From assembly GCA_024399655.1 (NCBI GenBank), contig JAKSNP010000008.1, forward strand, positions 41,461 to 105,460: a stretch of DNA of 64,000 nucleotides, in the 5' to 3' direction. Shown here piece after piece: positions 1 to 64,000 of this stretch. Both the position numbers and the translations under genes were made by a program. Positions within the stretch are counted from its first letter, which is position 1, and every line of letters starts with the position of its first letter. Below the pieces are notes generated by a model. That model was not told the origin of the DNA. It worked only from the letters and a program-made list of their open reading frames with translations, and ran no database searches. The DNA comes from Paludibacteraceae bacterium. GTDB taxonomy: Bacteria > Bacteroidota > Bacteroidia > Bacteroidales > Paludibacteraceae.

Positions 1-2
1 AT

Positions 3-3000
3 AAGCTGAATTTTAAATTGGAGGCATCCTCTTATAGCTTGTTGGCTGATTTGAAAGTGGATGGAGTCAGCTTGCCTGATTTTTCTCCATCGCAATATAC
101 TTATTATGTGACTCTTCCGATCGGAACTACTGAATTGCCTTCAATTACGTGGGAACAGGGGGACGCTTATCAGTCTGTTGAATTGACTACAGCCGGTATT
201 GACGGTACGACCCGTGTAACCGTAACAGCCGCCAATGGCGAACAAACGGTCTATAAAATTATTTTCACGACGCTTAAATCGGAAATCTCCACGTTGGATA
301 TGATTTATCTGGATGGTGATTCGTTGTCGGGCTTCTCATCAGATATAACGGCTTATCATATAGAGTTGCCTGTAGGTACTACTTCGCTTCCTGTTATCAC
401 TTATGATATGTCGGATGAATATGAGACTGTTACAATGATGACCGGCTCTGTAAATGGAACTACTCGTTTGACCGTCATGGCGGGTAATGGCAACACCACC
501 GTTTATCAACTTACATTTTCCGTCCGTCAGGCTACAGATGCTTCACTGCGCATGATTTATTTGGATGGTGATTCGTTGCCTGGTTTCGCCCCGGAACTGA
601 CTGAATATTGGGTCAATTTGCCGCAAGGAACGACTGTCCTGCCTGAAGTTACTTATACGCAAGCTGATGAATGGCAGACTGTATCGGCAAGATCGGGTGG
701 ACTTAATGGTGATTATCGTTTGACTGTTCGTCCCCAAAATGGCGCTAGCCGTACTTATATAATTCACTTCTCGGTTGCTACGTCTTCTAATGTAAATCTT
801 TTGATGATTTATTTGGATGGTCAACCATTGACCGGTTTTGATCCTGAGATTTTGAATTATGTGGATACTCTTCCCGCAGGTCAAAGTACAATTCCTACGG
901 TAACTTATACCAAAGCGGAGAATGGACAGAAAGTCCTCAGCGTTGTGGAAGGTTATACGCAAACTATCAAAGTTACTGCTGAAAATGGAGCTATCAGAAT
1001 ATATACAATTGTGTTTGTCGTTCAAAAGTCCGAGAGTGCCTATTTGAAGATGATATACCTTGATGGAGATTCTCTTCCTGGATTCGAGCCTGCTAATCTG
1101 GTATACGACAGTTTGATTTTGGCTACATCCTCCTGTCCTGTAATTACAGTTGACAAAGAGGAAGGACAGCAAGTGACGATTACTTCTCCTGCTTCTGCCG
1201 GTACCGCGCGTATTAGAGTTACTCCTGAATCGGGGGCGTACAATACTTACGTACTTCATTTTATCGACACTACTTCCAGTCATTCATCATATAGCCATGA
1301 TACGGTTCCTGCCCCATATATCATGTCTGGCGATTGTTCCTTGAATAATATCCTGCTTGATGGAGTAGGGTTGAATGGTTTCGTTTCTTCTCAATTGAAT
1401 TATTCGATTCAATTGCCTGCCGGCAGTGATATCCCTGTCGTGACATACGTGCGCAATACTGATTTGCAATCCGTTGTGTTCGGTTTTTCGGACCGGAATC
1501 ATTGTAACATGTTTGTTACGGCTGAAAATGGCGATACTGCTACCTATCACGTATCTTTTGTAGTGGAACAGTATCACAATGCCCAATTGGTATCGATGTC
1601 ATTGGCCGACCGTACGTTGGCCTTTGTTCCTGATATTTATGAATATCATGAGAGAATCGATGCCGGTGTCGCTTTGCCTGATTTGAGTGTTGTAGCACGA
1701 GAAGGTCAAACAACGATGATGGTGACTGAAAATGATACGATTCAGAAAGTGATTGTAACAGCAGAAGATGGTACCCAAAACACCTATATTATATATTATA
1801 CGCGCGTTTTGTCCGCTAATGCGCTTTTGCAGGATATCTTGTTAAATGGAGTCAGCCTGAATGGATTTGCAGCCGATAAACATGATTATATCGATACATT
1901 GGCTTGGCGGACTGCTGTTGTTCCTGCTGTTCATCCTGTCGGTCAACATCAAGATCAGGTGATCACAACCAATCATAGCCGCATTAATGGTACTACAACC
2001 ATTCATGTCGAAGCCCCGGATGGTATTACTACTACCGACTATACTATTCAGTTCCCGGTTCGCAAATCTTCTAATCTGGCTCTCGAATATATCATGATTG
2101 ATCATGAGACGGTTTCTATTAATTATCGTCCAGAGCAGACGGATTATGCATTCCTCCTTCCTCTGGGAGATACGATTGTTCCTCAAATTCAATATGGAGA
2201 AGGTGAACCGGAACAGACCGTCGAGTTCGTATCTCGTCCGTTGGGACAAACCAGTAAGATCGTTGTTACAGCCGAGAACGGTGATCAACGTACCTACAAC
2301 CTCTTTTTTGATGTTGAAAAACAATCTCTGCCCAATCGTTTGGCTTCGCTCTCTATTGCGGAAATCGATTATACTATAAGTCTTAAAGACAAGAATCAAC
2401 GTACCTTTACTGTTGATATGCCTTATGGTAGTCGTTCATTTACTGTTGAATATACCAAATCCTATCCTGAGCAGACGGTATTCGTGCAACCAGGTGGAGT
2501 AAACAATCCTACCGTCTTGACAGTTAAAGCCAATGTGGATGGCGTCGCTGATGAAGTTTATACGGTGATACCTGTTGTACCGACTGCAGATCCTGCTGTT
2601 CTTACCGATATTATGGTTAACGGTGTTTCGATTGATGGTTTCAATAGCGAACAATTCTCATATATCGTGAATGTTTCTGCAAGACCGGTCATCCGTTATA
2701 CTCTCAATAAAGGTGCTGAAATCAATATCTTGGACCAGACAAGTAAGCATTGGTCTGCAGAAGTTTCTTATGGCGACCGTACGAATGTGTATAATGTTTG
2801 GTATTATTATCCGGATGAGTATGTCCCCAATGCCGAATTTACTGAATGGACCACGTGTGATGTTTATTCGGATGCAAACAAACCGGTAGGCTGGAATACA
2901 ATTGGTGATGCATTGGGTAAGCACAATATCATCATTATCGGTTCGTTTACTCCGGATGCCTTGATTGAAAAAAGCGGAACTGATGCTGTAAAACTGACTA

Positions 3001-6000
3001 CTGCATATAGTAATCCTGGTGGTGGCGCAATTCCCGGATTTATTACTTTGGGTAAAGTGCATGGCTCATGGGGTGTGGCCGGTTCTTCTAGTTTTGATAT
3101 TAGTGGTGGTATTTCGTTCCATAACAGTCCGGATATAATGCAGATTCGTTATTATAGTACCACTGTCAAAAATAATAGTCTGATTCAATACACATTGGTC
3201 GGCTCAAATGGCGAAAGTACTTTGGAATGGAAAGATACAGAAACATCTTCCAATTACAAAGTGGTGGATTTCGACCTTTCGGCTGCTAATGTCGCTGCAG
3301 GTGATCCTACACTTCTTAATATCGTGTTGGACTCGTATTATCAAGTGTCAGGTACGATTACCGCAGCTACAACACCTCAAATGTATATTGATTATGTTCG
3401 CATGTTCTATAATCATGAACTTGTCAGCATGACTGTCAACGGTGTTGAGGCTATTCGCACGGATGATGCATTTGAATATGTTTTGGATGATCCCGAGCAA
3501 ATAGAACTTCCTGTTTTGTCCTTCAACGGAGAAGTCCTTGACCAGGCGCCTGTAGTGACTTGGAGTGCGGAAACTCTTGACGGGGCCAATGCGGTTCGTA
3601 CGGCATCAATCCGAAATTTTGCTGAAAACGGTATTGACTATTCGGATTATACTCTTTCTGTGGTACGCCCGTTGTGTCAGAAAAATCAATTGAGCCAATT
3701 GTATGTGAATGGAACTTTGCTCAAGAATTTTGTTCCTGCTACAACGGATTATACAATCCATCTCAATTCTTCCGTTCATAGTTTGCCTGATATCGTGCCT
3801 GTTATGGCAAGCAGCCGTCAAACTGTTACTACTGCATATTCTGATTCTGTTTTCACTATTACGGTAACTCCGGAGTATGGCAATTCCACCATTTATACCA
3901 TACGCATGGTAACTGACCTCAGTAGCGATGTCACTCTTCAAGATATTGTAGCCGAAGGTGTCGAGTACAATCCTGCTCAAAATGATTATGTTATTGAAGC
4001 AGATAAGATGCCGTCTATTTCATTTATCAAAAATATGGATAAACAGGTTGTTGAACAAATCGCAGTTAATGATCAGTTGACCCATATTGTTGTTACCGCT
4101 GAAAATGGTTCACAAGGTGTTTATACAATTACCTTGAATATGCTTGCCCCTGAATCTACCGGTTTGTTGTCGGAACTTGAACTTAACGGAAATGTTCCTG
4201 CTGATTTCCACAACACTACCTATACTTACGAAAAAGAGCGTCCTTCCTCTACTGCTTTCCGTCGTGAAAATAATCTTGACTCTGTTGTTTTCATTCAGAC
4301 CGGTACTTATATGGAATGGCAAGTTTATGGAGCAGAATCGCATGCGTATCGTTTGACTTATCCTACCGATCCTTCTCATATCGCCAACTTGGCTGCTATC
4401 TATGTTGATGGTACACCGTTGGAGGGATTCTCTTCTGCTGTTACCGAATATACCATTTATAGCGATTCTGCAGTCCAATTGCAGGCTGTCGGTGCAGATG
4501 AACGTCAGCATATCTCAGTCGTCCGTCCTGAAGGTGAAAATACTTATACTATTACCGTTACTGCTGAAGATGCAACTACGCAAATGATTTATACGGTTAC
4601 CTTGTTGCCTAATCAATCGGATAATGCCTACTTGAGTGATATCAGTTTGGACGGAGTTACAATTCCTGCCTTCCGCCAGGATTCGTTGAATTATCTTATA
4701 GTTCTGCCGGCCGGATCTTCCAAACAACGTCAACCGATGATGCCGTCTTTGTCCTACGTCCTCGCTGAGCCTTCACAAAAAGCGCAGGTTGAATATGGCA
4801 TTTTAGGTGAACCTACCTATATTAACGTGACGGCAGGTGATGGCTTGACATCAGCTCTCTATAGTGTTTTGATTGAGGCTGAACCCAGCCATAATGCGGA
4901 GTTGTCTGCTATTTATGTCAATGGTACTGCACTTGATCACTTTGAAGCCGGTCGTCATTATTATTCATTGCAGGTGCAAACCGATGAAGTTGAAATTACA
5001 TGGCAAACGGTTGATAGTTTCCAAACAATTACGGAATTGGCCGGTGAAAACAACGAACGCATTATTCGTGTCGTAGCTGAGGACGGTACTACAACCACTG
5101 ATTATACGATTGATTTGTTTGTCGAAGCTCAGTCTTCAGATGCTACCTTGCGTATGATTCTGCTTGATGGTGAGGAGTTCAAACATTTCCAATACATGAT
5201 TAATCCTCGTTTGGATTTCTCTCCGATGCAAAATCGTTACTCCATCAATCTTCCTTCCGGTTCTACAGTCCTTCCTGAAGTGTCCGCTCAATTGTCGATG
5301 GATGGCCAGATTGTTGATGTCCGTATTGAAGGTATGACGGTTTATCTGGATGTTACAGCACGTGATGGAGTTACTACCAATACCTATTCGTTGGAATTCT
5401 TCACACCGTTGTCCTCCAATGCTCACCTGCAGGCTATCTTCCTTGATGGTGAAGAAATGGCGGGCTTTGATCGTGAAACTACGTATTACTTGGTTAATCT
5501 GCCCGTGGGTACGCATTCCTTGCCTGAAATTTATGGATTGAAAGAAGAAACTACCCAATCTGTAGCATCACCTGTAATGGCTGATAATAAAGCGGTCATT
5601 TTGGTTACAGCGGAGGATGGCACACAATTACGTTACACCTTGCAATTCGTCTTCTTGCAGTCCGATCAGGATCAGTTGCTTGATCTTTATCTCGATGGCG
5701 TGGAAATTGCCGACTTCCGTCCTGATACATTCTTCTATGCTGTTGATCTGCCGGTCGGAACGGTTGCTTTCCCGGAGGTAAGTTGGGAAGCCGGTGACGA
5801 ATGGCAGACGGTATCTTCTTCCGTTATCCGTCAGTCTGCTGACAATCAGGTTGTACAGGTCAATGTGATTGCCGAATCGGGACGTAAGAATATTTATACG
5901 GTTGAATTCTCCATCCTTAAATCTGTTGTAGATACCCTTCAGATGATTTATATTGACAACCGCCCGTTAGCAGGTTTTGATCCGTATCAGTCTGTCTATT

Positions 6001-7592
6001 ATTATACTGTTCCTGCCGGAGCCTCTGAGATACCTGATTTCTATTTCATCAGTGGTGATGAATATCAGACGGTTACATCAGTTGTCTTGCCGGATACTAT
6101 GTTGATGAAGAGCTTGGGAGTACGCTTGGATATTGTCGCCACGGCTCAAACCGGCGCTCAACGTACATATACGGTTCATTTCCCGATGACTTTGTCTGAC
6201 GAAGTGGCATTGAACATGATTTGGTATGATGGAACCAACCTCGCGAACTACGACGAAGGTGTCCTCAATTATCGCGTCGTTCTTCCCTATGGCACCGAGC
6301 ATTTGGGTAATATAACGGTTACCAAGAAAGAAGATGCCCAGAATGTGGATATCATTGTCGAAGGTGATAGTTTGTGTACTATCAACGTCTTGGCTGAAGA
6401 CGGTGTTTCCACGCAAACTTATACTATTCGTTTCACTCGTGCATTGTCGCCGTATGCTTTATTGGATATGATCAGTTTGAATGGAGTCGATATCCCCACA
6501 TTCGTTCCCGATAGTTTTGAGTACGATGTAGTATTGGAGAAAGGTGAGTCGCTTCCCGCTATTTCCTGGCTCAAAGGCGAAGAAATGCAGTCTGTAAGTG
6601 TTGATTCTGTTTCTGTTGAGATGGATGGCCGACGTTATGTCAATTATCTCCTCATGGTTACTTCTGCCGATGGTGAAAATATGGTTGAATACATTATCTC
6701 CTTTACCTATCGCTTGAGTGACTTTACAGCTCTGAATACCATTATGGTTAAGGGCCTGCCGGTGTCCATGGATGAGAACTTCGATGCTGACTTCGCTCCG
6801 GACCTTCTCACTTATACCAAGTTCTATCCTATTGGTTCTGATTCTACAGCCTTCTTTGCGGCAGATGATGTAAGCTATCAATTGGGCGACCAATATCAGA
6901 CGGCTGAAATCCGTCAGGATGATCCTTCTACGATTAGCATTAAGGTTATCGCCGAGAATGGTGAAGATTATCGTATGTATATCCTGCGTCAGGAGATTAT
7001 CCTTTCTTCCAATTGCTTGGTTGAAATGATTTATCTGGATGGCAAACCGTTCTATGCTTTTGATTCCCTCACGTATTCATATACTTACTACCTCTATGAG
7101 GGACAGACGGTTCCGCAGATTACGTTTGACCCGGTTGATTCTTTCAGTATAGCTTATCCTGTTACTCCGGGCGAAATCGAAGTCGCTCCTTGGATAATTA
7201 TTTGTGAAGCTCAGGATGGTACGACCGCTTATTACGAAATCAACTTTGTTTATTCGCCTATTAATACGGCTGATAAACCATACGAAGGTGATGTGCTTGT
7301 CCAACGTATCCCGGGCACAAGCCAAGTCGCTTTTGCTTCATTGCGAAAGAACGTGAGTGTCGCCGTTTATGATCGTAGCGGCCAGATGATTTATTACCAG
7401 GCGCTTGAAGAATCCGATCCTAATAACATCGTTGTTGAAGCCGATGGTAATGGGCGTGATTGTTTCACGCATGTTCGTGATTACAGCCAATGTCCTACGC
7501 TCAAACTTGAACTCAATACAGTTTATATCTACTGCTTCTTCGAGAACGATAAAGAGCGTATCAAAGCAGGTAAGTTGATGATTACTTATTGA
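3..7592 (+). CDS. Giant secreted protein of cadherin-like repeats with T9SS-like C-terminal domain (5' end outside window)
   Basis: The frame is open to the left edge, so the true start lies upstream; 2,529 residues are visible. I count 26 units of about 80-90 residues. Each opens with a pattern like L-x-x-I-Y-L-D-G-x-x-L-x-G-F, continues with Y-x-x-x-L-P-x-G-T and Q-T-V, and closes with V-T-A-E-[ND]-G-x-x-x-x-Y-T-I-x-F. This matches the bacterial cadherin-like beta-sandwich (PF12733 type). Units 11 and 12 are separated by about 200 residues (roughly 935-1135) of non-repeat sequence. That insert contains NAEFTEW and PVGWNTIGDA and resembles the Bacteroidota PCMD-type putative carbohydrate-binding domain (tentative). 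The last 110 residues (VAVYDRSGQMIY, then a closing beta-strand KAGKLMITY) look like a divergent type A T9SS sorting domain. Inferred role: a long stalk or adhesin at the cell surface. A hairpin terminator follows. Confidence 0.85.
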   Translation, partial: KLNFKLEASSYSLLADLKVDGVSLPDFSPSQYTYYVTLPIGTTELPSITWEQGDAYQSVELTTAGIDGTTRVTVTAANGEQTVYKIIFTTLKSEISTLDMIYLDGDSLSGFSSDITAYHIELPVGTTSLPVITYDMSDEYETVTMMTGSVNGTTRLTVMAGNGNTTVYQLTFSVRQATDASLRMIYLDGDSLPGFAPELTEYWVNLPQGTTVLPEVTYTQADEWQTVSARSGGLNGDYRLTVRPQNGASRTYIIHFSVATSSNVNLLMIYLDGQPLTGFDPEILNYVDTLPAGQSTIPTVTYTKAENGQKVLSVVEGYTQTIKVTAENGAIRIYTIVFVVQKSESAYLKMIYLDGDSLPGFEPANLVYDSLILATSSCPVITVDKEEGQQVTITSPASAGTARIRVTPESGAYNTYVLHFIDTTSSHSSYSHDTVPAPYIMSGDCSLNNILLDGVGLNGFVSSQLNYSIQLPAGSDIPVVTYVRNTDLQSVVFGFSDRNHCNMFVTAENGDTATYHVSFVVEQYHNAQLVSMSLADRTLAFVPDIYEYHERIDAGVALPDLSVVAREGQTTMMVTENDTIQKVIVTAEDGTQNTYIIYYTRVLSANALLQDILLNGVSLNGFAADKHDYIDTLAWRTAVVPAVHPVGQHQDQVITTNHSRINGTTTIHVEAPDGITTTDYTIQFPVRKSSNLALEYIMIDHETVSINYRPEQTDYAFLLPLGDTIVPQIQYGEGEPEQTVEFVSRPLGQTSKIVVTAENGDQRTYNLFFDVEKQSLPNRLASLSIAEIDYTISLKDKNQRTFTVDMPYGSRSFTVEYTKSYPEQTVFVQPGGVNNPTVLTVKANVDGVADEVYTVIPVVPTADPAVLTDIMVNGVSIDGFNSEQFSYIVNVSARPVIRYTLNKGAEINILDQTSKHWSAEVSYGDRTNVYNVWYYYPDEYVPNAEFTEWTTCDVYSDANKPVGWNTIGDALGKHNIIIIGSFTPDALIEKSGTDAVKLTTAYSNPGGGAIPGFITLGKVHGSWGVAGSSSFDISGGISFHNSPDIMQIRYYSTTVKNNSLIQYTLVGSNGESTLEWKDTETSSNYKVVDFDLSAANVAAGDPTLLNIVLDSYYQVSGTITAATTPQMYIDYVRMFYNHELVSMTVNGVEAIRTDDAFEYVLDDPEQIELPVLSFNGEVLDQAPVVTWSAETLDGANAVRTASIRNFAENGIDYSDYTLSVVRPLCQKNQLSQLYVNGTLLKNFVPATTDYTIHLNSSVHSLPDIVPVMASSRQTVTTAYSDSVFTITVTPEYGNSTIYTIRMVTDLSSDVTLQDIVAEGVEYNPAQNDYVIEADKMPSISFIKNMDKQVVEQIAVNDQLTHIVVTAENGSQGVYTITLNMLAPESTGLLSELELNGNVPADFHNTTYTYEKERPSSTAFRRENNLDSVVFIQTGTYMEWQVYGAESHAYRLTYPTDPSHIANLAAIYVDGTPLEGFSSAVTEYTIYSDSAVQLQAVGADERQHISVVRPEGENTYTITVTAEDATTQMIYTVTLLPNQSDNAYLSDISLDGVTIPAFRQDSLNYLIVLPAGSSKQRQPMMPSLSYVLAEPSQKAQVEYGILGEPTYINVTAGDGLTSALYSVLIEAEPSHNAELSAIYVNGTALDHFEAGRHYYSLQVQTDEVEITWQTVDSFQTITELAGENNERIIRVVAEDGTTTTDYTIDLFVEAQSSDATLRMILLDGEEFKHFQYMINPRLDFSPMQNRYSINLPSGSTVLPEVSAQLSMDGQIVDVRIEGMTVYLDVTARDGVTTNTYSLEFFTPLSSNAHLQAIFLDGEEMAGFDRETTYYLVNLPVGTHSLPEIYGLKEETTQSVASPVMADNKAVILVTAEDGTQLRYTLQFVFLQSDQDQLLDLYLDGVEIADFRPDTFFYAVDLPVGTVAFPEVSWEAGDEWQTVSSSVIRQSADNQVVQVNVIAESGRKNIYTVEFSILKSVVDTLQMIYIDNRPLAGFDPYQSVYYYTVPAGASEIPDFYFISGDEYQTVTSVVLPDTMLMKSLGVRLDIVATAQTGAQRTYTVHFPMTLSDEVALNMIWYDGTNLANYDEGVLNYRVVLPYGTEHLGNITVTKKEDAQNVDIIVEGDSLCTINVLAEDGVSTQTYTIRFTRALSPYALLDMISLNGVDIPTFVPDSFEYDVVLEKGESLPAISWLKGEEMQSVSVDSVSVEMDGRRYVNYLLMVTSADGENMVEYIISFTYRLSDFTALNTIMVKGLPVSMDENFDADFAPDLLTYTKFYPIGSDSTAFFAADDVSYQLGDQYQTAEIRQDDPSTISIKVIAENGEDYRMYILRQEIILSSNCLVEMIYLDGKPFYAFDSLTYSYTYYLYEGQTVPQITFDPVDSFSIAYPVTPGEIEVAPWIIICEAQDGTTAYYEINFVYSPINTADKPYEGDVLVQRIPGTSQVAFASLRKNVSVAVYDRSGQMIYYQALEESDPNNIVVEADGNGRDCFTHVRDYSQCPTLKLELNTVYIYCFFENDKERIKAGKLMITY

Positions 7593-7600
7593 TCTTGATG

Positions 7601-7630
7601 GCGGTGGGGGTTCAGCCTCCACTGCTTTTT
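7601..7630 (+). terminator. Rho-independent terminator of the giant gene
   Basis: A 10-bp stem with two G-T pairs (7601-7610 with 7616-7625) closes a 5-base loop and is followed by five T. It lies 9 bases after the stop codon. Confidence 0.7.
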
Positions 7631-7669
7631 CTCCTCTTTTCGCCAACATTTTGATAAGAATACGCTATT

Positions 7670-8698
7670 ATGTTGATTATCGGTCCGTGCTCTGCTGAGA
7701 GCCAACAACAATTGATTGATATTGCCGGTGCTTTTGCCGATAGTGAAATTATTTCCTCTTCCGCTCCTTTTTCGAAAATTATCTTCAGAGCCGGCTTGTG
7801 GAAACCACGCACTTCTCCTTCTTCCTTCCAAGGAGTAGGAGAGAACGGTTTGCCTTGGCTGATGAAGGTGTCCCAATCTTTCGGCTTTCCCGTGGCTACC
7901 GAAGTGGCTACACCCGAGCAGATGAATTTGGCTGTGCAGGCAGGAATTGATTATCTGTGGATTGGCGCTCGTACGTCTGCTGACCCGATTGCCGTACAGG
8001 CTTTGGCTAATATGGTTCAACAGCTACAATCCTCCGTTCGTCGGCAGCTGACGGTATTGATTAAAAATCCTACCAATACGGATACTGCTCTTTGGCTGGG
8101 TAATATCCGCCGTTTGCAGGCTGCTGGAGCTTCTGTCCAGGCTATCCATAGGGGATGCAATCATCGCCCTTGTTGGGAAATGGCCTATCGCTTGCGTCAG
8201 GAAATGCCGGATGTGCCTTTGCTATTGGACCCCAGTCACATGAGTGGACAGGCTGATTTGGTGCCCGGACTGTCACATGTCGCGCTTCAATTGGGGTTGG
8301 ACGGCTTGATGATTGAGGTGCATAATCAGCCTGATTGTGCTTTGTCGGATGCTAAACAGCAACTCACTCCTGCTCAATTGTCTTCTCTGCTTTCTGTCTT
8401 GGCTCAAGATTTCCCTGATAGGACTCATACTGCTCGTCCGGATGATTTGGCTTGGCTCCGTTTGATGATGGACGAAGTGGATGATGACCTCTGGAATGTT
8501 TATTTGCGTCGCATGGAGGTGAGCCGTGCTATCGGTGCATATAAGCGTCAGCATAATATGAAAGTGGTACAACCCGCTCGTTTCAACGAAGTTTTGACTC
8601 GCCGACTTGCTTGGGCGAAAGATCACAATCTTGATCCCGTGATTGTTGAAACCATCTTGCATCAGATTCATACCGAAAGTATTCGTATGCAGTCTTGA
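7670..8698 (+). CDS. Bifunctional DAHP synthase / chorismate mutase
   Basis: 342 residues. Residues 1-250 are a DAHP synthase of the KDPS-like class I fold. It condenses phosphoenolpyruvate and erythrose-4-phosphate in the first step of aromatic amino acid synthesis. Visible motifs are IIGPCSAES at the N-terminus, FRAGLWKPRT, LWIGART, VLIKNPTN, AIHRGC and LLDPSHMSG. Residues 260-342 form an all-helical AroQ-type chorismate mutase (DEVDDDLWNVYLRRMEVSRA, then IGAYKRQHNM). The fusion is typical of Bacteroidales, where the mutase half can act in feedback control. The start is tight: the protein begins almost at the first catalytic strand, some 15 residues shorter than I recall for Bacteroides, and no better upstream start is visible. 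It stands alone here, away from pheA or tyrA. Confidence 0.93.
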   Translation: MLIIGPCSAESQQQLIDIAGAFADSEIISSSAPFSKIIFRAGLWKPRTSPSSFQGVGENGLPWLMKVSQSFGFPVATEVATPEQMNLAVQAGIDYLWIGARTSADPIAVQALANMVQQLQSSVRRQLTVLIKNPTNTDTALWLGNIRRLQAAGASVQAIHRGCNHRPCWEMAYRLRQEMPDVPLLLDPSHMSGQADLVPGLSHVALQLGLDGLMIEVHNQPDCALSDAKQQLTPAQLSSLLSVLAQDFPDRTHTARPDDLAWLRLMMDEVDDDLWNVYLRRMEVSRAIGAYKRQHNMKVVQPARFNEVLTRRLAWAKDHNLDPVIVETILHQIHTESIRMQS

Positions 8699-8721
8699 CG
8701 TTCGTCCCTTTGTTTTGCCGA

Positions 8722-8765
8722 GAGTCTCCCGACACTCTCCCGACATTCTCCCCGACACTCGTCCC
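8722..8765. repeat. Short tandem repeat, about 12-13 bp unit
   Basis: The core CTCCCGACA recurs about every 11-13 bases, three to four times with small changes (the third copy has an extra C), just after the DAHP synthase gene. Confidence 0.6.
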
Positions 8766-8912
8766 GCTTCCGAGTGCTTGACAGTATACGGACCCTATAC
8801 GCATCCTAAACGGCAACCTATCCGCTCGTCCTTCTTGCTCGTCCTTCTTGAAAGACGTTGCAAATATACGATCAACATTTTAGGTTTTGCAAATTTTTTC
8901 CGAAAAAATGCA

Positions 8913-9052
8913 AAAAAATCTTCGTTCGAGAGGAACGAGAACGAACATTCCATTTTTGCAAATTCCAGTAAAAAATCTTCGTTCGAGTTAAAGCGAAAAC
9001 GAACATTCCATTTTTGCAAATCCGGCAAAAAAATCTTCGTTTGAGTGAAGCG
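8913..9052. repeat. 57-bp direct repeats, about 2.4 copies, each with a hairpin
   Basis: The element AATCTTCGTT begins near 8917, 8974 and 9032, giving periods of 57 and 58 bp. Copies 1 and 2 share both ends, including ACATTCCATTTTTGCAAAT, while the middle differs. The middle of each can form a hairpin, for example TCGTTC / GAACGA in copy 1 and TTCGTT / AACGAA in copy 2. Copy 3 is partial. No terminator-like T-run or gene goes with it. Confidence 0.75.
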
Positions 9053-9078
9053 AGACATGCTCATTATTAGGACATAGA

Positions 9079-9156
9079 ATTGCATGAATTGCAGATAATG
9101 GCCATATTAGGTATCTGCATGAATGTGCAATTCTGCAATTCTGCAATTCATGCAAT
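9079..9156. repeat. Perfect 17-bp inverted repeat with 44-base loop
   Basis: ATTGCATGAATTGCAGA (9079-9095) is the exact reverse complement of 9140-9156. The right side also carries three tandem GCAATTCT-like units. It could be a long RNA hairpin or the remnant of a small mobile palindromic element. I see no target duplication. Confidence 0.75.
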
Positions 9157-9389
9157 CCATCCTCACCTGTGATGCGATCAGTATACACAATAAACCATGT
9201 CTGCAATCGCCATTTTTCACATTTTACCAGCCCTCCTGGGCCTTTTCGCTTGTCATGGTATTACCGAAGGATCACGCTATCGTGAGCGAAGTATCACCCG
9301 TCCTCCGTACTTTTGAGGGGCATCCTATGGGCCTTTCTTGTCTCAACGGAATGCATTTTTTCGCTTTTTAGTAAAAAAATACTCTTTTT

Positions 9390-9421
9390 TTTGTAACCCC
9401 CCAATGTTCATAGTACTTTTG
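9390..9421 (+). promoter_or_regulatory. Bacteroidota-type promoter for the lipoprotein pair
   Basis: TTTG (9390-9393), 20-bp spacer, TACTTTTG (9414-9421). It implies a leader of about 130 bases before the first lipoprotein. Confidence 0.65.
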
Positions 9422-9558
9422 CATGATTTTTGTAGTAAATATTATGCGTGTTGTTGCACTTTTATAACGTTGGCCACAATGGCAACCGACGTTTATAAAC
9501 AGATATCAACTTGTCCAATTTGGAATAATTATAAACTATTTTATCACTACTATTCAAA

Positions 9559-9996
9559 ATGAAAAAGATTATTTTTGGCCTTGTTGCCGTTATTGTTTGT
9601 GGCTTGTTTTTTGCTTCGTGCCAGCCCAAAGAAACTGGAATGATTGAATTCGGTATTGCTGATAATACGCCTACCGGACTGAGAAATGACAATTTCGCAG
9701 GTATTTATTGCGACTATTTGGATGCTGTTTGGAATGGGTTCATCGAAGCAGGATGCTTGGAAGGACAACATACGTGGTCGGGAGGTTTGGTACTTACCGA
9801 TAAAATCATGAGTAAGAAACAGTTGGACAAATTCGTCAAAGTTCATGCTGACAAGATTATCGAACAGACCATCAAGGAACTGCAGGAAAAGTATCCCGCT
9901 GAAAATCCGAAAAAAGATACGATCCGTTTCCGCTATGGTTGGGGAAATGAAAGTGATAGCCAAAAGGCCGTTTACGATTTGGAAATCGAAATCTGA
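9559..9996 (+). CDS. Small lipoprotein of unknown function
   Basis: 145 residues. A signal peptide of about 20 residues ends in the lipobox FFASC, so the mature protein should be lipid-anchored in the cell envelope. The mature part is mostly polar, with a charged helical stretch (DKFVKVHADKIIEQTIKELQ) followed by a strand-rich end. I do not recognise the family. The next gene, 68 bases downstream, has a similar size and layout (lipobox, central helix, beta-rich end), so the two may be distant paralogues in one operon. No cofactor or catalytic motif is visible. Confidence 0.8.
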   Translation: MKKIIFGLVAVIVCGLFFASCQPKETGMIEFGIADNTPTGLRNDNFAGIYCDYLDAVWNGFIEAGCLEGQHTWSGGLVLTDKIMSKKQLDKFVKVHADKIIEQTIKELQEKYPAENPKKDTIRFRYGWGNESDSQKAVYDLEIEI

Positions 9997-10064
9997 TGCT
10001 TTTGTATCCTGTCACGACATAAGCCTTCGATTATACGTCCGATTTTATTGAATTCAGGTTTTAT

Positions 10065-10472
10065 ATGAAAAAACTATATTTCTATCTTATCTGTGGCCTG
10101 ACTGCCCTGATGATGAATTCGTGTTTTGAAGATAAATCCGATTGTAGGGTATCCTGGGGATTCGCAATGGGCGAAGACGATGTGCATGCTGACGAGTGCA
10201 ATATTTTTGAAAACGACCGAAAAGTGTATGACGCTTTTGATGAGGTCTTCTACCAGGCGGGTACTGGCCGCATAGACGGTCTCTATCACACCACTTTCTT
10301 CCAATTGATGCGCAAAAGCAAATGGGAAAAGCAGATTCGTGACTATGCGGAAACGGCTGCGGCTCAATTGCCTGCCGATCATGTCACACCTACGGATTTG
10401 CCTTTCCGTGTAATCGGTAAATTTGGCGGAGAAGGTGAAAATGTCGTTATTTGGGAGAAAAAATTCGAATAA
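10065..10472 (+). CDS. Small lipoprotein, probable distant paralogue of the preceding gene
   Basis: 135 residues. The signal peptide ends in the lipobox MMNSC. The mature region has an acidic start, the stretch YDAFDEVFYQAGTG that loosely parallels the neighbour's central region, an amphipathic helix (KWEKQIRDYAETAAAQ) and a terminal beta section. Function unknown. It follows the first lipoprotein by 68 bases with no promoter between, and a strong terminator follows, so the pair appears to form a two-gene transcript. Confidence 0.8.
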   Translation: MKKLYFYLICGLTALMMNSCFEDKSDCRVSWGFAMGEDDVHADECNIFENDRKVYDAFDEVFYQAGTGRIDGLYHTTFFQLMRKSKWEKQIRDYAETAAAQLPADHVTPTDLPFRVIGKFGGEGENVVIWEKKFE

Positions 10473-10505
10473 TTCGTTTCTCTTCTCTCTGATTCTGCTA
10501 AAAAG

Positions 10506-10539
10506 AGTGCGTTTTCTTTCCGAAAATGCACTTTTTTTT
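10506..10539 (+). terminator. Terminator after the lipoprotein pair
   Basis: AGTGCGTTTTC (10506-10516) pairs with GAAAATGCACT (10522-10532), and a run of eight T follows. The last T residues are also part of the metK -33 box, so the two units abut. Confidence 0.75.
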
Positions 10540-10568
10540 GGCATTCTCAAAAAAATATCGTAACTTTG
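10537..10568 (+). promoter_or_regulatory. Promoter of metK
   Basis: TTTG (10537-10540), 20-bp spacer, TAACTTTG (10561-10568). Transcription would start near 10575, leaving a leader of about 80 bases that contains the riboswitch candidate. Confidence 0.8.
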
Positions 10569-10606
10569 CAGGCTTTTTCGGTAAAGCTCAAAATCTTTTA
10601 TTAATC

Positions 10607-10658
10607 GGGGACAGATTTATTCAACTTGCAACCCCCACAAAACAAATGCTAAAATGAG
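10607..10658 (+). ncRNA. Candidate SAM-II/SAM-V-like riboswitch overlapping the metK start codon
   Basis: The metK leader shows the layout of a SAM-II aptamer. GGGG (10607-10610) can pair with CCCC (10632-10635). The enclosed loop contains GATTTA, then 6 bases, then TTGCA (10614-10630), which matches the SAM-II loop as I remember it in 12 of 17 positions. The tail after the stem reads ACAAATGCTAAAA, close to the conserved SAM-II GCUAAAA tail. The final A of that tail is the A of the metK start codon, so ligand binding would hide the start. Weak points are a P1 stem of only four pairs and a 3/1 internal bulge. The match is by eye and from memory. Confidence 0.4.
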
Positions 10659-11892
10659 GTACTTATTTACCAGTGAATCGGTGTCGGAAGGACACCCTGA
10701 CAAAGTAGCAGACCAGATTTCGGATGCTATTCTCGATAATTTTCTTGCGCAAGATCCCGCAAGCCATGTGGCTTGCGAAACCATGGTAACTACCGGACAG
10801 GTGGTAGTGGCTGGAGAGGTTTTGTCCAAACGCTATGTGGATGTTCCTACGGTGGTACGTAATACCATCGCGCGCATCGGTTATACGCGCTCCGCGTATA
10901 AATTTGAAGCGGAAAGTTGCGGTATCCTTACTGCACTTCATGAACAGTCGTCTGATATCAATCAAGGCGTCTCTCGTAAGGGCCGACTTTCACAAGGGGC
11001 TGGCGATCAAGGTATGATGTTCGGCTATGCAACGGCCGAAACAGATACTTTTATGCCGCTCACTTTGGATATGGCCCACACCTTAGTATATACACTCGCG
11101 CGTATACGTAAGGCGGGTAAACAGATGACCTATCTGCGTCCGGATGCCAAGAGTCAGGTAACTATCGAATACGACGAGCATGACCAACCCGTTCGGTTGG
11201 ATACCATCGTTATTTCCACACAACATGATCCTGATGTCTCACAACAACAGATTTCGGACGATATCCGTAACATCCTTCTGCCTGAAGTCGCAAAACGTGA
11301 TTCGCGTTATCAGAAGTTGTTGAACGGTGATTTCAAATTGCTGGTCAATCCTACCGGAAATTTTGTCATTGGCGGACCTCATGGTGATACCGGACTTACC
11401 GGACGTAAAATTATTGTTGATACTTATGGCGGCCGTGGCGCTCACGGTGGCGGCGCTTTTTCCGGTAAAGACCCTTCTAAAGTGGATAGATCGGCTGCAT
11501 ATATGGCCCGCTATATCGCCAAAAATATGGTTGCTGCAGGAGTGGCTCGTGAGATGCTCGTACAAATCAGTTATGCTATTGGTGTCGCTCAGCCGGTTAG
11601 CCTCTATGTCAATACTAATGGGACGGGGATTGTTTCCGACCGGAAGATCGTTTCTTTGATTCGCCGTCTCTTCGACCTTCGTCCTGCTGCTATCGAACAA
11701 ACTTTGCAACTGCGCATGCCTATTTACGAAGAAACGGCTGCTTATGGGCATTTCGGACGTAAACCTAAATGCGTTACCAAACAGTTTGTCGACGAAAACG
11801 GACGCGTATTCAGCCGTGAGGTCCAACTCTTTACGTGGGAAAAATTGGATCGCGTCGATGATATTCGTAATGAGATGGTAAAACTTCGCTGA
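10654..11892 (+). CDS. metK: S-adenosylmethionine synthetase
   Basis: 412 residues. It makes S-adenosylmethionine from methionine and ATP in the cytoplasm, with Mg2+ and K+. The signatures are clear: [20 protein letters not shown] at the N-terminus, [12 protein letters not shown] in the middle domain, and [20 protein letters not shown] with [19 protein letters not shown] in the phosphate-binding domain. The start is fixed by homology to [10 protein letters not shown]-type N-termini. The gene has its own promoter. Its start codon lies in a possible SAM-sensing leader, which would give feedback control by the product. Confidence 0.97.
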
Positions 11893-11953
11893 TACTTGAT
11901 TCTGCCGGCAGCGTGCTTTTATCGTATAAATAGATGAGAAATAATATATAGGA

Positions 11954-12589
11954 TTGATAAAAATGGAAAAAACTGCATATACACGCAAATCTCGTTGGTT
12001 GGTGGCAGCTATCGTGGTATTGGCTGTTGTTATTGATCAATCTATTAAATTATATGTCCGTACTCATTTCCAAATGGGGGAGGTACGCGAAGTGTTGCCG
12101 TTTGTCAAACTCTGTTTCGTTGAAAATAATGGCATGGCATTCGGTATTGAGTGGTTCGACAAGATTTTCTTGACGCTTTTCCGCCTGGTGGCAGTTGCTT
12201 TATTGGCTTGGTATGCCAATCGCTTGATCGTTTCTAATTCCCGTTGCCTCCAATCGGGGGCTCCTCTACGGGTTCGTAACGGTTTCCTTGTTACTGTGGC
12301 TTTGGTAATGGCAGGTGCTCTGGGAAATATCGTGGATTGTGTCTGCTATGGCCGTTTGTTCGGCTATGCTGATTGGATGTACGGCAGGGTGGTGGATATG
12401 CTTTATTTCCCCCTCATTACCAATAAGGTCGGCGAATGTATTTTCTTTCGCCCGATTTTTAATTTTGCGGATTCTTGTATTACTGTAGCGGTTTTTGTGA
12501 TTCTTTTGTGGTATCGTCGTGATTTGGATGCAAGCCTGTCTCGCCCTGCTATGGAAAATACAAATTCTCAACAGTCCAAAGAGAAATAA
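11954..12589 (+). CDS. lspA: Lipoprotein signal peptidase (signal peptidase II)
   Basis: 211 residues with four hydrophobic segments. It cleaves the signal peptide of prolipoproteins in the inner membrane after diacylglyceryl transfer. The family blocks are present: VVIDQSIKLYV in the first helix, FVENNGMAFG, GALGNIVDC with the first catalytic Asp, and FNFADSCIT with the second. It is about 40 residues longer than the E. coli enzyme, mainly in the cytoplasmic loop around residues 90-105 and at the polar tail, as in other Bacteroidota. It is followed by a DUF4296 gene 27 bases away, a conserved pairing in this phylum. Confidence 0.95.
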   Translation: MIKMEKTAYTRKSRWLVAAIVVLAVVIDQSIKLYVRTHFQMGEVREVLPFVKLCFVENNGMAFGIEWFDKIFLTLFRLVAVALLAWYANRLIVSNSRCLQSGAPLRVRNGFLVTVALVMAGALGNIVDCVCYGRLFGYADWMYGRVVDMLYFPLITNKVGECIFFRPIFNFADSCITVAVFVILLWYRRDLDASLSRPAMENTNSQQSKEK

Positions 12590-12616
12590 ATTCTTTTCCT
12601 TTCCGATTGTCTGCCG

Positions 12617-13162
12617 ATGCGTTCGATTCGTCTATATGGTGTTTTGTTGGCCGTCATGCTGCTCGGCTTGCCGGGATGCCGTCCCAGAGGCATCCTTTCA
12701 CCACATACCCTGGAAGACCTGCTGTATGAGTTGCATCGGGCAGATGGTATTTTGGAGGAAGCGGGCTACACCTATGGTAGTGATCAGGAATTATGTGCTT
12801 ATTATAACGCGGTTTTGATGAAGTACGGAATCACACAGGCTCAGTTTGATTCCACAATCGCTTTTTATACAGCGCATCCTACACGATTCGATAAGGTTTA
12901 TCCGGCTGTTCTTCAGCGCCTTGAAAACGACTTGGCGGCCACAGATAAGGCTTTGCACGAAGCTGTCCATTCAACTGACGATGTATCATCGCAAGGTTGG
13001 GATGAACAATGGCAACACGAGTTTATCTACGGTATGCATCCTGTTTATCCTCAGCGCCCCGAACCCTATCAGAATTTTGTGATTATTCGGGAAAATATAC
13101 AAGAAGAAATGCCGAATCTCGAAGAAATAAGGCTCTTCGATCGAAAAATGAGAAATTTTTAG
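12617..13162 (+). CDS. DUF4296-family lipoprotein
   Basis: 181 residues. A short signal peptide ends in the lipobox LGLPGC, so this is probably a substrate of the LspA encoded just upstream. The mature part is helical, with the DUF4296 pattern: an N-terminal helix LEDLLYELHRADGILEEAG, then YNAVLMKYGITQAQFDSTI and a short RLENDLAATDKAL helix. The family is restricted to Bacteroidota and almost always follows lspA; its function is unknown. The C-terminal part (residues 125-181) is charged and low in recognisable motifs. It is the last gene before the ribosomal-protein promoter. Confidence 0.85.
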   Translation: MRSIRLYGVLLAVMLLGLPGCRPRGILSPHTLEDLLYELHRADGILEEAGYTYGSDQELCAYYNAVLMKYGITQAQFDSTIAFYTAHPTRFDKVYPAVLQRLENDLAATDKALHEAVHSTDDVSSQGWDEQWQHEFIYGMHPVYPQRPEPYQNFVIIRENIQEEMPNLEEIRLFDRKMRNF

Positions 13163-13171
13163 GGCAAAGTA

Positions 13172-13202
13172 TTGCATATGTCAAAAAATAGCAGTACCTT
13201 TG
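13172..13202 (+). promoter_or_regulatory. Promoter of the rplM operon
   Basis: TTG (13172-13174), 20-bp spacer, TACCTTTG (13195-13202). It lies right after the DUF4296 gene and leaves a leader of about 90 bases. Confidence 0.75.
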
Positions 13203-13208
13203 CACGCT

Positions 13209-13300
13209 TTTTTGAATATTAACAACTCGTCAGGTTGGGCAGTGGCCTAGTTGAGGCGTAAATGATGTCTGTCGGCCTGGCATTAAAAATTAATTAAATA
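13209..13300 (+). promoter_or_regulatory. Leader of rplM, possible autoregulatory RNA
   Basis: The untranslated leader can form a stem CAACT (13223-13227) with AGTTG (13249-13253) around a GC-rich interior, with a second GGCC-bearing segment downstream. Ribosomal-protein leaders are often autogenously regulated. Whether this one is cannot be told from a single sequence. Confidence 0.3.
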
Positions 13301-13756
13301 ATGGATACTTTATCTTTCAAGACAGTATCAGTTAACAAAGCAACTGCTCAAAAAGAGTGGGTTGTTGTTGATGCTGAAGGCCAGGTTCTTGGCCGTATGT
13401 GCACGAAGGTTGCTAAGCTCCTCCGCGGCAAGTACAAACCCAGTTTCACCCCCAATGTGGATTGCGGTGACAACGTTATTATCATCAATGCTGACAAAGT
13501 TCAGATGACCGGTAACAAATGGGACAATCGTTCCTATGTTCATTACACTGGTTTCCCCGGTGGACAACGTATCTGCACTCCTCGCGATATGATGAACAAA
13601 GGCGCTGACCGCCTCATCCGCAAGGTTGTTAAGGGTATGCTTCCCAAAAACCGTCTCGGCGATCGTTTGATCACCAATCTCTTCATCTTTGCTGGTGCCG
13701 AGCACAATATGCAGGCTCAACAACCCAAACAAATCGATATCAATACTCTTAAATAA
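13301..13756 (+). CDS. rplM: 50S ribosomal protein L13 (uL13)
   Basis: 151 residues, the normal length. It is an early-assembling large-subunit protein that binds 23S rRNA. Diagnostic segments are WVVVDAEGQVLGRMCTKVAK, LLRGKYKPSFTPNVDCGD, the GNKWDNRSYVHYTGFPGG block, and KGMLPKNRLGD near the C-terminus. It is first in the conserved order rplM-rpsI-rpsB-tsf, and rpsI starts 15 bases after it. Codons are strongly biased (CGT, CTC, GCT, AAC), as expected for a highly expressed gene. Confidence 0.98.
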   Translation: MDTLSFKTVSVNKATAQKEWVVVDAEGQVLGRMCTKVAKLLRGKYKPSFTPNVDCGDNVIIINADKVQMTGNKWDNRSYVHYTGFPGGQRICTPRDMMNKGADRLIRKVVKGMLPKNRLGDRLITNLFIFAGAEHNMQAQQPKQIDINTLK

Positions 13757-13770
13757 TAAAGCGAAGAATT

Positions 13771-14157
13771 ATGGAAACTATCAATGCATTAGGTCGTCGT
13801 AAAGCTGCTGTTGCACGCGTTTACGTTAATGAAGGCGCTGGTCAGATCACGATCAACAAACGTCCTCTCGAGCAGTACTTCCCCAGCTCTATTCTTCAAT
13901 TTATTGTTAAACAGCCCCTCACAAAACTTGGTGTTGAGGCTAAATATGATATCAAGGTTAATCTTGATGGCGGCGGATTCAAAGGACAAGCTGAGGCTCT
14001 GCGTCTCGCTATCGCTCGAGCTCTCGTTAAGATCAATCCTGAAGACAAATCCGCTCTCAAGGCTGAAGGTTTCATGACTCGTGACGCTCGTGAAGTTGAA
14101 CGTAAGAAACCCGGTCAACCCAAAGCTCGTAAACACTTCCAATTCAGCAAACGTTAA
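13771..14157 (+). CDS. rpsI: 30S ribosomal protein S9 (uS9)
   Basis: 128 residues. It is a small-subunit head protein whose basic C-terminal tail reaches the P-site tRNA. Motifs: NALGRRKAAVARVYV at the start, DIKVNLDGGGFKGQAEALRL in the middle, and the basic tail KKPGQPKARKHFQFSKR, which ends in the invariant Ser-Lys-Arg. It is cotranscribed with rplM. Confidence 0.98.
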   Translation: METINALGRRKAAVARVYVNEGAGQITINKRPLEQYFPSSILQFIVKQPLTKLGVEAKYDIKVNLDGGGFKGQAEALRLAIARALVKINPEDKSALKAEGFMTRDAREVERKKPGQPKARKHFQFSKR

Positions 14158-14164
14158 TCGTTTT

Positions 14165-14188
14165 CAAGCCATCAGTTTTGGTGGCTTG
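14165..14188 (+). promoter_or_regulatory. Hairpin between rpsI and rpsB
   Basis: CAAGCCATC (14165-14173) pairs with GGTGGCTTG (14180-14188), nine pairs with one G-T. No T-run follows, so it is more likely an attenuating or mRNA-stabilising hairpin than a full terminator. The 130-base gap to rpsB shows no clear promoter. Confidence 0.5.
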
Positions 14189-14287
14189 ATTGGCTTGACA
14201 CCTGTTGAATCCCTCACGCCGCGCTTCTCTGTGGCATAAGGGCAAAGGAATAATTATTAATAGAATAATTCAAACTAATCAAACAAA

Positions 14288-15133
14288 ATGAGAACTAATT
14301 TTGATCAACTTCTCGAGGCTGGCTGCCACTTCGGTCACCTCAAACGTAAATGGAATCCCGCTATGGCTCCTTATATCTATATGGAGCGCAACGGCATTCA
14401 TATCATCGACCTCAACAAAACTGCTGTCAAAATCGATGAGGCTGCTGAGGCTTTGAAAAACATCGCTAAGAGCGGTCGTAAAATCCTCTTCGTCGCTACC
14501 AAGAAACAAGGACAAGACACTGTAGCTGCTCACGCACAGGAAGTCCAAATGCCTTATATTACCGAGCGTTGGGCTGGTGGTATGCTCACCAACTTCCCCA
14601 CCATCCGTAAAGCCGTTAAGAAAATGGCTACCATCGACAAAATGATGGCTGATGGCACTTTCGACAATATCTCCAAACGTGAAAAACTCCAAATCACTCG
14701 TCAACGCGAAAAACTCGAGAAGAACCTCGGTAGTATCGTTGACCTTACACGTCTTCCCAGCGCACTCTTCGTCGTTGATGTTATGAAAGAGCATATCGCT
14801 GTTGCTGAAGCTAACCGTCTGGGTATTCCCGTTTTCGGTATTGTGGACACCAACTCCGATCCTTCGAATATCGACTATGTTATTCCTGCTAACGATGATG
14901 CTACCAAGAGTATCGACCTCGTTCTGACCGCTGTTTGCGAAGCTATTCGCGAAGGTCTTGAAGAGCGCCGTGTTGAAAAAGCTGACGAAGAAGCTGCTCA
15001 AGCTCAAGAGGAAACTCCTGCTGAAAACGAAGCTGCCGCTCCCAAAGAGCGTCGTCAACGCGTTCGCAAAGCTGCCAAACCTGCTGAAGCAGAGAAAGTA
15101 GCTACCGCTGAAGTTGAAGAAAAAGCTGAATAA
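14288..15133 (+). CDS. rpsB: 30S ribosomal protein S2 (uS2)
   Basis: 281 residues. It assembles late on the back of the small subunit. Motifs: FDQLLEAGCHFGHLKRKWNP at the N-terminus, IYMERNGIHIIDLNKT, ERWAGGMLTNFPTIRK, LPSALFVVDV and GIPVFGIVDTNSDPSNIDYV. Beyond the conserved core, residues 232-281 form an Ala/Glu/Lys-rich tail with low sequence complexity. tsf follows 27 bases after it, as in most bacteria. Confidence 0.98.
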   Translation: MRTNFDQLLEAGCHFGHLKRKWNPAMAPYIYMERNGIHIIDLNKTAVKIDEAAEALKNIAKSGRKILFVATKKQGQDTVAAHAQEVQMPYITERWAGGMLTNFPTIRKAVKKMATIDKMMADGTFDNISKREKLQITRQREKLEKNLGSIVDLTRLPSALFVVDVMKEHIAVAEANRLGIPVFGIVDTNSDPSNIDYVIPANDDATKSIDLVLTAVCEAIREGLEERRVEKADEEAAQAQEETPAENEAAAPKERRQRVRKAAKPAEAEKVATAEVEEKAE

Positions 15134-15160
15134 GTATTAATCGTCAATTCGTTTATTAGT

Positions 15161-16150
15161 ATGGCTGTTACACTTGCTGATATTAAAAAACTGCGCGATA
15201 TGACCGGCGCAGGTATGATGGATGTAAAAAAAGCTCTTGAAGAAGCTAACGGCGATTTCGAAGTCGCTAAAGATTTGCTCCGTAAACGCGGACAGGCTAT
15301 CGCTGCTAAGCGTAGCGATCGAGAGGCTTCTGAAGGTTGCGTCCTCGCTAAAGCTGAAAACGGTTTCGCTTGCATCGTTGCTGTTAAGTGCGAAACGGAC
15401 TTCGTAGCTAAAAACGCTGATTTCGTAGCTATGGTTAAGAAAATTCTTGATGTTGCTATGCAACAACAACCCGAATCTCTTGACGCGCTCAAAGCTCTTA
15501 CTCTTAACGGACAAACTATGGCTGACCTCGTTACCGAGCGCAGTGGCGTTACTGGTGAGAAAATGGAACTCAGCGACTACGCTTTCCTCCGTGCTGCTAA
15601 AGTGGATGCTTACAACCACCTTGGAAACAAACTTTCTTCTATCATCGCTGCTGATTGCGCTGAAGCTGATGCTGAAACCGTTCACGGTATGAACATGCAA
15701 GTTGCTTCTATGAATCCTGTTGCTCTTGATGCTGACCATGTCGCTCAAGAAGTTAAGGATCGCGAACTCAGTGTCGCCGTTGAGAAAACCAAACAGGACG
15801 AAATCAATAAAGCTATCGAAAACGCTCTCCGCAAAGCTGGTATCAATCCCGCTCACGCTGATAGTGATGATCATATTGCTAGCAACACCGCTAAAGGTTG
15901 GATGACCGAAGAACAAGCTGAACAGGCTCGACAAATCCGTGCTAATGTTCCTGCTGAAGCTGAAGCATCTCTCAATATGAAGAAGGTTGAAATGATTGCT
16001 CAAGGTCGTCTGCAGAAATTCCTCAAGGAATCTACTTTGGTTGAGCAACAATATATTCTTAGCGATTCTAAAGAACTTGTTAAGGATGTGCTCAAAAAGC
16101 AGAATGTGGTTATTACCGACTTCCGTCGTATTACCCTCAACCAAGAGTAA
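15161..16150 (+). CDS. tsf: Translation elongation factor Ts
   Basis: 329 residues. It is the guanine nucleotide exchange factor for EF-Tu. The N-terminal UBA-like domain with KLRDMTGAGMMDVKKALEE and the following GDFEVAKDLLRKRG are invariant features. The core has CIVAVKCETDFVAKNADF, with the TDFV motif that inserts into EF-Tu. The remaining dimerisation domain is longer than in E. coli (283 residues), a size typical for Bacteroidota. It is the last gene of the ribosomal cluster, closed by a strong terminator. Confidence 0.97.
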   Translation: MAVTLADIKKLRDMTGAGMMDVKKALEEANGDFEVAKDLLRKRGQAIAAKRSDREASEGCVLAKAENGFACIVAVKCETDFVAKNADFVAMVKKILDVAMQQQPESLDALKALTLNGQTMADLVTERSGVTGEKMELSDYAFLRAAKVDAYNHLGNKLSSIIAADCAEADAETVHGMNMQVASMNPVALDADHVAQEVKDRELSVAVEKTKQDEINKAIENALRKAGINPAHADSDDHIASNTAKGWMTEEQAEQARQIRANVPAEAEASLNMKKVEMIAQGRLQKFLKESTLVEQQYILSDSKELVKDVLKKQNVVITDFRRITLNQE

Positions 16151-16172
16151 TTGCAACTTTTGATCCTACTCT

Positions 16173-16211
16173 AAAAGGCTTGATGTATTTGTGCATCAAG
16201 CCTTTTATTCT
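16173..16211 (+). terminator. Terminator of the rplM-tsf cluster
   Basis: AAAAGGCTTGATG (16173-16185) pairs perfectly with CATCAAGCCTTTT (16194-16206) across an 8-base loop. The stem ends in T residues. Confidence 0.9.
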
Positions 16212-16378
16212 TGTCATCTTTTATTGTTAAACGAGGATTTGTAGAACACATCCTATATTTGTTTATCTTATTTGTTTTGGGTGAATTGATCCTGAAAATT
16301 TCTATTTATTTTTAGTTTATTTGTCTCTTTGATAATGGAATTCCTCCCTTTGGCATAAATTTTGCTGCATCCAGGTAT

Positions 16379-19297
16379 ATGAAACGATTCATTTTTTCTT
16401 TGCTATTGATAGGTTTGCCGGTCATTTTAATGGCTCAGTTTTCAGTTCGCGGTCGTGTTTTGTCTGCAGTGGATAATGCTCCTGTCGAGATGACTACAAT
16501 CCGACTTTTTTCCTATTCATCATCTACGGACAGTACATTTGTTCAAGGTGTACAAACAGACTTGGATGGCTATTTCGTAATGGAAAAAGTTGCTGCAGGT
16601 AACTATAAATTGATCATCTCAAATATAGGTTTCAAAACTCGTATTCTTCCGGTTGTCCTCAAGCAAGCGGATGTGGTGATGCAACCGATTAAGTTGGATG
16701 AAGATGTTCAGTTCCTCGAAGAAGTTAGCGTCAAGGGGCATGCTGCTGAAATGACGGTGAAAGGCGATACGATTGAATATAATACCAGCGCCTATAAAGT
16801 CAACGAAACGGATATGGTGGAAGAGTTGCTTAAAAAGATGTCCGGCATCGAAGTGGATAACGAGGGAAATGTCACAGTTAATGGAGAGGCGATTAAAGGT
16901 ATTCGTATTGATGGTAAAAAATTTTTCGGAAATGATGTCCAATCTGCAACTAAGAACATCCCCGCTGATATGGTGGATAAAATCCAGGTGATTGACCAAA
17001 AATCCGAAACAGCTAAGTTGACAGGATTTGATGATGACGAATCGGAGCGTATTATCAATCTTACATTGAAATCTGACCGCAAGAAAGGAGTTTTCGGCAA
17101 TTATAATCTTGGTGTCGGCATGGATATGGTAACAGATAATGGCGGATGGTTTGATTATGCTAATCCCGCATATGGAGCTACATCCAATCAATTGGCACGA
17201 CATTTTTTTGCTAATGATTTTCGATACGAAGCAGGCTTGTTTACCAATATACTCGCAGGTGAAAGTCAAACTACTATAATTGGTGGTGCCAACAATACTA
17301 ACCAAATCCGTATGGGACGTGGTAGAGGTGGATTTGGACAACAGAACCAAGGTATTACTTGGAGTGAAAATATTGGTATTAACACCAATATCGATTTGGG
17401 TAAAAATATCGTGAAGAAAGATGCCCGAACTTCTCTTCTTTTTGGTGGTGATGTCGCTTTTTCGCATTCCAACAACGATAGTCGTACTCAATCTGAAAAA
17501 GAGAGTTATTCTCCTGGAGCTACTTATCACAATACGGATTCTACTGGGCGAATGTCAACGGCATGGGATGTCAATCTTCGGTTGGAATTGGAGTATCAGA
17601 TAGATACGCTAAATATGCTTTTGTTCCAACCGGGTTTCTCGTATACTCAGAATATTGGTGAAGGACACAACGAATACCGTTATTATCGTGATTCGGATTT
17701 GGTTTCCGACGGTTATCAAAATCAATCATCTGATTCGCGCGATATCTCTGCCAACATGAAAATCAATTATAATCACCGTTTCTATCGTCCCGGTCGTTCG
17801 CTTACACTTACTGGTTCCGTTGACTTTACCAATACGGTCGGATATGCTAAAACTTATAGTTGGGATAATATCTTGGGACAGTCAAAAGTGGATCAATATA
17901 CCAATTCAGGTAATGATAAAATTGGTTATTCGATTCGTGCTTCCTATGTGGAGCCTATTCACGGCAATAACCATTTGATGGAATTCGCACTTTCTTTCTC
18001 CGGAAATAGCCGTCAGTCGGTTAAGGATCAGATGTCTATGGATTTGCTTTCCAATGAGTATAAATACGATAGCACGTATTCCAATAATCTTACCAACCGT
18101 TTCTTTTCCGAAGCTGCTGAAGTCAACTATAGGTGGATTTCTGAACAATGTGATTTGACCGTCGGTCTTAAATTGAATCCTAGTCAGACCCGTTCCATTA
18201 ATTATTATGGTCAGGTATTGACGCGTGATACCTTGTTGTCGGTATGGAACTGGAGTCCTAATGCTTCCTTCAAATATAAATTCGGCAAACGGGATTTCGC
18301 GCGCATTATATATCGAGGATCGTCTACGCAACCCTCTATTAATCAAATGGAACCGGTCCGCAACAATTCCAATGCCATGAACGAAACTTTGGGTAATCTC
18401 GGCTTGCAACCTTCGTTCCGTCATACGTTGCGATTTATGTATTCCAAATTCAATCAGGAGAGTTTCTCCAGTATTATGTGTGGATTACAAGGCAATTTGA
18501 CGAAAGATGCGTTAGTCAATAATTCAATTTATGATGAAACGGGTAAATTGTATCAACAAACGGTTAATGCGGAGTCGCTTCCTTACGATATTGGAGCTAA
18601 TTTTATGTATAATACTCCTTTTGCGAACAAACTGATGCAGTTCAATACTCGTACGGATATCTCATACAACCGTCGTATTGCATATACTACCCGTGAAATG
18701 ACTTCATTACAAATCGCAGAAATGATTGAGTCAGGTAAAATTCAATTAGGAAATCTCAGTCAAACGGGAAACTTGCAACTTCGGGAGAATCTTTCATTGC
18801 GCTTCACTCACGATATAGTGGAAATCGGTGTAAATGGTAATTTTACATATTCTCGTACCGACAACTCAATTAATCCGGATAATATCAGTAATGTGTTCAA
18901 TTGGGGAGTTACGGGAGATATAGCCTTCCATCTTCCTAAAAAGTGGAATATTGCGGCTGACTGTGGTTATACAGCTCGTTATGGTTACCAACTTAAAGAT
19001 GTTAACGAGGTGATTTTGAATGCTCAAATTAATAAATCGTGGCAGAATGCTACTTTATCGCTGCAGGTATACGATATCTTGCATCAGAAAAAAAATATTG
19101 TACAGGTTATTAATGACAATAGTGTGCAATACAAAAAATTCAACACGTTGCCAACCTATTTTATGTTGACGTTTACCTACAAATTCAACAAAATGGGTGA
19201 CCTGAAAGCTACGGGTATGGCAGGCTATATGCAGGAAATGATGGAATCTGGCTCCAATCCTTCCAAGGGACCACAGCCAGGGCGTATGCCTCGATAA
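16379..19297 (+). CDS. TonB-receptor-like outer membrane beta-barrel protein
   Basis: 972 residues. A signal peptide (residues 1-20, ending MAQ) precedes a carboxypeptidase-regulatory-like domain (FSVRGRVLSAVDNAPVEMTT to about residue 110). A plug-like region with TVKGDTIEYNTSAYKVNE and GIRIDGKKFFGNDVQSATKN follows, and then a long barrel rich in alternating aromatic strands. A Gly-rich loop (MGRGRGGFGQQNQG, near residue 311) and a polar C-terminal tail are notable. This architecture is the outer membrane beta-barrel family close to SusC/TonB receptors but without a paired SusD. The substrate is unknown. There is no clear promoter; the 170-base gap upstream is AT-rich. Confidence 0.85.
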   Translation: MKRFIFSLLLIGLPVILMAQFSVRGRVLSAVDNAPVEMTTIRLFSYSSSTDSTFVQGVQTDLDGYFVMEKVAAGNYKLIISNIGFKTRILPVVLKQADVVMQPIKLDEDVQFLEEVSVKGHAAEMTVKGDTIEYNTSAYKVNETDMVEELLKKMSGIEVDNEGNVTVNGEAIKGIRIDGKKFFGNDVQSATKNIPADMVDKIQVIDQKSETAKLTGFDDDESERIINLTLKSDRKKGVFGNYNLGVGMDMVTDNGGWFDYANPAYGATSNQLARHFFANDFRYEAGLFTNILAGESQTTIIGGANNTNQIRMGRGRGGFGQQNQGITWSENIGINTNIDLGKNIVKKDARTSLLFGGDVAFSHSNNDSRTQSEKESYSPGATYHNTDSTGRMSTAWDVNLRLELEYQIDTLNMLLFQPGFSYTQNIGEGHNEYRYYRDSDLVSDGYQNQSSDSRDISANMKINYNHRFYRPGRSLTLTGSVDFTNTVGYAKTYSWDNILGQSKVDQYTNSGNDKIGYSIRASYVEPIHGNNHLMEFALSFSGNSRQSVKDQMSMDLLSNEYKYDSTYSNNLTNRFFSEAAEVNYRWISEQCDLTVGLKLNPSQTRSINYYGQVLTRDTLLSVWNWSPNASFKYKFGKRDFARIIYRGSSTQPSINQMEPVRNNSNAMNETLGNLGLQPSFRHTLRFMYSKFNQESFSSIMCGLQGNLTKDALVNNSIYDETGKLYQQTVNAESLPYDIGANFMYNTPFANKLMQFNTRTDISYNRRIAYTTREMTSLQIAEMIESGKIQLGNLSQTGNLQLRENLSLRFTHDIVEIGVNGNFTYSRTDNSINPDNISNVFNWGVTGDIAFHLPKKWNIAADCGYTARYGYQLKDVNEVILNAQINKSWQNATLSLQVYDILHQKKNIVQVINDNSVQYKKFNTLPTYFMLTFTYKFNKMGDLKATGMAGYMQEMMESGSNPSKGPQPGRMPR

Positions 19298-19322
19298 AAT
19301 ACAAACTTAGTAAATGCTTATT

Positions 19323-20162
19323 TCAGAGGGATGCGATATCCGACTTGATTTGCCTGGTTAGTTCTTCTAACGAGGCAAATTTTTTTTCATCCCGTAGGCG
19401 ACGGATAAAACGTATATCTATCTTTTGTCCGTACAACTCGCCTTCAAATGCTGGAATATGCAATTCTATAGTCTCTTCGCTATTGCCTACTGTAGGATTG
19501 GTCCCGATATTTACAATGGCTTTATGACCGTTGGTTTCTACTGCATATACACCGGCTTTGGGGATTAATTTCTGTGAATCTGTTTGGATATTGGCGGTCG
19601 GAAAACCTATTTGGTGACCTATACCTCGTCCGTGAACAACCGTACCGGATAGATGATAGGAATATCCTAGATATTTATTGGCGGTATGTATGTTTCCTTC
19701 ACTCAAAGCATGTCTTATTTTCGTGCTTGATACATCTCCTTCTGGTGCTTGCTGTTGAGGGATGATTTTAATGCCGACATCTTCTCCGATGTGAATATAG
19801 TCTTCTATATTATTTAATTGGTCACTTCCGAATCGATGATCATATCCCATCAATAATGCGTCCACTTCGCATTGAGTGTGCAGAACGGTCATAAATTCAC
19901 GGGCCGTCATATCCTTCACAATTTCAAAATTAAAACAATATATCTGGTCAGGATTTAGTGATTTGAGAAGCGCTATACGCTCATCAAAGGTAGTTAACAG
20001 ACTGGGACTCTTTCCGATTAATACTTCTTTGGGGTGATTCTCAAAGGTGATGACGGCGCTTTTTAATTGTTGTTGAGCGGCTGCTTCTTTTAGTTGTTCG
20101 ATTAAGTATCGGTGGCCTGAATGTACACCGTCAAAAAATCCTATAGTGGCTGCGTAGTTCAT
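19323..20162 (-). CDS. ribF: Bifunctional riboflavin kinase / FAD synthetase
   Basis: 279 residues from the chosen start. It phosphorylates riboflavin to FMN and adenylates FMN to FAD. The N-terminal nucleotidyltransferase domain has ATIGFFDGVHSGHRYLI, with its HxGH-like site, and LLMGYDHRFGSD. The C-terminal kinase domain has VVHGRGIGHQIGFPTANIQ and the usual TNGHKAIVNIGTNPTVG. I prefer the ATG at 20162 over an ATG seven codons upstream, because it forms an ATGA overlap with the preceding gene's stop and fits the usual N-terminus. Last gene of the minus-strand rho cluster. Confidence 0.94.
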   Translation of the reverse strand: MNYAATIGFFDGVHSGHRYLIEQLKEAAAQQQLKSAVITFENHPKEVLIGKSPSLLTTFDERIALLKSLNPDQIYCFNFEIVKDMTAREFMTVLHTQCEVDALLMGYDHRFGSDQLNNIEDYIHIGEDVGIKIIPQQQAPEGDVSSTKIRHALSEGNIHTANKYLGYSYHLSGTVVHGRGIGHQIGFPTANIQTDSQKLIPKAGVYAVETNGHKAIVNIGTNPTVGNSEETIELHIPAFEGELYGQKIDIRFIRRLRDEKKFASLEELTRQIKSDIASL

Positions 20163-21649
20163 TCTTCTATATATTGATAGCATCCCGCATCTGGGCGGCT
20201 CATAGGTCTGGCATTGCCTTGCCTGTCGGTGGGGTAGGTCACTGATAGGGTGCTGTCTGCAATAAAACGAGCCGGTGATGTTGGTAATAAGCGGAAATCG
20301 TAATAATTGTATTCTTTGTATAGATAATAGATGTTGCGGAATAATACGGAGTCTGCTTCGGTTGCATAGGTGTTATATTCTCCCCATTCGGTAGTGATAC
20401 TGTCCGCTTTGAGATAATTATAGGCTATGTCTGCTGTGAAATTCATATTTTCGGTGGTATCGGTAACCAGATTGTTTTGATTGGCCCCCACGATAATGTT
20501 ATTGTATATCTCTACACTGGTCGGCCCCACTTCATCATCTTCTTGATTATAGATATATACGGCAGCTACATCGCTTCTCGCTACGTTATGCAGATTGATG
20601 GTAGTATACGGATAACCGAAGAATGCTGCAATTGTATTATGCACGATTCTATATTTTCCTCCGCCGATAAATAGGCTGTATGATGCGGCGTTGCTGATCT
20701 CGTTATTATATACTTCGGCATTGGCATTTACCATCACTAAGCCGTATAGAGCTTGATTATGAATCCGACTGTTGCTTATCTTAATGGAGCAGAGGTCTGA
20801 TTGATCTTCGTTATAACAATATAACCCTATCGATCCGGATAGTATATCCACATAATCTAATTCATGATTTGTGGTTTCCGTTCCTTTTTCATGCCATAGA
20901 TATATTCCTCCCCATTGTCCGGAGGCATATGCGTAGGGTACATTCTCAAATAGGCGGTCTAAGCGGTCACCCAATATACGAATGGGGTGTTCTTGCTGTC
21001 CTATGGCTTCCAAGTCGCCATATAGATGCAAATTGGCATTATGATGCATATATATGGTGGCTCCGGCTTCGATGATAGTCTTTCCTGTGATACACAAGGT
21101 GTCAAAAATGAGATATGGCTTGGTGTTTGTGAACGTAAAATCACCGGATATATCGCTCCGCTTGCTTTCAGATTTGATTATCTCTACATCTTGCCCGAAT
21201 GCTTGCATGGGCAAACGTTGGAGATGCCCGTTCACTTCAAAACATAATGTGTCCACTATCAATACGGGTTGGTTCTTCTCTTGGGGATTGATGGATACGC
21301 GTACGAAAAGAAACAGACTGTCACCTCCGTTCAGTTTGATGTCATGTAGATGTTCTATTTTGTTCTCGCCATCCAGATTGATATAAAAAGGAGCACCTTT
21401 CCAACTGATTTTCTTTAATATCAACGCGTTTTTATTGTCGTTGTACACCATGATGCGTTGTGTGGATGATCCGATGGTGCTAAATACCGTATCAAATGAT
21501 ATGGAATCAACCGAAAATCGCAAACATAATGTAGGATCATCACTCACCTGTTGATATTTACAACTCGCAAATAAACTCAACAACATGACCATCCAACCTA
21601 TTAGCATAGTATGGCGGCATATCCTTATATGTAATGTTTGTTTACTCAT
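20159..21649 (-). CDS. Lipoprotein with predicted right-handed beta-helix
   Basis: 496 residues. The signal peptide ends in the lipobox LLSLFASC at about residue 30. After an Ig-like N-terminal half (residues 40-190), the middle has beta-helix rungs: IIEAGATIYMHHNANLHLYG, a GIYLWHEKGTE turn, then repeated short N-N-x-I and I-x-N-S-x-I patterns. The C-terminal region ends YPTDRQGNARPMSRPDAGCY, a common ending of Bacteroidota parallel beta-helix lipoproteins. The start codon overlaps the porT stop (ATGA) and its own stop overlaps ribF, indicating translational coupling. Function unknown; the fold suggests polysaccharide or surface binding. Confidence 0.8.
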   Translation of the reverse strand: MSKQTLHIRICRHTMLIGWMVMLLSLFASCKYQQVSDDPTLCLRFSVDSISFDTVFSTIGSSTQRIMVYNDNKNALILKKISWKGAPFYINLDGENKIEHLHDIKLNGGDSLFLFVRVSINPQEKNQPVLIVDTLCFEVNGHLQRLPMQAFGQDVEIIKSESKRSDISGDFTFTNTKPYLIFDTLCITGKTIIEAGATIYMHHNANLHLYGDLEAIGQQEHPIRILGDRLDRLFENVPYAYASGQWGGIYLWHEKGTETTNHELDYVDILSGSIGLYCYNEDQSDLCSIKISNSRIHNQALYGLVMVNANAEVYNNEISNAASYSLFIGGGKYRIVHNTIAAFFGYPYTTINLHNVARSDVAAVYIYNQEDDEVGPTSVEIYNNIIVGANQNNLVTDTTENMNFTADIAYNYLKADSITTEWGEYNTYATEADSVLFRNIYYLYKEYNYYDFRLLPTSPARFIADSTLSVTYPTDRQGNARPMSRPDAGCYQYIEE

Positions 21650-22356
21650 TCGAAGTTGAAAGTGATGGTTATCATTTGGTTACGTAAACGATCCAATGCA
21701 TTTGTGTAGAAATGATCGGGTGCAGGAAGTTCTGGCCGTTGTTCTACAGGGACTTTCATGTTGGCAAATCCGATTTGATATTTTATCTCTGGACATAACT
21801 TGAACCATGCGAAATATAAGTCCACACCAAATCCGAAATCAATATAATAGTCCCATTTCTGTGTATAGATGGGGCGTTCTTTGCTTCCACCGAAGTCGTA
21901 ACTGGCTCCGCCGCCAAAGATAAGATAAGGGCGGTAGTTCTTCTCTCGTTCGGCCGACCATTTTAGATATACTGGCAGATTGATAGGTAGAGATAGTACT
22001 TCTATATGCTCGTTGTTGCCTTCACTCCCTCGTATGGCGCGTCCCGATTCTGCTTTATAGGTTATCGTGCGTTGACCGAAGTTTAGACCGGGCGTAAAGC
22101 GGAAGTTCAAGTGACGGCTTATCCTTAAGTCGGTGATAAATCCTACTGAAAAGCCTGGCAAAACGCTACTGACACGGGCATGATAGGTCTCCCCGTTGAT
22201 GGGCAGGTTTGAGTCTTTTATGCTATATCCCATGAAGTTGGTTCCCAAATAGAAACCGAAGTGGACTAATTTGTCGTCCACATACGGATTATTCATCTGA
22301 GCCGTTGTCTTCAAACTGAGAAGCAGCACTATTGCTATTATTGATAAACGCTTCAT
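21646..22356 (-). CDS. porT: PorT-family outer membrane protein (type IX secretion)
   Basis: 236 residues. A signal peptide (residues 1-19, ending TTAQ) precedes an eight-stranded-type barrel. The family pattern is clear: DDKLVHFGFYLGTNFMGYSI near the start, PGFSVGFITDLRISRHLNFR, FTPGLNFGQRTITY, LSLPINLPVYLKWSAER, and a C-terminal strand ending in Phe-x-Phe. PorT is a membrane component required for T9SS function in Porphyromonas gingivalis. The ATG lies 68 bp inside the end of the upstream barrel gene. A later start would remove the signal peptide, so the overlap is probably real. Confidence 0.8.
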   Translation of the reverse strand: MKRLSIIAIVLLLSLKTTAQMNNPYVDDKLVHFGFYLGTNFMGYSIKDSNLPINGETYHARVSSVLPGFSVGFITDLRISRHLNFRFTPGLNFGQRTITYKAESGRAIRGSEGNNEHIEVLSLPINLPVYLKWSAEREKNYRPYLIFGGGASYDFGGSKERPIYTQKWDYYIDFGFGVDLYFAWFKLCPEIKYQIGFANMKVPVEQRPELPAPDHFYTNALDRLRNQMITITFNFE

Positions 22357-24868
22357 TTCGCTTGGGTTGTGTATTTCCGAAATTGTAGGTGAAATTCAAA
22401 CTGATTGTGCGAGAACTCCATCTGTTTTGATTGAATTGCCAAAATCCGTCACCTTCGCTATAGGTCTTGCGGGCTCGTGAATTCAAAAGATCTCTTACGT
22501 TAAGTGCCAATGCCAGGGTGTTGTTAAGGAATGTTTTGCGTAAACCCAAATCGATGGAATAATTGTGCGACGTACGGCCTTGTGCCACTACGCGCGGACT
22601 GCGATATCTGCCGCTTATTTGTCCGGTAAAGGTTTTGGTGAACATGAAATTGGCACTCAAACGCACCGAACCAGCAAAAATATTTTGTTCCTTTATCTCC
22701 ACTTGAGGCAGAGTGATACCATTCAATATCGGTGTATAGGTGGCTGCATCCAATCGGTTATAATAGAAATTGGCTGACGTGGTCAATTGCAATACTTCAC
22801 CGAACAAACGGTTCTTCACCACTACTTCTATACCGGCTTCATGACGTTTGCCCAGGTTGACGAATGTATTGCGCATTACGCTTCCATCAATGAATTTGAT
22901 GTTTTGCGTCACTTCATCTGCATATCGGTAGAACAAACCTGCCGATAATACATGACGGTCCCAATTCTTCAAATAGTTCAATTCTACGGACGAGGAATAT
23001 TGGGGCAGCAACGAAGGGTTACCGTATGAAATGTTGGTCGAATCCGATATATCTTGCCGCGGGTTGATCTGATGGCCACGAGGACGGTCTATCCTGCGAG
23101 TGTAATTGGCTTGCAATTCATGTCCGTTGCCGAAATCGTAACTCAAATAGACTGATGGAAACGCTTGAAAATAGGAAGTGTCTTGAGTGTAGGGCTTCAA
23201 TGTACCGTCCATATAGTACGACGATTCGATATGTCGCATAAAATATTCGCCGCGAAGTCCTACTTGTACAGAGAATTTGTTCCAGAAACGGTTTCCATAC
23301 GTGATATACAACGCATGATTCTGTTCATTGTTCTTGAAGTCGTTGTAAATGGAGGTCAGTTCTTCTGTTCGTTCATATCCTTCGTTGTTGCTGCAGTTCC
23401 ATGCCTCAGCCAATGTGCTGCGCCAGGCCAAATCCGTTTGCCAACCCGCTTCAAAACGTGATTGCTCGGTCGGCTTCCATTCATAATCGGCTTTTAATTG
23501 TACGCGCTTGTCGTCATTGGCAGTTTTTTGTTCTTGCACCGTACTGAATAATTCGGCTTCATCTGCTGGATTATAATCTGTTTGGATATAATAATGATCG
23601 CTGTTCCATATAAATTCATCAAATTGAGCCGACATGCTGAATTTATGTTGCTTGTTGATTTCAAAACGCCAGTCAATCATGGCATTATAACCGGGGTGAT
23701 AGCCGCGTCCTTGTTGGGTACGGTCATATTTGCGCAAAAGGGTTTCTTCATTATCTTCGCTCTGCGGACCGACATAATGCGTTACATCATACAATTCGTA
23801 TGAATTCGGATTAATGCTCCAATTCGAGAAAAATCCGTTGGTTTTATCATTGGGACTGGTCACCATTCCGAAGCCGCTCAATCCGATGCTTGATCGATCC
23901 GTTACATGGATATCCAATCCGGCTCTAAGAAACATTCCGCCCCCGTTGTGGTGACTTTCACCGTTTTGAAGCAGATGAGTAGTGTCGCTCTGACTGAAAT
24001 TGTAGCGGTCAGTCATGCTGGAACCGTTGGAGGTATGGTAATGATATCCGATGTTGAAATAGCCGTCCACTATTCCTTTGTTGAAATTGAAATTGAAGCC
24101 GGCTCGGCCTCCTGGTGGTATATTCCAAGGCTTGGCTAAATAATAGTCCAAATTTAGATTGAGCGATCCGTAGTATCCCGCCTTTCGGTCTTTCTTCATC
24201 ACAAGGTTGATGATGCCGGCTGTTCCTTCTGGAGAATATTTGGCGGAAGGATTTGTAATCACTTCAATCTCCTTGATGCTTTCTGCTGGCATTTGTTTCA
24301 GTATGTCGCCGCGGTTTTCTGCACTTAATCCGGAAGGACGACCGTTTATCCATATTTCTACGGCATCCGAGTTACGGAGTGAAATGTTGCCGTCTTGATC
24401 CACATCCACCGACGGCACCTGTTCCAACGCGTCTGTCGCACTTCCACCGGTGGCGGCGATATTCTGGTCTACTGAAAATACTTTTTTGTCCAACTCGAAG
24501 CGCATTGTCGTTCCTTGTCCCACCACTTCCACTTCTTGTAAATCTTGCGTGTTTTCTTCCAGATAAATCTTCCCTAAGTCTACAGCTTGCCCTTTTATGG
24601 TTACGGTCTTGCTCCAATCGTTATAACCCATGAAGGAAATGGTCACTTTGTAGGTACCGTCTGCCATGCCGCTTAATGTGAATTTTCCGTCAATATCCGT
24701 ACTCGTTCCGGTCACGAGTTTGCCGTCTCCGGCTTGACTCAAAGCAACGTTGGCGAAATCGATGATTTGTCGTGTACTTGCATCTAAAACACGACCGCTT
24801 ATGCTGTTCACAGCCGAAAGGGATATACTAATGGAGAGTATCAATAATATACTCGACAGCTTTTTCAT
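22289..24868 (-). CDS. TonB-receptor-like outer membrane beta-barrel protein
   Basis: 859 residues. The signal peptide ends around SLSAVNS. A carboxypeptidase-regulatory-like domain (SISGRVLDASTRQIIDFANV to about residue 100) and a plug domain with VDQNIAATGGSATDALEQVP and ISLRNSDAVEIWINGRPSGL follow, then a long barrel. The last strand ends RTISLNFTYNFGNTQ, with a Ser/Asn-rich tail after it. It is the same general family as the barrel encoded at 16.4-19.3 kb but only loosely similar. Its start lies 41 bp inside aroQ and its end overlaps porT by 68 bp, so it sits in a coupled operon. Confidence 0.85.
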   Translation of the reverse strand: MKKLSSILLILSISISLSAVNSISGRVLDASTRQIIDFANVALSQAGDGKLVTGTSTDIDGKFTLSGMADGTYKVTISFMGYNDWSKTVTIKGQAVDLGKIYLEENTQDLQEVEVVGQGTTMRFELDKKVFSVDQNIAATGGSATDALEQVPSVDVDQDGNISLRNSDAVEIWINGRPSGLSAENRGDILKQMPAESIKEIEVITNPSAKYSPEGTAGIINLVMKKDRKAGYYGSLNLNLDYYLAKPWNIPPGGRAGFNFNFNKGIVDGYFNIGYHYHTSNGSSMTDRYNFSQSDTTHLLQNGESHHNGGGMFLRAGLDIHVTDRSSIGLSGFGMVTSPNDKTNGFFSNWSINPNSYELYDVTHYVGPQSEDNEETLLRKYDRTQQGRGYHPGYNAMIDWRFEINKQHKFSMSAQFDEFIWNSDHYYIQTDYNPADEAELFSTVQEQKTANDDKRVQLKADYEWKPTEQSRFEAGWQTDLAWRSTLAEAWNCSNNEGYERTEELTSIYNDFKNNEQNHALYITYGNRFWNKFSVQVGLRGEYFMRHIESSYYMDGTLKPYTQDTSYFQAFPSVYLSYDFGNGHELQANYTRRIDRPRGHQINPRQDISDSTNISYGNPSLLPQYSSSVELNYLKNWDRHVLSAGLFYRYADEVTQNIKFIDGSVMRNTFVNLGKRHEAGIEVVVKNRLFGEVLQLTTSANFYYNRLDAATYTPILNGITLPQVEIKEQNIFAGSVRLSANFMFTKTFTGQISGRYRSPRVVAQGRTSHNYSIDLGLRKTFLNNTLALALNVRDLLNSRARKTYSEGDGFWQFNQNRWSSRTISLNFTYNFGNTQPKRNEAFINNSNSAASQFEDNGSDE

Positions 24869-25241
24869 AACAATCTTGTCCTATTATAGAGGTTGCGCAT
24901 ACATCTGTCAATAGACTTATGCGTCTGAATTCTTCTCGTTTCTTTATGTCGCTTAAGTGCACTTCAATGACGGGTGCATTACAGAGTTCTACAGCATCAC
25001 GCAAACTGACACTGGTATGAGTGTAACCGCCGGCATTTAGAATCACGGCGTCTGCTTGGGTTTCTTGAAGCCAATCGATCAGGTCTCCTTCGTGATTCGA
25101 CTGGCGGTAGGTGAAATATATGTCAGGATGGGCATGTTGCACGCCCAAAATAATCTGTTCCATCGAGCGTGTCCCGTATTGTTGAGGGTCACGTCTACCC
25201 AATAGATTCAAATTAGGTCCGTTTACTACCAGTATATTCAT
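24828..25241 (-). CDS. aroQ: 3-dehydroquinate dehydratase, type II
   Basis: 137 residues. It dehydrates 3-dehydroquinate to 3-dehydroshikimate in the shikimate pathway and works as a dodecamer in the cytoplasm. Catalytic features are visible: VNGPNLNLLGRRDPQQYG with the active-site Tyr, SNHEGDLIDWLQ, NAGGYTHTSVSLRDA, and VIEVHLSDIKKREEFR with the catalytic His and Arg. The gene begins 21 bases after rho and overlaps the following barrel gene by 41 bp. It complements the DAHP synthase/chorismate mutase at 7.7 kb in the same pathway but is far from it. Confidence 0.97.
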   Translation of the reverse strand: MNILVVNGPNLNLLGRRDPQQYGTRSMEQIILGVQHAHPDIYFTYRQSNHEGDLIDWLQETQADAVILNAGGYTHTSVSLRDAVELCNAPVIEVHLSDIKKREEFRRISLLTDVCATSIIGQDCYEKAVEYIIDTLH

Positions 25242-25262
25242 CGCCTTTTGTCTGATAGGAGT

Positions 25263-27149
25263 TTATCGAGCTCCGTTTACGGCCAATAGGAATTCGTCGT
25301 TGTCATCCGTGCGTTCCATATAGGTCTTCAGTTTTTCCATGGCTTCCACACCATTCATGTCGCTTAATTGCTTGCGGATCATCCACATGCGGCTCAATAC
25401 TTCTTGAGGAAGTAGCAAATCGTCTCTTCGGGTGGATGACGCGGGTATATCCACAGCGGGGAATACGCGTTTATTGCTCAACTTGCGGTCCAACTGCAAT
25501 TCCATGTTGCCCGTTCCCTTGAATTCCTCAAAGATGAGGTCATCCATTTTGCTTCCCGTTTCGGTAAGTGCGGTGGCGATAATCGTCAGCGATCCGCCGT
25601 TTTCAATATTTCGCGCTGCTCCGAAGAATCGTTTAGGCTTGTGTAGAGCTTGAGCTTCCACTCCGCCTGACAAAACTTTTCCGCTTGCGGGAGCTACGGT
25701 ATTGTACGCGCGGGCCAGACGAGTGATCGAATCCAACAAAATGACTACATCATGTCCGCATTCAACCAGACGTTTGGCTTTTTCATGAACGATATTGGCC
25801 ACTTTTACATGGTTTTCTGCTGGTTCGTCAAAAGTGGAAGCGATTACTTCGGCTTTTACAGAACGGGCCATATCCGTCACTTCTTCCGGACGTTCGTCTA
25901 TCAGCAGCACTATCATATATACTTCCGGATGATTGGCGGCTATCGCATTCGCGATTTCTTTCAAAAGAACGGTCTTACCGGTCTTGGGTTGTGCCACAAT
26001 CAATCCGCGTTGTCCTTTGCCGATAGGGCAGAATAGGTCGATTATACGTACCGACAACGGATCGCTCTTGTTGCCTTGGCAAAGTTTGAATTTCTCGTCA
26101 GGGAATAGGGGAGTGAGATTCTCAAACGAAATGCGTTCTTTCGCTTTTTCTGGAGATAGACCGTTCACTCGTATCACTTTGTCCATCGGGAAATATTTGT
26201 CCGTCTCTTTGTTCGAGCGGATAGTGCACTCCACCGTATCTCCGGGTTTCAAACCGTATTGGCGAATCTGTTGCTGACTTACATAAATATCATCCGGTGA
26301 TGAAATATAGTTGTAGTCGGCGGAACGGAGAAAACCGAATCCGTCGGCAGCGCATTCCAATGTTCCCATTGCAATCACTTTCTCCCCGAAGTCAGCTATC
26401 GGCGGTTCCTGCTTTTCTGCCGGCTCTGTCTTGTGAGGCTCTTCTTGCTCATTCGCAACTGTAGGTTCTGTCTTGCTTTCTACTTGTTCTTTTGCAGGTT
26501 GTGGTTCTGCAATTTCCTGCGTATTTACAAGGTTTTCTTTTTCTTTCTCTTTCTTGCTCTTGCGGCCGCGTTTCTTGGGCTGTTTCTTTATGGGAACCTC
26601 TATGGCTTCGCTCTCTACAACAGGAGTGGCGGCTGTTTCTTTTTCCGCTTCTTTCTCTCCCTCTTTCTTTTCTGGAACCTCTGGCGTTTCTGCCGGCTTT
26701 ATTTCTGTCGGTTTCGTTTCCGGACGGTCTTCCTTGATTGGCAGATCTTCCAGATTGCCGTTCATCGGCTTGCGGGCTTCAATAGCTTGTACCGTACGGT
26801 TTGCTTTATGGTTGTTTTGCTTCAGTTGTTCTTGCAACTCACCCATCTGTTCCTGTTCCGTTCCTACGGTGGCAATCACTTTCTCACCGCGCATATGGTC
26901 GGTATTCACTTTCTGGGCCTGAATCCTCGTACGCATTCTCGTACGTTCTCTGCGTTCGCCGTCACGTTTCTCTCTGGCTTCTTCCTTGGCTTGTACGGTG
27001 GCGGCTTTCTGGTCTGCCTGTGCATCCAGAATGGCGTAAATAATCATCTTCGGCGTTGCGGTACGGCGGGGCTTGACACCCAGACTGGTAGCCACTTGCT
27101 TTAATTCTTCGGGCGACATGCGCTCGAGTTTTTTAATGTCGTATTGCAT
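25263..27149 (-). CDS. rho: Transcription termination factor Rho with large charged insert
   Basis: 628 residues, about 200 longer than E. coli Rho. It is a hexameric RNA-dependent ATPase that ends transcription. Residues 1-45 are the Rho N-terminal helical domain ([20 protein letters not shown]). Residues about 60-255 are a low-complexity Lys/Glu/Pro/Gln-rich insert. Residues about 260-335 are the RNA-binding cold-shock-like fold ([18 protein letters not shown]). The rest is the ATPase, with Walker [10 protein letters not shown], Walker [14 protein letters not shown] and [11 protein letters not shown]. Long disordered inserts are typical of Bacteroidota Rho; in Bacteroides thetaiotaomicron the corresponding region is reported to drive condensate formation. 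First gene of the overlapping minus-strand cluster. Confidence 0.97.
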
Positions 27150-27203
27150 ATAAATAGTATGATTTTCGAAAAGGGCGGAGTAGACTTTCTCCTAAATCGA
27201 CTG

Positions 27204-27235
27204 CAAAGATACGCAATTTATTTGAAATATGCAAA
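27204..27235 (-). promoter_or_regulatory. Promoter of the rho cluster
   Basis: Read on the minus strand: TTTG (27235-27232), 20-bp spacer, TATCTTTG (27211-27204). Transcription would start near 27197, giving a leader of about 48 bases. Confidence 0.8.
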
Positions 27236-27275
27236 TTCTTGCCGCTTTTTTGCGCAAAATAGCATGATTTCACCG

Positions 27276-28463
27276 TTATTTGAGGCGGATTTGCTCAAAT
27301 GTGTTCACTTTCTTTCGGTCATATAAGCCGCTCACCTTGATATAGTTCTCGGTGAATCCGTACATCTCGCCGTGGGCGTTCTTGCTCTCCCACAGTACGG
27401 TTCCTTCTTCCCCGGCATGCTCTTGATAGAAGGCTTGCAATTTGCGTGCAGATATCTCGTGCAATAGCTTGCTGCGCCGTTCACGCTCTTTCTGAGGTAC
27501 AATATACAGGTCCATCTCCAGCATTTTCGTGTTCGCGCGTTCCGAGTACGTGAATACATGAAGTTGGCTTACGGGGAGCGATTCCACAAAGGCTATGTAA
27601 TCGGCAAAGCGTTCTTCAGTTTCGCCTCTTACGCCTACCATACAGTCCACTCCTATAAATGCGTTTGGCATGACTCGTTTGATATGTTCCACGCGTTCCT
27701 TGAATAAATCGCGCGTGTACCTGCGATGCATGATTTTCAGCATTTCGTCGTTACCGGATTGCAATGGAATATGGAAATGTGGTGCAAAGTGGCTGCTCGT
27801 CGCTACAAAATCGATGATTTCGTAGCTCAGGAGATTGGGCTCGCAACTGGATATGCGGATTCGATAGCCGTTTCCTTCTTGGCTTTTCACGTTCAACCCG
27901 TCCAACGCCTTGAGCAAATCGATAAATGATTCGCCGGTACTGCGACCGAAATCACCTATATTCACTCCGGTCAGGATTATTTCTTTCGCGCCTTCGTCTA
28001 TCGCGAGTTGCGCTTCCGAAACCAATTCGCTTATTCGTGGATTCCGGCTGCGACCGCGGGCCATCGGGATGGTACAATAGGTGCAGAAATAATTGCATCC
28101 GTCTTGCACTTTCAAGAAACAACGGGTTCGGTCGTCACGTGAATACGCATGCTCAAAACGGTCGTCACGTTTGGGCATTACATGATCCACTTCTATCATC
28201 TCGGCTATTTCCTGTGGCTTCAAACGCGCGTAACAGCCTGTCACTATCACTCGTGCATTCGGATGTTCGCGTTTTACACGATGAATCGCTTGACGGTCTT
28301 TATGATCGGCTGTATCTGTCACCGTGCACGTATTCACTATCACTACATCGGCTTCTTCTCCCTGTTTGCAGCGGGTATGCCCCTTGGCAATCAGCGAATT
28401 CATCAAGGCGCTCGATTCTGCGAAGTTCAACTTGCAACCTAATGTCACGATTTTTATTTTCAT
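27276..28463 (-). CDS. mtaB: tRNA t6A37 methylthiotransferase
   Basis: 395 residues. A radical-SAM enzyme that adds a methylthio group to N6-threonylcarbamoyladenosine 37 of tRNA. The N-terminal UPF0004 domain has its three cluster cysteines in VTLGCKLNFAES, VNTCTVTDTADHK and VTGCYARL. The radical-SAM motif is QDGCNYFCTYCTIPMARGR. The tail resembles a short TRAM-like domain. It is somewhat shorter than the 430-440 residues I expect for Bacteroidota MtaB. The shortfall lies between the two iron-sulphur domains (after EVDHVM), where a linker seems to be missing; all cysteines are kept. Confidence 0.93.
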   Translation of the reverse strand: MKIKIVTLGCKLNFAESSALMNSLIAKGHTRCKQGEEADVVIVNTCTVTDTADHKDRQAIHRVKREHPNARVIVTGCYARLKPQEIAEMIEVDHVMPKRDDRFEHAYSRDDRTRCFLKVQDGCNYFCTYCTIPMARGRSRNPRISELVSEAQLAIDEGAKEIILTGVNIGDFGRSTGESFIDLLKALDGLNVKSQEGNGYRIRISSCEPNLLSYEIIDFVATSSHFAPHFHIPLQSGNDEMLKIMHRRYTRDLFKERVEHIKRVMPNAFIGVDCMVGVRGETEERFADYIAFVESLPVSQLHVFTYSERANTKMLEMDLYIVPQKERERRSKLLHEISARKLQAFYQEHAGEEGTVLWESKNAHGEMYGFTENYIKVSGLYDRKKVNTFEQIRLK

Positions 28464-28467
28464 ACTG

Positions 28468-28499
28468 CAAAGGTACGAGTTTTTTTTTATTTATGCAAA
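28468..28499 (-). promoter_or_regulatory. Promoter of mtaB
   Basis: On the minus strand: TTTG (28499-28496), 20-bp spacer, TACCTTTG (28475-28468). The -7 box ends only 4 bases before the ATG at 28463. Either mtaB is leaderless or translation starts at a later codon. Confidence 0.75.
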
Positions 28500-28567
28500 T
28501 ATTTGTCCCACTTCTTGCATAAAAATATGGTTTTTCTTTCTCTTCCTTTCTATCTTCCGTCGTTTTC

Positions 28568-28658
28568 TTTTAGCAAACTATATACCAGTTGCCACTTTTT
28601 TTAGGAAACTATATACCAGTTGCCACTTTCTATTAGCAAACTTTATACTTGCAGGCAA
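28568..28658. repeat. 32-bp direct repeats, about 2.8 copies
   Basis: TTAGCAAACTATATACCAGT begins the first copy. Copy 2 (28600-28629) differs from copy 1 (28568-28597) at one base. Copy 3 (from about 28632) is partial and diverged. The units sit about 100-190 bp upstream of the mtaB start. They have a regular period and no unique spacers, so they are not CRISPR. Confidence 0.8.
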
Positions 28659-28743
28659 TTAATTTTATTTCTCTGTATTCCTCGTTTCTTCATCTCCCTA
28701 CCTTGTCATCTTACTACATTTTCAGTCCTGTCTTTGTCGAGAC

Positions 28744-28790
28744 CTAAACGTAACATAAACGTAACATAACCGATACATGACCGATACGTT
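28744..28790. repeat. Short tandem repeats, AACGTAACATA and CCGATAC types
   Basis: AACGTAACATA occurs twice in a row (period 12), then CCGATACATGA and CCGATACGTTA (period 11). The block lies between the oadB terminator and the 32-bp repeats. Function unknown. Confidence 0.6.
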
Positions 28791-28800
28791 AGTATACATA

Positions 28801-28847
28801 CAAAAATCGCACACCTGCAAGTCGTTTTACTCACAAAATGTGCGATT
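28801..28847 (-). terminator. Terminator of the methylmalonyl-CoA decarboxylase operon
   Basis: On the minus strand AATCGCACA pairs with TGTGCGATT (28847-28839 with 28813-28805), followed by TTTTTG. The loop of 25 bases is long, so efficiency is uncertain. Confidence 0.55.
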
Positions 28848-28919
28848 CTTGTGTTTTTTATATCCCTGTCGGGATTATTGGTTTGCCTTTATAGGCATTG
28901 GTCTCAGTTGGTCAGCAAA

Positions 28920-30098
28920 TTAGCCAAGCAATGTCAGCAGAATACCTGCTGCTACGGCAGAACCGATCACACCGGCAACATTCGGACCCATGGCATGCAT
29001 GAGAAGGAAGTTGCTGGGATCTGCTTTGGCTCCTTCCATTTGGCTTACACGGGCAGCCATTGGTACGGCGCTCACACCGGCTGAACCGATAAGCGGATTG
29101 ATCTTCTCTTTGCTGAATACGTTCATCAGTTTGGCCAGTAATACACCACCGGCAGTTCCCAAACTGAATGCTACGATACCCATTACAAGGATCTTGATGG
29201 TCTTCCAGGTCAGGAAAGTAGCACCGGTTGCGGTTGCACCTACCGACAAACCAAGGAAGATAACCACGATGTTCATCAACTCGTTCTGAGCGGTCTTGCT
29301 CAAACGGTCAACCACACCGCACTCCTTCATCAGGTTACCCAACATCAAGCAGCCGATCAAAGGTGCTGCATCGGGCAATACCAACGCTACGATGGCGGTA
29401 ATGATGATCGGGAACACGATTTTCTCGGTCTTGCTTACCGTACGGAGTTGTTTCATCTTGATCTTACGCTCTTTCTCCGTGGTCAACGCACGCATGATTG
29501 GCGGTTGGATTACGGGAACAAGAGCCATGTAACTATATGCTGCAATCGCAATCGGACCCAGCAGCCAGGGGGCTAACTTGGAGGTAAGGAAAATGCTGGT
29601 CGGGCCGTCTGCACCACCGATAATTCCTATCGAACCTGCTTCTGCGGGAGTGAAGCCCATTGCATTGGCGCACAAGAAGGTAACGAAAATACCTAATTGA
29701 GCGGCTGCACCAAGCATAAACGATTTAGGATTGGCAATCAGAGGACCGAAATCGGTCATTGCACCCACGCCGATGAAAATCAAACAAGGATACAATCCCA
29801 ATTTTACACCTACATACATTACATCCAATAAACCTGCATCTTTCAGTACGGCTCCGTAACTGTGATAAGCAGGTCCTGTGGGATCGAGAAAAGCTGCCCA
29901 CAATTCTTCATGGAACATACCGGCTCCCGGAAGGTTGGTCAACAACATACCGAATGCGATAGGCAACAGAAGAAGGGGTTCGTATTGCTTTTTAATAGCC
30001 AGATACAACAGGAAAAACGACAGCAACAGCATCACTACTTGACGCACGTCAATCTGCATAAATCCCATTGATTGGAAAAACGCAAGTATTCCGTCCAT
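28920..30098 (-). CDS. oadB: Na+-translocating methylmalonyl-CoA decarboxylase beta subunit
   Basis: 392 residues with about ten hydrophobic segments. It is the membrane subunit that decarboxylates carboxybiotin and pumps Na+ out of the cell. Signature regions are [31 protein letters not shown], and [18 protein letters not shown] near the C-terminus, with the polar residues that line the Na+ path. It is the last gene of the operon mce-mmdA-oadG-mmdC-oadB. Sequence alone would also allow an oxaloacetate or glutaconyl-CoA decarboxylase beta subunit. The adjacent methylmalonyl-CoA epimerase and MmdA favour methylmalonyl-CoA. Confidence 0.94.
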
Positions 30099-30132
30099 AA
30101 TCTAATGCTGAATTATGAATTAGAATGTTGCA

Positions 30133-30549
30133 TTAACCCAGTACGATCAGCAGGTCATCCTGCATTACGCTATCACCGGCTTTCACTGCGATTTGTTTTA
30201 CGGTACCGTCGCATTCTGCTGCGATATCGTTAGCCATCTTCATGGATTCCAATTGCAGAAGCACGTCACCTTTCTTTACGGCTTGACCCTCGGATACCAA
30301 TACTTTGATAACGCTGCCGGGAAGGGGACTGTTCACTTTCATGCCATTGGCAGGAGCGGCTGCTGCTTTGGCGGCAGGGGCTGCGGCTGCAGGAGCTGCT
30401 TTGGGAGCAGCTGCCTTTGGAGTGGCTTTCTTCTCGGTTTCTACCTGATATGCTTTACCGTTTACGGTAACTTCGGTCATTCCGTTTTCCAGTTCGTTAA
30501 CGGTGGTCTTGTATTCTTGACCGTTGATTTTGAATGTGAATTCTTTCAT
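30133..30549 (-). CDS. mmdC: Biotin carboxyl carrier subunit of methylmalonyl-CoA decarboxylase
   Basis: 138 residues. The N-terminal 45 residues form a small beta domain (FKINGQEYKTTVNELENGMT). A flexible Ala/Pro/Lys linker follows (residues 45-70), then the biotinyl domain. The biotin-accepting lysine is Lys104 in LESMKMAND. The carrier shuttles the carboxyl group from MmdA to the membrane subunit OadB. It lies between oadG and oadB, 34 bases before oadB. Confidence 0.93.
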   Translation of the reverse strand: MKEFTFKINGQEYKTTVNELENGMTEVTVNGKAYQVETEKKATPKAAAPKAAPAAAAPAAKAAAAPANGMKVNSPLPGSVIKVLVSEGQAVKKGDVLLQLESMKMANDIAAECDGTVKQIAVKAGDSVMQDDLLIVLG

Positions 30550-30606
30550 TGCTTTTGTGTATTTTGTCCGAGTGCACCGTTTATAGATGCACCCGGATGG
30601 ATTCTT

Positions 30607-30936
30607 TTATTTTTTATTCCACATGGTTTCGTGGTGACGGATGGTGATTTGGGGAACCTGTACATCATGCAGACTGTTGTAGTACATATCCAAAGCCATC
30701 GCTACAGCTGCCATTTCCTCTGAATCTTTGTCCAGAGCCAATGTCGTTGCTATAGCTGCCTTTGTAGCATCGTCTGCTACTTTGGTTTCGGCCTTTTTTG
30801 TACCTGCAGTGGCACGATTCATGATAGCGCCCAAGCCTTTCATTATATATACGAAGACAAAGAGCAGCACCAATACCATTCCGAATCCCAGACCGGTTAC
30901 GACCCATGTCTCGGTTGTGACAGCAAGTAACATCAT
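30607..30936 (-). CDS. oadG: OadG-family membrane subunit
   Basis: 109 residues. One N-terminal membrane helix (WVVTGLGFGMVLVLLFVFVY) is followed by a charged, Ala/Lys-rich cytoplasmic part, as in the small gamma/delta subunits of Na+ pump decarboxylases, which hold the complex together. The sequence ends HHETMWNKK. Such subunits vary greatly in sequence, so the assignment rests on size, topology and position between mmdA and mmdC. Confidence 0.85.
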   Translation of the reverse strand: MMLLAVTTETWVVTGLGFGMVLVLLFVFVYIMKGLGAIMNRATAGTKKAETKVADDATKAAIATTLALDKDSEEMAAVAMALDMYYNSLHDVQVPQITIRHHETMWNKK

Positions 30937-30975
30937 AATTTCTAATCTGTTTTAGGAGTATTATGAATGGGTTGC

Positions 30976-32532
30976 TTACAGAGGAATATTGCTATGTTTC
31001 TTGGCAGGATTGCTCAAGCGCTTGGTCTGCAGTTTCTCGAACGCGTTGATGATACGTGCACGAGTGTCACGTGGTTCGATAACATCGTCGATATAACCGC
31101 GATTGGCTGCTTGATAGGGGCTGGCGAACAACTCGTTGTATTCTGCCTCTTTCTCAGCAATGAACTTCTTCTTTTCTTCAGGATCCTCGATGGCCTTGAT
31201 GGCTTTGCCTTGCAACAGAGCTACGGCTCCGGCTGCACCCATTACAGCGATCTCGGCATTAGGCCATGCATAGCACATGTCACCACGCAACTGTTTGCAC
31301 GACATTACCAGATGGCTTCCACCGTATGATTTGCGAATGGTAACGGTCACCTTCGGAACGGTAGCTTCACCGTATGCGAACATCAGTTTTGCTCCGTGAT
31401 CGATGATACCTGCATATTCTTGACCCGTACCGCAAAGGAAACCGGGAACATCTACCAACGTCAGAATCTGAATGTTGAAGGCATCGCAGAAACGAACGAA
31501 ACGGGCTGCTTTACGGCTGGCGTCACAGTCCAATACACCTGCCAACCAACCGGGCTGGTTAGCGATAATACCGGTGCTACGACCGTTGAAACGGGCAAAT
31601 CCGCAAATGATGTTCTTGGCATAGTCCTTATGAACCTCCATGAAATCACCGTTATCTACAATCAGGTTGATGATGTCCTTCATGTTATAAGGCTTGTTCG
31701 GATCTGCGGGCAGAATATCGTTCAAAGCATCTTCCTGACGCATGGGATCATCCGTGCATTCTACCAGAGGAGCTTCTTCCATGTTGTTCTGAGGGATGAA
31801 ACTTACCAAACGGCGTACGGTGGCCAATGCCTCTTCTTCGGTAGCTGCTACAAAATGAGTAACACCCGACTTGGTGGCATGTACCTTGGCACCACCCAAT
31901 TGCTCGGTGGTCACTTCTTCGTTGGTCACGGATTTCACAATCTTCGGACCGGTAATGAACATATAACTGTTCTGCTCGGTCATCAGGATGAAGTCCGTCA
32001 AAGCGGGACTGTAAACGGCACCACCTGCGCAGGGACCGAAAATGACGGAGATTTGGGGTACTACACCCGAGGCCAGAATGTTGCGCTCAAACACCTCACC
32101 GTAACCGGCCAATGCACATGCACCTTCTTGTACACGAGCACCACCCGAGTCGTTCAAACCGATGATAGGAGCACCCATCTTCATGGCTTGGTCCATGATG
32201 TTGCACATCTTTTGTGCCATCGTCTCACTCAAGGAACCGCCAATTACAGTCGAATCTTGAGCGAATACATACACCAGACGACCGTCGATAGTTCCGCTAC
32301 CGCATGCTACGCCGTCACCCAGGAATACTTTCTTCTCCATTCCGAAGTCGTGGCAACGGTGGGTCAGGAACATGTTCACTTCTTCAAACGAACCTTCGTC
32401 CAGAAGCATATTGATACGCTCGCGGCAGGTGTAGCATCCTTTTGCATGATGCTTCTCTACGGCTGCCTCACCACCACAGGCCAGTGCCTTGTTGCGGTTG
32501 TCTACGAGCCTTTGCATTTTTGCTTTATCCAT
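30976..32532 (-). CDS. mmdA: Methylmalonyl-CoA decarboxylase alpha subunit (carboxyltransferase)
   Basis: 518 residues, the usual length. It moves the carboxyl group of methylmalonyl-CoA to biotin, giving propionyl-CoA. It has two crotonase-like halves. Motifs: CYTCRERINMLLDEGSFEE near the start, GLNDSGGARVQEGACALAGY, FGPCAGGAVYSPALTDFILM, and in the second half PGWLAGVLDCDASRKAARFV and VDVPGFLCGTGQEYAGII. Propionyl-CoA carboxylase beta chains are close relatives. The linked oadB and oadG argue for decarboxylation coupled to Na+ export. It starts 31 bases after mce. Confidence 0.94.
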   Translation of the reverse strand: MDKAKMQRLVDNRNKALACGGEAAVEKHHAKGCYTCRERINMLLDEGSFEEVNMFLTHRCHDFGMEKKVFLGDGVACGSGTIDGRLVYVFAQDSTVIGGSLSETMAQKMCNIMDQAMKMGAPIIGLNDSGGARVQEGACALAGYGEVFERNILASGVVPQISVIFGPCAGGAVYSPALTDFILMTEQNSYMFITGPKIVKSVTNEEVTTEQLGGAKVHATKSGVTHFVAATEEEALATVRRLVSFIPQNNMEEAPLVECTDDPMRQEDALNDILPADPNKPYNMKDIINLIVDNGDFMEVHKDYAKNIICGFARFNGRSTGIIANQPGWLAGVLDCDASRKAARFVRFCDAFNIQILTLVDVPGFLCGTGQEYAGIIDHGAKLMFAYGEATVPKVTVTIRKSYGGSHLVMSCKQLRGDMCYAWPNAEIAVMGAAGAVALLQGKAIKAIEDPEEKKKFIAEKEAEYNELFASPYQAANRGYIDDVIEPRDTRARIINAFEKLQTKRLSNPAKKHSNIPL

Positions 32533-32563
32533 ATTAATGCTGTGTTTTAGTTTTCAAGATTAC

Positions 32564-32977
32564 TTATTTGGGCTGTTGGCAAATCTCGGTCAGGATGCCC
32601 TTCGTGCTCTTCGGGTGAAGGAACGCGATCATCAGATTCTCTGCACCTTTACGAGGAGCTTTGTCAATCAGTTGGATACCGGCAGCTTCAGCCTCTTTCA
32701 GAGTCTCTTCTACACTCTCCACGTTAAATGCTACATGGTGTACACCGCCACGGCCGCCGTTCTTCTCGATGAATTTGGCGATAGTGCTTTCGGGGCAGGT
32801 GGGCTCCAGCAACTCAATCTTGGTTTGACCTACCTTGAAGAAGGCGGTACGTACTTTTTGGTCAGCTACCTCTTCGATGGAGTAGCATTTCGAACCGGTT
32901 AAGAACTCGAAGAAAGGCATAGCCTCTTCCAAACTTGTTACAGCAATTCCCAGATGCTCAATATGAGTAGGATTCAT
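32564..32977 (-). CDS. mce: Methylmalonyl-CoA epimerase
   Basis: 137 residues with a VOC/glyoxalase fold. It converts the R and S epimers of methylmalonyl-CoA, linking methylmalonyl-CoA mutase to the decarboxylase. Metal ligands can be placed: a His in IEHLGIAV, a Gln/Glu in KIELLEP, a His in GGVHHVAFNVE, and a Glu in GILTEICQ. It is the first gene of the operon, with its own promoter. The mutase itself is not in the window. Confidence 0.95.
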   Translation of the reverse strand: MNPTHIEHLGIAVTSLEEAMPFFEFLTGSKCYSIEEVADQKVRTAFFKVGQTKIELLEPTCPESTIAKFIEKNGGRGGVHHVAFNVESVEETLKEAEAAGIQLIDKAPRKGAENLMIAFLHPKSTKGILTEICQQPK

Positions 32978-33088
32978 TGTAAAAAATCTTTTGTGACCTT
33001 TGACTCGGGGGTACTAATTCCTGTTCCCCTTGCTCAAAAGTCGGGTTAAACATTGTATGTTGATTTGTGTTATAGCAAAATTTCGTGC

Positions 33089-33120
33089 AAAATTACTAAA
33101 AGTTTTTGATATGTGCAAAT
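33089..33120 (-). promoter_or_regulatory. Promoter of the mce-oadB operon
   Basis: On the minus strand: TTTG (33120-33117), 20-bp spacer, TAATTTTG (33096-33089). Its -33 box lies inside the spacer of the divergent kinase promoter. Confidence 0.75.
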
Positions 33121-33135
33121 TTATTTGTACCTTTG
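33106..33135 (+). promoter_or_regulatory. Promoter of the histidine kinase gene
   Basis: TTTG (33106-33109), 18-bp spacer, TACCTTTG (33128-33135). It overlaps the divergent mce promoter, so the two may compete. Confidence 0.75.
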
Positions 33136-33158
33136 CAAAGATTTTTTGATTTTTTACT

Positions 33159-34295
33159 ATGAAACATCACTTTTCTTCCTATACGCTCAGCTCTTGGAGC
33201 CTGTTTGTCGCGTTGCTTATCGTAATCGCTTCAGTGCTGTTTACCAATCATTTAGCTCGACAATTGCAGAACGAAGAACTGCATCGCGTGCAACTTTGGG
33301 CTCAAGCCACTCAACGCCTCATCGAAGCCGACGAAGGGGCTGACTTGCAAATGGAATTCAGCATCATTGAAGCTAATACTACGATTCCGGTATATATGGT
33401 CGATGCCGACGGACAAATCGTGGATACACGAAATGTAACACGACCCGTGGACGATCCTTCTTCCCTCAACGGACCCATACTGCTTTCCATAGAAGATGCG
33501 GGACAATTGATCACTTACAGCATCTATTACGACGAATCTGTCCTTTTGCGTCGCCTACGCTGGTTCCCCTATGTCGAATTCGGTATCATCCTGCTTTTTG
33601 TTATAATAGCCGTAGTTGCTTTGTATGTCGCTCAACGAAGCGAACAAAATCGTGTTTGGGCCGGACTCAGCAAAGAAACGGCACACCAACTTGGTACACC
33701 GATATCCTCTCTGATGGCGTGGCAGGAATTGCTCAAAATGCGCTATCCCGATGATGAAATGATTCCTCAAATGCGTCAGGATATTAATCGCTTGCATGTG
33801 ATTGCCGACCGCTTTTCCAAAGTAGGGAGCGAACCCGAATTGGCTCCTTGTGATTTGTGCCGGGCACTCCGCGAATCTGTCGCATATATGCGTTCTCGCA
33901 TATCCGATAAAGTCACTATCAATCTCTCTGATCCTGAAGAGATTGCTCCTCTGGTAGCACTCAATCTGCCTCTTTTCAGCTGGGTCGTCGAAAATCTGAT
34001 CAAAAATGCCGTTGATGCCATGAATGGAGTGGGGACGGTTACAATCTCCGTTTCTTCGGTGGAAAATAAAGTGTATGTCGATGTGGCCGACACCGGAAAA
34101 GGTATCGAACGGAATAAATTTCGCACGGTGTTCCAACCTGGATATACCGACAAACAGCGCGGTTGGGGATTGGGACTAAGCCTAAGCAAGCGTATCGTTG
34201 AAGATTACCATGGAGGCCAACTTTTCGTCTATCAGTCCAAACTTGGAGTCGGAACCACTTTCCGCATGATTCTCGAAGAGACCGAACAGAGTTGA
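33159..34295 (+). CDS. Membrane sensor histidine kinase
   Basis: 378 residues. There are two membrane helices (about residues 12-32 and 138-160), with an extracytoplasmic sensor region between them. The kinase core has the H-box KETAHQLGTPISS (His near residue 174), the N-box NLIKNAVDAM, the G1 box VADTGKGI and the G2 box GWGLGLSLSK. No response regulator is next to it; the partner is unknown. The last 114 bp overlap the 3' end of ispE on the other strand, and this overlap encodes the G2 box and final strand of the kinase. The signal sensed cannot be inferred. Confidence 0.93.
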   Translation: MKHHFSSYTLSSWSLFVALLIVIASVLFTNHLARQLQNEELHRVQLWAQATQRLIEADEGADLQMEFSIIEANTTIPVYMVDADGQIVDTRNVTRPVDDPSSLNGPILLSIEDAGQLITYSIYYDESVLLRRLRWFPYVEFGIILLFVIIAVVALYVAQRSEQNRVWAGLSKETAHQLGTPISSLMAWQELLKMRYPDDEMIPQMRQDINRLHVIADRFSKVGSEPELAPCDLCRALRESVAYMRSRISDKVTINLSDPEEIAPLVALNLPLFSWVVENLIKNAVDAMNGVGTVTISVSSVENKVYVDVADTGKGIERNKFRTVFQPGYTDKQRGWGLGLSLSKRIVEDYHGGQLFVYQSKLGVGTTFRMILEETEQS

Positions 34296-35030
34296 TCCGC
34301 TGCCCGACATCGCCGCATATTCTGCTCCTGCATCCGATAAGGTCTGCTTGATTTCGCCTAATTCGGGATGTACCGCAAATACGGTCTTTTCGAAATCGTT
34401 TACCCAGTCTTGCATATTACCCCCGTTGGGAGCCTTTCCTTCGCCCGAAGGGATGATGCCCGCATAGGCTTCCTTGGTAGATACATATACGTCCGGCTTT
34501 ATCATCACCAGTCTTTTGCCTGACAAATTCAAGTCGATTTCTTTCAAACGGTCACCAATGCCGGTCGCGTAGCAGGGAACATTATATATAAAGAACGCGC
34601 AATCCGCTCCCAGTTTTGCCACATCTTTCGCCATTTCTTCCTTGCTCAGCCCTAAGTCAAACAACTCGTTCAAAGCTTTGGCCATGAACGCAGCATCGCT
34701 GCTGCCTCCTCCTAATCCCGCTCCGAACGGGATGCATTTTTTCATGCTCACCTTCACATGACCCACTCTCGGGTATTTCTCGGCCATCATTCGGTAACAT
34801 TTCACTACCAGATTGTCGTCCTGCCGGCAGTCTAGCGAAATTCCTTCAGTCTCCATTTCGATGCAATCCGATGAAGAACTGGTACTTACTTCCAGTTCAT
34901 CATGCAATCCGTATATTGGATAGAAGATCGTCTCCAGATCATGATATCCGTCTTCACGCTTGCGTACTACGCGCAACCCCAAATTGATCTTGCAGTTGGG
35001 GAACATTTTCAGAGTTCTTGTGTCCGACAT
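34182..35030 (-). CDS. ispE: 4-diphosphocytidyl-2-C-methyl-D-erythritol kinase
   Basis: 282 residues from the chosen start. It phosphorylates CDP-methylerythritol in the non-mevalonate isoprenoid pathway. GHMP-kinase features: KINLGLRVVRKREDGYHDL at the start, the ATP-binding PFGAGLGGGSSDAAFMAKAL, and AAMSGSGSTLFGLF near the end. An in-frame ATG at 35099 lies upstream of the promoter (-7 box at 35063-35056), so the ATG at 35030 is the likely start. The C-terminal 38 codons are antisense to the histidine kinase gene. Confidence 0.94.
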   Translation of the reverse strand: MSDTRTLKMFPNCKINLGLRVVRKREDGYHDLETIFYPIYGLHDELEVSTSSSSDCIEMETEGISLDCRQDDNLVVKCYRMMAEKYPRVGHVKVSMKKCIPFGAGLGGGSSDAAFMAKALNELFDLGLSKEEMAKDVAKLGADCAFFIYNVPCYATGIGDRLKEIDLNLSGKRLVMIKPDVYVSTKEAYAGIIPSGEGKAPNGGNMQDWVNDFEKTVFAVHPELGEIKQTLSDAGAEYAAMSGSGSTLFGLFENHAESGSDSKFGLIDEKLASMVIFNDTLA

Positions 35031-35055
35031 ATAGCCTTTTTCATGTTTTGTCGTG

Positions 35056-35087
35056 CAAAGGTACAAAAAAAAGTGAGAATAAGCAAA
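35056..35087 (-). promoter_or_regulatory. Promoter of ispE
   Basis: On the minus strand: TTTG (35087-35084), 20-bp spacer, TACCTTTG (35063-35056). Its -33 box is one arm of the 15-bp palindrome GCAAATTTAATTTGC (35083-35097) shared with the tnaA promoter. Confidence 0.8.
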
Positions 35088-35092
35088 TTTAA

Positions 35093-35124
35093 TTTGCATA
35101 TTTCAAAAAAAACTATTATCTTTG
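35093..35124 (+). promoter_or_regulatory. Promoter of tnaA
   Basis: TTTG (35093-35096), 20-bp spacer, TATCTTTG (35117-35124). The leader is about 57 bases, and no tnaC-like leader peptide with a Trp codon is visible. Confidence 0.8.
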
Positions 35125-35188
35125 CACCAAATTTCGGTGTCCAACCGAGTGTTTGACTTTTATCAACCAAAATATAAATTAATTTATC

Positions 35189-36568
35189 ATGGAATTACCA
35201 TTTGCTGAAGCGTGGAAAATCAAGATGGTTGAACCCATCCGTAAATCCACTCGCGCAGAACGCGAAAAATGGCTGCTTGAAGCCAAGAACAACATCTTTA
35301 TGTTGAAATCCGACCAAGTGTACATCGATCTTAACACCGACTCCGGTACCGGCAGCATGTCCGACCGTCAGTGGGCTGCTCTTATGCTCGGTGATGAAAG
35401 CTACAGCGGTAGCCGCTCCTTCTTCGAGTTCAAAGACGTAGTTACTCTTCTCACCGGTTTCCAATACGTTATCCCTACCCACCAGGGTCGTGCTGCTGAG
35501 AACGTGCTTTTCTCTCACCTTCTCTCCAAACCCGGTATGGTCGTTCCCGGTAACGCTCACTTCGATACCACCAAAGGTCATATCGAAAGCCGTAAGTGCT
35601 TCGCTATCGACGTTACTACCCCCGATGCTAAAAATACCCAACTTGAAGTCCCCTTCAAAGGTAATGTAGACCTCGTCAAACTCGAACAGGTACTCAAAGA
35701 AAACCAAGGCAATGTTCCTTTCATGGTTCTTACCGTTACCAACAACACCGTCGGCGGTCAACCCGTTAGCATGGAGAACATCAAAGCCACTTGCGAACTC
35801 TGCCACAAATACGGTGTACCCGTAAATATGGACTCCGCTCGTTTCGCTGAGAACGCTTACTTCATCAAAACTCGCGAAAAAGGTTACGAGAACAAAACTA
35901 TCAAGGAAATCGCCAAAGAGATGTTCAGCTATGCTGACTCGATGACCATGTCCGCTAAGAAAGACGGTCTCGTTAATATGGGTGGTTTCATCGCTACCAA
36001 CCGTGAGGACTGGTACGAAGGCTGCAAACGCTTCTGCATTCCTTTCGAAGGATTCCTTACCTATGGTGGTATGAACGGCCGTGATATGGCTGCTCTTGCT
36101 GTCGGCCTGATGGAAAACACCGAGTTCGATATGCTCGACACTCGTATCCAACAGGTTCAATACCTCGCTAAGAAACTTGACGAATACGGAATTCCTTACC
36201 AACGTCCCGCTGGTGGTCACGCTATCTTCGTTGATGCCGACAAGGTGCTCACTAATATTCCTAAAGAAGAGTTCCCCGCTCAAACTCTTACTTGCGAACT
36301 CTATCTCGAAGCCGGTATCCGTGCTTGCGAAATCGGTTACATCCTCGCCGACCGTGACCCCGTTACTCGCGAAAATCGTTTCGGCGGACTCGATTTCGTT
36401 CGCCTTTGCATCCCTCGTCGTGTTTATACCAACAACCATATGGATGTTATCGCTGCTGCTCTTAAGAACGTTTACGATCGTCGTAACGAAATCACTCGCG
36501 GTCTTAAGATCACCAAAGAGGCTCCTCTTATGCGTCACTTCACCGTTGAATTGGAACGCCTCAAATAA
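35189..36568 (+). CDS. tnaA: Tryptophanase
   Basis: 459 residues, the normal length. A PLP enzyme that splits tryptophan into indole, pyruvate and ammonia. Segments shared with Bacteroides TnaA: MELPFAEAWKIKMVEPIRK, DLNTDSGTGSMSDRQWAALM, VIPTHQGRAAENVLFSHLL, NMDSARFAENAYFIK, and the PLP-lysine motif MTMSAKKDG (Lys257/258). The closely related tyrosine phenol-lyase is the alternative; the overall match favours tryptophanase. Codon choice is as biased as in the ribosomal genes (CGT, CTC, AAC, ACC), implying very high expression. It has its own promoter and a strong terminator. Confidence 0.94.
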   Translation: MELPFAEAWKIKMVEPIRKSTRAEREKWLLEAKNNIFMLKSDQVYIDLNTDSGTGSMSDRQWAALMLGDESYSGSRSFFEFKDVVTLLTGFQYVIPTHQGRAAENVLFSHLLSKPGMVVPGNAHFDTTKGHIESRKCFAIDVTTPDAKNTQLEVPFKGNVDLVKLEQVLKENQGNVPFMVLTVTNNTVGGQPVSMENIKATCELCHKYGVPVNMDSARFAENAYFIKTREKGYENKTIKEIAKEMFSYADSMTMSAKKDGLVNMGGFIATNREDWYEGCKRFCIPFEGFLTYGGMNGRDMAALAVGLMENTEFDMLDTRIQQVQYLAKKLDEYGIPYQRPAGGHAIFVDADKVLTNIPKEEFPAQTLTCELYLEAGIRACEIGYILADRDPVTRENRFGGLDFVRLCIPRRVYTNNHMDVIAAALKNVYDRRNEITRGLKITKEAPLMRHFTVELERLK

Positions 36569-36593
36569 TCGTCCCTCTTCAATCTTTTATATG

Positions 36594-36626
36594 AATACTG
36601 CCCGTCACTTGGGCAGTATTTTTTTT
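36594..36626 (+). terminator. Terminator of tnaA
   Basis: AATACTGCCC (36594-36603) pairs with GGGCAGTATT (36611-36620), followed by a run of T to 36626. Confidence 0.9.
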
Positions 36627-36724
36627 GTATTCCTCTTTCAGTTCATCAATAATTACCCCATCGTTTATTACTATCTTACATACTCCTCGTTATAGTTATG
36701 CTGTTTGGTGGTTTTTATCAATAA

Positions 36725-36760
36725 TACGACAAAGCCGACCTTTCGGCCGGCTTTGTCGTA
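36725..36760 (-). terminator. 16-bp hairpin after the BspA-like gene
   Basis: On the minus strand TACGACAAAGCCGGCC, a GAAA tetraloop and GGTCGGCTTTGTCGTA form 16 pairs with one G-T. The T-run after it is weak, so it may act as an mRNA 3'-end stabiliser or work with Rho. Confidence 0.65.
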
Positions 36761-36780
36761 TCTATAGCTCAGTGTGACGC

Positions 36781-38556
36781 TTAGTCTATTCTGATGCCGC
36801 GGAAGGCAGTCTTGCCCACTACAGTTCCGGCAGGAACGATAGGCATCTGCAGACTCTCGCAATTGAGGAACGCATTGTCTTCAATCAGTTTGAGCCCTTC
36901 GGGCAGTTCCACTTTCTTCAGATTCTTGCAACCTTCAAAAGCGCTGCCGTCAATCTCTTCTACATTCTCTTTCAGTTTCACTTCCTGCAGCGTACGGCAG
37001 TTATAGAAAGCCAGCAGACCGATTTTCTTTACTTTTCTGCCGAAGGTCACCTTACGGAGATTGATGCAGTCAGAGAATGCCTCGTCGCTGATAAATTCCA
37101 CATTATCGGGAATCACGATCTCACCCAGACGCTTGCAGTACGAGAAGGCTCCGTCTTCTATCATATGCACGTTGTCGGCCATCCCAATACCTTCTAGACT
37201 CTGGCATTGCGCAAAGGCTTGCTTGCCGATACGGAAAGTGCTGGCGGGCAGAGCGATGCGCTCTATCAGAATGCAACCCATAAAGGCTTCGTCACCTACG
37301 GCATACAACCCTTCGGGCAAGGTTACATTCACCAGTTGACGGCAACCCTTGAAAGCGCCTTTCTTTACTTCTACGATTCCTTCGGGGATAGTAACACGTT
37401 CTATCTTCTGGCAACCGGCAAAAGCGGTCTCTCCCAAATATTTCAATGTCTTGGGCAGAGCGATGGCTTCCAGTTCCGTGCAACCTGCAAACGCACCGTC
37501 ACCGATGCGGACCAATTTGCTCGGTAAGGCCAACTTCTGTATCTTGTGGCAACCGTAGAATGTGCCGTCGCCTATTTCAGTCAGTTTGTCGCTCAACACC
37601 TGTTCGCGCAGGTCGGCGCAGCCGTAGAAGGCCATCTCCCCCAGTTCCTCCAGATTGGCGGGCAATTTGGCCCAACGCAAATCCTCGTCTTGATAGAAAG
37701 CGTATGCGCCTACACGTTTTACACCTTGAGGAATGTTGATCTCCTGGAGACTCAGACAATGGTAGAATGCGGCATCGGGTATCTCTTCCAACGTCTCGGG
37801 CAGAGTAATCGATTGAAGCGTCTCTGAATAGGCAAAGGCGCCTTCTGCCATCAGTCGGGTAGGAACTTTGGTCTTGAAAACGAACGTGGCGGGCACATCC
37901 TTGTTGGTGGCCACCAGGCAGTCCTCGATAAAGAGCGCGCCGCGTTTCCATTTCTTGTCGTTCAGATATATGCCGGTGCCGTCAAAGGCGTAACGACCGA
38001 TTTTCTTTACTGATTTGGGGATATTCACGCGAGTCAACTTCTTGCAACCCTTGAATACGCCTTCTTCCAGTACGGTCAGCCCTTCTGGCAATTCGATACG
38101 TGTCAGAGTTTTGTTTCCTTCAAAGGCGCCGCAGGCGATCATCTTGATGTTCGACGATACGGCCATCTTCGATTTAATACTTTTGTTGGCATACAGCAGG
38201 ATAGTGTCGTTCACGATGAACAGACCGCCTACATAATGCTGTTTGTCGTTCAGGAATGCGGTGCCGTCAAAGGCGCTGCGATAAACGCGCTCCAAATAGC
38301 GGGGGAAGACTACATTGGTCAGTTTCTTGCAACCTTTGAAGGCCTTTTCACCAATCACCGTCACGCGGAATGTCTTCTGACCCACTGTGATCTCGTCCGG
38401 TATCACGATTTCGCCTGCCGCCTGAGGATTCTTGTCCACTTCGGCTGTCAGGTTCTTTTCGTCCAGTACATAGTTCAGGTCATTGTACTTGGCAGTTTCC
38501 TGTCCGTTTACGGCCAATGCTAATGCGGCCATAATCAAGAGCATAAATTTCTTCAT
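36781..38556 (-). CDS. BspA-like leucine-rich repeat surface protein
   Basis: 591 residues. A signal peptide (ending ALAVNGQ) and a short N-terminal domain (IVIPDEITVGQKTFRVTVIG) come first, followed by about 20 LRR_5 units of 23 residues. Each has the pattern I-G-x-x-A-F-x-G-C-x-x-L-x-x-V-x-L-P, for example IGDGAFAGCTELEAIALP. The last unit reaches the C-terminus, and no T9SS tail or glycine-rich anchor follows. BspA relatives bind host or microbial surfaces; the ligand here is unknown. It has its own promoter and lies upstream of, and divergent from, no partner. Confidence 0.88.
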   Translation of the reverse strand: MKKFMLLIMAALALAVNGQETAKYNDLNYVLDEKNLTAEVDKNPQAAGEIVIPDEITVGQKTFRVTVIGEKAFKGCKKLTNVVFPRYLERVYRSAFDGTAFLNDKQHYVGGLFIVNDTILLYANKSIKSKMAVSSNIKMIACGAFEGNKTLTRIELPEGLTVLEEGVFKGCKKLTRVNIPKSVKKIGRYAFDGTGIYLNDKKWKRGALFIEDCLVATNKDVPATFVFKTKVPTRLMAEGAFAYSETLQSITLPETLEEIPDAAFYHCLSLQEINIPQGVKRVGAYAFYQDEDLRWAKLPANLEELGEMAFYGCADLREQVLSDKLTEIGDGTFYGCHKIQKLALPSKLVRIGDGAFAGCTELEAIALPKTLKYLGETAFAGCQKIERVTIPEGIVEVKKGAFKGCRQLVNVTLPEGLYAVGDEAFMGCILIERIALPASTFRIGKQAFAQCQSLEGIGMADNVHMIEDGAFSYCKRLGEIVIPDNVEFISDEAFSDCINLRKVTFGRKVKKIGLLAFYNCRTLQEVKLKENVEEIDGSAFEGCKNLKKVELPEGLKLIEDNAFLNCESLQMPIVPAGTVVGKTAFRGIRID

Positions 38557-38616
38557 ATATCGATAGTTTTATGTTAATTTCTTTTCCGGAGAATGCATAA
38601 TTCCCCTTTGGGGCTG

Positions 38617-38648
38617 CAAAGTTACAAAAAAAATGGCAAATAAACAAA
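38617..38648 (-). promoter_or_regulatory. Promoter of the BspA-like gene
   Basis: On the minus strand: TTTG (38648-38645), 20-bp spacer, TAACTTTG (38624-38617). It lies directly after the dnaK stop. Confidence 0.8.
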
Positions 38649-38687
38649 TATTTGCCACTTTTTTTCTATTTTTCGCCGTTTGGCGCT

Positions 38688-40631
38688 TTATTTCACTTCT
38701 TCAAAGTCCACATCTTCGGCACTTTGCTGGTTACCTCCGTTTTGACCTCCGTTCTGGCCGCCAAAGGGGCCTTGCTGGCCGCCAAAAGGACCCTGTTGAG
38801 GATTGCCTTGAGCACCTTGTTGTGCGTTCTGGGCGTTATACATCTCTTGTGATGCGGCCTGGAAGGCGCTCATCAATTCGTCGTTGTATTTCTCGCACAG
38901 GTCGGCGTCCTTCTTCTCATAGGCCTCTTTCAGATTCTTCAATGCGGCCTCAATCGGAGCTTTCTTGTCAGAGGGAATCTTGTCGCCCAGTTCCTGCAAC
39001 TGTTTCTCAGTTTGGAAAATGGTGGCATCGGCTTTATTCAGTTTGTCGATACGCTCTTTTTCGCGTTTGTCGGCTTCTGCATTGGCTTCGGCTTCTGCTT
39101 TCATACGCTTGATTTCCTCGTCGCTTAAGCCGCTCGATGCCTCGATTCTGATCTTCTGTTCCTTGCCGGTGGCTTTGTCTTTGGCGGTTACGTTCAAGAT
39201 ACCGTTGGCGTCGATATCGAAGGTCACTTCGATTTGAGGTTCACCACGACGGGCGGGCATGATTCCGTCCAGATGGAATATACCGATCTGCTTGTTCTGG
39301 GCTGCCATCGGACGTTCGCCTTGCAGCACTTTGATCTCTACACTCGGTTGGTTGTCAACAGCGGTGGTGAATACTTCCTGCTTCTTCGTCGGGATAGTCG
39401 TGTTGGCCTCGATCATCTTGGTCATTACACCGCCCATGGTCTCTATACCCAAACTCAACGGAGTCACGTCAAGCAGCAGAACGTCTTTCACTTCGCCGGT
39501 CAATACACCGCCTTGAATGGCTGCACCTACTGCCACTACTTCGTCCGGGTTCACACCTTTTGAAGGAGCTTTGCCGAAGAATTTCTCAACGGCCTGTTGG
39601 ATAGCGGGGATACGGGTCGAACCGCCCACCAGGATCACTTCGTCAATATCCGAGGTGCTCAATCCTGCATTTTGCAATGCCGTGCGGCAGGGGGCGATGG
39701 TGCGTTGGATAAGGTCGTCGATCAGTTGCTCGAATTTGGCGCGGGTCAACGTCTTCATCAGGTGTGCGGGCACTCCGTTCACCGGCATAATATAAGGCAG
39801 GTTGATTTCGCTGCTCGTCGTGTTGCTCAATTCAATCTTGGCTTTCTCGGCAGCCTCTTTCAGACGTTGCATGGCCATTGGGTCCTTGCTCAGGTCGGCA
39901 CCGCCGTTCTCCTGTTTGAATTCCTGTACCAGCCAGTCGATAATACGATGGTCGAAGTCGTCACCGCCCAGGTGGGTGTCACCGTCAGTGGCTTTCACTT
40001 CAAATACGCCGTCTCCCAGTTCCAATACGGATACATCGTGCGTTCCGCCGCCGCAGTCAAATACCACGATCTTCATATCCTTGTTGGCTTTGTCCAGTCC
40101 GTATGCCAAGGCGGCTGCGGTGGGCTCGTTCACGATACGGCGTACGGTCAGTCCGGCAATCTCACCGGCTTCTTTCGTGGCCTGACGCTGGCTGTCGTTG
40201 AAGTAAGCGGGCACCGTGATTACGGCTTCCGTCACTTCTGTCCCCAGATAATCTTCGGCAGTCTTTTTCATCTTCTGAAGAATGATGGCGCTGATTTCTT
40301 GAGGTGTGTAAAGACGGCCGTCGATATCCACACGGGGAGTGTTGTTGTCGCCTTTCACTACTTTATAGGGTACGCGGCTGATTTCCTGTCCCAGGCGGTC
40401 GTAACTCTCGCCCATGAAGCGCTTGATCGAGTTCACGGTCTTGGTCGGGTTGGTGATAGCCTGACGTTTGGCGGGGTCGCCCACCTTACGCTCGCCACCG
40501 TCCACAAATCCAATCACAGAAGGAGTGGTGCGCTTGCCTTCCGAGTTGGTGATTACAATAGGCTCATTGCCTTCCATTACAGCGACGCAGGAATTGGTGG
40601 TTCCCAGGTCGATTCCGATAATTTTACTCAT
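38688..40631 (-). CDS. dnaK: Hsp70 chaperone DnaK
   Basis: 647 residues. An ATP-dependent folding chaperone. Motifs: [18 protein letters not shown] at the start, [59 protein letters not shown], the linker [19 protein letters not shown], and the substrate domain. The C-terminus is a Gln/Gly-rich tail ([14 protein letters not shown]) ending DVDFEEVK, like other DnaK ends. No grpE or dnaJ is adjacent. In the 157 bases to the next gene I see no clear -7/-33 promoter. A perfect short hairpin CTGCCATTTTGGCAG is present there. Confidence 0.98.
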
Positions 40632-40788
40632 ATTCTTTTCTTTTTTAATTTAGTTTCTGTATTTTTTTTTCTTTAAGGCCCCTTTGTGCCATTTCTGCCA
40701 ACGGCCTTACGCTTTTATAATAGCAAACGCCATGCCAAAGCACAGCGTTCGTATTTTATCTGCCATTTTGGCAGGTTATGCCTGTTTT

Positions 40789-41940
40789 TTATGCCAATCG
40801 GTCTGCCAGAATGAGTGTCGGCTTGCCATTCACGCGCGTTCCTATTATATATAGATTGCCCCCGTCTTTTATTTTCAGCTTTTTTCTGAGCTGCTCGGCG
40901 CTGAGCGGATAATTGCGGCAGATCACGTTCGCCTGCTCAGGCAGGTCCTTGCTGTTTAACTCGATTGTCTTGAATCTTCGTCCCGGGAAATTGTTCACTT
41001 CATTCGCGCTCGTATACAGGTGTGAGTTCTTGTCCATCTGCTCCACGCCGTATCGATGCGCTATAGTCCTGAATGCACCCGCTTTCATGAGGGCAGCGTT
41101 CGGCTCGTAGAGGTATGCTCCCGCTTCTTTGGCCGTCACTTGCGGCAGATTGTTCTCTTCTTCCCTTGTCATTTCCAGTCGTATGCCGCTTTTCAGGTCT
41201 ATGGCCGTTACGGTGGGGTGGGTGCCTGCCCCTTCAAGAATCACAATCTCTTTCACTTCATTGTCCACAGCCACGATATGAGTCTCCCAATCGCCGCCCA
41301 TGCTCTTCAAGGCGGCCGTCACATCCGTCATTGGCGATAACTTCAGCATCCGTAGGCAACTCTTTTGTCGCATGGTTCCGATCAGTCGGGTCATGTTTGG
41401 CGTGCAGTCTTCTATTCTGAATACTTTTCCCCCGTTCTTGTCCCTGCGAGCTGGATCGGCATATAGGATTCGGCGATCCGTACCTGCCGTCGTTAATGCT
41501 TCCAGCCGCTCCTCCGCTGTGCTGTTGATTATCTGTATCCGTGCACCTAAATTATGTTCCGCCAATCGGCATAATTCGGCGTCTTTTTCGATATAATAGG
41601 CCGTTTTGACAGCTTCGCTCAGATATAACGTGTCAATTCCGCTACCTCCTGTCAGGTCGTTCAACTCCCCGTTTTCTATCCCTTTCTCCTTCAATAGTTC
41701 GCGCTTGTAACAGGCAGTCAACTCGCTCGAACATTGTTCGCACGATAACCTTACGGGATACCACCAGTCATCCCTTGCCGCTATGCTCGGCAACTTTTCT
41801 TTCGTCCGTTGTCGGCCTTCTATTTGTTGAAGGACCCATCGAAATTCGTCATTCGATAGGTCCTTGTATTGGGCACGCTGCAGCGCCAGTTGCGCCACAT
41901 CGTCATGCTCGTGTGCTTTTATTATTCCGCTCAGTTCCAC
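40789..41940 (-). CDS. SAM-dependent methyltransferase with THUMP-like domain (PG_1098 family)
   Basis: 383 residues. The N-terminal 85 residues are a helical domain. A class I methyltransferase core follows: DLTGGSGIDTLYLSE is motif I, AYYIEKDAEL the acidic end of strand 2, and RRILYADPARRD the DPPR-like catalytic motif seen in nucleic acid methyltransferases. The C-terminus (GAYLYEPNAALMKAGAF, then NVICRNYPLSAEQLRKKLKI) is the THUMP-like part. The family occurs widely in Bacteroidota and probably modifies RNA; the substrate is unproven. It starts 1 bp from the end of the adjacent lipoprotein gene, suggesting coupling. Confidence 0.9.
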   Translation of the reverse strand: MELSGIIKAHEHDDVAQLALQRAQYKDLSNDEFRWVLQQIEGRQRTKEKLPSIAARDDWWYPVRLSCEQCSSELTACYKRELLKEKGIENGELNDLTGGSGIDTLYLSEAVKTAYYIEKDAELCRLAEHNLGARIQIINSTAEERLEALTTAGTDRRILYADPARRDKNGGKVFRIEDCTPNMTRLIGTMRQKSCLRMLKLSPMTDVTAALKSMGGDWETHIVAVDNEVKEIVILEGAGTHPTVTAIDLKSGIRLEMTREEENNLPQVTAKEAGAYLYEPNAALMKAGAFRTIAHRYGVEQMDKNSHLYTSANEVNNFPGRRFKTIELNSKDLPEQANVICRNYPLSAEQLRKKLKIKDGGNLYIIGTRVNGKPTLILADRLA

Positions 41941-42405
41941 TTATTGCGTAATCACCACGCGGAAACGCATCGTTTCCGGCACGTAGGTCAAGTCGTCTTC
42001 ATAGAAGAAGTCCGAATGAGTTACGTCAAATACCATCCAACCTTGTCCGTAGATGAAGTTCACGGTCTGGGTGAAATAGTTCCAACTGTTGTCCTCCAGC
42101 ACTTCTTCAAAATGGGTCACTTCCGGCAGGCAGGCCTGATAGTCCTTATACACGCGATATACATGGATGTTGCCTTTTTTCACGGCTTCTGCGGTCAGTT
42201 CGGGTACGTCCACCGTTTTGAAGAAGAAATTGTTGTCATAGGGTAGGCCGTCTGCGTTTACGTAGTTGGTGTATTCCCATGATTCAATCACATATTCCAC
42301 GCTTACTGTTGTGCTTTTGTAGATGGTGTTTGTCTCGTACACTTTTTTCTCGGTGCAACTGACTATCGCCAGCATACAACCTAATATAATCAGTATTTTT
42401 TTCAT
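41941..42405 (-). CDS. Small lipoprotein of unknown function
   Basis: 154 residues. The signal peptide from the ATG at 42405 ends in the lipobox AIVSC. An alternative in-frame ATG at 42426 lies upstream of the -7 box and is unlikely. The mature protein is strand-rich and aromatic (SVEYVIESWEYTNYVNADGL, WNYFTQTVNFIYGQGWMVFD) and looks like a single beta domain. I do not recognise the family. The -7 box ends 9 bases from the ATG, so the mRNA should be leaderless or nearly so. The methyltransferase gene follows with no gap. Confidence 0.8.
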   Translation of the reverse strand: MKKILIILGCMLAIVSCTEKKVYETNTIYKSTTVSVEYVIESWEYTNYVNADGLPYDNNFFFKTVDVPELTAEAVKKGNIHVYRVYKDYQACLPEVTHFEEVLEDNSWNYFTQTVNFIYGQGWMVFDVTHSDFFYEDDLTYVPETMRFRVVITQ

Positions 42406-42413
42406 ATCGGCTG

Positions 42414-42445
42414 CAAAATTACGCAAAAATCTTCATTTGTGCAAA
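42414..42445 (-). promoter_or_regulatory. Promoter of the small lipoprotein and methyltransferase
   Basis: On the minus strand: TTTG (42445-42442), 20-bp spacer, TAATTTTG (42421-42414). Confidence 0.75.
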
Positions 42446-42449
42446 TTTT

Positions 42450-42481
42450 TTTGCTTATATTCAAAAAAAATCGTATCTTTG
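42450..42481 (+). promoter_or_regulatory. Promoter of the glucosaminidase-mutS2 operon
   Basis: TTTG (42450-42453), 20-bp spacer, TATCTTTG (42474-42481). Its -33 box is back to back with that of the divergent lipoprotein promoter, with 4 bases between. Confidence 0.8.
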
Positions 42482-42567
42482 CACCGTTTTATCGTTAATA
42501 GTTTATTCATTTGCCGAAATAACCAAAGGTATTGGCAATAAATAGTTTTCGTTTACCTAGTATAATT

Positions 42568-43524
42568 ATGTCCAAACATCTTCTATCGCTATTTCTCTTC
42601 GCCGCCATTCTTCCGCTTGGCGCTCAGGATCTCAATCCCGCCTATCTCGACTATATTGCACGCTACCGCGAAATAGCCGTCAGTCAACAGATTGAATTCG
42701 GTATCCCCGCTTCTATCACCATGGCACAGGCATTGCTCGAATCCGGTGCCGGGCTGTCCGAACTGGCCACCGAGGCCAACAACCACTTCGGCATCAAATG
42801 CTCTTCTAATTGGAACGGCCCTACCTTCAACCATGATGACGACCGGCTTCAGGAGTGCTTTCGCAAATACGAGTCCCCGGAGCAGTCTTTTGCCGACCAT
42901 TCGCGTTTCCTCTTGCGCCAACGATATCAGAGCCTTTTCTCCATCCCGGTTGAAGATTACGGCGAATGGGCTCGCGGTCTCTCACGGTGCGGATATGCCA
43001 CCGACCCGCAATATCCCGACAAACTCATCAAAATCATACAGGATTATCGCCTCGATCAGCTTGCTTCTTCACCTCTCCCCGATGCTGATATACTTCCTGC
43101 TACTGTCGCACCCGAAATTCAGGAAGAGGACACCGTCGACGATTTCTTTGCCGCTTCACGCATGGAGGCTGTGTCTATCTACCACGAACACAGGTCCGGA
43201 CACATGCGGCTCAATCGGTATATCCTTGCTGACGAAGGCGAAACATTTACCTCGCTCGCCTATTATCTTAATATGCGAGAATCCACTCTCCGCCGCTATA
43301 ACGACGCCACCGACGGACGGGTGCTGCAGGCCAATGATAGGGTTTATCTCTATCCAAAACCCAAACGCGCGCAACGCAAATATGCTTCCTATTATGTCCG
43401 CACGGGCGATTCGGCTTGGTCCATCGCTCAGAAATTCTGCTTCCGTATGCGCACTATTTATGATCTCAACGGCATACCCTACGGCACGCCTCTCGTCACT
43501 CGTCAAATCCTTCGTCTTCGCTGA
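42568..43524 (+). CDS. Glucosaminidase-domain peptidoglycan hydrolase with LysM
   Basis: 318 residues from the ATG at 42568, which gives a clean signal peptide (ending LPLGAQ). A longer frame starts 12 codons upstream, but those residues do not look like a signal peptide. Residues 20-170 are a GH73-type N-acetylglucosaminidase domain: ITMAQALLESGAGLSELATE with the catalytic Glu, NHFGIKCSSNWNG, and the downstream YATDPQYPDKLIKII. Residues about 210-318 carry two LysM-like modules (a YYLNMRESTLRRYND unit, then YVRTGDSAWSIAQKFCFRM). Probable role: cell-wall turnover in the periplasm. Its stop overlaps the next start by one base. Confidence 0.9.
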   Translation: MSKHLLSLFLFAAILPLGAQDLNPAYLDYIARYREIAVSQQIEFGIPASITMAQALLESGAGLSELATEANNHFGIKCSSNWNGPTFNHDDDRLQECFRKYESPEQSFADHSRFLLRQRYQSLFSIPVEDYGEWARGLSRCGYATDPQYPDKLIKIIQDYRLDQLASSPLPDADILPATVAPEIQEEDTVDDFFAASRMEAVSIYHEHRSGHMRLNRYILADEGETFTSLAYYLNMRESTLRRYNDATDGRVLQANDRVYLYPKPKRAQRKYASYYVRTGDSAWSIAQKFCFRMRTIYDLNGIPYGTPLVTRQILRLR

Positions 43525-43805
43525 TGGCCAAATCAATAACTGAAATATTATCTTCCTTCCTTCATGAGTCCGGACTCGAACAACCAATCCTCGAGGACCG
43601 GCTCGTTGCTATTTGGCCCGAAATGATGGGCTTGCAGGTCGCCAAACTTACTTCCAAAATCGAAATCCGGGATGGCGTCCTCTTTGTCCATATCCGCTCC
43701 GCCGCTCTCCGACAACAACTCTTCGAATGCCGTTTCCAACTCGTACAACGACTCAATCAAGCCGTCAACGGAAATGTGATTCGTGATATTAGAATTCTTG
43801 GATAA
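43524..43805 (+). CDS. DUF721 (DciA-like) protein
   Basis: 93 residues. It has the DUF721 core pattern: a helical start, IWPEMMGLQVAKLTSKIEIR, GVLFVHIRSAALRQQLFECR and a short final helix. Proteobacterial DciA loads the replicative helicase; many Bacteroidota DUF721 proteins are shorter and untested. It is translationally coupled at both ends, with one-base overlaps to the glucosaminidase (TGATG) and to mutS2 (TAATG). Confidence 0.85.
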   Translation: MAKSITEILSSFLHESGLEQPILEDRLVAIWPEMMGLQVAKLTSKIEIRDGVLFVHIRSAALRQQLFECRFQLVQRLNQAVNGNVIRDIRILG

Positions 43806-46120
43806 TGCTTTTTCCCGATTCATTTGAACATAAAATCGATTTTCAAGTCTTACGCGCGCGTTTGACAGACCTCTGCACTTCCTCGCTCGGACGGGCGCAG
43901 GTCGATAATATGCACTTCCTTACCGATTTCAACGAGGTCAATCTCCTCCTATCCGAAACCCAGGAAATGCTGCACGTCCTTTCCGACGCTTCGCTCGCTT
44001 TCCCGCGCGGAGATATTCACGACCTTTCTGAACCGCTCGCACGCATTCGCGTAGTCGGACTCTTTCTCGATGAAAGCGAACTCCATTCCCTTCGCTCGTC
44101 TCTCCTCTTCGCGGCCCAACTCGAGTATTTCTTCGCTCATCTCGATGCGCAACGCTTCCCTACGCTTTCTCAGCTTTACGGAGCTCTCGATCGGGGACAG
44201 TCGCTTTCTTCCGTCACCTCGCTCATTGATGGCATACTCGACCAGTTCGGTCAGCTGCGGGATAATGCTTCCCCTGAACTTGCCCGTATCCGACGCGAAC
44301 TCGCTCTCGCTCAAGGTTCGGTCAATCAAACCATCGCACGTATTCTCAAACAGGCTCAAGCCGACGGCTTGCTCGATCACGACACCTCGCCCACCATGCG
44401 AGAGGGAAGGCTCGTTATCCCCGTTCCACCGGCCGTACGACGCAAAATAGGAGGCATCGTACACGACGAATCCGCCACCGGCAAAACAGTCTTTATCGAA
44501 CCTGCTGCCGTTGTAGAGGCCAACAATCATATCCGCCAACTTCAAGGCGAGGAACGCCGCGAAAGGGCTCGCATCCTTTCTGCCGTCACCGATAGGCTTC
44601 GCCCATCTGTTCCCGATATTCTTCTTACCTCTGATTTTCTTGCGCATGTCGATTTCCTGCGGGCAAAAGCACTCTTCGCAGCCCAAATTCATGCCATCGC
44701 ACCCCCTCTCGTCAATGCTCCCTTCATCGATTTCCGCGAAGTAAGGCATCCCGTTCTCTTCCTCCGGCTCACCGAACAGCATCGCGAGGTGGTGCCGCTC
44801 TCTCTACGACTCGGCTCTCGTTTCCCCAAATCCGAACATCAGTTGCCCGATATTCTCGTTATCTCCGGACCTAACGCCGGTGGCAAATCCGTCTGCCTCA
44901 AAACGGTCGCTCTCTGCCAGTATATGCTCCAGTGCGGACTGCTCATTCCTATCTCCGAAGCGGGCTCGGCGGGTATCTTCAGCAATATTTTCATCGATAT
45001 AGGCGACGAGCAGAGTATCTCCGACGACCTTAGTACCTATTCCTCCCACCTCCGTAATATGAAGCACTTCATGCGCTTTGCGGATGCCGATACGCTCTTC
45101 CTGATCGACGAATTCGGTAGCGGAACCGAACCTCTTATAGGAGGCGCTATGGCCGAGGCCACTCTCTGTCGACTCAACCAACTGCATGCCGTCGGTATCG
45201 TCACTACCCACTACACCAACCTCAAGCACCTTGCTGATTCCACACCCGGTATCGTCAACGGTGCGATGCTCTACGATAGAGGTGCTCTGCGCCCCCTCTT
45301 CCAACTGTCCGTCGGACAGGCAGGCTCCAGTTTCGCTATCGAGATAGCGCATTCCATCGGACTTCCCGACGACATCATCTCACGCGCCAAAGAATTGGTC
45401 GGAGCGGATTATATCGACTACGACCGCTCGCTCCAGGATATTGCTCGCGACCGCCGATATTGGGAAAACAAACGGCAGAATATACGCCAGCGCGAAAAAC
45501 ACCTCGAGGAACGCATCGCCTACTACGAACAGGAGATTGCAGGACTCAAAGCCAAGAAAAAAGAAATCATAGCCGAAGCCAATCAGCAGGCTGCCGACCT
45601 ACTCAGGCAGTCAAACGCCACTATCGAACGCGCTATTCGCGAAATCAAGGAATCTCATGCCGATAAGGAACGAACCCGGCAGGCGCGGCAACACGTCGAA
45701 AAACTCAAACAGAAAGTAGATGCCCCAATTCCAGCCAAATCGCCCTCTCCCCAGCAGCCTGCCGCGCATAACAAAGTTCTTCACGATTTCCGCGACCTGA
45801 AGGCTGTTGACAAACAAATGCCTTCGGCCCAACCTAATATACAGAATACGATCCGAAAGGCCAAACTTTCATTCGATCGCACGCTCGACCTACGTGGATT
45901 GCGCGCCGACGAAGCCCTCGAGCAACTCATCGCCTATATGGACGATGCTATCATGGTAGCTGCCGGTACGGTCACTATCCTCCACGGAACCGGTACCGGA
46001 GCGCTCAAACAACTCACTCGCGACTACCTCACTCCGCTCAAACGACGCAACCGTATCGTCGATTTCCACGACGGAGATCCCGACAGGGGTGGGGCGGGAC
46101 TAACTATTGTTGAAATATGA
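43805..46120 (+). CDS. mutS2: MutS2 family ATPase/endonuclease
   Basis: 771 residues, normal length. The family acts against homologous recombination or in ribosome rescue rather than mismatch repair. The helical lever domain is followed by the ATPase, with Walker A ISGPNAGGKSVCLKTV near residue 355 and Walker B TLFLIDEFGSGTEPLIGG near 435. A long charged coiled coil covers residues 535-625. The C-terminal Smr nuclease domain (residues 690-771) has TLDLRGLRADEALEQL and VTILHGTGTGALKQ. Arg/Leu codons ending in C are frequent here and in the neighbours to 54 kb, compared with the AT-richer codons at the left of the window. Confidence 0.96.
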   Translation: MLFPDSFEHKIDFQVLRARLTDLCTSSLGRAQVDNMHFLTDFNEVNLLLSETQEMLHVLSDASLAFPRGDIHDLSEPLARIRVVGLFLDESELHSLRSSLLFAAQLEYFFAHLDAQRFPTLSQLYGALDRGQSLSSVTSLIDGILDQFGQLRDNASPELARIRRELALAQGSVNQTIARILKQAQADGLLDHDTSPTMREGRLVIPVPPAVRRKIGGIVHDESATGKTVFIEPAAVVEANNHIRQLQGEERRERARILSAVTDRLRPSVPDILLTSDFLAHVDFLRAKALFAAQIHAIAPPLVNAPFIDFREVRHPVLFLRLTEQHREVVPLSLRLGSRFPKSEHQLPDILVISGPNAGGKSVCLKTVALCQYMLQCGLLIPISEAGSAGIFSNIFIDIGDEQSISDDLSTYSSHLRNMKHFMRFADADTLFLIDEFGSGTEPLIGGAMAEATLCRLNQLHAVGIVTTHYTNLKHLADSTPGIVNGAMLYDRGALRPLFQLSVGQAGSSFAIEIAHSIGLPDDIISRAKELVGADYIDYDRSLQDIARDRRYWENKRQNIRQREKHLEERIAYYEQEIAGLKAKKKEIIAEANQQAADLLRQSNATIERAIREIKESHADKERTRQARQHVEKLKQKVDAPIPAKSPSPQQPAAHNKVLHDFRDLKAVDKQMPSAQPNIQNTIRKAKLSFDRTLDLRGLRADEALEQLIAYMDDAIMVAAGTVTILHGTGTGALKQLTRDYLTPLKRRNRIVDFHDGDPDRGGAGLTIVEI

Positions 46121-46833
46121 AAAAAATCCTTCTATTCTCTCTCTTCCTGGCCCTGCCGCTTGTCGCTTGGCCTGCCTTGCCCGTTCAGCACGGCGATTCA
46201 GCTTACGCTCTCTCACTTTCCGCCGGCTACGGCTACAATTCCACCTATCTCAGTCACGGTGATTTCGATATTTCCGCGTTCCTTCCCGTCAATCCCTATT
46301 GCGAACTTCAGGCCGATATACGCCTCTCTACGGCTGATGTCTATTCTTTCGGTTTCCAAGCGCGACCCAAGTTCCTCATTCCCGTCGGATGCCTTTATCT
46401 GCAGACGCAGATCCTTTATCGTGACCTCCACCGCAATCTCTTTCACGAGTTCTCCGGTGCCGTGTCATTGGGATATAGGATGGATTATGTCGATTTTTCG
46501 CTGGGCTGCGGAATGCGGCTGATGCGACCCTTCGCGCTTGATTATCACTCCACCGAACAGATGGTGGCCGAGCCCTTTATCCTCACCTATAGCTTGCGGG
46601 TTTTTGTCCGTCCTCAGTCTGCTGATTGGAATCTGTATTTCCGTCTTTCGGATTGGGATGATTTTCAGATTGAGCGTGTCTGGTCTCCCATTTTCGGCTT
46701 GGGAGCGTGGTATGATATAGATTCGCATTGCCGTTTGGGCTTGATGGCTGATTGCAAGCCCACGGGCATGTTCCATCTCAATGCGGCTTTCTATGCCGCC
46801 TCCGCACTCGCTTCCTTTTCCTATCGATTCTGA
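46117..46833 (+). CDS. Outer membrane beta-barrel protein of unknown function
   Basis: 238 residues. The signal peptide ends near AWPA. The rest is alternating strands with aromatic belts (ALSLSAGYGYNSTYLSHGDF, CLYLQTQILYRDLHR, DYVDFSLGCGMRLMRPFAL), and it ends in Phe preceded by YR, the usual signal of an outer-membrane barrel. The family is not recognised. It overlaps the mutS2 stop by four bases (ATGA), so it is cotranslated with it. The functional link to mutS2 is unclear. Confidence 0.75.
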   Translation: MKKILLFSLFLALPLVAWPALPVQHGDSAYALSLSAGYGYNSTYLSHGDFDISAFLPVNPYCELQADIRLSTADVYSFGFQARPKFLIPVGCLYLQTQILYRDLHRNLFHEFSGAVSLGYRMDYVDFSLGCGMRLMRPFALDYHSTEQMVAEPFILTYSLRVFVRPQSADWNLYFRLSDWDDFQIERVWSPIFGLGAWYDIDSHCRLGLMADCKPTGMFHLNAAFYAASALASFSYRF

Positions 46834-46871
46834 TCATTAATCACTCAGCATTAATCACTAATCTTTCACCC

Positions 46872-47801
46872 ATGCGTAAATCTTCTTATCTTTTCCTCTT
46901 GCCCTTCTTCCTCCTCACTTCCTGTGCCGACCCCGATACCACCGATCTTGATGTAGCCGGACTCTTCTCCGGGCAGTCCGAACGGACCAATGTCCGCTTC
47001 ACACAATCCATGGCCTACAACGACTCGGTCGGCTATCCCGTTATCGCTGCTTCCGATGAAACCTATCGTGTCTTCGTTTGCACCGATACGCATATTTCCG
47101 ACTGTCGCGACAATCTTGAATACTTTATCTCCGCCTATCGTCAGGCCCTGGATTGCCCTTTGGCTCTCCATCTCGGCGACCATATCGACGCCCAAACCCA
47201 CTGGGATTTTATGGATGCGGCATTCACCGATATACCCGCCAATCCCCTTAAACACGACACCTGTCTGCATTTGGTCGGGAATCACGACCTCTATTTCGGC
47301 CAATGGACCACTTATCGTTCGCTTTACCGCACCGGCACCTATTATGCTGTTGTCCAAACGCCTTCCGGTGCGCAGGACCTTTTCATCGTCCTCGATTCGG
47401 GTGAGGGCTCGCTCGGCAGCCTTCAACTCGCCTGGCTGAGGCAGTTGCTTGATTGGGCCGACAATCAGCCTTTCCGCCATCGCATCGTCTGCACCCATAC
47501 GCATCTTTTCAAACCCGATGCTTCTCAGGGACATACATCCAATTTTGAATTGGAGGAGACTTACGAACTGATGTCGCTTTTTACTCGTCATCAAATCGAA
47601 CTTTTCCTTTCGGGACATGATCATTCTCGCGAAGTTTACAATCTCAACGGAGTCACCTATATCGTTCTTGATGCTTTGGAGCAGAAAGGCAATCCGGCTT
47701 TCTATCTCGAGCTCACCCTTGCGCCCGTTGCCTCCTCTTCCGTCTCGTCTTCGTTGGCTTATTCCTTCGTCTCCGTTCCGGATTCCGTCTCCTCCCACTG
47801 A
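46872..47801 (+). CDS. Calcineurin-like metallophosphoesterase lipoprotein
   Basis: 309 residues from the ATG at 46872, chosen because it gives a signal peptide ending in the lipobox LLTSC; the frame itself is open 40 codons further upstream, inside the barrel gene. All metal-binding blocks are present: FVCTDTHISD, LALHLGDHIDAQ, LVGNHDLYF, IVCTHTHLF and LFLSGHDHSRE. The protein should be a phosphodiesterase or phosphatase facing the periplasm or the surface; the substrate is unknown. It lies 38 bases after the barrel gene, probably in the same operon. Confidence 0.9.
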   Translation: MRKSSYLFLLPFFLLTSCADPDTTDLDVAGLFSGQSERTNVRFTQSMAYNDSVGYPVIAASDETYRVFVCTDTHISDCRDNLEYFISAYRQALDCPLALHLGDHIDAQTHWDFMDAAFTDIPANPLKHDTCLHLVGNHDLYFGQWTTYRSLYRTGTYYAVVQTPSGAQDLFIVLDSGEGSLGSLQLAWLRQLLDWADNQPFRHRIVCTHTHLFKPDASQGHTSNFELEETYELMSLFTRHQIELFLSGHDHSREVYNLNGVTYIVLDALEQKGNPAFYLELTLAPVASSSVSSSLAYSFVSVPDSVSSH

Positions 47802-47808
47802 TCATAAT

Positions 47809-47980
47809 GCCGCTCCGCTGCTCATCATTTGCAGCTTGCTGCATGCTCCGTTGCCCATCATTCGGCTCTGCCGACAATAATTTGACGTCAGTCAACAATA
47901 ATTTCCGCTTGCGGAACAATCATTGCCGCCCCGCGGCATTATCCCGCTGCACAGCCTCTGCGTAATAATCGTTCGAGATT
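47809..47980. repeat. Array of short perfect hairpins (intergenic repeat family, copy 1)
   Basis: Five perfect hairpins follow each other, separated by A/T-rich spacers such as AATAAT or ATCATT. They are TGCAGC/GCTGCA (47830-47843), TCGGC/GCCGA (47862-47874), TTGAC/GTCAA (47882-47895), TTCCGC/GCGGAA (47903-47916) and TGCCGC/GCGGCA (47924-47938). Related copies lie near 52.5 kb and 55.0 kb, with fragments at 59.0 kb. Confidence 0.8.
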
Positions 47981-48012
47981 TATCGAGATAAGTAATAATA
48001 CATCCGTTTGTA

Positions 48013-51000
48013 ATGAAAAAACTCTTCGCTTTTTTCTGTTTGGCTTTCTTCGCTTTCTATTTGAGCGCGTCCTCCCCATCGGACTATTTGCCGCTGCCGC
48101 TCTGCCGACAAAGCTTGCCTGCTTTGCTCGAACATACGCACGATTCACTGCCTTTCTCACTCAGTAATGACGCGCCGAAATTCAATCGTTCAAAACTGCC
48201 TTCATATCCGGCTATCGACACCATCGAAATTGAAGCCTCCTACTATGGCTACAACAGAATTACAGACGGCACACCCTATTTCGACGTCTACGCACAAAAT
48301 GCCGATAGGTCCTTCATGTTCGAGGCTTATGTCGCCACTTCCACTTTCAATGGCAACTTCTTTCTTAACGATATCATAGCCGACATGTTGCGCATCAAAG
48401 GGAAGGAAAGGGATATCACGGATTTTTCATGTGTGCTTGTCGACGACGGAAAAAACTATTCCATCGATCTTTATATTACAGCCAGTGACCGCCATTGCTA
48501 TCATTCCTTTTTCTCTTACACCGCGCCAATTGCCATCGACACCGTCAATCTGGTTGTCTACAACTCAATTCTTACCAGATATTCTGATGGCTTCGCCGTC
48601 TCATGTAATGACGAATCGCTTCCTCTCAATGCGGTCTTCACCATCGCCTCTACTTCTCTCAATGGTTCCTATCACATCAATAATCTCTATAATTTGGAAC
48701 CACTTTCTTCCTTATTCTACAATCATACTTTTTATCAAATTTGGGATTTCGACGCTACTATGGTCTATTCTGGACCTGAGTTCATTTTTGACGCCTATGT
48801 TCTTATATCTGGTTCGCATTGTTTGCATGTTTCCATGATCTTCCAACTTCCCGTTCCTGTCGATACTATTGATGTCTATCTGCCGCAATCTGATATCACA
48901 ACATATCTCAACGCCTTCACCGTTGTCGGGGAAAGTGATGACCATCTCTCTAACGCTTCTCTTACTGTCTATACGGATGATACCAACGGTTCTTTTTCTT
49001 ACAACGATTTCTGTATCGATACGAATTTCACCTATCTCAATTATAACGGACAACGCATCGACGCAGTCGACTTCTACGCCGATATGATTACTGATGGACC
49101 CGAATTCACTTGCGATGCTTATATCCTCAGCAGGGATGCCCATTGCTATCACACCGTCCTTTCCTATATACTGCCTTCCGATTTCGACACCATTCAGATG
49201 CCTGTCCTTTTGGCTGACGGCGAATTCGACAACTTCCATTTCATTATCTCTGGCAACAATAGCCAACAGAATTTCGACGTTCAATTATATCTGCGACAGC
49301 CTCCTCTAAACGGTACCTACACCTATAGCGACCTCTTTACTGTCGGTACCCAAAATTCGTTCATCCACCACAACGATTCTAACATCGCTATTGTCGGATT
49401 AAATGCCTCCCTTACGCTCTATCCTAATAGCTTCTTGTTCGATGCGTATATCCTCGCTAAAAACCGACATTGCTATCATGCCGTTTTCGAGAGAAGAGCC
49501 GATACTACACAAGTCACTTTTGATAATGCCGAATACAGCTTCGATCGTGAACAACATATATATAAGGTCTACGCTTTCTCTGGACAAAATCAATTAACAA
49601 TCCAATTCCTTACCGATTCCTTCCCCGGCGTCTACAATCTCGACAATATGAATTCCGTTTCTTTCAAATACAACGGCGAAACGATGGATCGTAAACCTTA
49701 TAATGACAACGTGGTTCCTATCACAAGTTGCCTGGCATCTGTCACCGTCGGACCTGGATGTGAATTCGCAGTGGACGCTATCCTACAATGCTCTCCTTTC
49801 CGCTTCTTCCATATCAACGCTTTCTTTAATCTGCCTCCTGTCAAAGATACGGTCGAGGTCGTTATCAATAATGCTGAATTCAAACAATCTGACGAAACCT
49901 TTTCCATCGAAGGCAACGATAGCGTGATGGGGTACTTTGCCAGATGCATCTTGTCGGGGAGACCTGATCATCGCAACTACACCTTTCACGACCTCACTTC
50001 TGTAAATTACAAATCTTCCGTTATTTCCAACTCTTCATCTCTTTACTCTATTTCTTGCCTTTTCCTTGATTTCCACGGAAATCTCATCACAAACGGATCT
50101 GACATCTCCTTCGATACTTACGCCCTCGCTTCTGATTCCGTCTGCTACCATATCACCTTCTCCTACAATCCTCCTCAGCCCAACGACACCATACAAATAA
50201 CACTTGTAAGTAGCGAACTCACAACTTACGACGACCACTGTATCCTTAAGGGCTATACCCAAAATCCTCGCGATTATATTACGCTCTTACTGCTCCGGCC
50301 TGCCGGAAACGATACACTCGATTTCTATGATGTTTGCTCTGATAACAACTCAACCATTAAGTTTACCAATTATAAATATATCAAAGATTTCAACGCCATC
50401 ATGACCTATGATGACTTCGGATATTCGGTCGATGCATATATTCTCGCTTCTGACTCCATTTGCTACCATGTCTTTTTCTGCAAACAGAGCGACTCAATCG
50501 ACATCGATTTTTACGATGTCACCGTACAACCGCGATTCATGGCTACAGAATTTATCGATCTCTTCGGTGAAAATGAAGACTACAATTTCGCTTTCTCCTT
50601 CTTCAACAACTCTTTTGACGTGATTAAAGTTGGTTCCTATGATTTAGCTTCTGTCAACGATGTTTATATGAATGAAATAAGCACTCATAAGCATATCGTC
50701 CCTTTGGATTTCAAAGCTGATGTTTATGCCGATGAGGGAGATGGACTCTTCGTCGATGCCTTTATTAAAGCACAGAACCTCCAGACCTATCATCTGCGTA
50801 TCTTCTATTCCATACCGCAGGCGGTCGACACCGTCTACGTCTTGGCCGACAATGCGCAACTCAAGATCAATGACACCTGCTTCACCGTCTCCGGACTCGA
50901 CAGAAACATCAATATCAGCGCTTTGCTCGTTGTCAATTACAACTATATAAATTCCAATTTCAATTTCCAGAATCTCAACATCGAATCGAAACGCGGATAC

Positions 51001-51894
51001 GTCAATATCGAGGGCGACAATTTCGCAATTCGCAACTTCCATGGCAATATGATTAAGTGCGACAGCTATTTCTCTTTCGATACTTATATCCTCGCCGACA
51101 ATGCCGTCTGCTACCATGTCCTCTTCTCCTACAATCCTCCTGCTGCCAACGACACTATCGATGTCGATTCCTACAACGCTTTCTTTATCAACCGTAGCAA
51201 CTCTTGTCTGGTCACGGGATCCAATAGGGATTCTTCTGTCTCTGTGCAACTGATGTTCAACCGTCCTGCTGGCTCCTGCACCCTTTCGCCGGCTGAGCTC
51301 TCTGTCAACTCTTCTGATAATTTCATCGTCGTCAATCAGAAGAAAATGGGAATCTGCAACCTTACTGCCGGCATGTCTCTCGCCGATAACGGATTCGCCT
51401 TCGATGCCTATATCCTCGCTTCCGACACCACTTGCTATCATTTCTTCACCAACCGTACTTTCCAATGGCGGGAACTCCTATTCGATAGTGTTTGCGTGCA
51501 CGAGCTTGATGATAATGAGACCTGGGCTTTCGTAGGCTGCTCCGATTCCTGCATGATGGAAATCATCGTTGACTGCGACACTCTCTCCACTCGTTCTTTG
51601 GGCATTGACAACTTCAGCGATGCCATGCTCCTCATCAACGGTGTGGATCATCAAATCAGCGATTTCAAGGCAGAACTCGTCTACGATACCGAGGATGATT
51701 GGAAGATGGAAGCGCTTCTGCTCACTAATGAGATGGTTATTTATCGTGCGCTTCTCCGCTTTTGCAGGGAGCCTGCGGGTTCCGAAGTGTTATCGGGAGA
51801 AGGGGAGGTGATTGAGAAGTTCCTCCGTGACGGTCAATTAATCATTCGTCGTCAGGGGCATGAATATACAGTTCACGGTCAACGTCTCCGCTAA
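48013..51894 (+). CDS. Large exported protein with 11 repeats of an unrecognised family
   Basis: 1,293 residues. The signal peptide (MKKLFAFFCLAFFAFYLSAS) is followed by about 11 repeats of 100-120 residues. Each begins near D-T-[IV] followed by a beta-strand, has a middle L-x-G-x-Y/F-x-x-x-D-L and ends with the strongest mark, F-D-A-Y-I-L-A-S-D-x-x-C-Y-H-x-x-F-S-Y. Most repeats have a single Cys, placed just before the Tyr-His. The C-terminal 22 residues follow the pattern KF-x3-G-x-L-x3-R, then GH-x-[YF]TV-x-GQ, shared with the two large proteins at 55-63 kb. I do not recognise the repeat family. It is probably a surface protein exported with the T9SS. Confidence 0.8.
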   Translation: MKKLFAFFCLAFFAFYLSASSPSDYLPLPLCRQSLPALLEHTHDSLPFSLSNDAPKFNRSKLPSYPAIDTIEIEASYYGYNRITDGTPYFDVYAQNADRSFMFEAYVATSTFNGNFFLNDIIADMLRIKGKERDITDFSCVLVDDGKNYSIDLYITASDRHCYHSFFSYTAPIAIDTVNLVVYNSILTRYSDGFAVSCNDESLPLNAVFTIASTSLNGSYHINNLYNLEPLSSLFYNHTFYQIWDFDATMVYSGPEFIFDAYVLISGSHCLHVSMIFQLPVPVDTIDVYLPQSDITTYLNAFTVVGESDDHLSNASLTVYTDDTNGSFSYNDFCIDTNFTYLNYNGQRIDAVDFYADMITDGPEFTCDAYILSRDAHCYHTVLSYILPSDFDTIQMPVLLADGEFDNFHFIISGNNSQQNFDVQLYLRQPPLNGTYTYSDLFTVGTQNSFIHHNDSNIAIVGLNASLTLYPNSFLFDAYILAKNRHCYHAVFERRADTTQVTFDNAEYSFDREQHIYKVYAFSGQNQLTIQFLTDSFPGVYNLDNMNSVSFKYNGETMDRKPYNDNVVPITSCLASVTVGPGCEFAVDAILQCSPFRFFHINAFFNLPPVKDTVEVVINNAEFKQSDETFSIEGNDSVMGYFARCILSGRPDHRNYTFHDLTSVNYKSSVISNSSSLYSISCLFLDFHGNLITNGSDISFDTYALASDSVCYHITFSYNPPQPNDTIQITLVSSELTTYDDHCILKGYTQNPRDYITLLLLRPAGNDTLDFYDVCSDNNSTIKFTNYKYIKDFNAIMTYDDFGYSVDAYILASDSICYHVFFCKQSDSIDIDFYDVTVQPRFMATEFIDLFGENEDYNFAFSFFNNSFDVIKVGSYDLASVNDVYMNEISTHKHIVPLDFKADVYADEGDGLFVDAFIKAQNLQTYHLRIFYSIPQAVDTVYVLADNAQLKINDTCFTVSGLDRNINISALLVVNYNYINSNFNFQNLNIESKRGYVNIEGDNFAIRNFHGNMIKCDSYFSFDTYILADNAVCYHVLFSYNPPAANDTIDVDSYNAFFINRSNSCLVTGSNRDSSVSVQLMFNRPAGSCTLSPAELSVNSSDNFIVVNQKKMGICNLTAGMSLADNGFAFDAYILASDTTCYHFFTNRTFQWRELLFDSVCVHELDDNETWAFVGCSDSCMMEIIVDCDTLSTRSLGIDNFSDAMLLINGVDHQISDFKAELVYDTEDDWKMEALLLTNEMVIYRALLRFCREPAGSEVLSGEGEVIEKFLRDGQLIIRRQGHEYTVHGQRLR

Positions 51895-52054
51895 TTTTAA
51901 TTCCATATCGCCGCCAATGAAGAAAATATTTTTCTATTCCTCCTCCTTCCGCCTAACGCCAATCAATAAATCAATAAGTCAATAATTCAATTAGGCCCAC
52001 TTTGTTTTAATCAGTTATAATAATTACTCTCCATTCTCAATCATCCACTCATTT

Positions 52055-52480
52055 ATGCTTTCATTCCTTTCTCTCGGTAGTAACCAGGGTGACCGCCAAG
52101 CCAACATAGCTCATGCCTGTGAGTTGATTGAGGCCCGTTGTGGACGTATCCTCCGTCGTTCTTCCGATTTCTTCAGCGCTCCTTGGGGGTATCAGTCCGT
52201 TCACGAATACCTCAATATTTGTTTGGCGATTGATACGTCGCTTTCGCCGCTTGATCTCTTGCATGTCACTCAGCAGATTGAGCGTGAGTTGGGCCGTACG
52301 GTCAAAGGGGTGTATCAGGATCGTCCGATTGATATCGATATCTTGTTGTACGAAGGGGTGGAGTGCTCAGGTTCTGAATTGACTATACCTCATCCTCACA
52401 TGTTGGAGCGTGATTTTGTCCTCGTCCCGCTCCGTGAGATCCTGCTCCCCTCCGATCCTTTTCTTCCCCTTCCACTCTAA
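52055..52480 (+). CDS. folK: 2-amino-4-hydroxy-6-hydroxymethyldihydropteridine pyrophosphokinase
   Basis: 141 residues, slightly short but complete. It transfers pyrophosphate from ATP to hydroxymethyldihydropterin in folate synthesis. Signatures: SFLSLGSNQGDRQANIAHAC, SAPWGYQSVHEYLNICLAI, IERELGRTVKGVYQDRPIDI (Mg2+-binding aspartates in DIDILLYEG), and IPHPHMLERDFVLVPL. A gap of 160 bases separates it from the preceding giant gene, without a clear terminator or promoter. comEC follows after one copy of the hairpin repeat. Confidence 0.96.
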   Translation: MLSFLSLGSNQGDRQANIAHACELIEARCGRILRRSSDFFSAPWGYQSVHEYLNICLAIDTSLSPLDLLHVTQQIERELGRTVKGVYQDRPIDIDILLYEGVECSGSELTIPHPHMLERDFVLVPLREILLPSDPFLPLPL

Positions 52481-52496
52481 ATCATCACTAACCGAT

Positions 52497-52572
52497 TGTT
52501 CATAATTTGACGTCAGCCAACAATAATGCTACTCTGTCGCCCATAATGCTGCCTCAGGCTGCCACTCCTCCT
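52497..52572. repeat. Hairpin repeat family, copy 2
   Basis: ATAATTTGACGTCAG and CAACAATAAT recur here as at 47.88 kb, with one substitution (GCCAA for GTCAA). A GCTGCCTCAGGCTGCC unit with GCC/GGC pairing follows. It fills the gap between folK and comEC. Confidence 0.7.
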
Positions 52573-52574
52573 TT

Positions 52575-54191
52575 ATGTTTCGTTTTTTTCGCTCCCATCC
52601 GTTTGTCTTTCTCCTTCTGCCGTTGGTAGCGGTCATTTTGTTGGCTTACTATACCTCCTGGCCGGTCAATCTTCTCCGTGATACCGAAGTCGATTTGTCC
52701 GACACTTTGCCTCATTATTATCCGGTAGTGATCACTTCGTCTCCTGTCGCATGTGCTCACACGGTGCGTTATCAGGCGCTTGTCTCCCTTCCCTCTGCCG
52801 ATAAAAAATCACAAAACGTGCATCGTGCATCATGCATCGTGCATTCATCTCAGTCATTCAATATTTCATTTTCAGTCTATCTCTATTTCGCCCTTCCTGA
52901 TTCCTCGGTTTGTGATGTGTCGCCGGTTGCTTCGGATCAGTTTTCCTTGGGCGATTCGTTGCTTGTTTTCACTTCTTTCCGTCGTCCTGAGCCCTTGCCT
53001 GACTTTGATTATGGCACTTATCTCCGTCGTCAGCACATTGCCGCTACGGCATATGTCCCTCTTTCTTCCTGGATTCTCCTCTCGTCTCAGTCCATCAGTC
53101 AATCTGTTTCTCCGGGGGCTCCGATGCAAACCCTCGGTGTTCCCCGACAAACGGGGAAAACCAACTCACGGAAAGGGGCAATAAATAGCGCCTCGATTGG
53201 CAGAGCCAATCCACTTAGCGGAGTTTCTGCTGCAGTTATCGCACGTCTCCGTTCTCTCTCCCTCTCTTCCCCCACGCTCCTCGCCCTTACTCTCGGTTAT
53301 CGCGAGGACCTCGACCCTGCCACACAGCGTGCTTTTTCCGCCGCCGGAGCCATGCATATCCTGGCGGTCAGCGGACTGCATACGGGCATCCTGATGGGCC
53401 TTCTCATGGCTCTTTTCACGCTCTTCGGATTATGCCCGCCTCTCTATCATAATCGCCTCCATCGCCGCCTTATCGCTGCTGCGGTCATCCTCTGTCTCTG
53501 GTTTTATGCCGTGCTCACAGGTCTTTCCCCTTCCGTCGTACGCAGCGTTATCATGTGTACGGTCTATATGCTCGCGTATGCGTTCTATCGGCGCCCCTTC
53601 ACGTTCAATACCCTGGCTGCGGCTGCGTTTTTCATCCTGCTTTTCCGTCCTCTCGACCTTTTCTCCGTCTCGTTCCAACTCAGTTTCGCGGCCGTATTGT
53701 CCATTGTCCTTTTCTATCCTTTTTTCTTCCGGCTTCTCCCGCCTCCGATGCCCGACCGTTACGACCCGCCTGTCCGCCAGTTCGCACAGATTCTGGCTTA
53801 TTTCTACGGATGTATCATGGTCTCTTTGGCGGCTCAGATCGGCACAATGCCGTTCACTTTCTATTATTTCGGACAGTTCAGCAATTATTTTCTCCTCACC
53901 AATATAGTGGTTTTGCCGTTGGCTTTCTTGATCATGCTTTTCACGTTGTTGGTCCTCACGATAGGCTGGCTGCCCGGGGTGGGTGAGTTCTTGGCTTGTC
54001 CTTTGCGTTGGTTGGTCGACGGATTGGATGCTTATGTCTTCTGGATTGAATCTCTTCCGGGTTCTGTTTTCCGTTTGCCTTCCAGTTTGGAGCACAGCCT
54101 GCCGTTCTTTGGGGTGATGATGTTGGTTGTGGTGTCGTTGTTCCTTCTGTTCCGTCCGCTCTCCCGCCGTTCCACCCTCTCCTCCCTCTGA
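52575..54191 (+). CDS. comEC: ComEC/Rec2-type DNA uptake channel with repeat insertions
   Basis: 538 residues. The inner-membrane channel carries single-stranded DNA into the cell during transformation. Residues 1-190 form the N-terminal DUF4131-like part; residues from about 215 are the multi-helix Competence domain. AFSAAGAMHILAVSGLHTGI is the family hallmark, followed by LSPSVVRSVIMCTVYM and FQLSFAAVLSIVLFYPF. The C-terminal metallo-beta-lactamase domain of many ComEC proteins is absent. Two segments look like in-frame repeat insertions: residues about 74-92, encoded by GTGCATC-type repeats, and residues about 186-212, whose DNA forms hairpins at 53140-53158 and 53195-53211. Confidence 0.9.
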   Translation: MFRFFRSHPFVFLLLPLVAVILLAYYTSWPVNLLRDTEVDLSDTLPHYYPVVITSSPVACAHTVRYQALVSLPSADKKSQNVHRASCIVHSSQSFNISFSVYLYFALPDSSVCDVSPVASDQFSLGDSLLVFTSFRRPEPLPDFDYGTYLRRQHIAATAYVPLSSWILLSSQSISQSVSPGAPMQTLGVPRQTGKTNSRKGAINSASIGRANPLSGVSAAVIARLRSLSLSSPTLLALTLGYREDLDPATQRAFSAAGAMHILAVSGLHTGILMGLLMALFTLFGLCPPLYHNRLHRRLIAAAVILCLWFYAVLTGLSPSVVRSVIMCTVYMLAYAFYRRPFTFNTLAAAAFFILLFRPLDLFSVSFQLSFAAVLSIVLFYPFFFRLLPPPMPDRYDPPVRQFAQILAYFYGCIMVSLAAQIGTMPFTFYYFGQFSNYFLLTNIVVLPLAFLIMLFTLLVLTIGWLPGVGEFLACPLRWLVDGLDAYVFWIESLPGSVFRLPSSLEHSLPFFGVMMLVVVSLFLLFRPLSRRSTLSSL

Positions 54192-54669
54192 TACTCCAGC
54201 CCCTTTGTTTATGCGAGTGCAACGAGCCTGAACGTGCCAAACGTTCGTTTATAATAGCAAGAATAGAGTAGTGCCAAGCATGTTTATCCGATTCATGTTT
54301 ACGAATATTTGAAATTTATAGGAAATAACATACAAGTTTACCTTGCATGATCGACCGTCTTACTAATATACTAATAGGTATTACACATCTATTGGCTGTG
54401 AATTATTGAATCTGAAACAGGTTTGACATAACTCTTCATTTTTCGCCGATTAATGATTTTGTAACTGCTGCCGTCCTAAAAAAGGGTTTATAACGGGTTC
54501 GGAACGGGCTTTTGCAAGGGTGTGGCAAGTCCTTGTCAAACTCCATCTCCAATTCCCTTCCACCCTTATTCTCCTTCAACTTTTTTTTAAATACACATGG
54601 TTGATTCCACTATCAATTCTTAGAACTACACATTTAAATTCCTGCTATTGAGTAGGTCGGGAACTTCAA

Positions 54670-54698
54670 GGAATTTGCGGGAAATTCCCGCAAATTCC
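54670..54698. repeat. 29-bp perfect palindrome
   Basis: GGAATTTGCGGGAA, a single A, then its exact reverse complement TTCCCGCAAATTCC. The 14-bp arms with a one-base centre suit a protein-binding site better than an RNA hairpin. It lies about 440 bp upstream of the next promoter. Confidence 0.85.
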
Positions 54699-55009
54699 CG
54701 ACTTCCTTCTCTATGTATCGGCATTCATCTTAATCCATAAATACCTGTATTGCAGAAATTTATATCATTTGTATTTTCCTCTGCTTTTCATTCCGCGGAC
54801 ACTTTCAATTTGTCCGGCAAATTCACTTTCGGGAACTTCTTCCAACATTCGGTAATCTCTGTAGAGTGTATTTTATATTCAGGTCAACTGGTATATTATT
54901 GCCAATTTATAAAAAAGAATCTTCTTATCCCTTCTTAAACCTTCTTGTATCAAACATAATAAACAATTAACGTAAACGTTAAAATCAATAATCAATCAGT
55001 CAAATTGGC

Positions 55010-55090
55010 AACTCCGTTGTTCATCATTCGGCTCAGCCCGCAATATGATCTGTGTAACAATCAGTTGCCGCTGCGGCATGATGCATTATA
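55010..55090. repeat. Hairpin repeat family, copy 3
   Basis: CTCCGTTG, CATCATTCGGCTC and AACAATCA-TTGCCGC appear in the same order as in copy 1 (47.85-47.94 kb), including the TTGCCGC/GCGGCA hairpin. The intervening hairpins are replaced by other sequence. Confidence 0.7.
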
Positions 55091-55105
55091 AAAAATCCTT
55101 TTTTT

Positions 55106-55137
55106 TTTGTGGAATCGGATTTTTTTTCTTATCTTTG
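55106..55137 (+). promoter_or_regulatory. Promoter of the LRR/InlB-repeat giant gene
   Basis: TTTG (55106-55109), 20-bp spacer, TATCTTTG (55130-55137). The leader to the ATG at 55308 would be about 165 bases. Confidence 0.75.
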
Positions 55138-55307
55138 CACCCGATTTTGTCCATTAAGGACATTTGTTTATTTTTACGGGTGTTTTGATATTTGCTCGTT
55201 GGCTTGATTGGCCGCCCCTGCTCGGCCCGACTTCTTGCAAACGTTATTTCACCGGCAGTTTATGTTTAATGTATAATCGGGGCTTTCTTTTCACCCCCCT
55301 CTTCATT

Positions 55308-58300
55308 ATGAAAAAGCGACTCTTTATCCTTTTCTTCGCTATCCTTGGGGTATCATCTCTTTGTGCAACTGTAGTCTCTTCCAATAGCCTTATTTTCAAC
55401 CTCTCTGAGGCTGATTCCACGGCTTCTGTCGCCTGTCCTCTTTCTGGTCAGGCTGCTTATTCCGGAGATATCGTTATCCCCGATACTGTTTTCTTCGACA
55501 ATATCCCTTATGTGGTCTGCTCCATAGATAGTGCCGCTTTTAGTGATGCCGTTAATCTCACTTCCGTCATCTTGCCCGCTTCGCTCCAAAGTATCCGTTC
55601 TGATGCCTTCTCCGGCTGTACGGGACTTACGTTCGTCTCTTTCCCCCAGTGCATGAGGGAGATAGGCGACTTTGCGTTCTACTCCTGTTCCAACCTCCTT
55701 TATATATCCCTTCCCGATTCGCTCACCACAATCGGACGATACGCTTTTGCTAATTGTAAGGCGGTGTCGTCGCTCTCTTTCGGCAATAATATCACCACGA
55801 TCGGCGATTTCGCTTTTCAAAGTTGCTCCCACCTGTCATCTGTCTTTTTCCCCGAATCCCTCCTGCATATCGGTCGAGCCGTTTTTGAGCATTGCTACGC
55901 CCTTTCTCAAATCTCCCTCCCGCAGCATCTCCTCAAAATTGACAAGTATGCTTTTGCCGACTGCACCGCACTCTCTTCACTTGTTTGCCCGGCTTCTCTG
56001 CGTACACTCGATGACTATGCCTTCCGTGGATGCACTTCGCTCATTTCCGTCTCGCTCAACGAGGGACTCGCTTATCTCGGCGACTTCGCCTTCTCCGGTT
56101 GCTCCCGACTACCGTCGATTGGTATCCCTTCTTCTATCGACACTATCTATGCCTCCTTCATGTATTGCTCGTCTCTCGCGATTGTCTTACTCCCTGAGGG
56201 GGTACGGCATATCGACAAAAGCGCTTTTTCCGATTGCTCCAACCTCATCGAAATCAATTTCCCTGCCTCCCTACGTTCCATTGATTCTAACGCCTTTGTC
56301 AATTGCAGCAGCCTCACATCTGCCCTCCTCCCCGATTCGCTCTCATTTATAGGTGCCAGCGCTTTCTACGGATGCTCTTCGCTCACTCAGCTCCATTTGC
56401 CCGTTGCGCTCCGGCAAATCAACGATGGCGTCTTCTACGGATGCTCAGCACTCTCACAGGTCGTTTTCCCCGATTCGCTCGTCTCTATCGGCAACAACGC
56501 TTTCGCGGGATGTTCACATCTTAACGCTGTCGTCCTGCCACAATCCCTCAGTAGCTTGGGTGTTGCCGCCTTCTCCGGCTGCTCCAATCTGGCGTCGGTT
56601 TCCGTGCTCGGACCCGTTTCTGAGCTTTGGAACGAAACATTCGCTGATTGCTCCCGACTCACTCTCGTCAATCTCCCCTCTTCCGTCAAATCCATTGGAC
56701 GTGGCGTTTTTCGTAACTGCTCTGCGTTGAGGAATATCGATCTGCCGACACAACTGGAGCGTATTGAAGGCAATGCTTTCGAGGGATGTAGCCGCCTGAC
56801 TCAGATATATTTGCCCGACAACGTCATTAGTATCGGGAACGAAGCATTCAAAAATTGCTCCTTATTGTACCGCATCTATTTGGGTAAAAAAATATTCTAC
56901 ATCAATAGTGATGCTTTCGCCGACACTAACCTCCAAGCGGCTATTCTTAGAGGCTCTGCTTTTTCATCTGACTTGTATAACTTCTTTTCCAACTACTCTT
57001 GCTATATTTATTTCACTTGCCTCTCGGTTGGTTCCTTGAAGAATTACAAAAATCTTTATCCTGCTATTGCGAATCGGCTTTATACGCTGGATGGCTCCGA
57101 TTGGCGCTCTATCACCGTCGAATCCGACTCCGCCGGATATGTCGAATTTCTGCGCGACTACTCTTGCGACAACGATACCGTCATCTATCAGGCCGTCTGC
57201 ACTGCTCCCGACTCGGTCTTCACTCATTGGGAGGACGGTTCCACCGATAATCCGCGTATACGACTCGTCACCAATTTCCTGACCGATAAGGCCTATTTCG
57301 GACCCGCTAACCTCGCCGTCTCGTTCTACGATATCGATTCCGTACTCCTCTGGGAGGATTCCGTTCCGTATAATTCCATGCCCGTGTATCAAGGACCTGA
57401 ACCTGTTCAGCCTCAACAACCCGGATGTTCCTTCATTTTCCGTGGATGGCAACCGCAACTACAACCCGCCACCTCCGATTTCTCCTACTTTGCCGCCTAC
57501 GACACCGTCTATATCCAATACACCGTCTCCTTCTATAATGCCGACGGTCGATTTATCTATGATGTCAATGCTTTCTACGGTGATACGATATCCTTCCAAG
57601 GACCCGACCCGCAATTGCCGGCCACCGACTCCTGCCACTATCTTTTCTATGGTTGGTCGCCTGCCTTGCAGCCCGTTACAGGGGATGTTGTTTATACGGC
57701 CGTCTTCGACACCGTCGTCAATCGCTATCCCGTCTCTTTCTATGATTTTGACGGCTCGCTCATCCGTACTGATTCCCTGCCTTACGGTCAGTATCCCGAG
57801 TTCGGCTCACCGCTTCCCTCACGTCCCGCTACGCCCGAGTATACCTATCTCTTCCAATCGTGGGTTCCCGCTCTGGCGCCCGTCACTTCCGAAGCTTCGT
57901 ATCAGGCTTCCTATGCCGCTTCCCTCAATTCCTATACCGTCCTTTTCCTTGATGCTGACGGTTCGCCGCTTCGCTCCGTGGATTGCTTCTATGGCGAACT
58001 GCCGGTATTCGAAGGCCTGCAACCTGCTCATCCCGCTTCCGACTCCTGCCGTTATATCTTCCGTGGTTGGTCGCCCGACTTGCAGTCCGTTACCGAAGAT
58101 GCTGTCTATACCGCCGTCTTCGATACCATCGTCAATCGCTATCCCGTCGCGTTCTATCATTTCGATGGTTCGCTCCTCTTCTGCGATTCCCTGCCTTACG
58201 GACAGATGCCGGCGTTTGCTGATTCTGTTCCGGTCATGTCCGAGTCCCCCGAATTCGTCTATACTTTCCGCGGTTGGATGCCGGCTCCTGTTCCGGTTAG

Positions 58301-58868
58301 GGCTGCCGCTTCTTATGTGGCTTTGTTTGATGCGGATGTACGCACTTATCCCGTCTCGTTCTATGATTTCGACGGTTCGCTGATTGCGCGTGAAGATTAT
58401 CGTTACGGCTCCTATCCCCATTTTGATGGGGCTGATCCCGTCCGTGATGATACGCCGGCCTTTTCGTATGCCTTCACGGGGTGGTCGCCTGCTTTCTCCG
58501 TAGTGCTGGATACGGCGGCTTATGTCGCTCAGTACGACAGTTTAATCAATTCTTACACGGTTTCGGCCGTAGCCGAGCACGGAACGGTTACAGGTACGGG
58601 CACCTACGTGTATGGAACGGAGGTTATGTTGTTGGCTCTTCCGGATGACGGTTTCGAGTTCTCGTCCTGGTCGGATGGTGAAGTGGCTAATCCTCGGACT
58701 ATTGTGGTGGAGTCTGATGTCGAGGTTGAGGCTTGGTTTGTTGAGTCGTCCACGTCGTTGGATGAATCGGAATCTTCGTCGTCGGTAGTCAAGTTCATTC
58801 ACAACGGCAGTTTGTATCTTTTCCGCAACGGTCATTTGTTCACCGTTCAGGGTCAACTGGTCAAGTGA
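55308..58868 (+). CDS. Surface protein: BspA leucine-rich repeats plus Listeria-Bacteroides repeats
   Basis: 1,186 residues from the ATG at 55308, which gives a clean signal peptide (MKKRLFILFFAILGVSSLCA). The frame is open 48 codons upstream, but those residues are not signal-like. Residues about 30-555 are roughly 21 LRR_5 units of the IGDFAFSGCSRLPSIGIP type. From about 660 come six Flg_new-type Listeria-Bacteroides repeats (V-S-F-Y-D-F-D-G ... Y-G ... F-x-G-W-S-P), then one divergent InlB repeat (HGTVTGTGTYVYG, SSWSDGEVANPR), a Ser-rich linker and the 22-residue GQ tail. The final 390 codons are repeated in the next gene. Likely a surface adhesin. Confidence 0.87.
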   Translation: MKKRLFILFFAILGVSSLCATVVSSNSLIFNLSEADSTASVACPLSGQAAYSGDIVIPDTVFFDNIPYVVCSIDSAAFSDAVNLTSVILPASLQSIRSDAFSGCTGLTFVSFPQCMREIGDFAFYSCSNLLYISLPDSLTTIGRYAFANCKAVSSLSFGNNITTIGDFAFQSCSHLSSVFFPESLLHIGRAVFEHCYALSQISLPQHLLKIDKYAFADCTALSSLVCPASLRTLDDYAFRGCTSLISVSLNEGLAYLGDFAFSGCSRLPSIGIPSSIDTIYASFMYCSSLAIVLLPEGVRHIDKSAFSDCSNLIEINFPASLRSIDSNAFVNCSSLTSALLPDSLSFIGASAFYGCSSLTQLHLPVALRQINDGVFYGCSALSQVVFPDSLVSIGNNAFAGCSHLNAVVLPQSLSSLGVAAFSGCSNLASVSVLGPVSELWNETFADCSRLTLVNLPSSVKSIGRGVFRNCSALRNIDLPTQLERIEGNAFEGCSRLTQIYLPDNVISIGNEAFKNCSLLYRIYLGKKIFYINSDAFADTNLQAAILRGSAFSSDLYNFFSNYSCYIYFTCLSVGSLKNYKNLYPAIANRLYTLDGSDWRSITVESDSAGYVEFLRDYSCDNDTVIYQAVCTAPDSVFTHWEDGSTDNPRIRLVTNFLTDKAYFGPANLAVSFYDIDSVLLWEDSVPYNSMPVYQGPEPVQPQQPGCSFIFRGWQPQLQPATSDFSYFAAYDTVYIQYTVSFYNADGRFIYDVNAFYGDTISFQGPDPQLPATDSCHYLFYGWSPALQPVTGDVVYTAVFDTVVNRYPVSFYDFDGSLIRTDSLPYGQYPEFGSPLPSRPATPEYTYLFQSWVPALAPVTSEASYQASYAASLNSYTVLFLDADGSPLRSVDCFYGELPVFEGLQPAHPASDSCRYIFRGWSPDLQSVTEDAVYTAVFDTIVNRYPVAFYHFDGSLLFCDSLPYGQMPAFADSVPVMSESPEFVYTFRGWMPAPVPVRAAASYVALFDADVRTYPVSFYDFDGSLIAREDYRYGSYPHFDGADPVRDDTPAFSYAFTGWSPAFSVVLDTAAYVAQYDSLINSYTVSAVAEHGTVTGTGTYVYGTEVMLLALPDDGFEFSSWSDGEVANPRTIVVESDVEVEAWFVESSTSLDESESSSSVVKFIHNGSLYLFRNGHLFTVQGQLVK

Positions 58869-58880
58869 TAGATTTGCCTT
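57711..58880 (+). repeat. 1,170-bp direct repeat, copy A
   Basis: Matches 62016-63185 (offset 4,305). The encoded protein ends are identical, and every DNA segment I compared matched exactly. Two mismatches at 57698 and 57710 mark the left edge. The repeat runs 12 bp past the stop codon. Confidence 0.93.
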
Positions 58881-58916
58881 CGGCAATTCCCGATTGCGCA
58901 TCGTGCATTAAGAAAA

Positions 58917-58948
58917 ATGAGTTCGGTTTCTCGAGCTCATTTTTTTTC
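58917..58948 (+). terminator. Terminator of the LRR/InlB-repeat gene
   Basis: ATGAGTTCG (58917-58925) pairs with CGAGCTCAT (58932-58940), one G-T pair, followed by a T-run to 58948. Confidence 0.85.
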
Positions 58949-59084
58949 CTCTCCCTATCCGCTGCATAGCCAATTGTGCTTTGAGCGTTGTGAATTGTGC
59001 ATAAATAACGCCGCTCCGCTCCTGTTTGGCATAAAATTTGTGAAAAAAATTAATATATCTTATTATATTAAAATAATTGTTTTT

Positions 59085-62000
59085 ATGATACGATTATCTA
59101 AATCTTTTTTGCTGGTACTTATTCTTTTGTGTTGTCCTTTTATGTCTTTTGCCGAACTTACATGGGATGGCAATTCCTCTCCTTGGACCAATGGTTCCGG
59201 CACGGCTGATGATCCTTTTCTGATCGAAACGCCACAACAATTATCCTATCTCTCCGATATGGTGAGTGAGGGGATGCATTCCTATGCGGATACCTTTTTC
59301 CTGCAAACCGAAGATCTGAATCTTAATAATCAATTGTGGACGCCTATCGGAGTTTCTGCATCTTCTGCGTTCCAGGGCAATTACGACGGAGGTGGTAAAT
59401 ACATCAAAAATATTCAATTTGATGGTTTGAATAATAATTATATTGCCTTGTTCGGATATGTTATGTCCGGGTCGATTAGCAATCTTACCGTTCAAGGTGC
59501 GCTCACTTCTACTGCTTCTAAAAATTATATGGCGGCTATCGTGGCATCCGGCATTGATGTCTCATTAACCAATTGTATGAATAAATCGAATGTGCCTGTA
59601 TCAATAAGATATGCCGGTGGAATTATTGCCTACATTGATGGCGGTTCGGTTACCAGATGTTCCAATATTGGAGCCGTCTCTACTGATATCAACATTTTAT
59701 ATGCTGTATCTTATGCCGGTGGAATCGTAGGAAATGTTAACGGTAACGTGGTCATCACACAATGCAGCAATACGGGGTGCGTTTCTGCTACCTCTTCTTC
59801 TTATTCCACCTACGCCACAGCCTATGCCGGAGGTATCGTTGGATGTAGTTCCGGAATTACAGGATGTTCCTATTGCTTTGCGCGTGGTTCGGTTATAGCT
59901 AATGTTCTTACTGAGGCGGGAGTCAAATATGCACGAGCTTATGGTATTGGCTACAATATTAATGCTTCCGATTGTTATTTTGCCGGCACCATAAAAGCTA
60001 GTTACGCATCGGGAGGCATTAGCAACATGAATAGCACCAATTGCTATTGTAATAATGATTGTGGCGCTTTTTCAAGTTACTCTGAAGTATCCAGAACTCT
60101 CAATCAAATGAAAACGGAAACATTTGTCAATCAGATTAATAATGGGCAGTATGTCTTCCGTATGGATTACTCTGATATCAATGATGGATTCCCTGTGCTC
60201 GCTTGGCAACAACCGGTTATCTACTTTTCCGTACGTGGCTATGGGATTGAAAACAGAGGTACGGTGATTGGAGGCGGTGAATATGTTTTGGAAGACACTG
60301 CCACTGTCGAAGCGGTTCCTAATAGCGGTTGCTATTTTGTATCTTGGTCGGATGGTGTTACGGATAATCCCCGTAGCCTGAAGGTGACCAAGGATACGAT
60401 ATTGGTTGCTATTTTCGCCCAAATGCCAATCGCGTCTATATATCAGGATTGTTCCAAAAATGGCCCCGACTTAGCTTCGCAAAACAATAATGATACTTCC
60501 GAAAATGGATTTGAGATGGTTGATTTGGGACTCTCTGTGTATTGGGCTACTACTAATGTGGGAGCCTCTTCACCGGAAGACCGCGGCAACTGTTTTGCTT
60601 GGGGAGAAGTCGCTCCCAAAAACGAATATACGTTTAATACCTATATCTACTCCGGCGATACATATAATACCTTTTCTAAATACTGCACCGATAGCTCCTA
60701 TGGCACCGTTGACAATCTTACTACACTCTTGCCCTCTGATGATGCCGCTTATGTCAATTGGGGGGGCAAGTGGCGAATGCCCACTAAGAATGAATGGGAT
60801 GAACTTCATAGACAATGCACCTTTTCCGATACTACGCTGAATGGAGTGTCTGGCTTTCAAGTCACCGGCAGAAACGGCAATTCTATTTTTCTTCCTTTTG
60901 TTAATATGGTGAGCGGATATAGTTACGAAGCCGGAGATGTCGATGTTGGCTTCTATTGGTCTTCCTCGCTTTTCTCCGGCAACCCGAGATCAGCGTATGA
61001 TTTCCGATTCACTCAGGGAGAATATGTTTCCGTCTTGGAGAATATCCGCGCTTATGGTGAAGCTGTCCGTCCTGTGCTTCCACGAAACACTCGCACACTT
61101 ACGCTTTATGCCGATGGATGCGATTCTCCCGCTATATTTACTTATCCTGCCGGCGAATCGGTCTACGTGAATGCGACTCCCTTGGAGAATGGCCACTTCG
61201 TCGCTTGGTCTGATGGTGTTACCGACAATCCCCGTTCGGTCATCATGACCAACGACAATTCCTTTACTGCCATTTTCGCTTTCAACGAATATACCGTCAA
61301 TGGCGAAACTCATCTGTCTGGAGATCAAATTACACTCACCGCTCCGGATTCCGCTTGCTGTTCGTTCAGCAGTTGGAGCGACGGAGCAACCGCTAATCCG
61401 TATGTGTTTACTTTGACAAAGGATACCGACATCACTCCGATTTATACCTTGAATCAATTCACCATCTCCGCTTCTGCTACCAACGGATCAGTATCAGGTG
61501 CGGGTACGTATAATTGTGGTGATGAAGTTACTTTGACTGCTACTCCGGCTACTGGATACCACTTTGTGGCTTGGAATGATAACAACTCCGATAACCCCCG
61601 TGTCATGATCTTGACACAGGATACTTCGTTTACCGCTACCTTCGCTCTCAACGAGCATACCGTCAATGGCGAGACGCATTTGTATGGAGATCCTGTTCTT
61701 CTTATGGCTTCTGATTCCACCTGCTATACCTTCAGTAAATGGAGCAATGGAGCAACCGCTAATCCGTATGTGTTTACTTTGACAAAGGATACCGTCATCA
61801 CTCCGATTTATACCTTGAATCGCTATCAGATTACATGGAATGGCGAGAACGGAAATATTCTGGAGCAAGACAGCCTTGATTGCGGAGATATGCCTGTATT
61901 CAGCGGGGCTGTTCCTCAAAAGCCCGCAACAGCGCAATACACCTATACGTTCAGCGGTTGGTATCCTGCTGTAACGGAAGCAGCCGCTAATACGGTTTAT

Positions 62001-63173
62001 ACCGCCGTCTTCGATACCGTCGTCAATCGCTATCCCGTCTCTTTCTATGATTTTGACGGCTCGCTCATCCGTACTGATTCCCTGCCTTACGGTCAGTATC
62101 CCGAGTTCGGCTCACCGCTTCCCTCACGTCCCGCTACGCCCGAGTATACCTATCTCTTCCAATCGTGGGTTCCCGCTCTGGCGCCCGTCACTTCCGAAGC
62201 TTCGTATCAGGCTTCCTATGCCGCTTCCCTCAATTCCTATACCGTCCTTTTCCTTGATGCTGACGGTTCGCCGCTTCGCTCCGTGGATTGCTTCTATGGC
62301 GAACTGCCGGTATTCGAAGGCCTGCAACCTGCTCATCCCGCTTCCGACTCCTGCCGTTATATCTTCCGTGGTTGGTCGCCCGACTTGCAGTCCGTTACCG
62401 AAGATGCTGTCTATACCGCCGTCTTCGATACCATCGTCAATCGCTATCCCGTCGCGTTCTATCATTTCGATGGTTCGCTCCTCTTCTGCGATTCCCTGCC
62501 TTACGGACAGATGCCGGCGTTTGCTGATTCTGTTCCGGTCATGTCCGAGTCCCCCGAATTCGTCTATACTTTCCGCGGTTGGATGCCGGCTCCTGTTCCG
62601 GTTAGGGCTGCCGCTTCTTATGTGGCTTTGTTTGATGCGGATGTACGCACTTATCCCGTCTCGTTCTATGATTTCGACGGTTCGCTGATTGCGCGTGAAG
62701 ATTATCGTTACGGCTCCTATCCCCATTTTGATGGGGCTGATCCCGTCCGTGATGATACGCCGGCCTTTTCGTATGCCTTCACGGGGTGGTCGCCTGCTTT
62801 CTCCGTAGTGCTGGATACGGCGGCTTATGTCGCTCAGTACGACAGTTTAATCAATTCTTACACGGTTTCGGCCGTAGCCGAGCACGGAACGGTTACAGGT
62901 ACGGGCACCTACGTGTATGGAACGGAGGTTATGTTGTTGGCTCTTCCGGATGACGGTTTCGAGTTCTCGTCCTGGTCGGATGGTGAAGTGGCTAATCCTC
63001 GGACTATTGTGGTGGAGTCTGATGTCGAGGTTGAGGCTTGGTTTGTTGAGTCGTCCACGTCGTTGGATGAATCGGAATCTTCGTCGTCGGTAGTCAAGTT
63101 CATTCACAACGGCAGTTTGTATCTTTTCCGCAACGGTCATTTGTTCACCGTTCAGGGTCAACTGGTCAAGTGA
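59085..63173 (+). CDS. Surface protein: GLUG-like, Fibrobacter-type paralogous domain and InlB-like repeats
   Basis: 1,362 residues from the ATG at 59085, where a signal peptide begins (LVLILLCCPFMSFA). Upstream in-frame codons cross the previous gene's terminator. Residues about 20-340 are a beta-rich GLUG-like domain (GNYDGGGKYIKNIQF, YAGGIVGNVNG). Residues about 480-670 match the Fibrobacter major paralogous domain (LGLSVYWATTNVGASSPED, WGGKWRMPTKNEWDEL). Then come four to five divergent InlB repeats (WSDGVTDNPRS and WSNGATANPY types). The last part repeats the preceding gene: four Listeria-Bacteroides repeats, one divergent repeat and the same GQ tail. It looks like a surface protein built on the same display stalk as its neighbour. 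Confidence 0.87.
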   Translation: MIRLSKSFLLVLILLCCPFMSFAELTWDGNSSPWTNGSGTADDPFLIETPQQLSYLSDMVSEGMHSYADTFFLQTEDLNLNNQLWTPIGVSASSAFQGNYDGGGKYIKNIQFDGLNNNYIALFGYVMSGSISNLTVQGALTSTASKNYMAAIVASGIDVSLTNCMNKSNVPVSIRYAGGIIAYIDGGSVTRCSNIGAVSTDINILYAVSYAGGIVGNVNGNVVITQCSNTGCVSATSSSYSTYATAYAGGIVGCSSGITGCSYCFARGSVIANVLTEAGVKYARAYGIGYNINASDCYFAGTIKASYASGGISNMNSTNCYCNNDCGAFSSYSEVSRTLNQMKTETFVNQINNGQYVFRMDYSDINDGFPVLAWQQPVIYFSVRGYGIENRGTVIGGGEYVLEDTATVEAVPNSGCYFVSWSDGVTDNPRSLKVTKDTILVAIFAQMPIASIYQDCSKNGPDLASQNNNDTSENGFEMVDLGLSVYWATTNVGASSPEDRGNCFAWGEVAPKNEYTFNTYIYSGDTYNTFSKYCTDSSYGTVDNLTTLLPSDDAAYVNWGGKWRMPTKNEWDELHRQCTFSDTTLNGVSGFQVTGRNGNSIFLPFVNMVSGYSYEAGDVDVGFYWSSSLFSGNPRSAYDFRFTQGEYVSVLENIRAYGEAVRPVLPRNTRTLTLYADGCDSPAIFTYPAGESVYVNATPLENGHFVAWSDGVTDNPRSVIMTNDNSFTAIFAFNEYTVNGETHLSGDQITLTAPDSACCSFSSWSDGATANPYVFTLTKDTDITPIYTLNQFTISASATNGSVSGAGTYNCGDEVTLTATPATGYHFVAWNDNNSDNPRVMILTQDTSFTATFALNEHTVNGETHLYGDPVLLMASDSTCYTFSKWSNGATANPYVFTLTKDTVITPIYTLNRYQITWNGENGNILEQDSLDCGDMPVFSGAVPQKPATAQYTYTFSGWYPAVTEAAANTVYTAVFDTVVNRYPVSFYDFDGSLIRTDSLPYGQYPEFGSPLPSRPATPEYTYLFQSWVPALAPVTSEASYQASYAASLNSYTVLFLDADGSPLRSVDCFYGELPVFEGLQPAHPASDSCRYIFRGWSPDLQSVTEDAVYTAVFDTIVNRYPVAFYHFDGSLLFCDSLPYGQMPAFADSVPVMSESPEFVYTFRGWMPAPVPVRAAASYVALFDADVRTYPVSFYDFDGSLIAREDYRYGSYPHFDGADPVRDDTPAFSYAFTGWSPAFSVVLDTAAYVAQYDSLINSYTVSAVAEHGTVTGTGTYVYGTEVMLLALPDDGFEFSSWSDGEVANPRTIVVESDVEVEAWFVESSTSLDESESSSSVVKFIHNGSLYLFRNGHLFTVQGQLVK

Positions 63174-63185
63174 TAGATTTGCCTT
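62016..63185 (+). repeat. 1,170-bp direct repeat, copy B
   Basis: Apparently identical to 57711-58880. After 63185 the sequence diverges (TGTC in place of CGGC) but returns to similar CAATTCCCGAT and GTGCATCGTGCATTA elements. Confidence 0.93.
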
Positions 63186-63272
63186 TGTCAATTCCCGATC
63201 GTGCATCGTGCATTAATTAAGCTGCATAGCAGTCTACGTCCTCGTCAATTGTGCATCCAAATAATCCGTCAT

Positions 63273-63301
63273 AGCACTTGCAGAAATGCGAGTGCTTTTT
63301 T
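63273..63301 (+). terminator. Terminator of the last giant gene
   Basis: AGCACTTGCA (63273-63282), loop GAAA, TGCGAGTGCT (63287-63296), then T to 63301. One G-T pair in a 10-bp stem. Confidence 0.85.
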
Positions 63302-63532
63302 TGTGACTTGGTGGATTTTGTGTGTGCCTTGGTGGATTTTTTTTGAGTTTTGATGACGAGGGAGAAATGTTAAAAATTATATTAACAAATGGGCGAAAAA
63401 TGGGCGGAATTACACAAAGGTGTCTAAACAACTTTATGTAAAACGGATATAACGAGAAGATATTCAGCGGATTATAAGGAGTGAAAAATCGGTTAATAAT
63501 GTTAATGCGGAAAGGGCTGAGGGAAAGAAAAA

Positions 63533-63564
63533 TTTGGAAAATTCAGAAAAATGTTGTACCTTTG
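63533..63564 (+). promoter_or_regulatory. Promoter of the structured leader
   Basis: TTTG (63533-63536), 20-bp spacer, TACCTTTG (63557-63564). Transcription should begin near 63571. Confidence 0.8.
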
Positions 63565-63570
63565 CACTCG

Positions 63571-63935
63571 GAATTGGATAATTCGACTGCCCCTTAGTGC
63601 CTTGCCCGTATTCGGGCATGAGCCGGACGGAGTTATCCATTTTTCAAATTGAACTGTTGGTACATGACTAACGTCCGCGGAATTGTACTGCGGTTTGGTA
63701 TATACCAATATTCTATCCGAAGGAAGAGTGGAAAGAGCCGCCGCCAACCCTTTATGGGAGAAAGTATGAGGAGTTGCTCGTCCTCACTTTGGATAGTTAT
63801 CAAGTCGGCTGATTTCGCCTTTTGTTCCCGACTATAAACAAGCAACTAATGGCATGCAGATTGGGGCATGTCGAAAGGCGTGCCCCAATTGCTGTCTATA
63901 GGCGAATAGTGTTAAATTATTAAATCATTTTTATT
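63571..63935 (+). ncRNA. Candidate structured leader or non-coding RNA
   Basis: About 365 bases between promoter and start codon contain several strong stems. TGGATAA (63575-63581) pairs with TTATCCA (63633-63639) and encloses TGCCCG/CGGGCA. TTGGTATATACCAA (63695-63708) is a palindrome. CTATCCGAAG (63713-63722) pairs with CTTTGGATAG (63787-63796) and encloses TGAGGA/TCCTCA. ATTGGGGCATG pairs with CGTGCCCCAAT near 63860-63889. No T-run follows the last hairpin. Short frames within it (62 codons at 63649) are not protein-like. I recognise no known RNA class. Confidence 0.45.
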
Positions 63936-64000
63936 ATGAACGAAACTATTCGTGAAAGCCAAATCGAGTGGCTCAAAAACTCGCTCCGTTCCGCATTGTT
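63936..64000 (+). CDS. Start of an unidentified gene (cut by right edge)
   Basis: The ATG at 63936 opens a frame that runs to the window end, with 21 full codons visible: MNETIRESQIEWLKNSLRSA and one Leu. The stretch looks helical and has no signal peptide. It is too short to identify. It is preceded by the structured leader and an AT-rich segment. Confidence 0.6.
   Translation, partial: MNETIRESQIEWLKNSLRSAL

Follow-up and report, generated by a model that had tools for sequence, protein, structure and literature searches.

A 3' module common to two neighbouring surface-protein genes

The window (the whole stretch of 64,000 bp that was analysed) corresponds to C13:41461-105460 of a genome of 1.41 Mb, which is assembled into 14 contigs and is 75% complete. 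The end of the window is also the end of the contig and lies 815 bp past the second copy of the module described here. Two large genes, designated A and B, are adjacent to each other on the forward strand (Table 1).

Table 1. Features of the A/B locus (window coordinates)
Feature	Position	Strand	Remarks
TANNTTTG	55130..55137	+	178 bp 5' of gene A ATG
Gene A	55308..58868	+	ATG 55308, 1186 aa; signal-peptide-like start, BspA-type LRR region, InlB-type repeats, shared 3' module
5' edge of tract in A	57690..57710	+	homologous to 61995-62015, 2 mismatches, within conserved repeat junction
Shared 3' module, copy 1	57711..58880	+	1170 bp, exact
C-terminal tail KFIHNGSLYLFRNGHLFTVQGQLVK and stop, copy 1	58791..58868	+	
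3' edge of tract after A	58881..58911	+	homologous to 63186-63216, 4 mismatches, up to ...GCATCGTGCATTAA
Gene B	59085..63173	+	ATG 59085, 1362 aa; signal-peptide-like start, Flg_new_2 repeats, shared 3' module
Shared 3' module, copy 2	62016..63185	+	1170 bp, exact
C-terminal tail and stop, copy 2	63096..63173	+	

The starts of both products resemble those of secreted proteins, as judged by eye. Gene A contains a BspA-type LRR region (Pfam LRR_5, 413 bits), which bears out the BspA repeats of the original prediction. Gene B carries several Flg_new_2 repeats (Pfam, 158 bits), and Flg_new and Lcl_C scored under their Pfam cut-offs in this gene. Neither Pfam nor NCBIfam returned the GLUG and Fibrobacter-type domains that had been proposed for B (E ≤ 0.001), and the N-terminal part of this gene has no Pfam match over cut-off. 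According to Pfam, the upstream parts of the two genes are unlike in domain content.

The octamer upstream of gene A is one that we take to be a Bacteroidetes -7-like motif; it occurs 25 times on the window's + strand, and hence a single match is weak evidence. In the 400 bp upstream of gene B, its sole match is at 58869, directly after the stop codon of A and within the shared tract. No Rfam family scored above its gathering score in the window.

Position-by-position comparison of the window identified an exact run of 1170 bp at an offset of 4305, confirming the presence of an identical 3' module in two adjacent genes. The two copies are adjacent and in direct order. The tract comprises 385 amino-acid codons and the stop codon (57711-58868 in A) followed by 12 bases, instead of the 390 codons and 12 bases counted initially. 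Since no position differs in the 1170 bp, divergence of the tract has a formal 95% upper bound of 0.26%. Beyond the tract, 60-bp blocks of A and B compared at the same offset contain only 10-22 matching positions, except for three intermediate blocks immediately 5' of the tract (57541-57720), which contain 26, 33, and 40. Homology is thus not confined to the exact run; the last 21 bp before the tract contain 2 mismatches. The internal repeats of the module are 62-82% alike. A DNA search of the assembled genome detected the two module copies and one 167-bp match (82%) straddling the 5' edge of the tract in gene A; at the DNA level, no third copy was found in this assembly (75% complete).

Predicted stalk and C-terminal tail

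The AlphaFold model of the module, built on a 24-sequence alignment (mean pLDDT 91, pTM 0.56), shows beta repeats, four in number and spaced at 69 residues, together with a Flg_new_2 domain; residues 349-357 are predicted to be a disordered linker, and the predicted tail is three-stranded. Four PDB chains matched this model at E ≤ 0.001, namely 7yl4 (the cell-surface protein YwfG), 7avh (SHIRT domains 3-4 of SGO_0707; E = 3.1e-5), and 5b83 and 7eb9 (complexes with linear ubiquitin). The query TM-scores of these matches are 0.11-0.25, since each match spans part of a flexible chain, and the matches suggest that the predicted repeats contain a beta-grasp-like unit. The InlB B-repeat (2y5p_D) was matched with a fold match probability of 0.99 but with E = 0.30. 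No solved structure was matched by the module sequence at E ≤ 0.1, and no PDB match with E ≤ 0.001 was obtained for the model of the last 120 residues.

In the predicted structure, the four 69-residue repeats have the form of tandem beta repeats of about 70 residues with an InlB B-repeat/SHIRT-like fold. The two proteins are like the InlB B-repeat (Listeria-Bacteroides repeat) proteins in that Flg_new_2 exceeds the Pfam cut-off in both, and unlike them in that Flg_new is unreported in A and just under its cut-off in B outside the module, with no match over cut-off in the four stalk repeats. The stalk is named here InlB/SHIRT-like by its predicted fold and is not assigned to Flg_new. 'Stalk' appears to be a fair word for the module, and the earlier idea of a shared stalk beneath different tips is supported, with the stalk predicted from the AlphaFold model, the fold matches, and Pfam.

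A tail pattern of our own making ends 34 of the 384 ORFs in a module-biased set. In the alignment of 25 of the 39 proteins listed, K96, G109, and G116 are invariant; because both glycines are required by the search pattern, the lysine is the only independent finding among these residues. None of the seven tails scanned matched a Pfam family over cut-off. The genome encodes SprA of the type IX system (2628 bits; cut-off 200), so type IX export is possible, and the module tail may serve as a type IX sorting signal. A canonical C-terminal sorting domain (Por_Secre_tail or the NCBIfam equivalent) had no match in A or B, and one weak match to a sorting domain, below cut-off, was found elsewhere in the genome. 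As they have no canonical sorting domain, we do not count A and B among the type IX cargo.

Assembly, tract edges, and origin of the identity

Seven pairs of contig tips have exact common ends of 54-55 bp (examples are C1 end/C9 end, C2 start/C4 start, C4 end/C14 end, and C12 start/C13 start), and one further pair shares 32 bp. The 54-55-bp overlaps look like the mark of a short-read de Bruijn assembly with k=55, which is the usual largest k of metaSPAdes. In a k=55 graph, a 1170-bp exact repeat is one edge walked twice (A - R - B - R - C), and neither the assignment of small variants to the copies nor the number of B-R units is fixed by the assembly. The near-identity of the modules is safe, but its exactness and the copy number are not, and smoothing by the assembly could mask a divergence somewhat above the formal bound. 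The exact DNA identity noted originally therefore stands for the sequence as assembled, with the reservation that assemblies of this type can collapse such repeats. As a general caution, when a short-read metagenome assembly shows an exact repeat that exceeds k, this alone is no evidence of exact identity.

If the same effect is taken further, similar but non-identical modules may have been collapsed into one edge, in which case the underlying biology would be ordinary paralogy. The exact contig-tip overlaps, as expected from k=55, speak for such a collapse, as does the fact that no 16S gene was found in the genome. In Porphyromonas gingivalis, automated assembly is likewise described as unable to resolve the identical repeats that hagA, rgpA, and kgp contain and share with one another (PMC5266723). 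However, reasoning from k, few 55-mers would be common to copies that differ by more than a few per cent, so that their collapse over 1170 bp would not be expected, and the four junctions of the contig should exist as k-mers; moreover, the congener G074 keeps uncollapsed module copies. We regard a purely assembly-borne identity as quite improbable.

The edges of the tract bear on its origin. On the 5' side, the mismatched 21 bp lead into the conserved repeat junction VYTAVFDTVVNRYPV, beyond which A and B remain alike through the intermediate blocks and then fall to chance level. On the 3' side, the homology extends for 31 bp and then ends. A dispersed intergenic repeat was considered as an explanation of this 3' flank but was not borne out in the sequence searched: the next-best matches reach 21-22 of 34 positions within the window and no more than 23 of 34 in four further genome stretches. 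Because the flank is not dispersed in this sequence, the homology of A and B at this place probably predates the event. Gene B also has its own InlB-type repeat directly 5' of the tract (38% match), and its own Flg_new_2 repeats lie ahead of the tract as well. The near-identical tract is thus bounded on both sides by homologous but more diverged sequence, as in a gene-converted pair; the flanks are short, but their mismatches favour conversion between already related sequences over a fresh duplication. Recent duplication or gene conversion, the two possibilities raised originally, are supported by the 1170 bp without a difference and by these edges.

The most likely mechanism, to which we give a moderate probability at somewhat better than an even chance, is a recent gene conversion in which one surface gene passed a 3' display module to its neighbour. 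Two adjacent surface-protein genes would already have had homologous InlB-type repeats near their 3' ends. Through homologous recombination in which the flanks were not exchanged, about 1.2 kb comprising the stalk repeats, the Flg_new_2 domain, and the C-terminal tail would recently have been copied, with A as the more likely source and B as the recipient. As a result, both proteins would carry the same stalk and the same export/anchoring tail together with different N-terminal domains. The InlB-type repeat of B is proposed as the place for strand invasion. The 121 bp 5' of the tract match an internal repeat of the module (+414) at 85 of 121 positions in A vs 68 of 121 in B, which makes A the likelier donor, and the sequence modestly favours this direction. 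Within the conversion reading, it is conversion over partial duplication, the direction of transfer, and export through the tail that we infer.

The main rival is a partial duplication: a single additional copy of the 3' third of A, fused to the N-terminus of a different gene, would have given rise to B, with no conversion needed. A single event of this kind into B would look nearly alike, which counts against the conversion reading, and it would fit both the finding of only two copies, adjacent and in direct order, and the unlike domain content of the upstream parts. A clean event should, however, leave flanks that are either identical or unrelated, whereas here the 31-bp 3' flanks are homologous but differ at 4 positions, and B carries its own InlB-type and Flg_new_2 repeats upstream of the tract. 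Such a duplication is possible but appears somewhat unlikely; assembly smoothing is the main caveat.

A cassette system had also been proposed, in which programmed recombination exchanges tips on a fixed stalk and the surface is varied. One stalk does lie beneath different tips, and direct repeats of 1.17 kb are long enough for homologous recombination. The divisibility of the 4,305-bp offset by three, adduced for this idea, is irrelevant: the module is translated in one frame in both genes, and a crossover between the copies is therefore frame-neutral whatever the offset. Deletion between the direct repeats would leave the product of gene A unchanged and remove B, with no tip swapped and no new fusion formed. 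A pool of cassettes was not seen either, as no other gene with the module was found at the DNA level in the assembled genome (75% complete), and positions 54500-64000 contain 0 inverted pairs of at least 24 bp. Neither silent or alternative cassettes in this assembly nor inverted recombination sites in this interval were thus detected. For tips to be exchanged, conversion would have to extend into them, or inverted copies or additional cassettes would be required. The shared 3' module is not by itself a tip-swapping switch, and we give programmed switching very little credence. The recombination between A and B is real but fairly ordinary in kind.

Relatives, congener pairs, and comparable systems

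Other genes ending in this module were sought in related genomes, as had been advised, and were found as diverged protein relatives but hardly as DNA. On the other contigs of the same genome, only such diverged relatives are encoded (best, 44%). Protein relatives are present in 60 of 61 genomes of the genus (own genome counted), the best outside the own genome being 40% identical. At the DNA level, 60 other genomes (36 of the same genus and 24 of the same order) yielded only a 32-bp and a 37-bp match, which come from a single genome, and no orthologous locus was found in them by DNA. Five further genomes (the three with the best matches to a conserved protein of the window and two others named Colicola) gave no DNA match longer than 377 bp at 65%. 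A module scan of genome contigs returned 26 pattern matches and no relative, in a collection from which the own or very near records were possibly left out. The module therefore appears, from these searches, to be an ordinary protein type that is local as a DNA sequence. A phylogenetic test based on relatives was rejected because none is near enough: ComEC was matched in 160 of 178 genomes of the genus (own included), and its best match in another genome is 59%. The conserved window protein mentioned above shares 96% identity with a protein of the MAG Candidatus Colicola coprequi, and among the best 80 of its 340 matches, 34 are labelled Paludibacteraceae and most others Bacteroidales, which points to a Paludibacteraceae-like gut bacterium.

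For comparison with congeners, 60 stretches from 24 genomes were used, a non-random sample picked because it matches the module. In a search at ≥90% identity over ≥100 bp, two within-genome repeats longer than 500 bp were found. One of these, between G070 C1 and C37 (1517 bp, 99.9%), was dropped as an ambiguous overlap of two contig starts in opposite orientation. The other lies on G074 C7, where two neighbouring genes, with ends at 41344 and 46369, share 95.6% identity over their last 811 bp, with an additional 127 bp at 96.9% ahead of an N-gap. In this pair, 14 of 121 fourfold sites differ in the 3' module vs 137 of 217 upstream (nine blocks of 100 aligned codons), so the two genes are old paralogues with clear homogenisation limited to the 3' module. 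A pair on G012 C39 is 88.3% identical over 453 bp near the 3' end and is graded, with nucleotide identities of 0.85, 0.71, and 0.60 and fourfold differences of 10/42, 10/30, and 10/25 in successive 100-codon blocks. The first pair on G074 C7 (23/35 and 25/35 fourfold sites differing in the last two blocks) and an adjacent pair on G074 C40 (16/32 and 17/33) are not homogenised. The fourfold sites thus show clear homogenisation in one of the four congener pairs, a gradient in another, and no homogenisation in the remaining two.

Among 193 adjacent same-strand ORF pairs from 66 stretches (the 60 above, five more, and the window), 15 have alignable C-termini; these include the A/B pair and exclude the homogenised G074 pair, in which the N-gap breaks the frame of the second gene. 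When pairs with homologous C-termini were compared among 390 ORFs from 25 genomes, at least 65% amino-acid identity was found in 6 of 14 near pairs (same strand, within 2.5 kb) vs 3 of 58 others (Fisher p=0.001; 0.010 without G063; 0.037 without G063 and G000), the homogenised G074 pair having been placed in the adjacent class by hand because of its broken frame. A Mann-Whitney test for adjacency, computed with this pair as non-adjacent, gave p=0.007. These counts come from module-matching stretches and include whole-gene tandem duplicates (G063), and adjacency of alike C-termini follows from plain tandem duplication too. Similar 3' modules also occur in distant genes (G074 C13/C40, 88% aa), which counts against a purely local process.

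A broader possibility is that adjacent giant surface genes across this genus of Paludibacteraceae-like gut bacteria repeatedly overwrite their 3' stalk and tail by conversion while their tips diverge freely. Export and display would then be kept uniform, and a new N-terminal domain arriving in an array would obtain the local stalk. As two of the four congener pairs are not homogenised, such genus-wide overwriting becomes less probable, and we consider it improbable. What the A/B pair provides is a measurable homogenisation limited to the 3' display module in an uncultured gut lineage, with a second clear case in a congener; if general, the process would account for many different tips on few interchangeable stalks.

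A literature search in a single wording found no work treating concerted evolution and gene conversion of bacteroid surface proteins together. By analogy, the sharing of the module by A and B seems comparable to that in the gingipain/HagA and KLIKK families. The adhesin modules of Por. gingivalis kgp, rgpA, and hagA consist of other domains (CAD, DUF2436, and a conserved C-terminal domain), and the study concerned compares 21 genomes, whereas one assembly and one pair are described here (PMC5266723). In Tannerella forsythia, the products are proteases with an 86-residue KLIKK domain, unlike A and B with their 385-residue stalk and short tail, and the relevant passages of the two sources do not mention identity at the DNA level (PMC4404884, PMC5445135). 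Periscope proteins with SHIRT repeats are alike in their repeat-rich surface stalk and in the fold match to 7avh, but the variation described in a passage on them is in gene length and alters the projection of one protein, whereas the identity found here is between two genes (PMC8201768).

C-terminal tail of the surface proteins

The module shared by the two adjacent surface-protein genes (genes A and B) ends in a tail that occupies three sites in the window, and its alignment (A1) gave the approximate consensus K-[FYV]-[IL]-x-[ND]-G-x-L-Y-I-x-R-[ND]-G-x-x-Y-x-x-x-G-Q. By pattern, 34 of 384 ORFs end in this tail, the ORF set being biased because it came from stretches fetched for matching the module. 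Across the genus, the surface proteins carrying the tail are unlike one another apart from the tail itself. A Pfam scan of seven tails yielded no family match over the cut-off (0/7); the tail may be an undescribed sorting signal. The tail pattern was absent from a further leucine-rich-repeat-like gene, located approximately 17 kb upstream of gene A.

Features identified in the window
Feature	Position	Strand	Remark
C-terminal tail	51817-51894; 58791-58868; 63096-63173		alignment A1
Leucine-rich-repeat-like gene	36781-38568	-	NCBIfam HupY match far below cut-off
Promoter-like element	63524-63570		includes ...TTGTACCTTTGCA...

Promoter-like element and a repeated stretch

The promoter-like element, which has matches in all five other genomes searched, is followed by a leader of approximately 370 bases and an ATG close to the contig end; no Rfam family scored over the gathering score on this leader. 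In the congener genome G074, a 479-bp stretch is present in two copies (91% identity; L106, C13:68034-68511, and L114, C24:39261-39732), each downstream of a different tail-bearing gene on a separate contig, and is possibly a small mobile element.

Repeats at contig ends of the source genome

Sequences of 53-55 bp are common to the tips of C5 (end), C11 (end), C12 (start), and C13 (start), and a second such set to those of C1 (start), C2 (end), and C12 (end). The two sets (L142-L169) possibly represent both ends of one multi-copy insertion element which interrupted assembly. Copies of a 47-nt repeat, spaced about 76-77 bp apart, were found at the C10 end (L165) and C14 start (L155), and look like one CRISPR array divided between these contigs.
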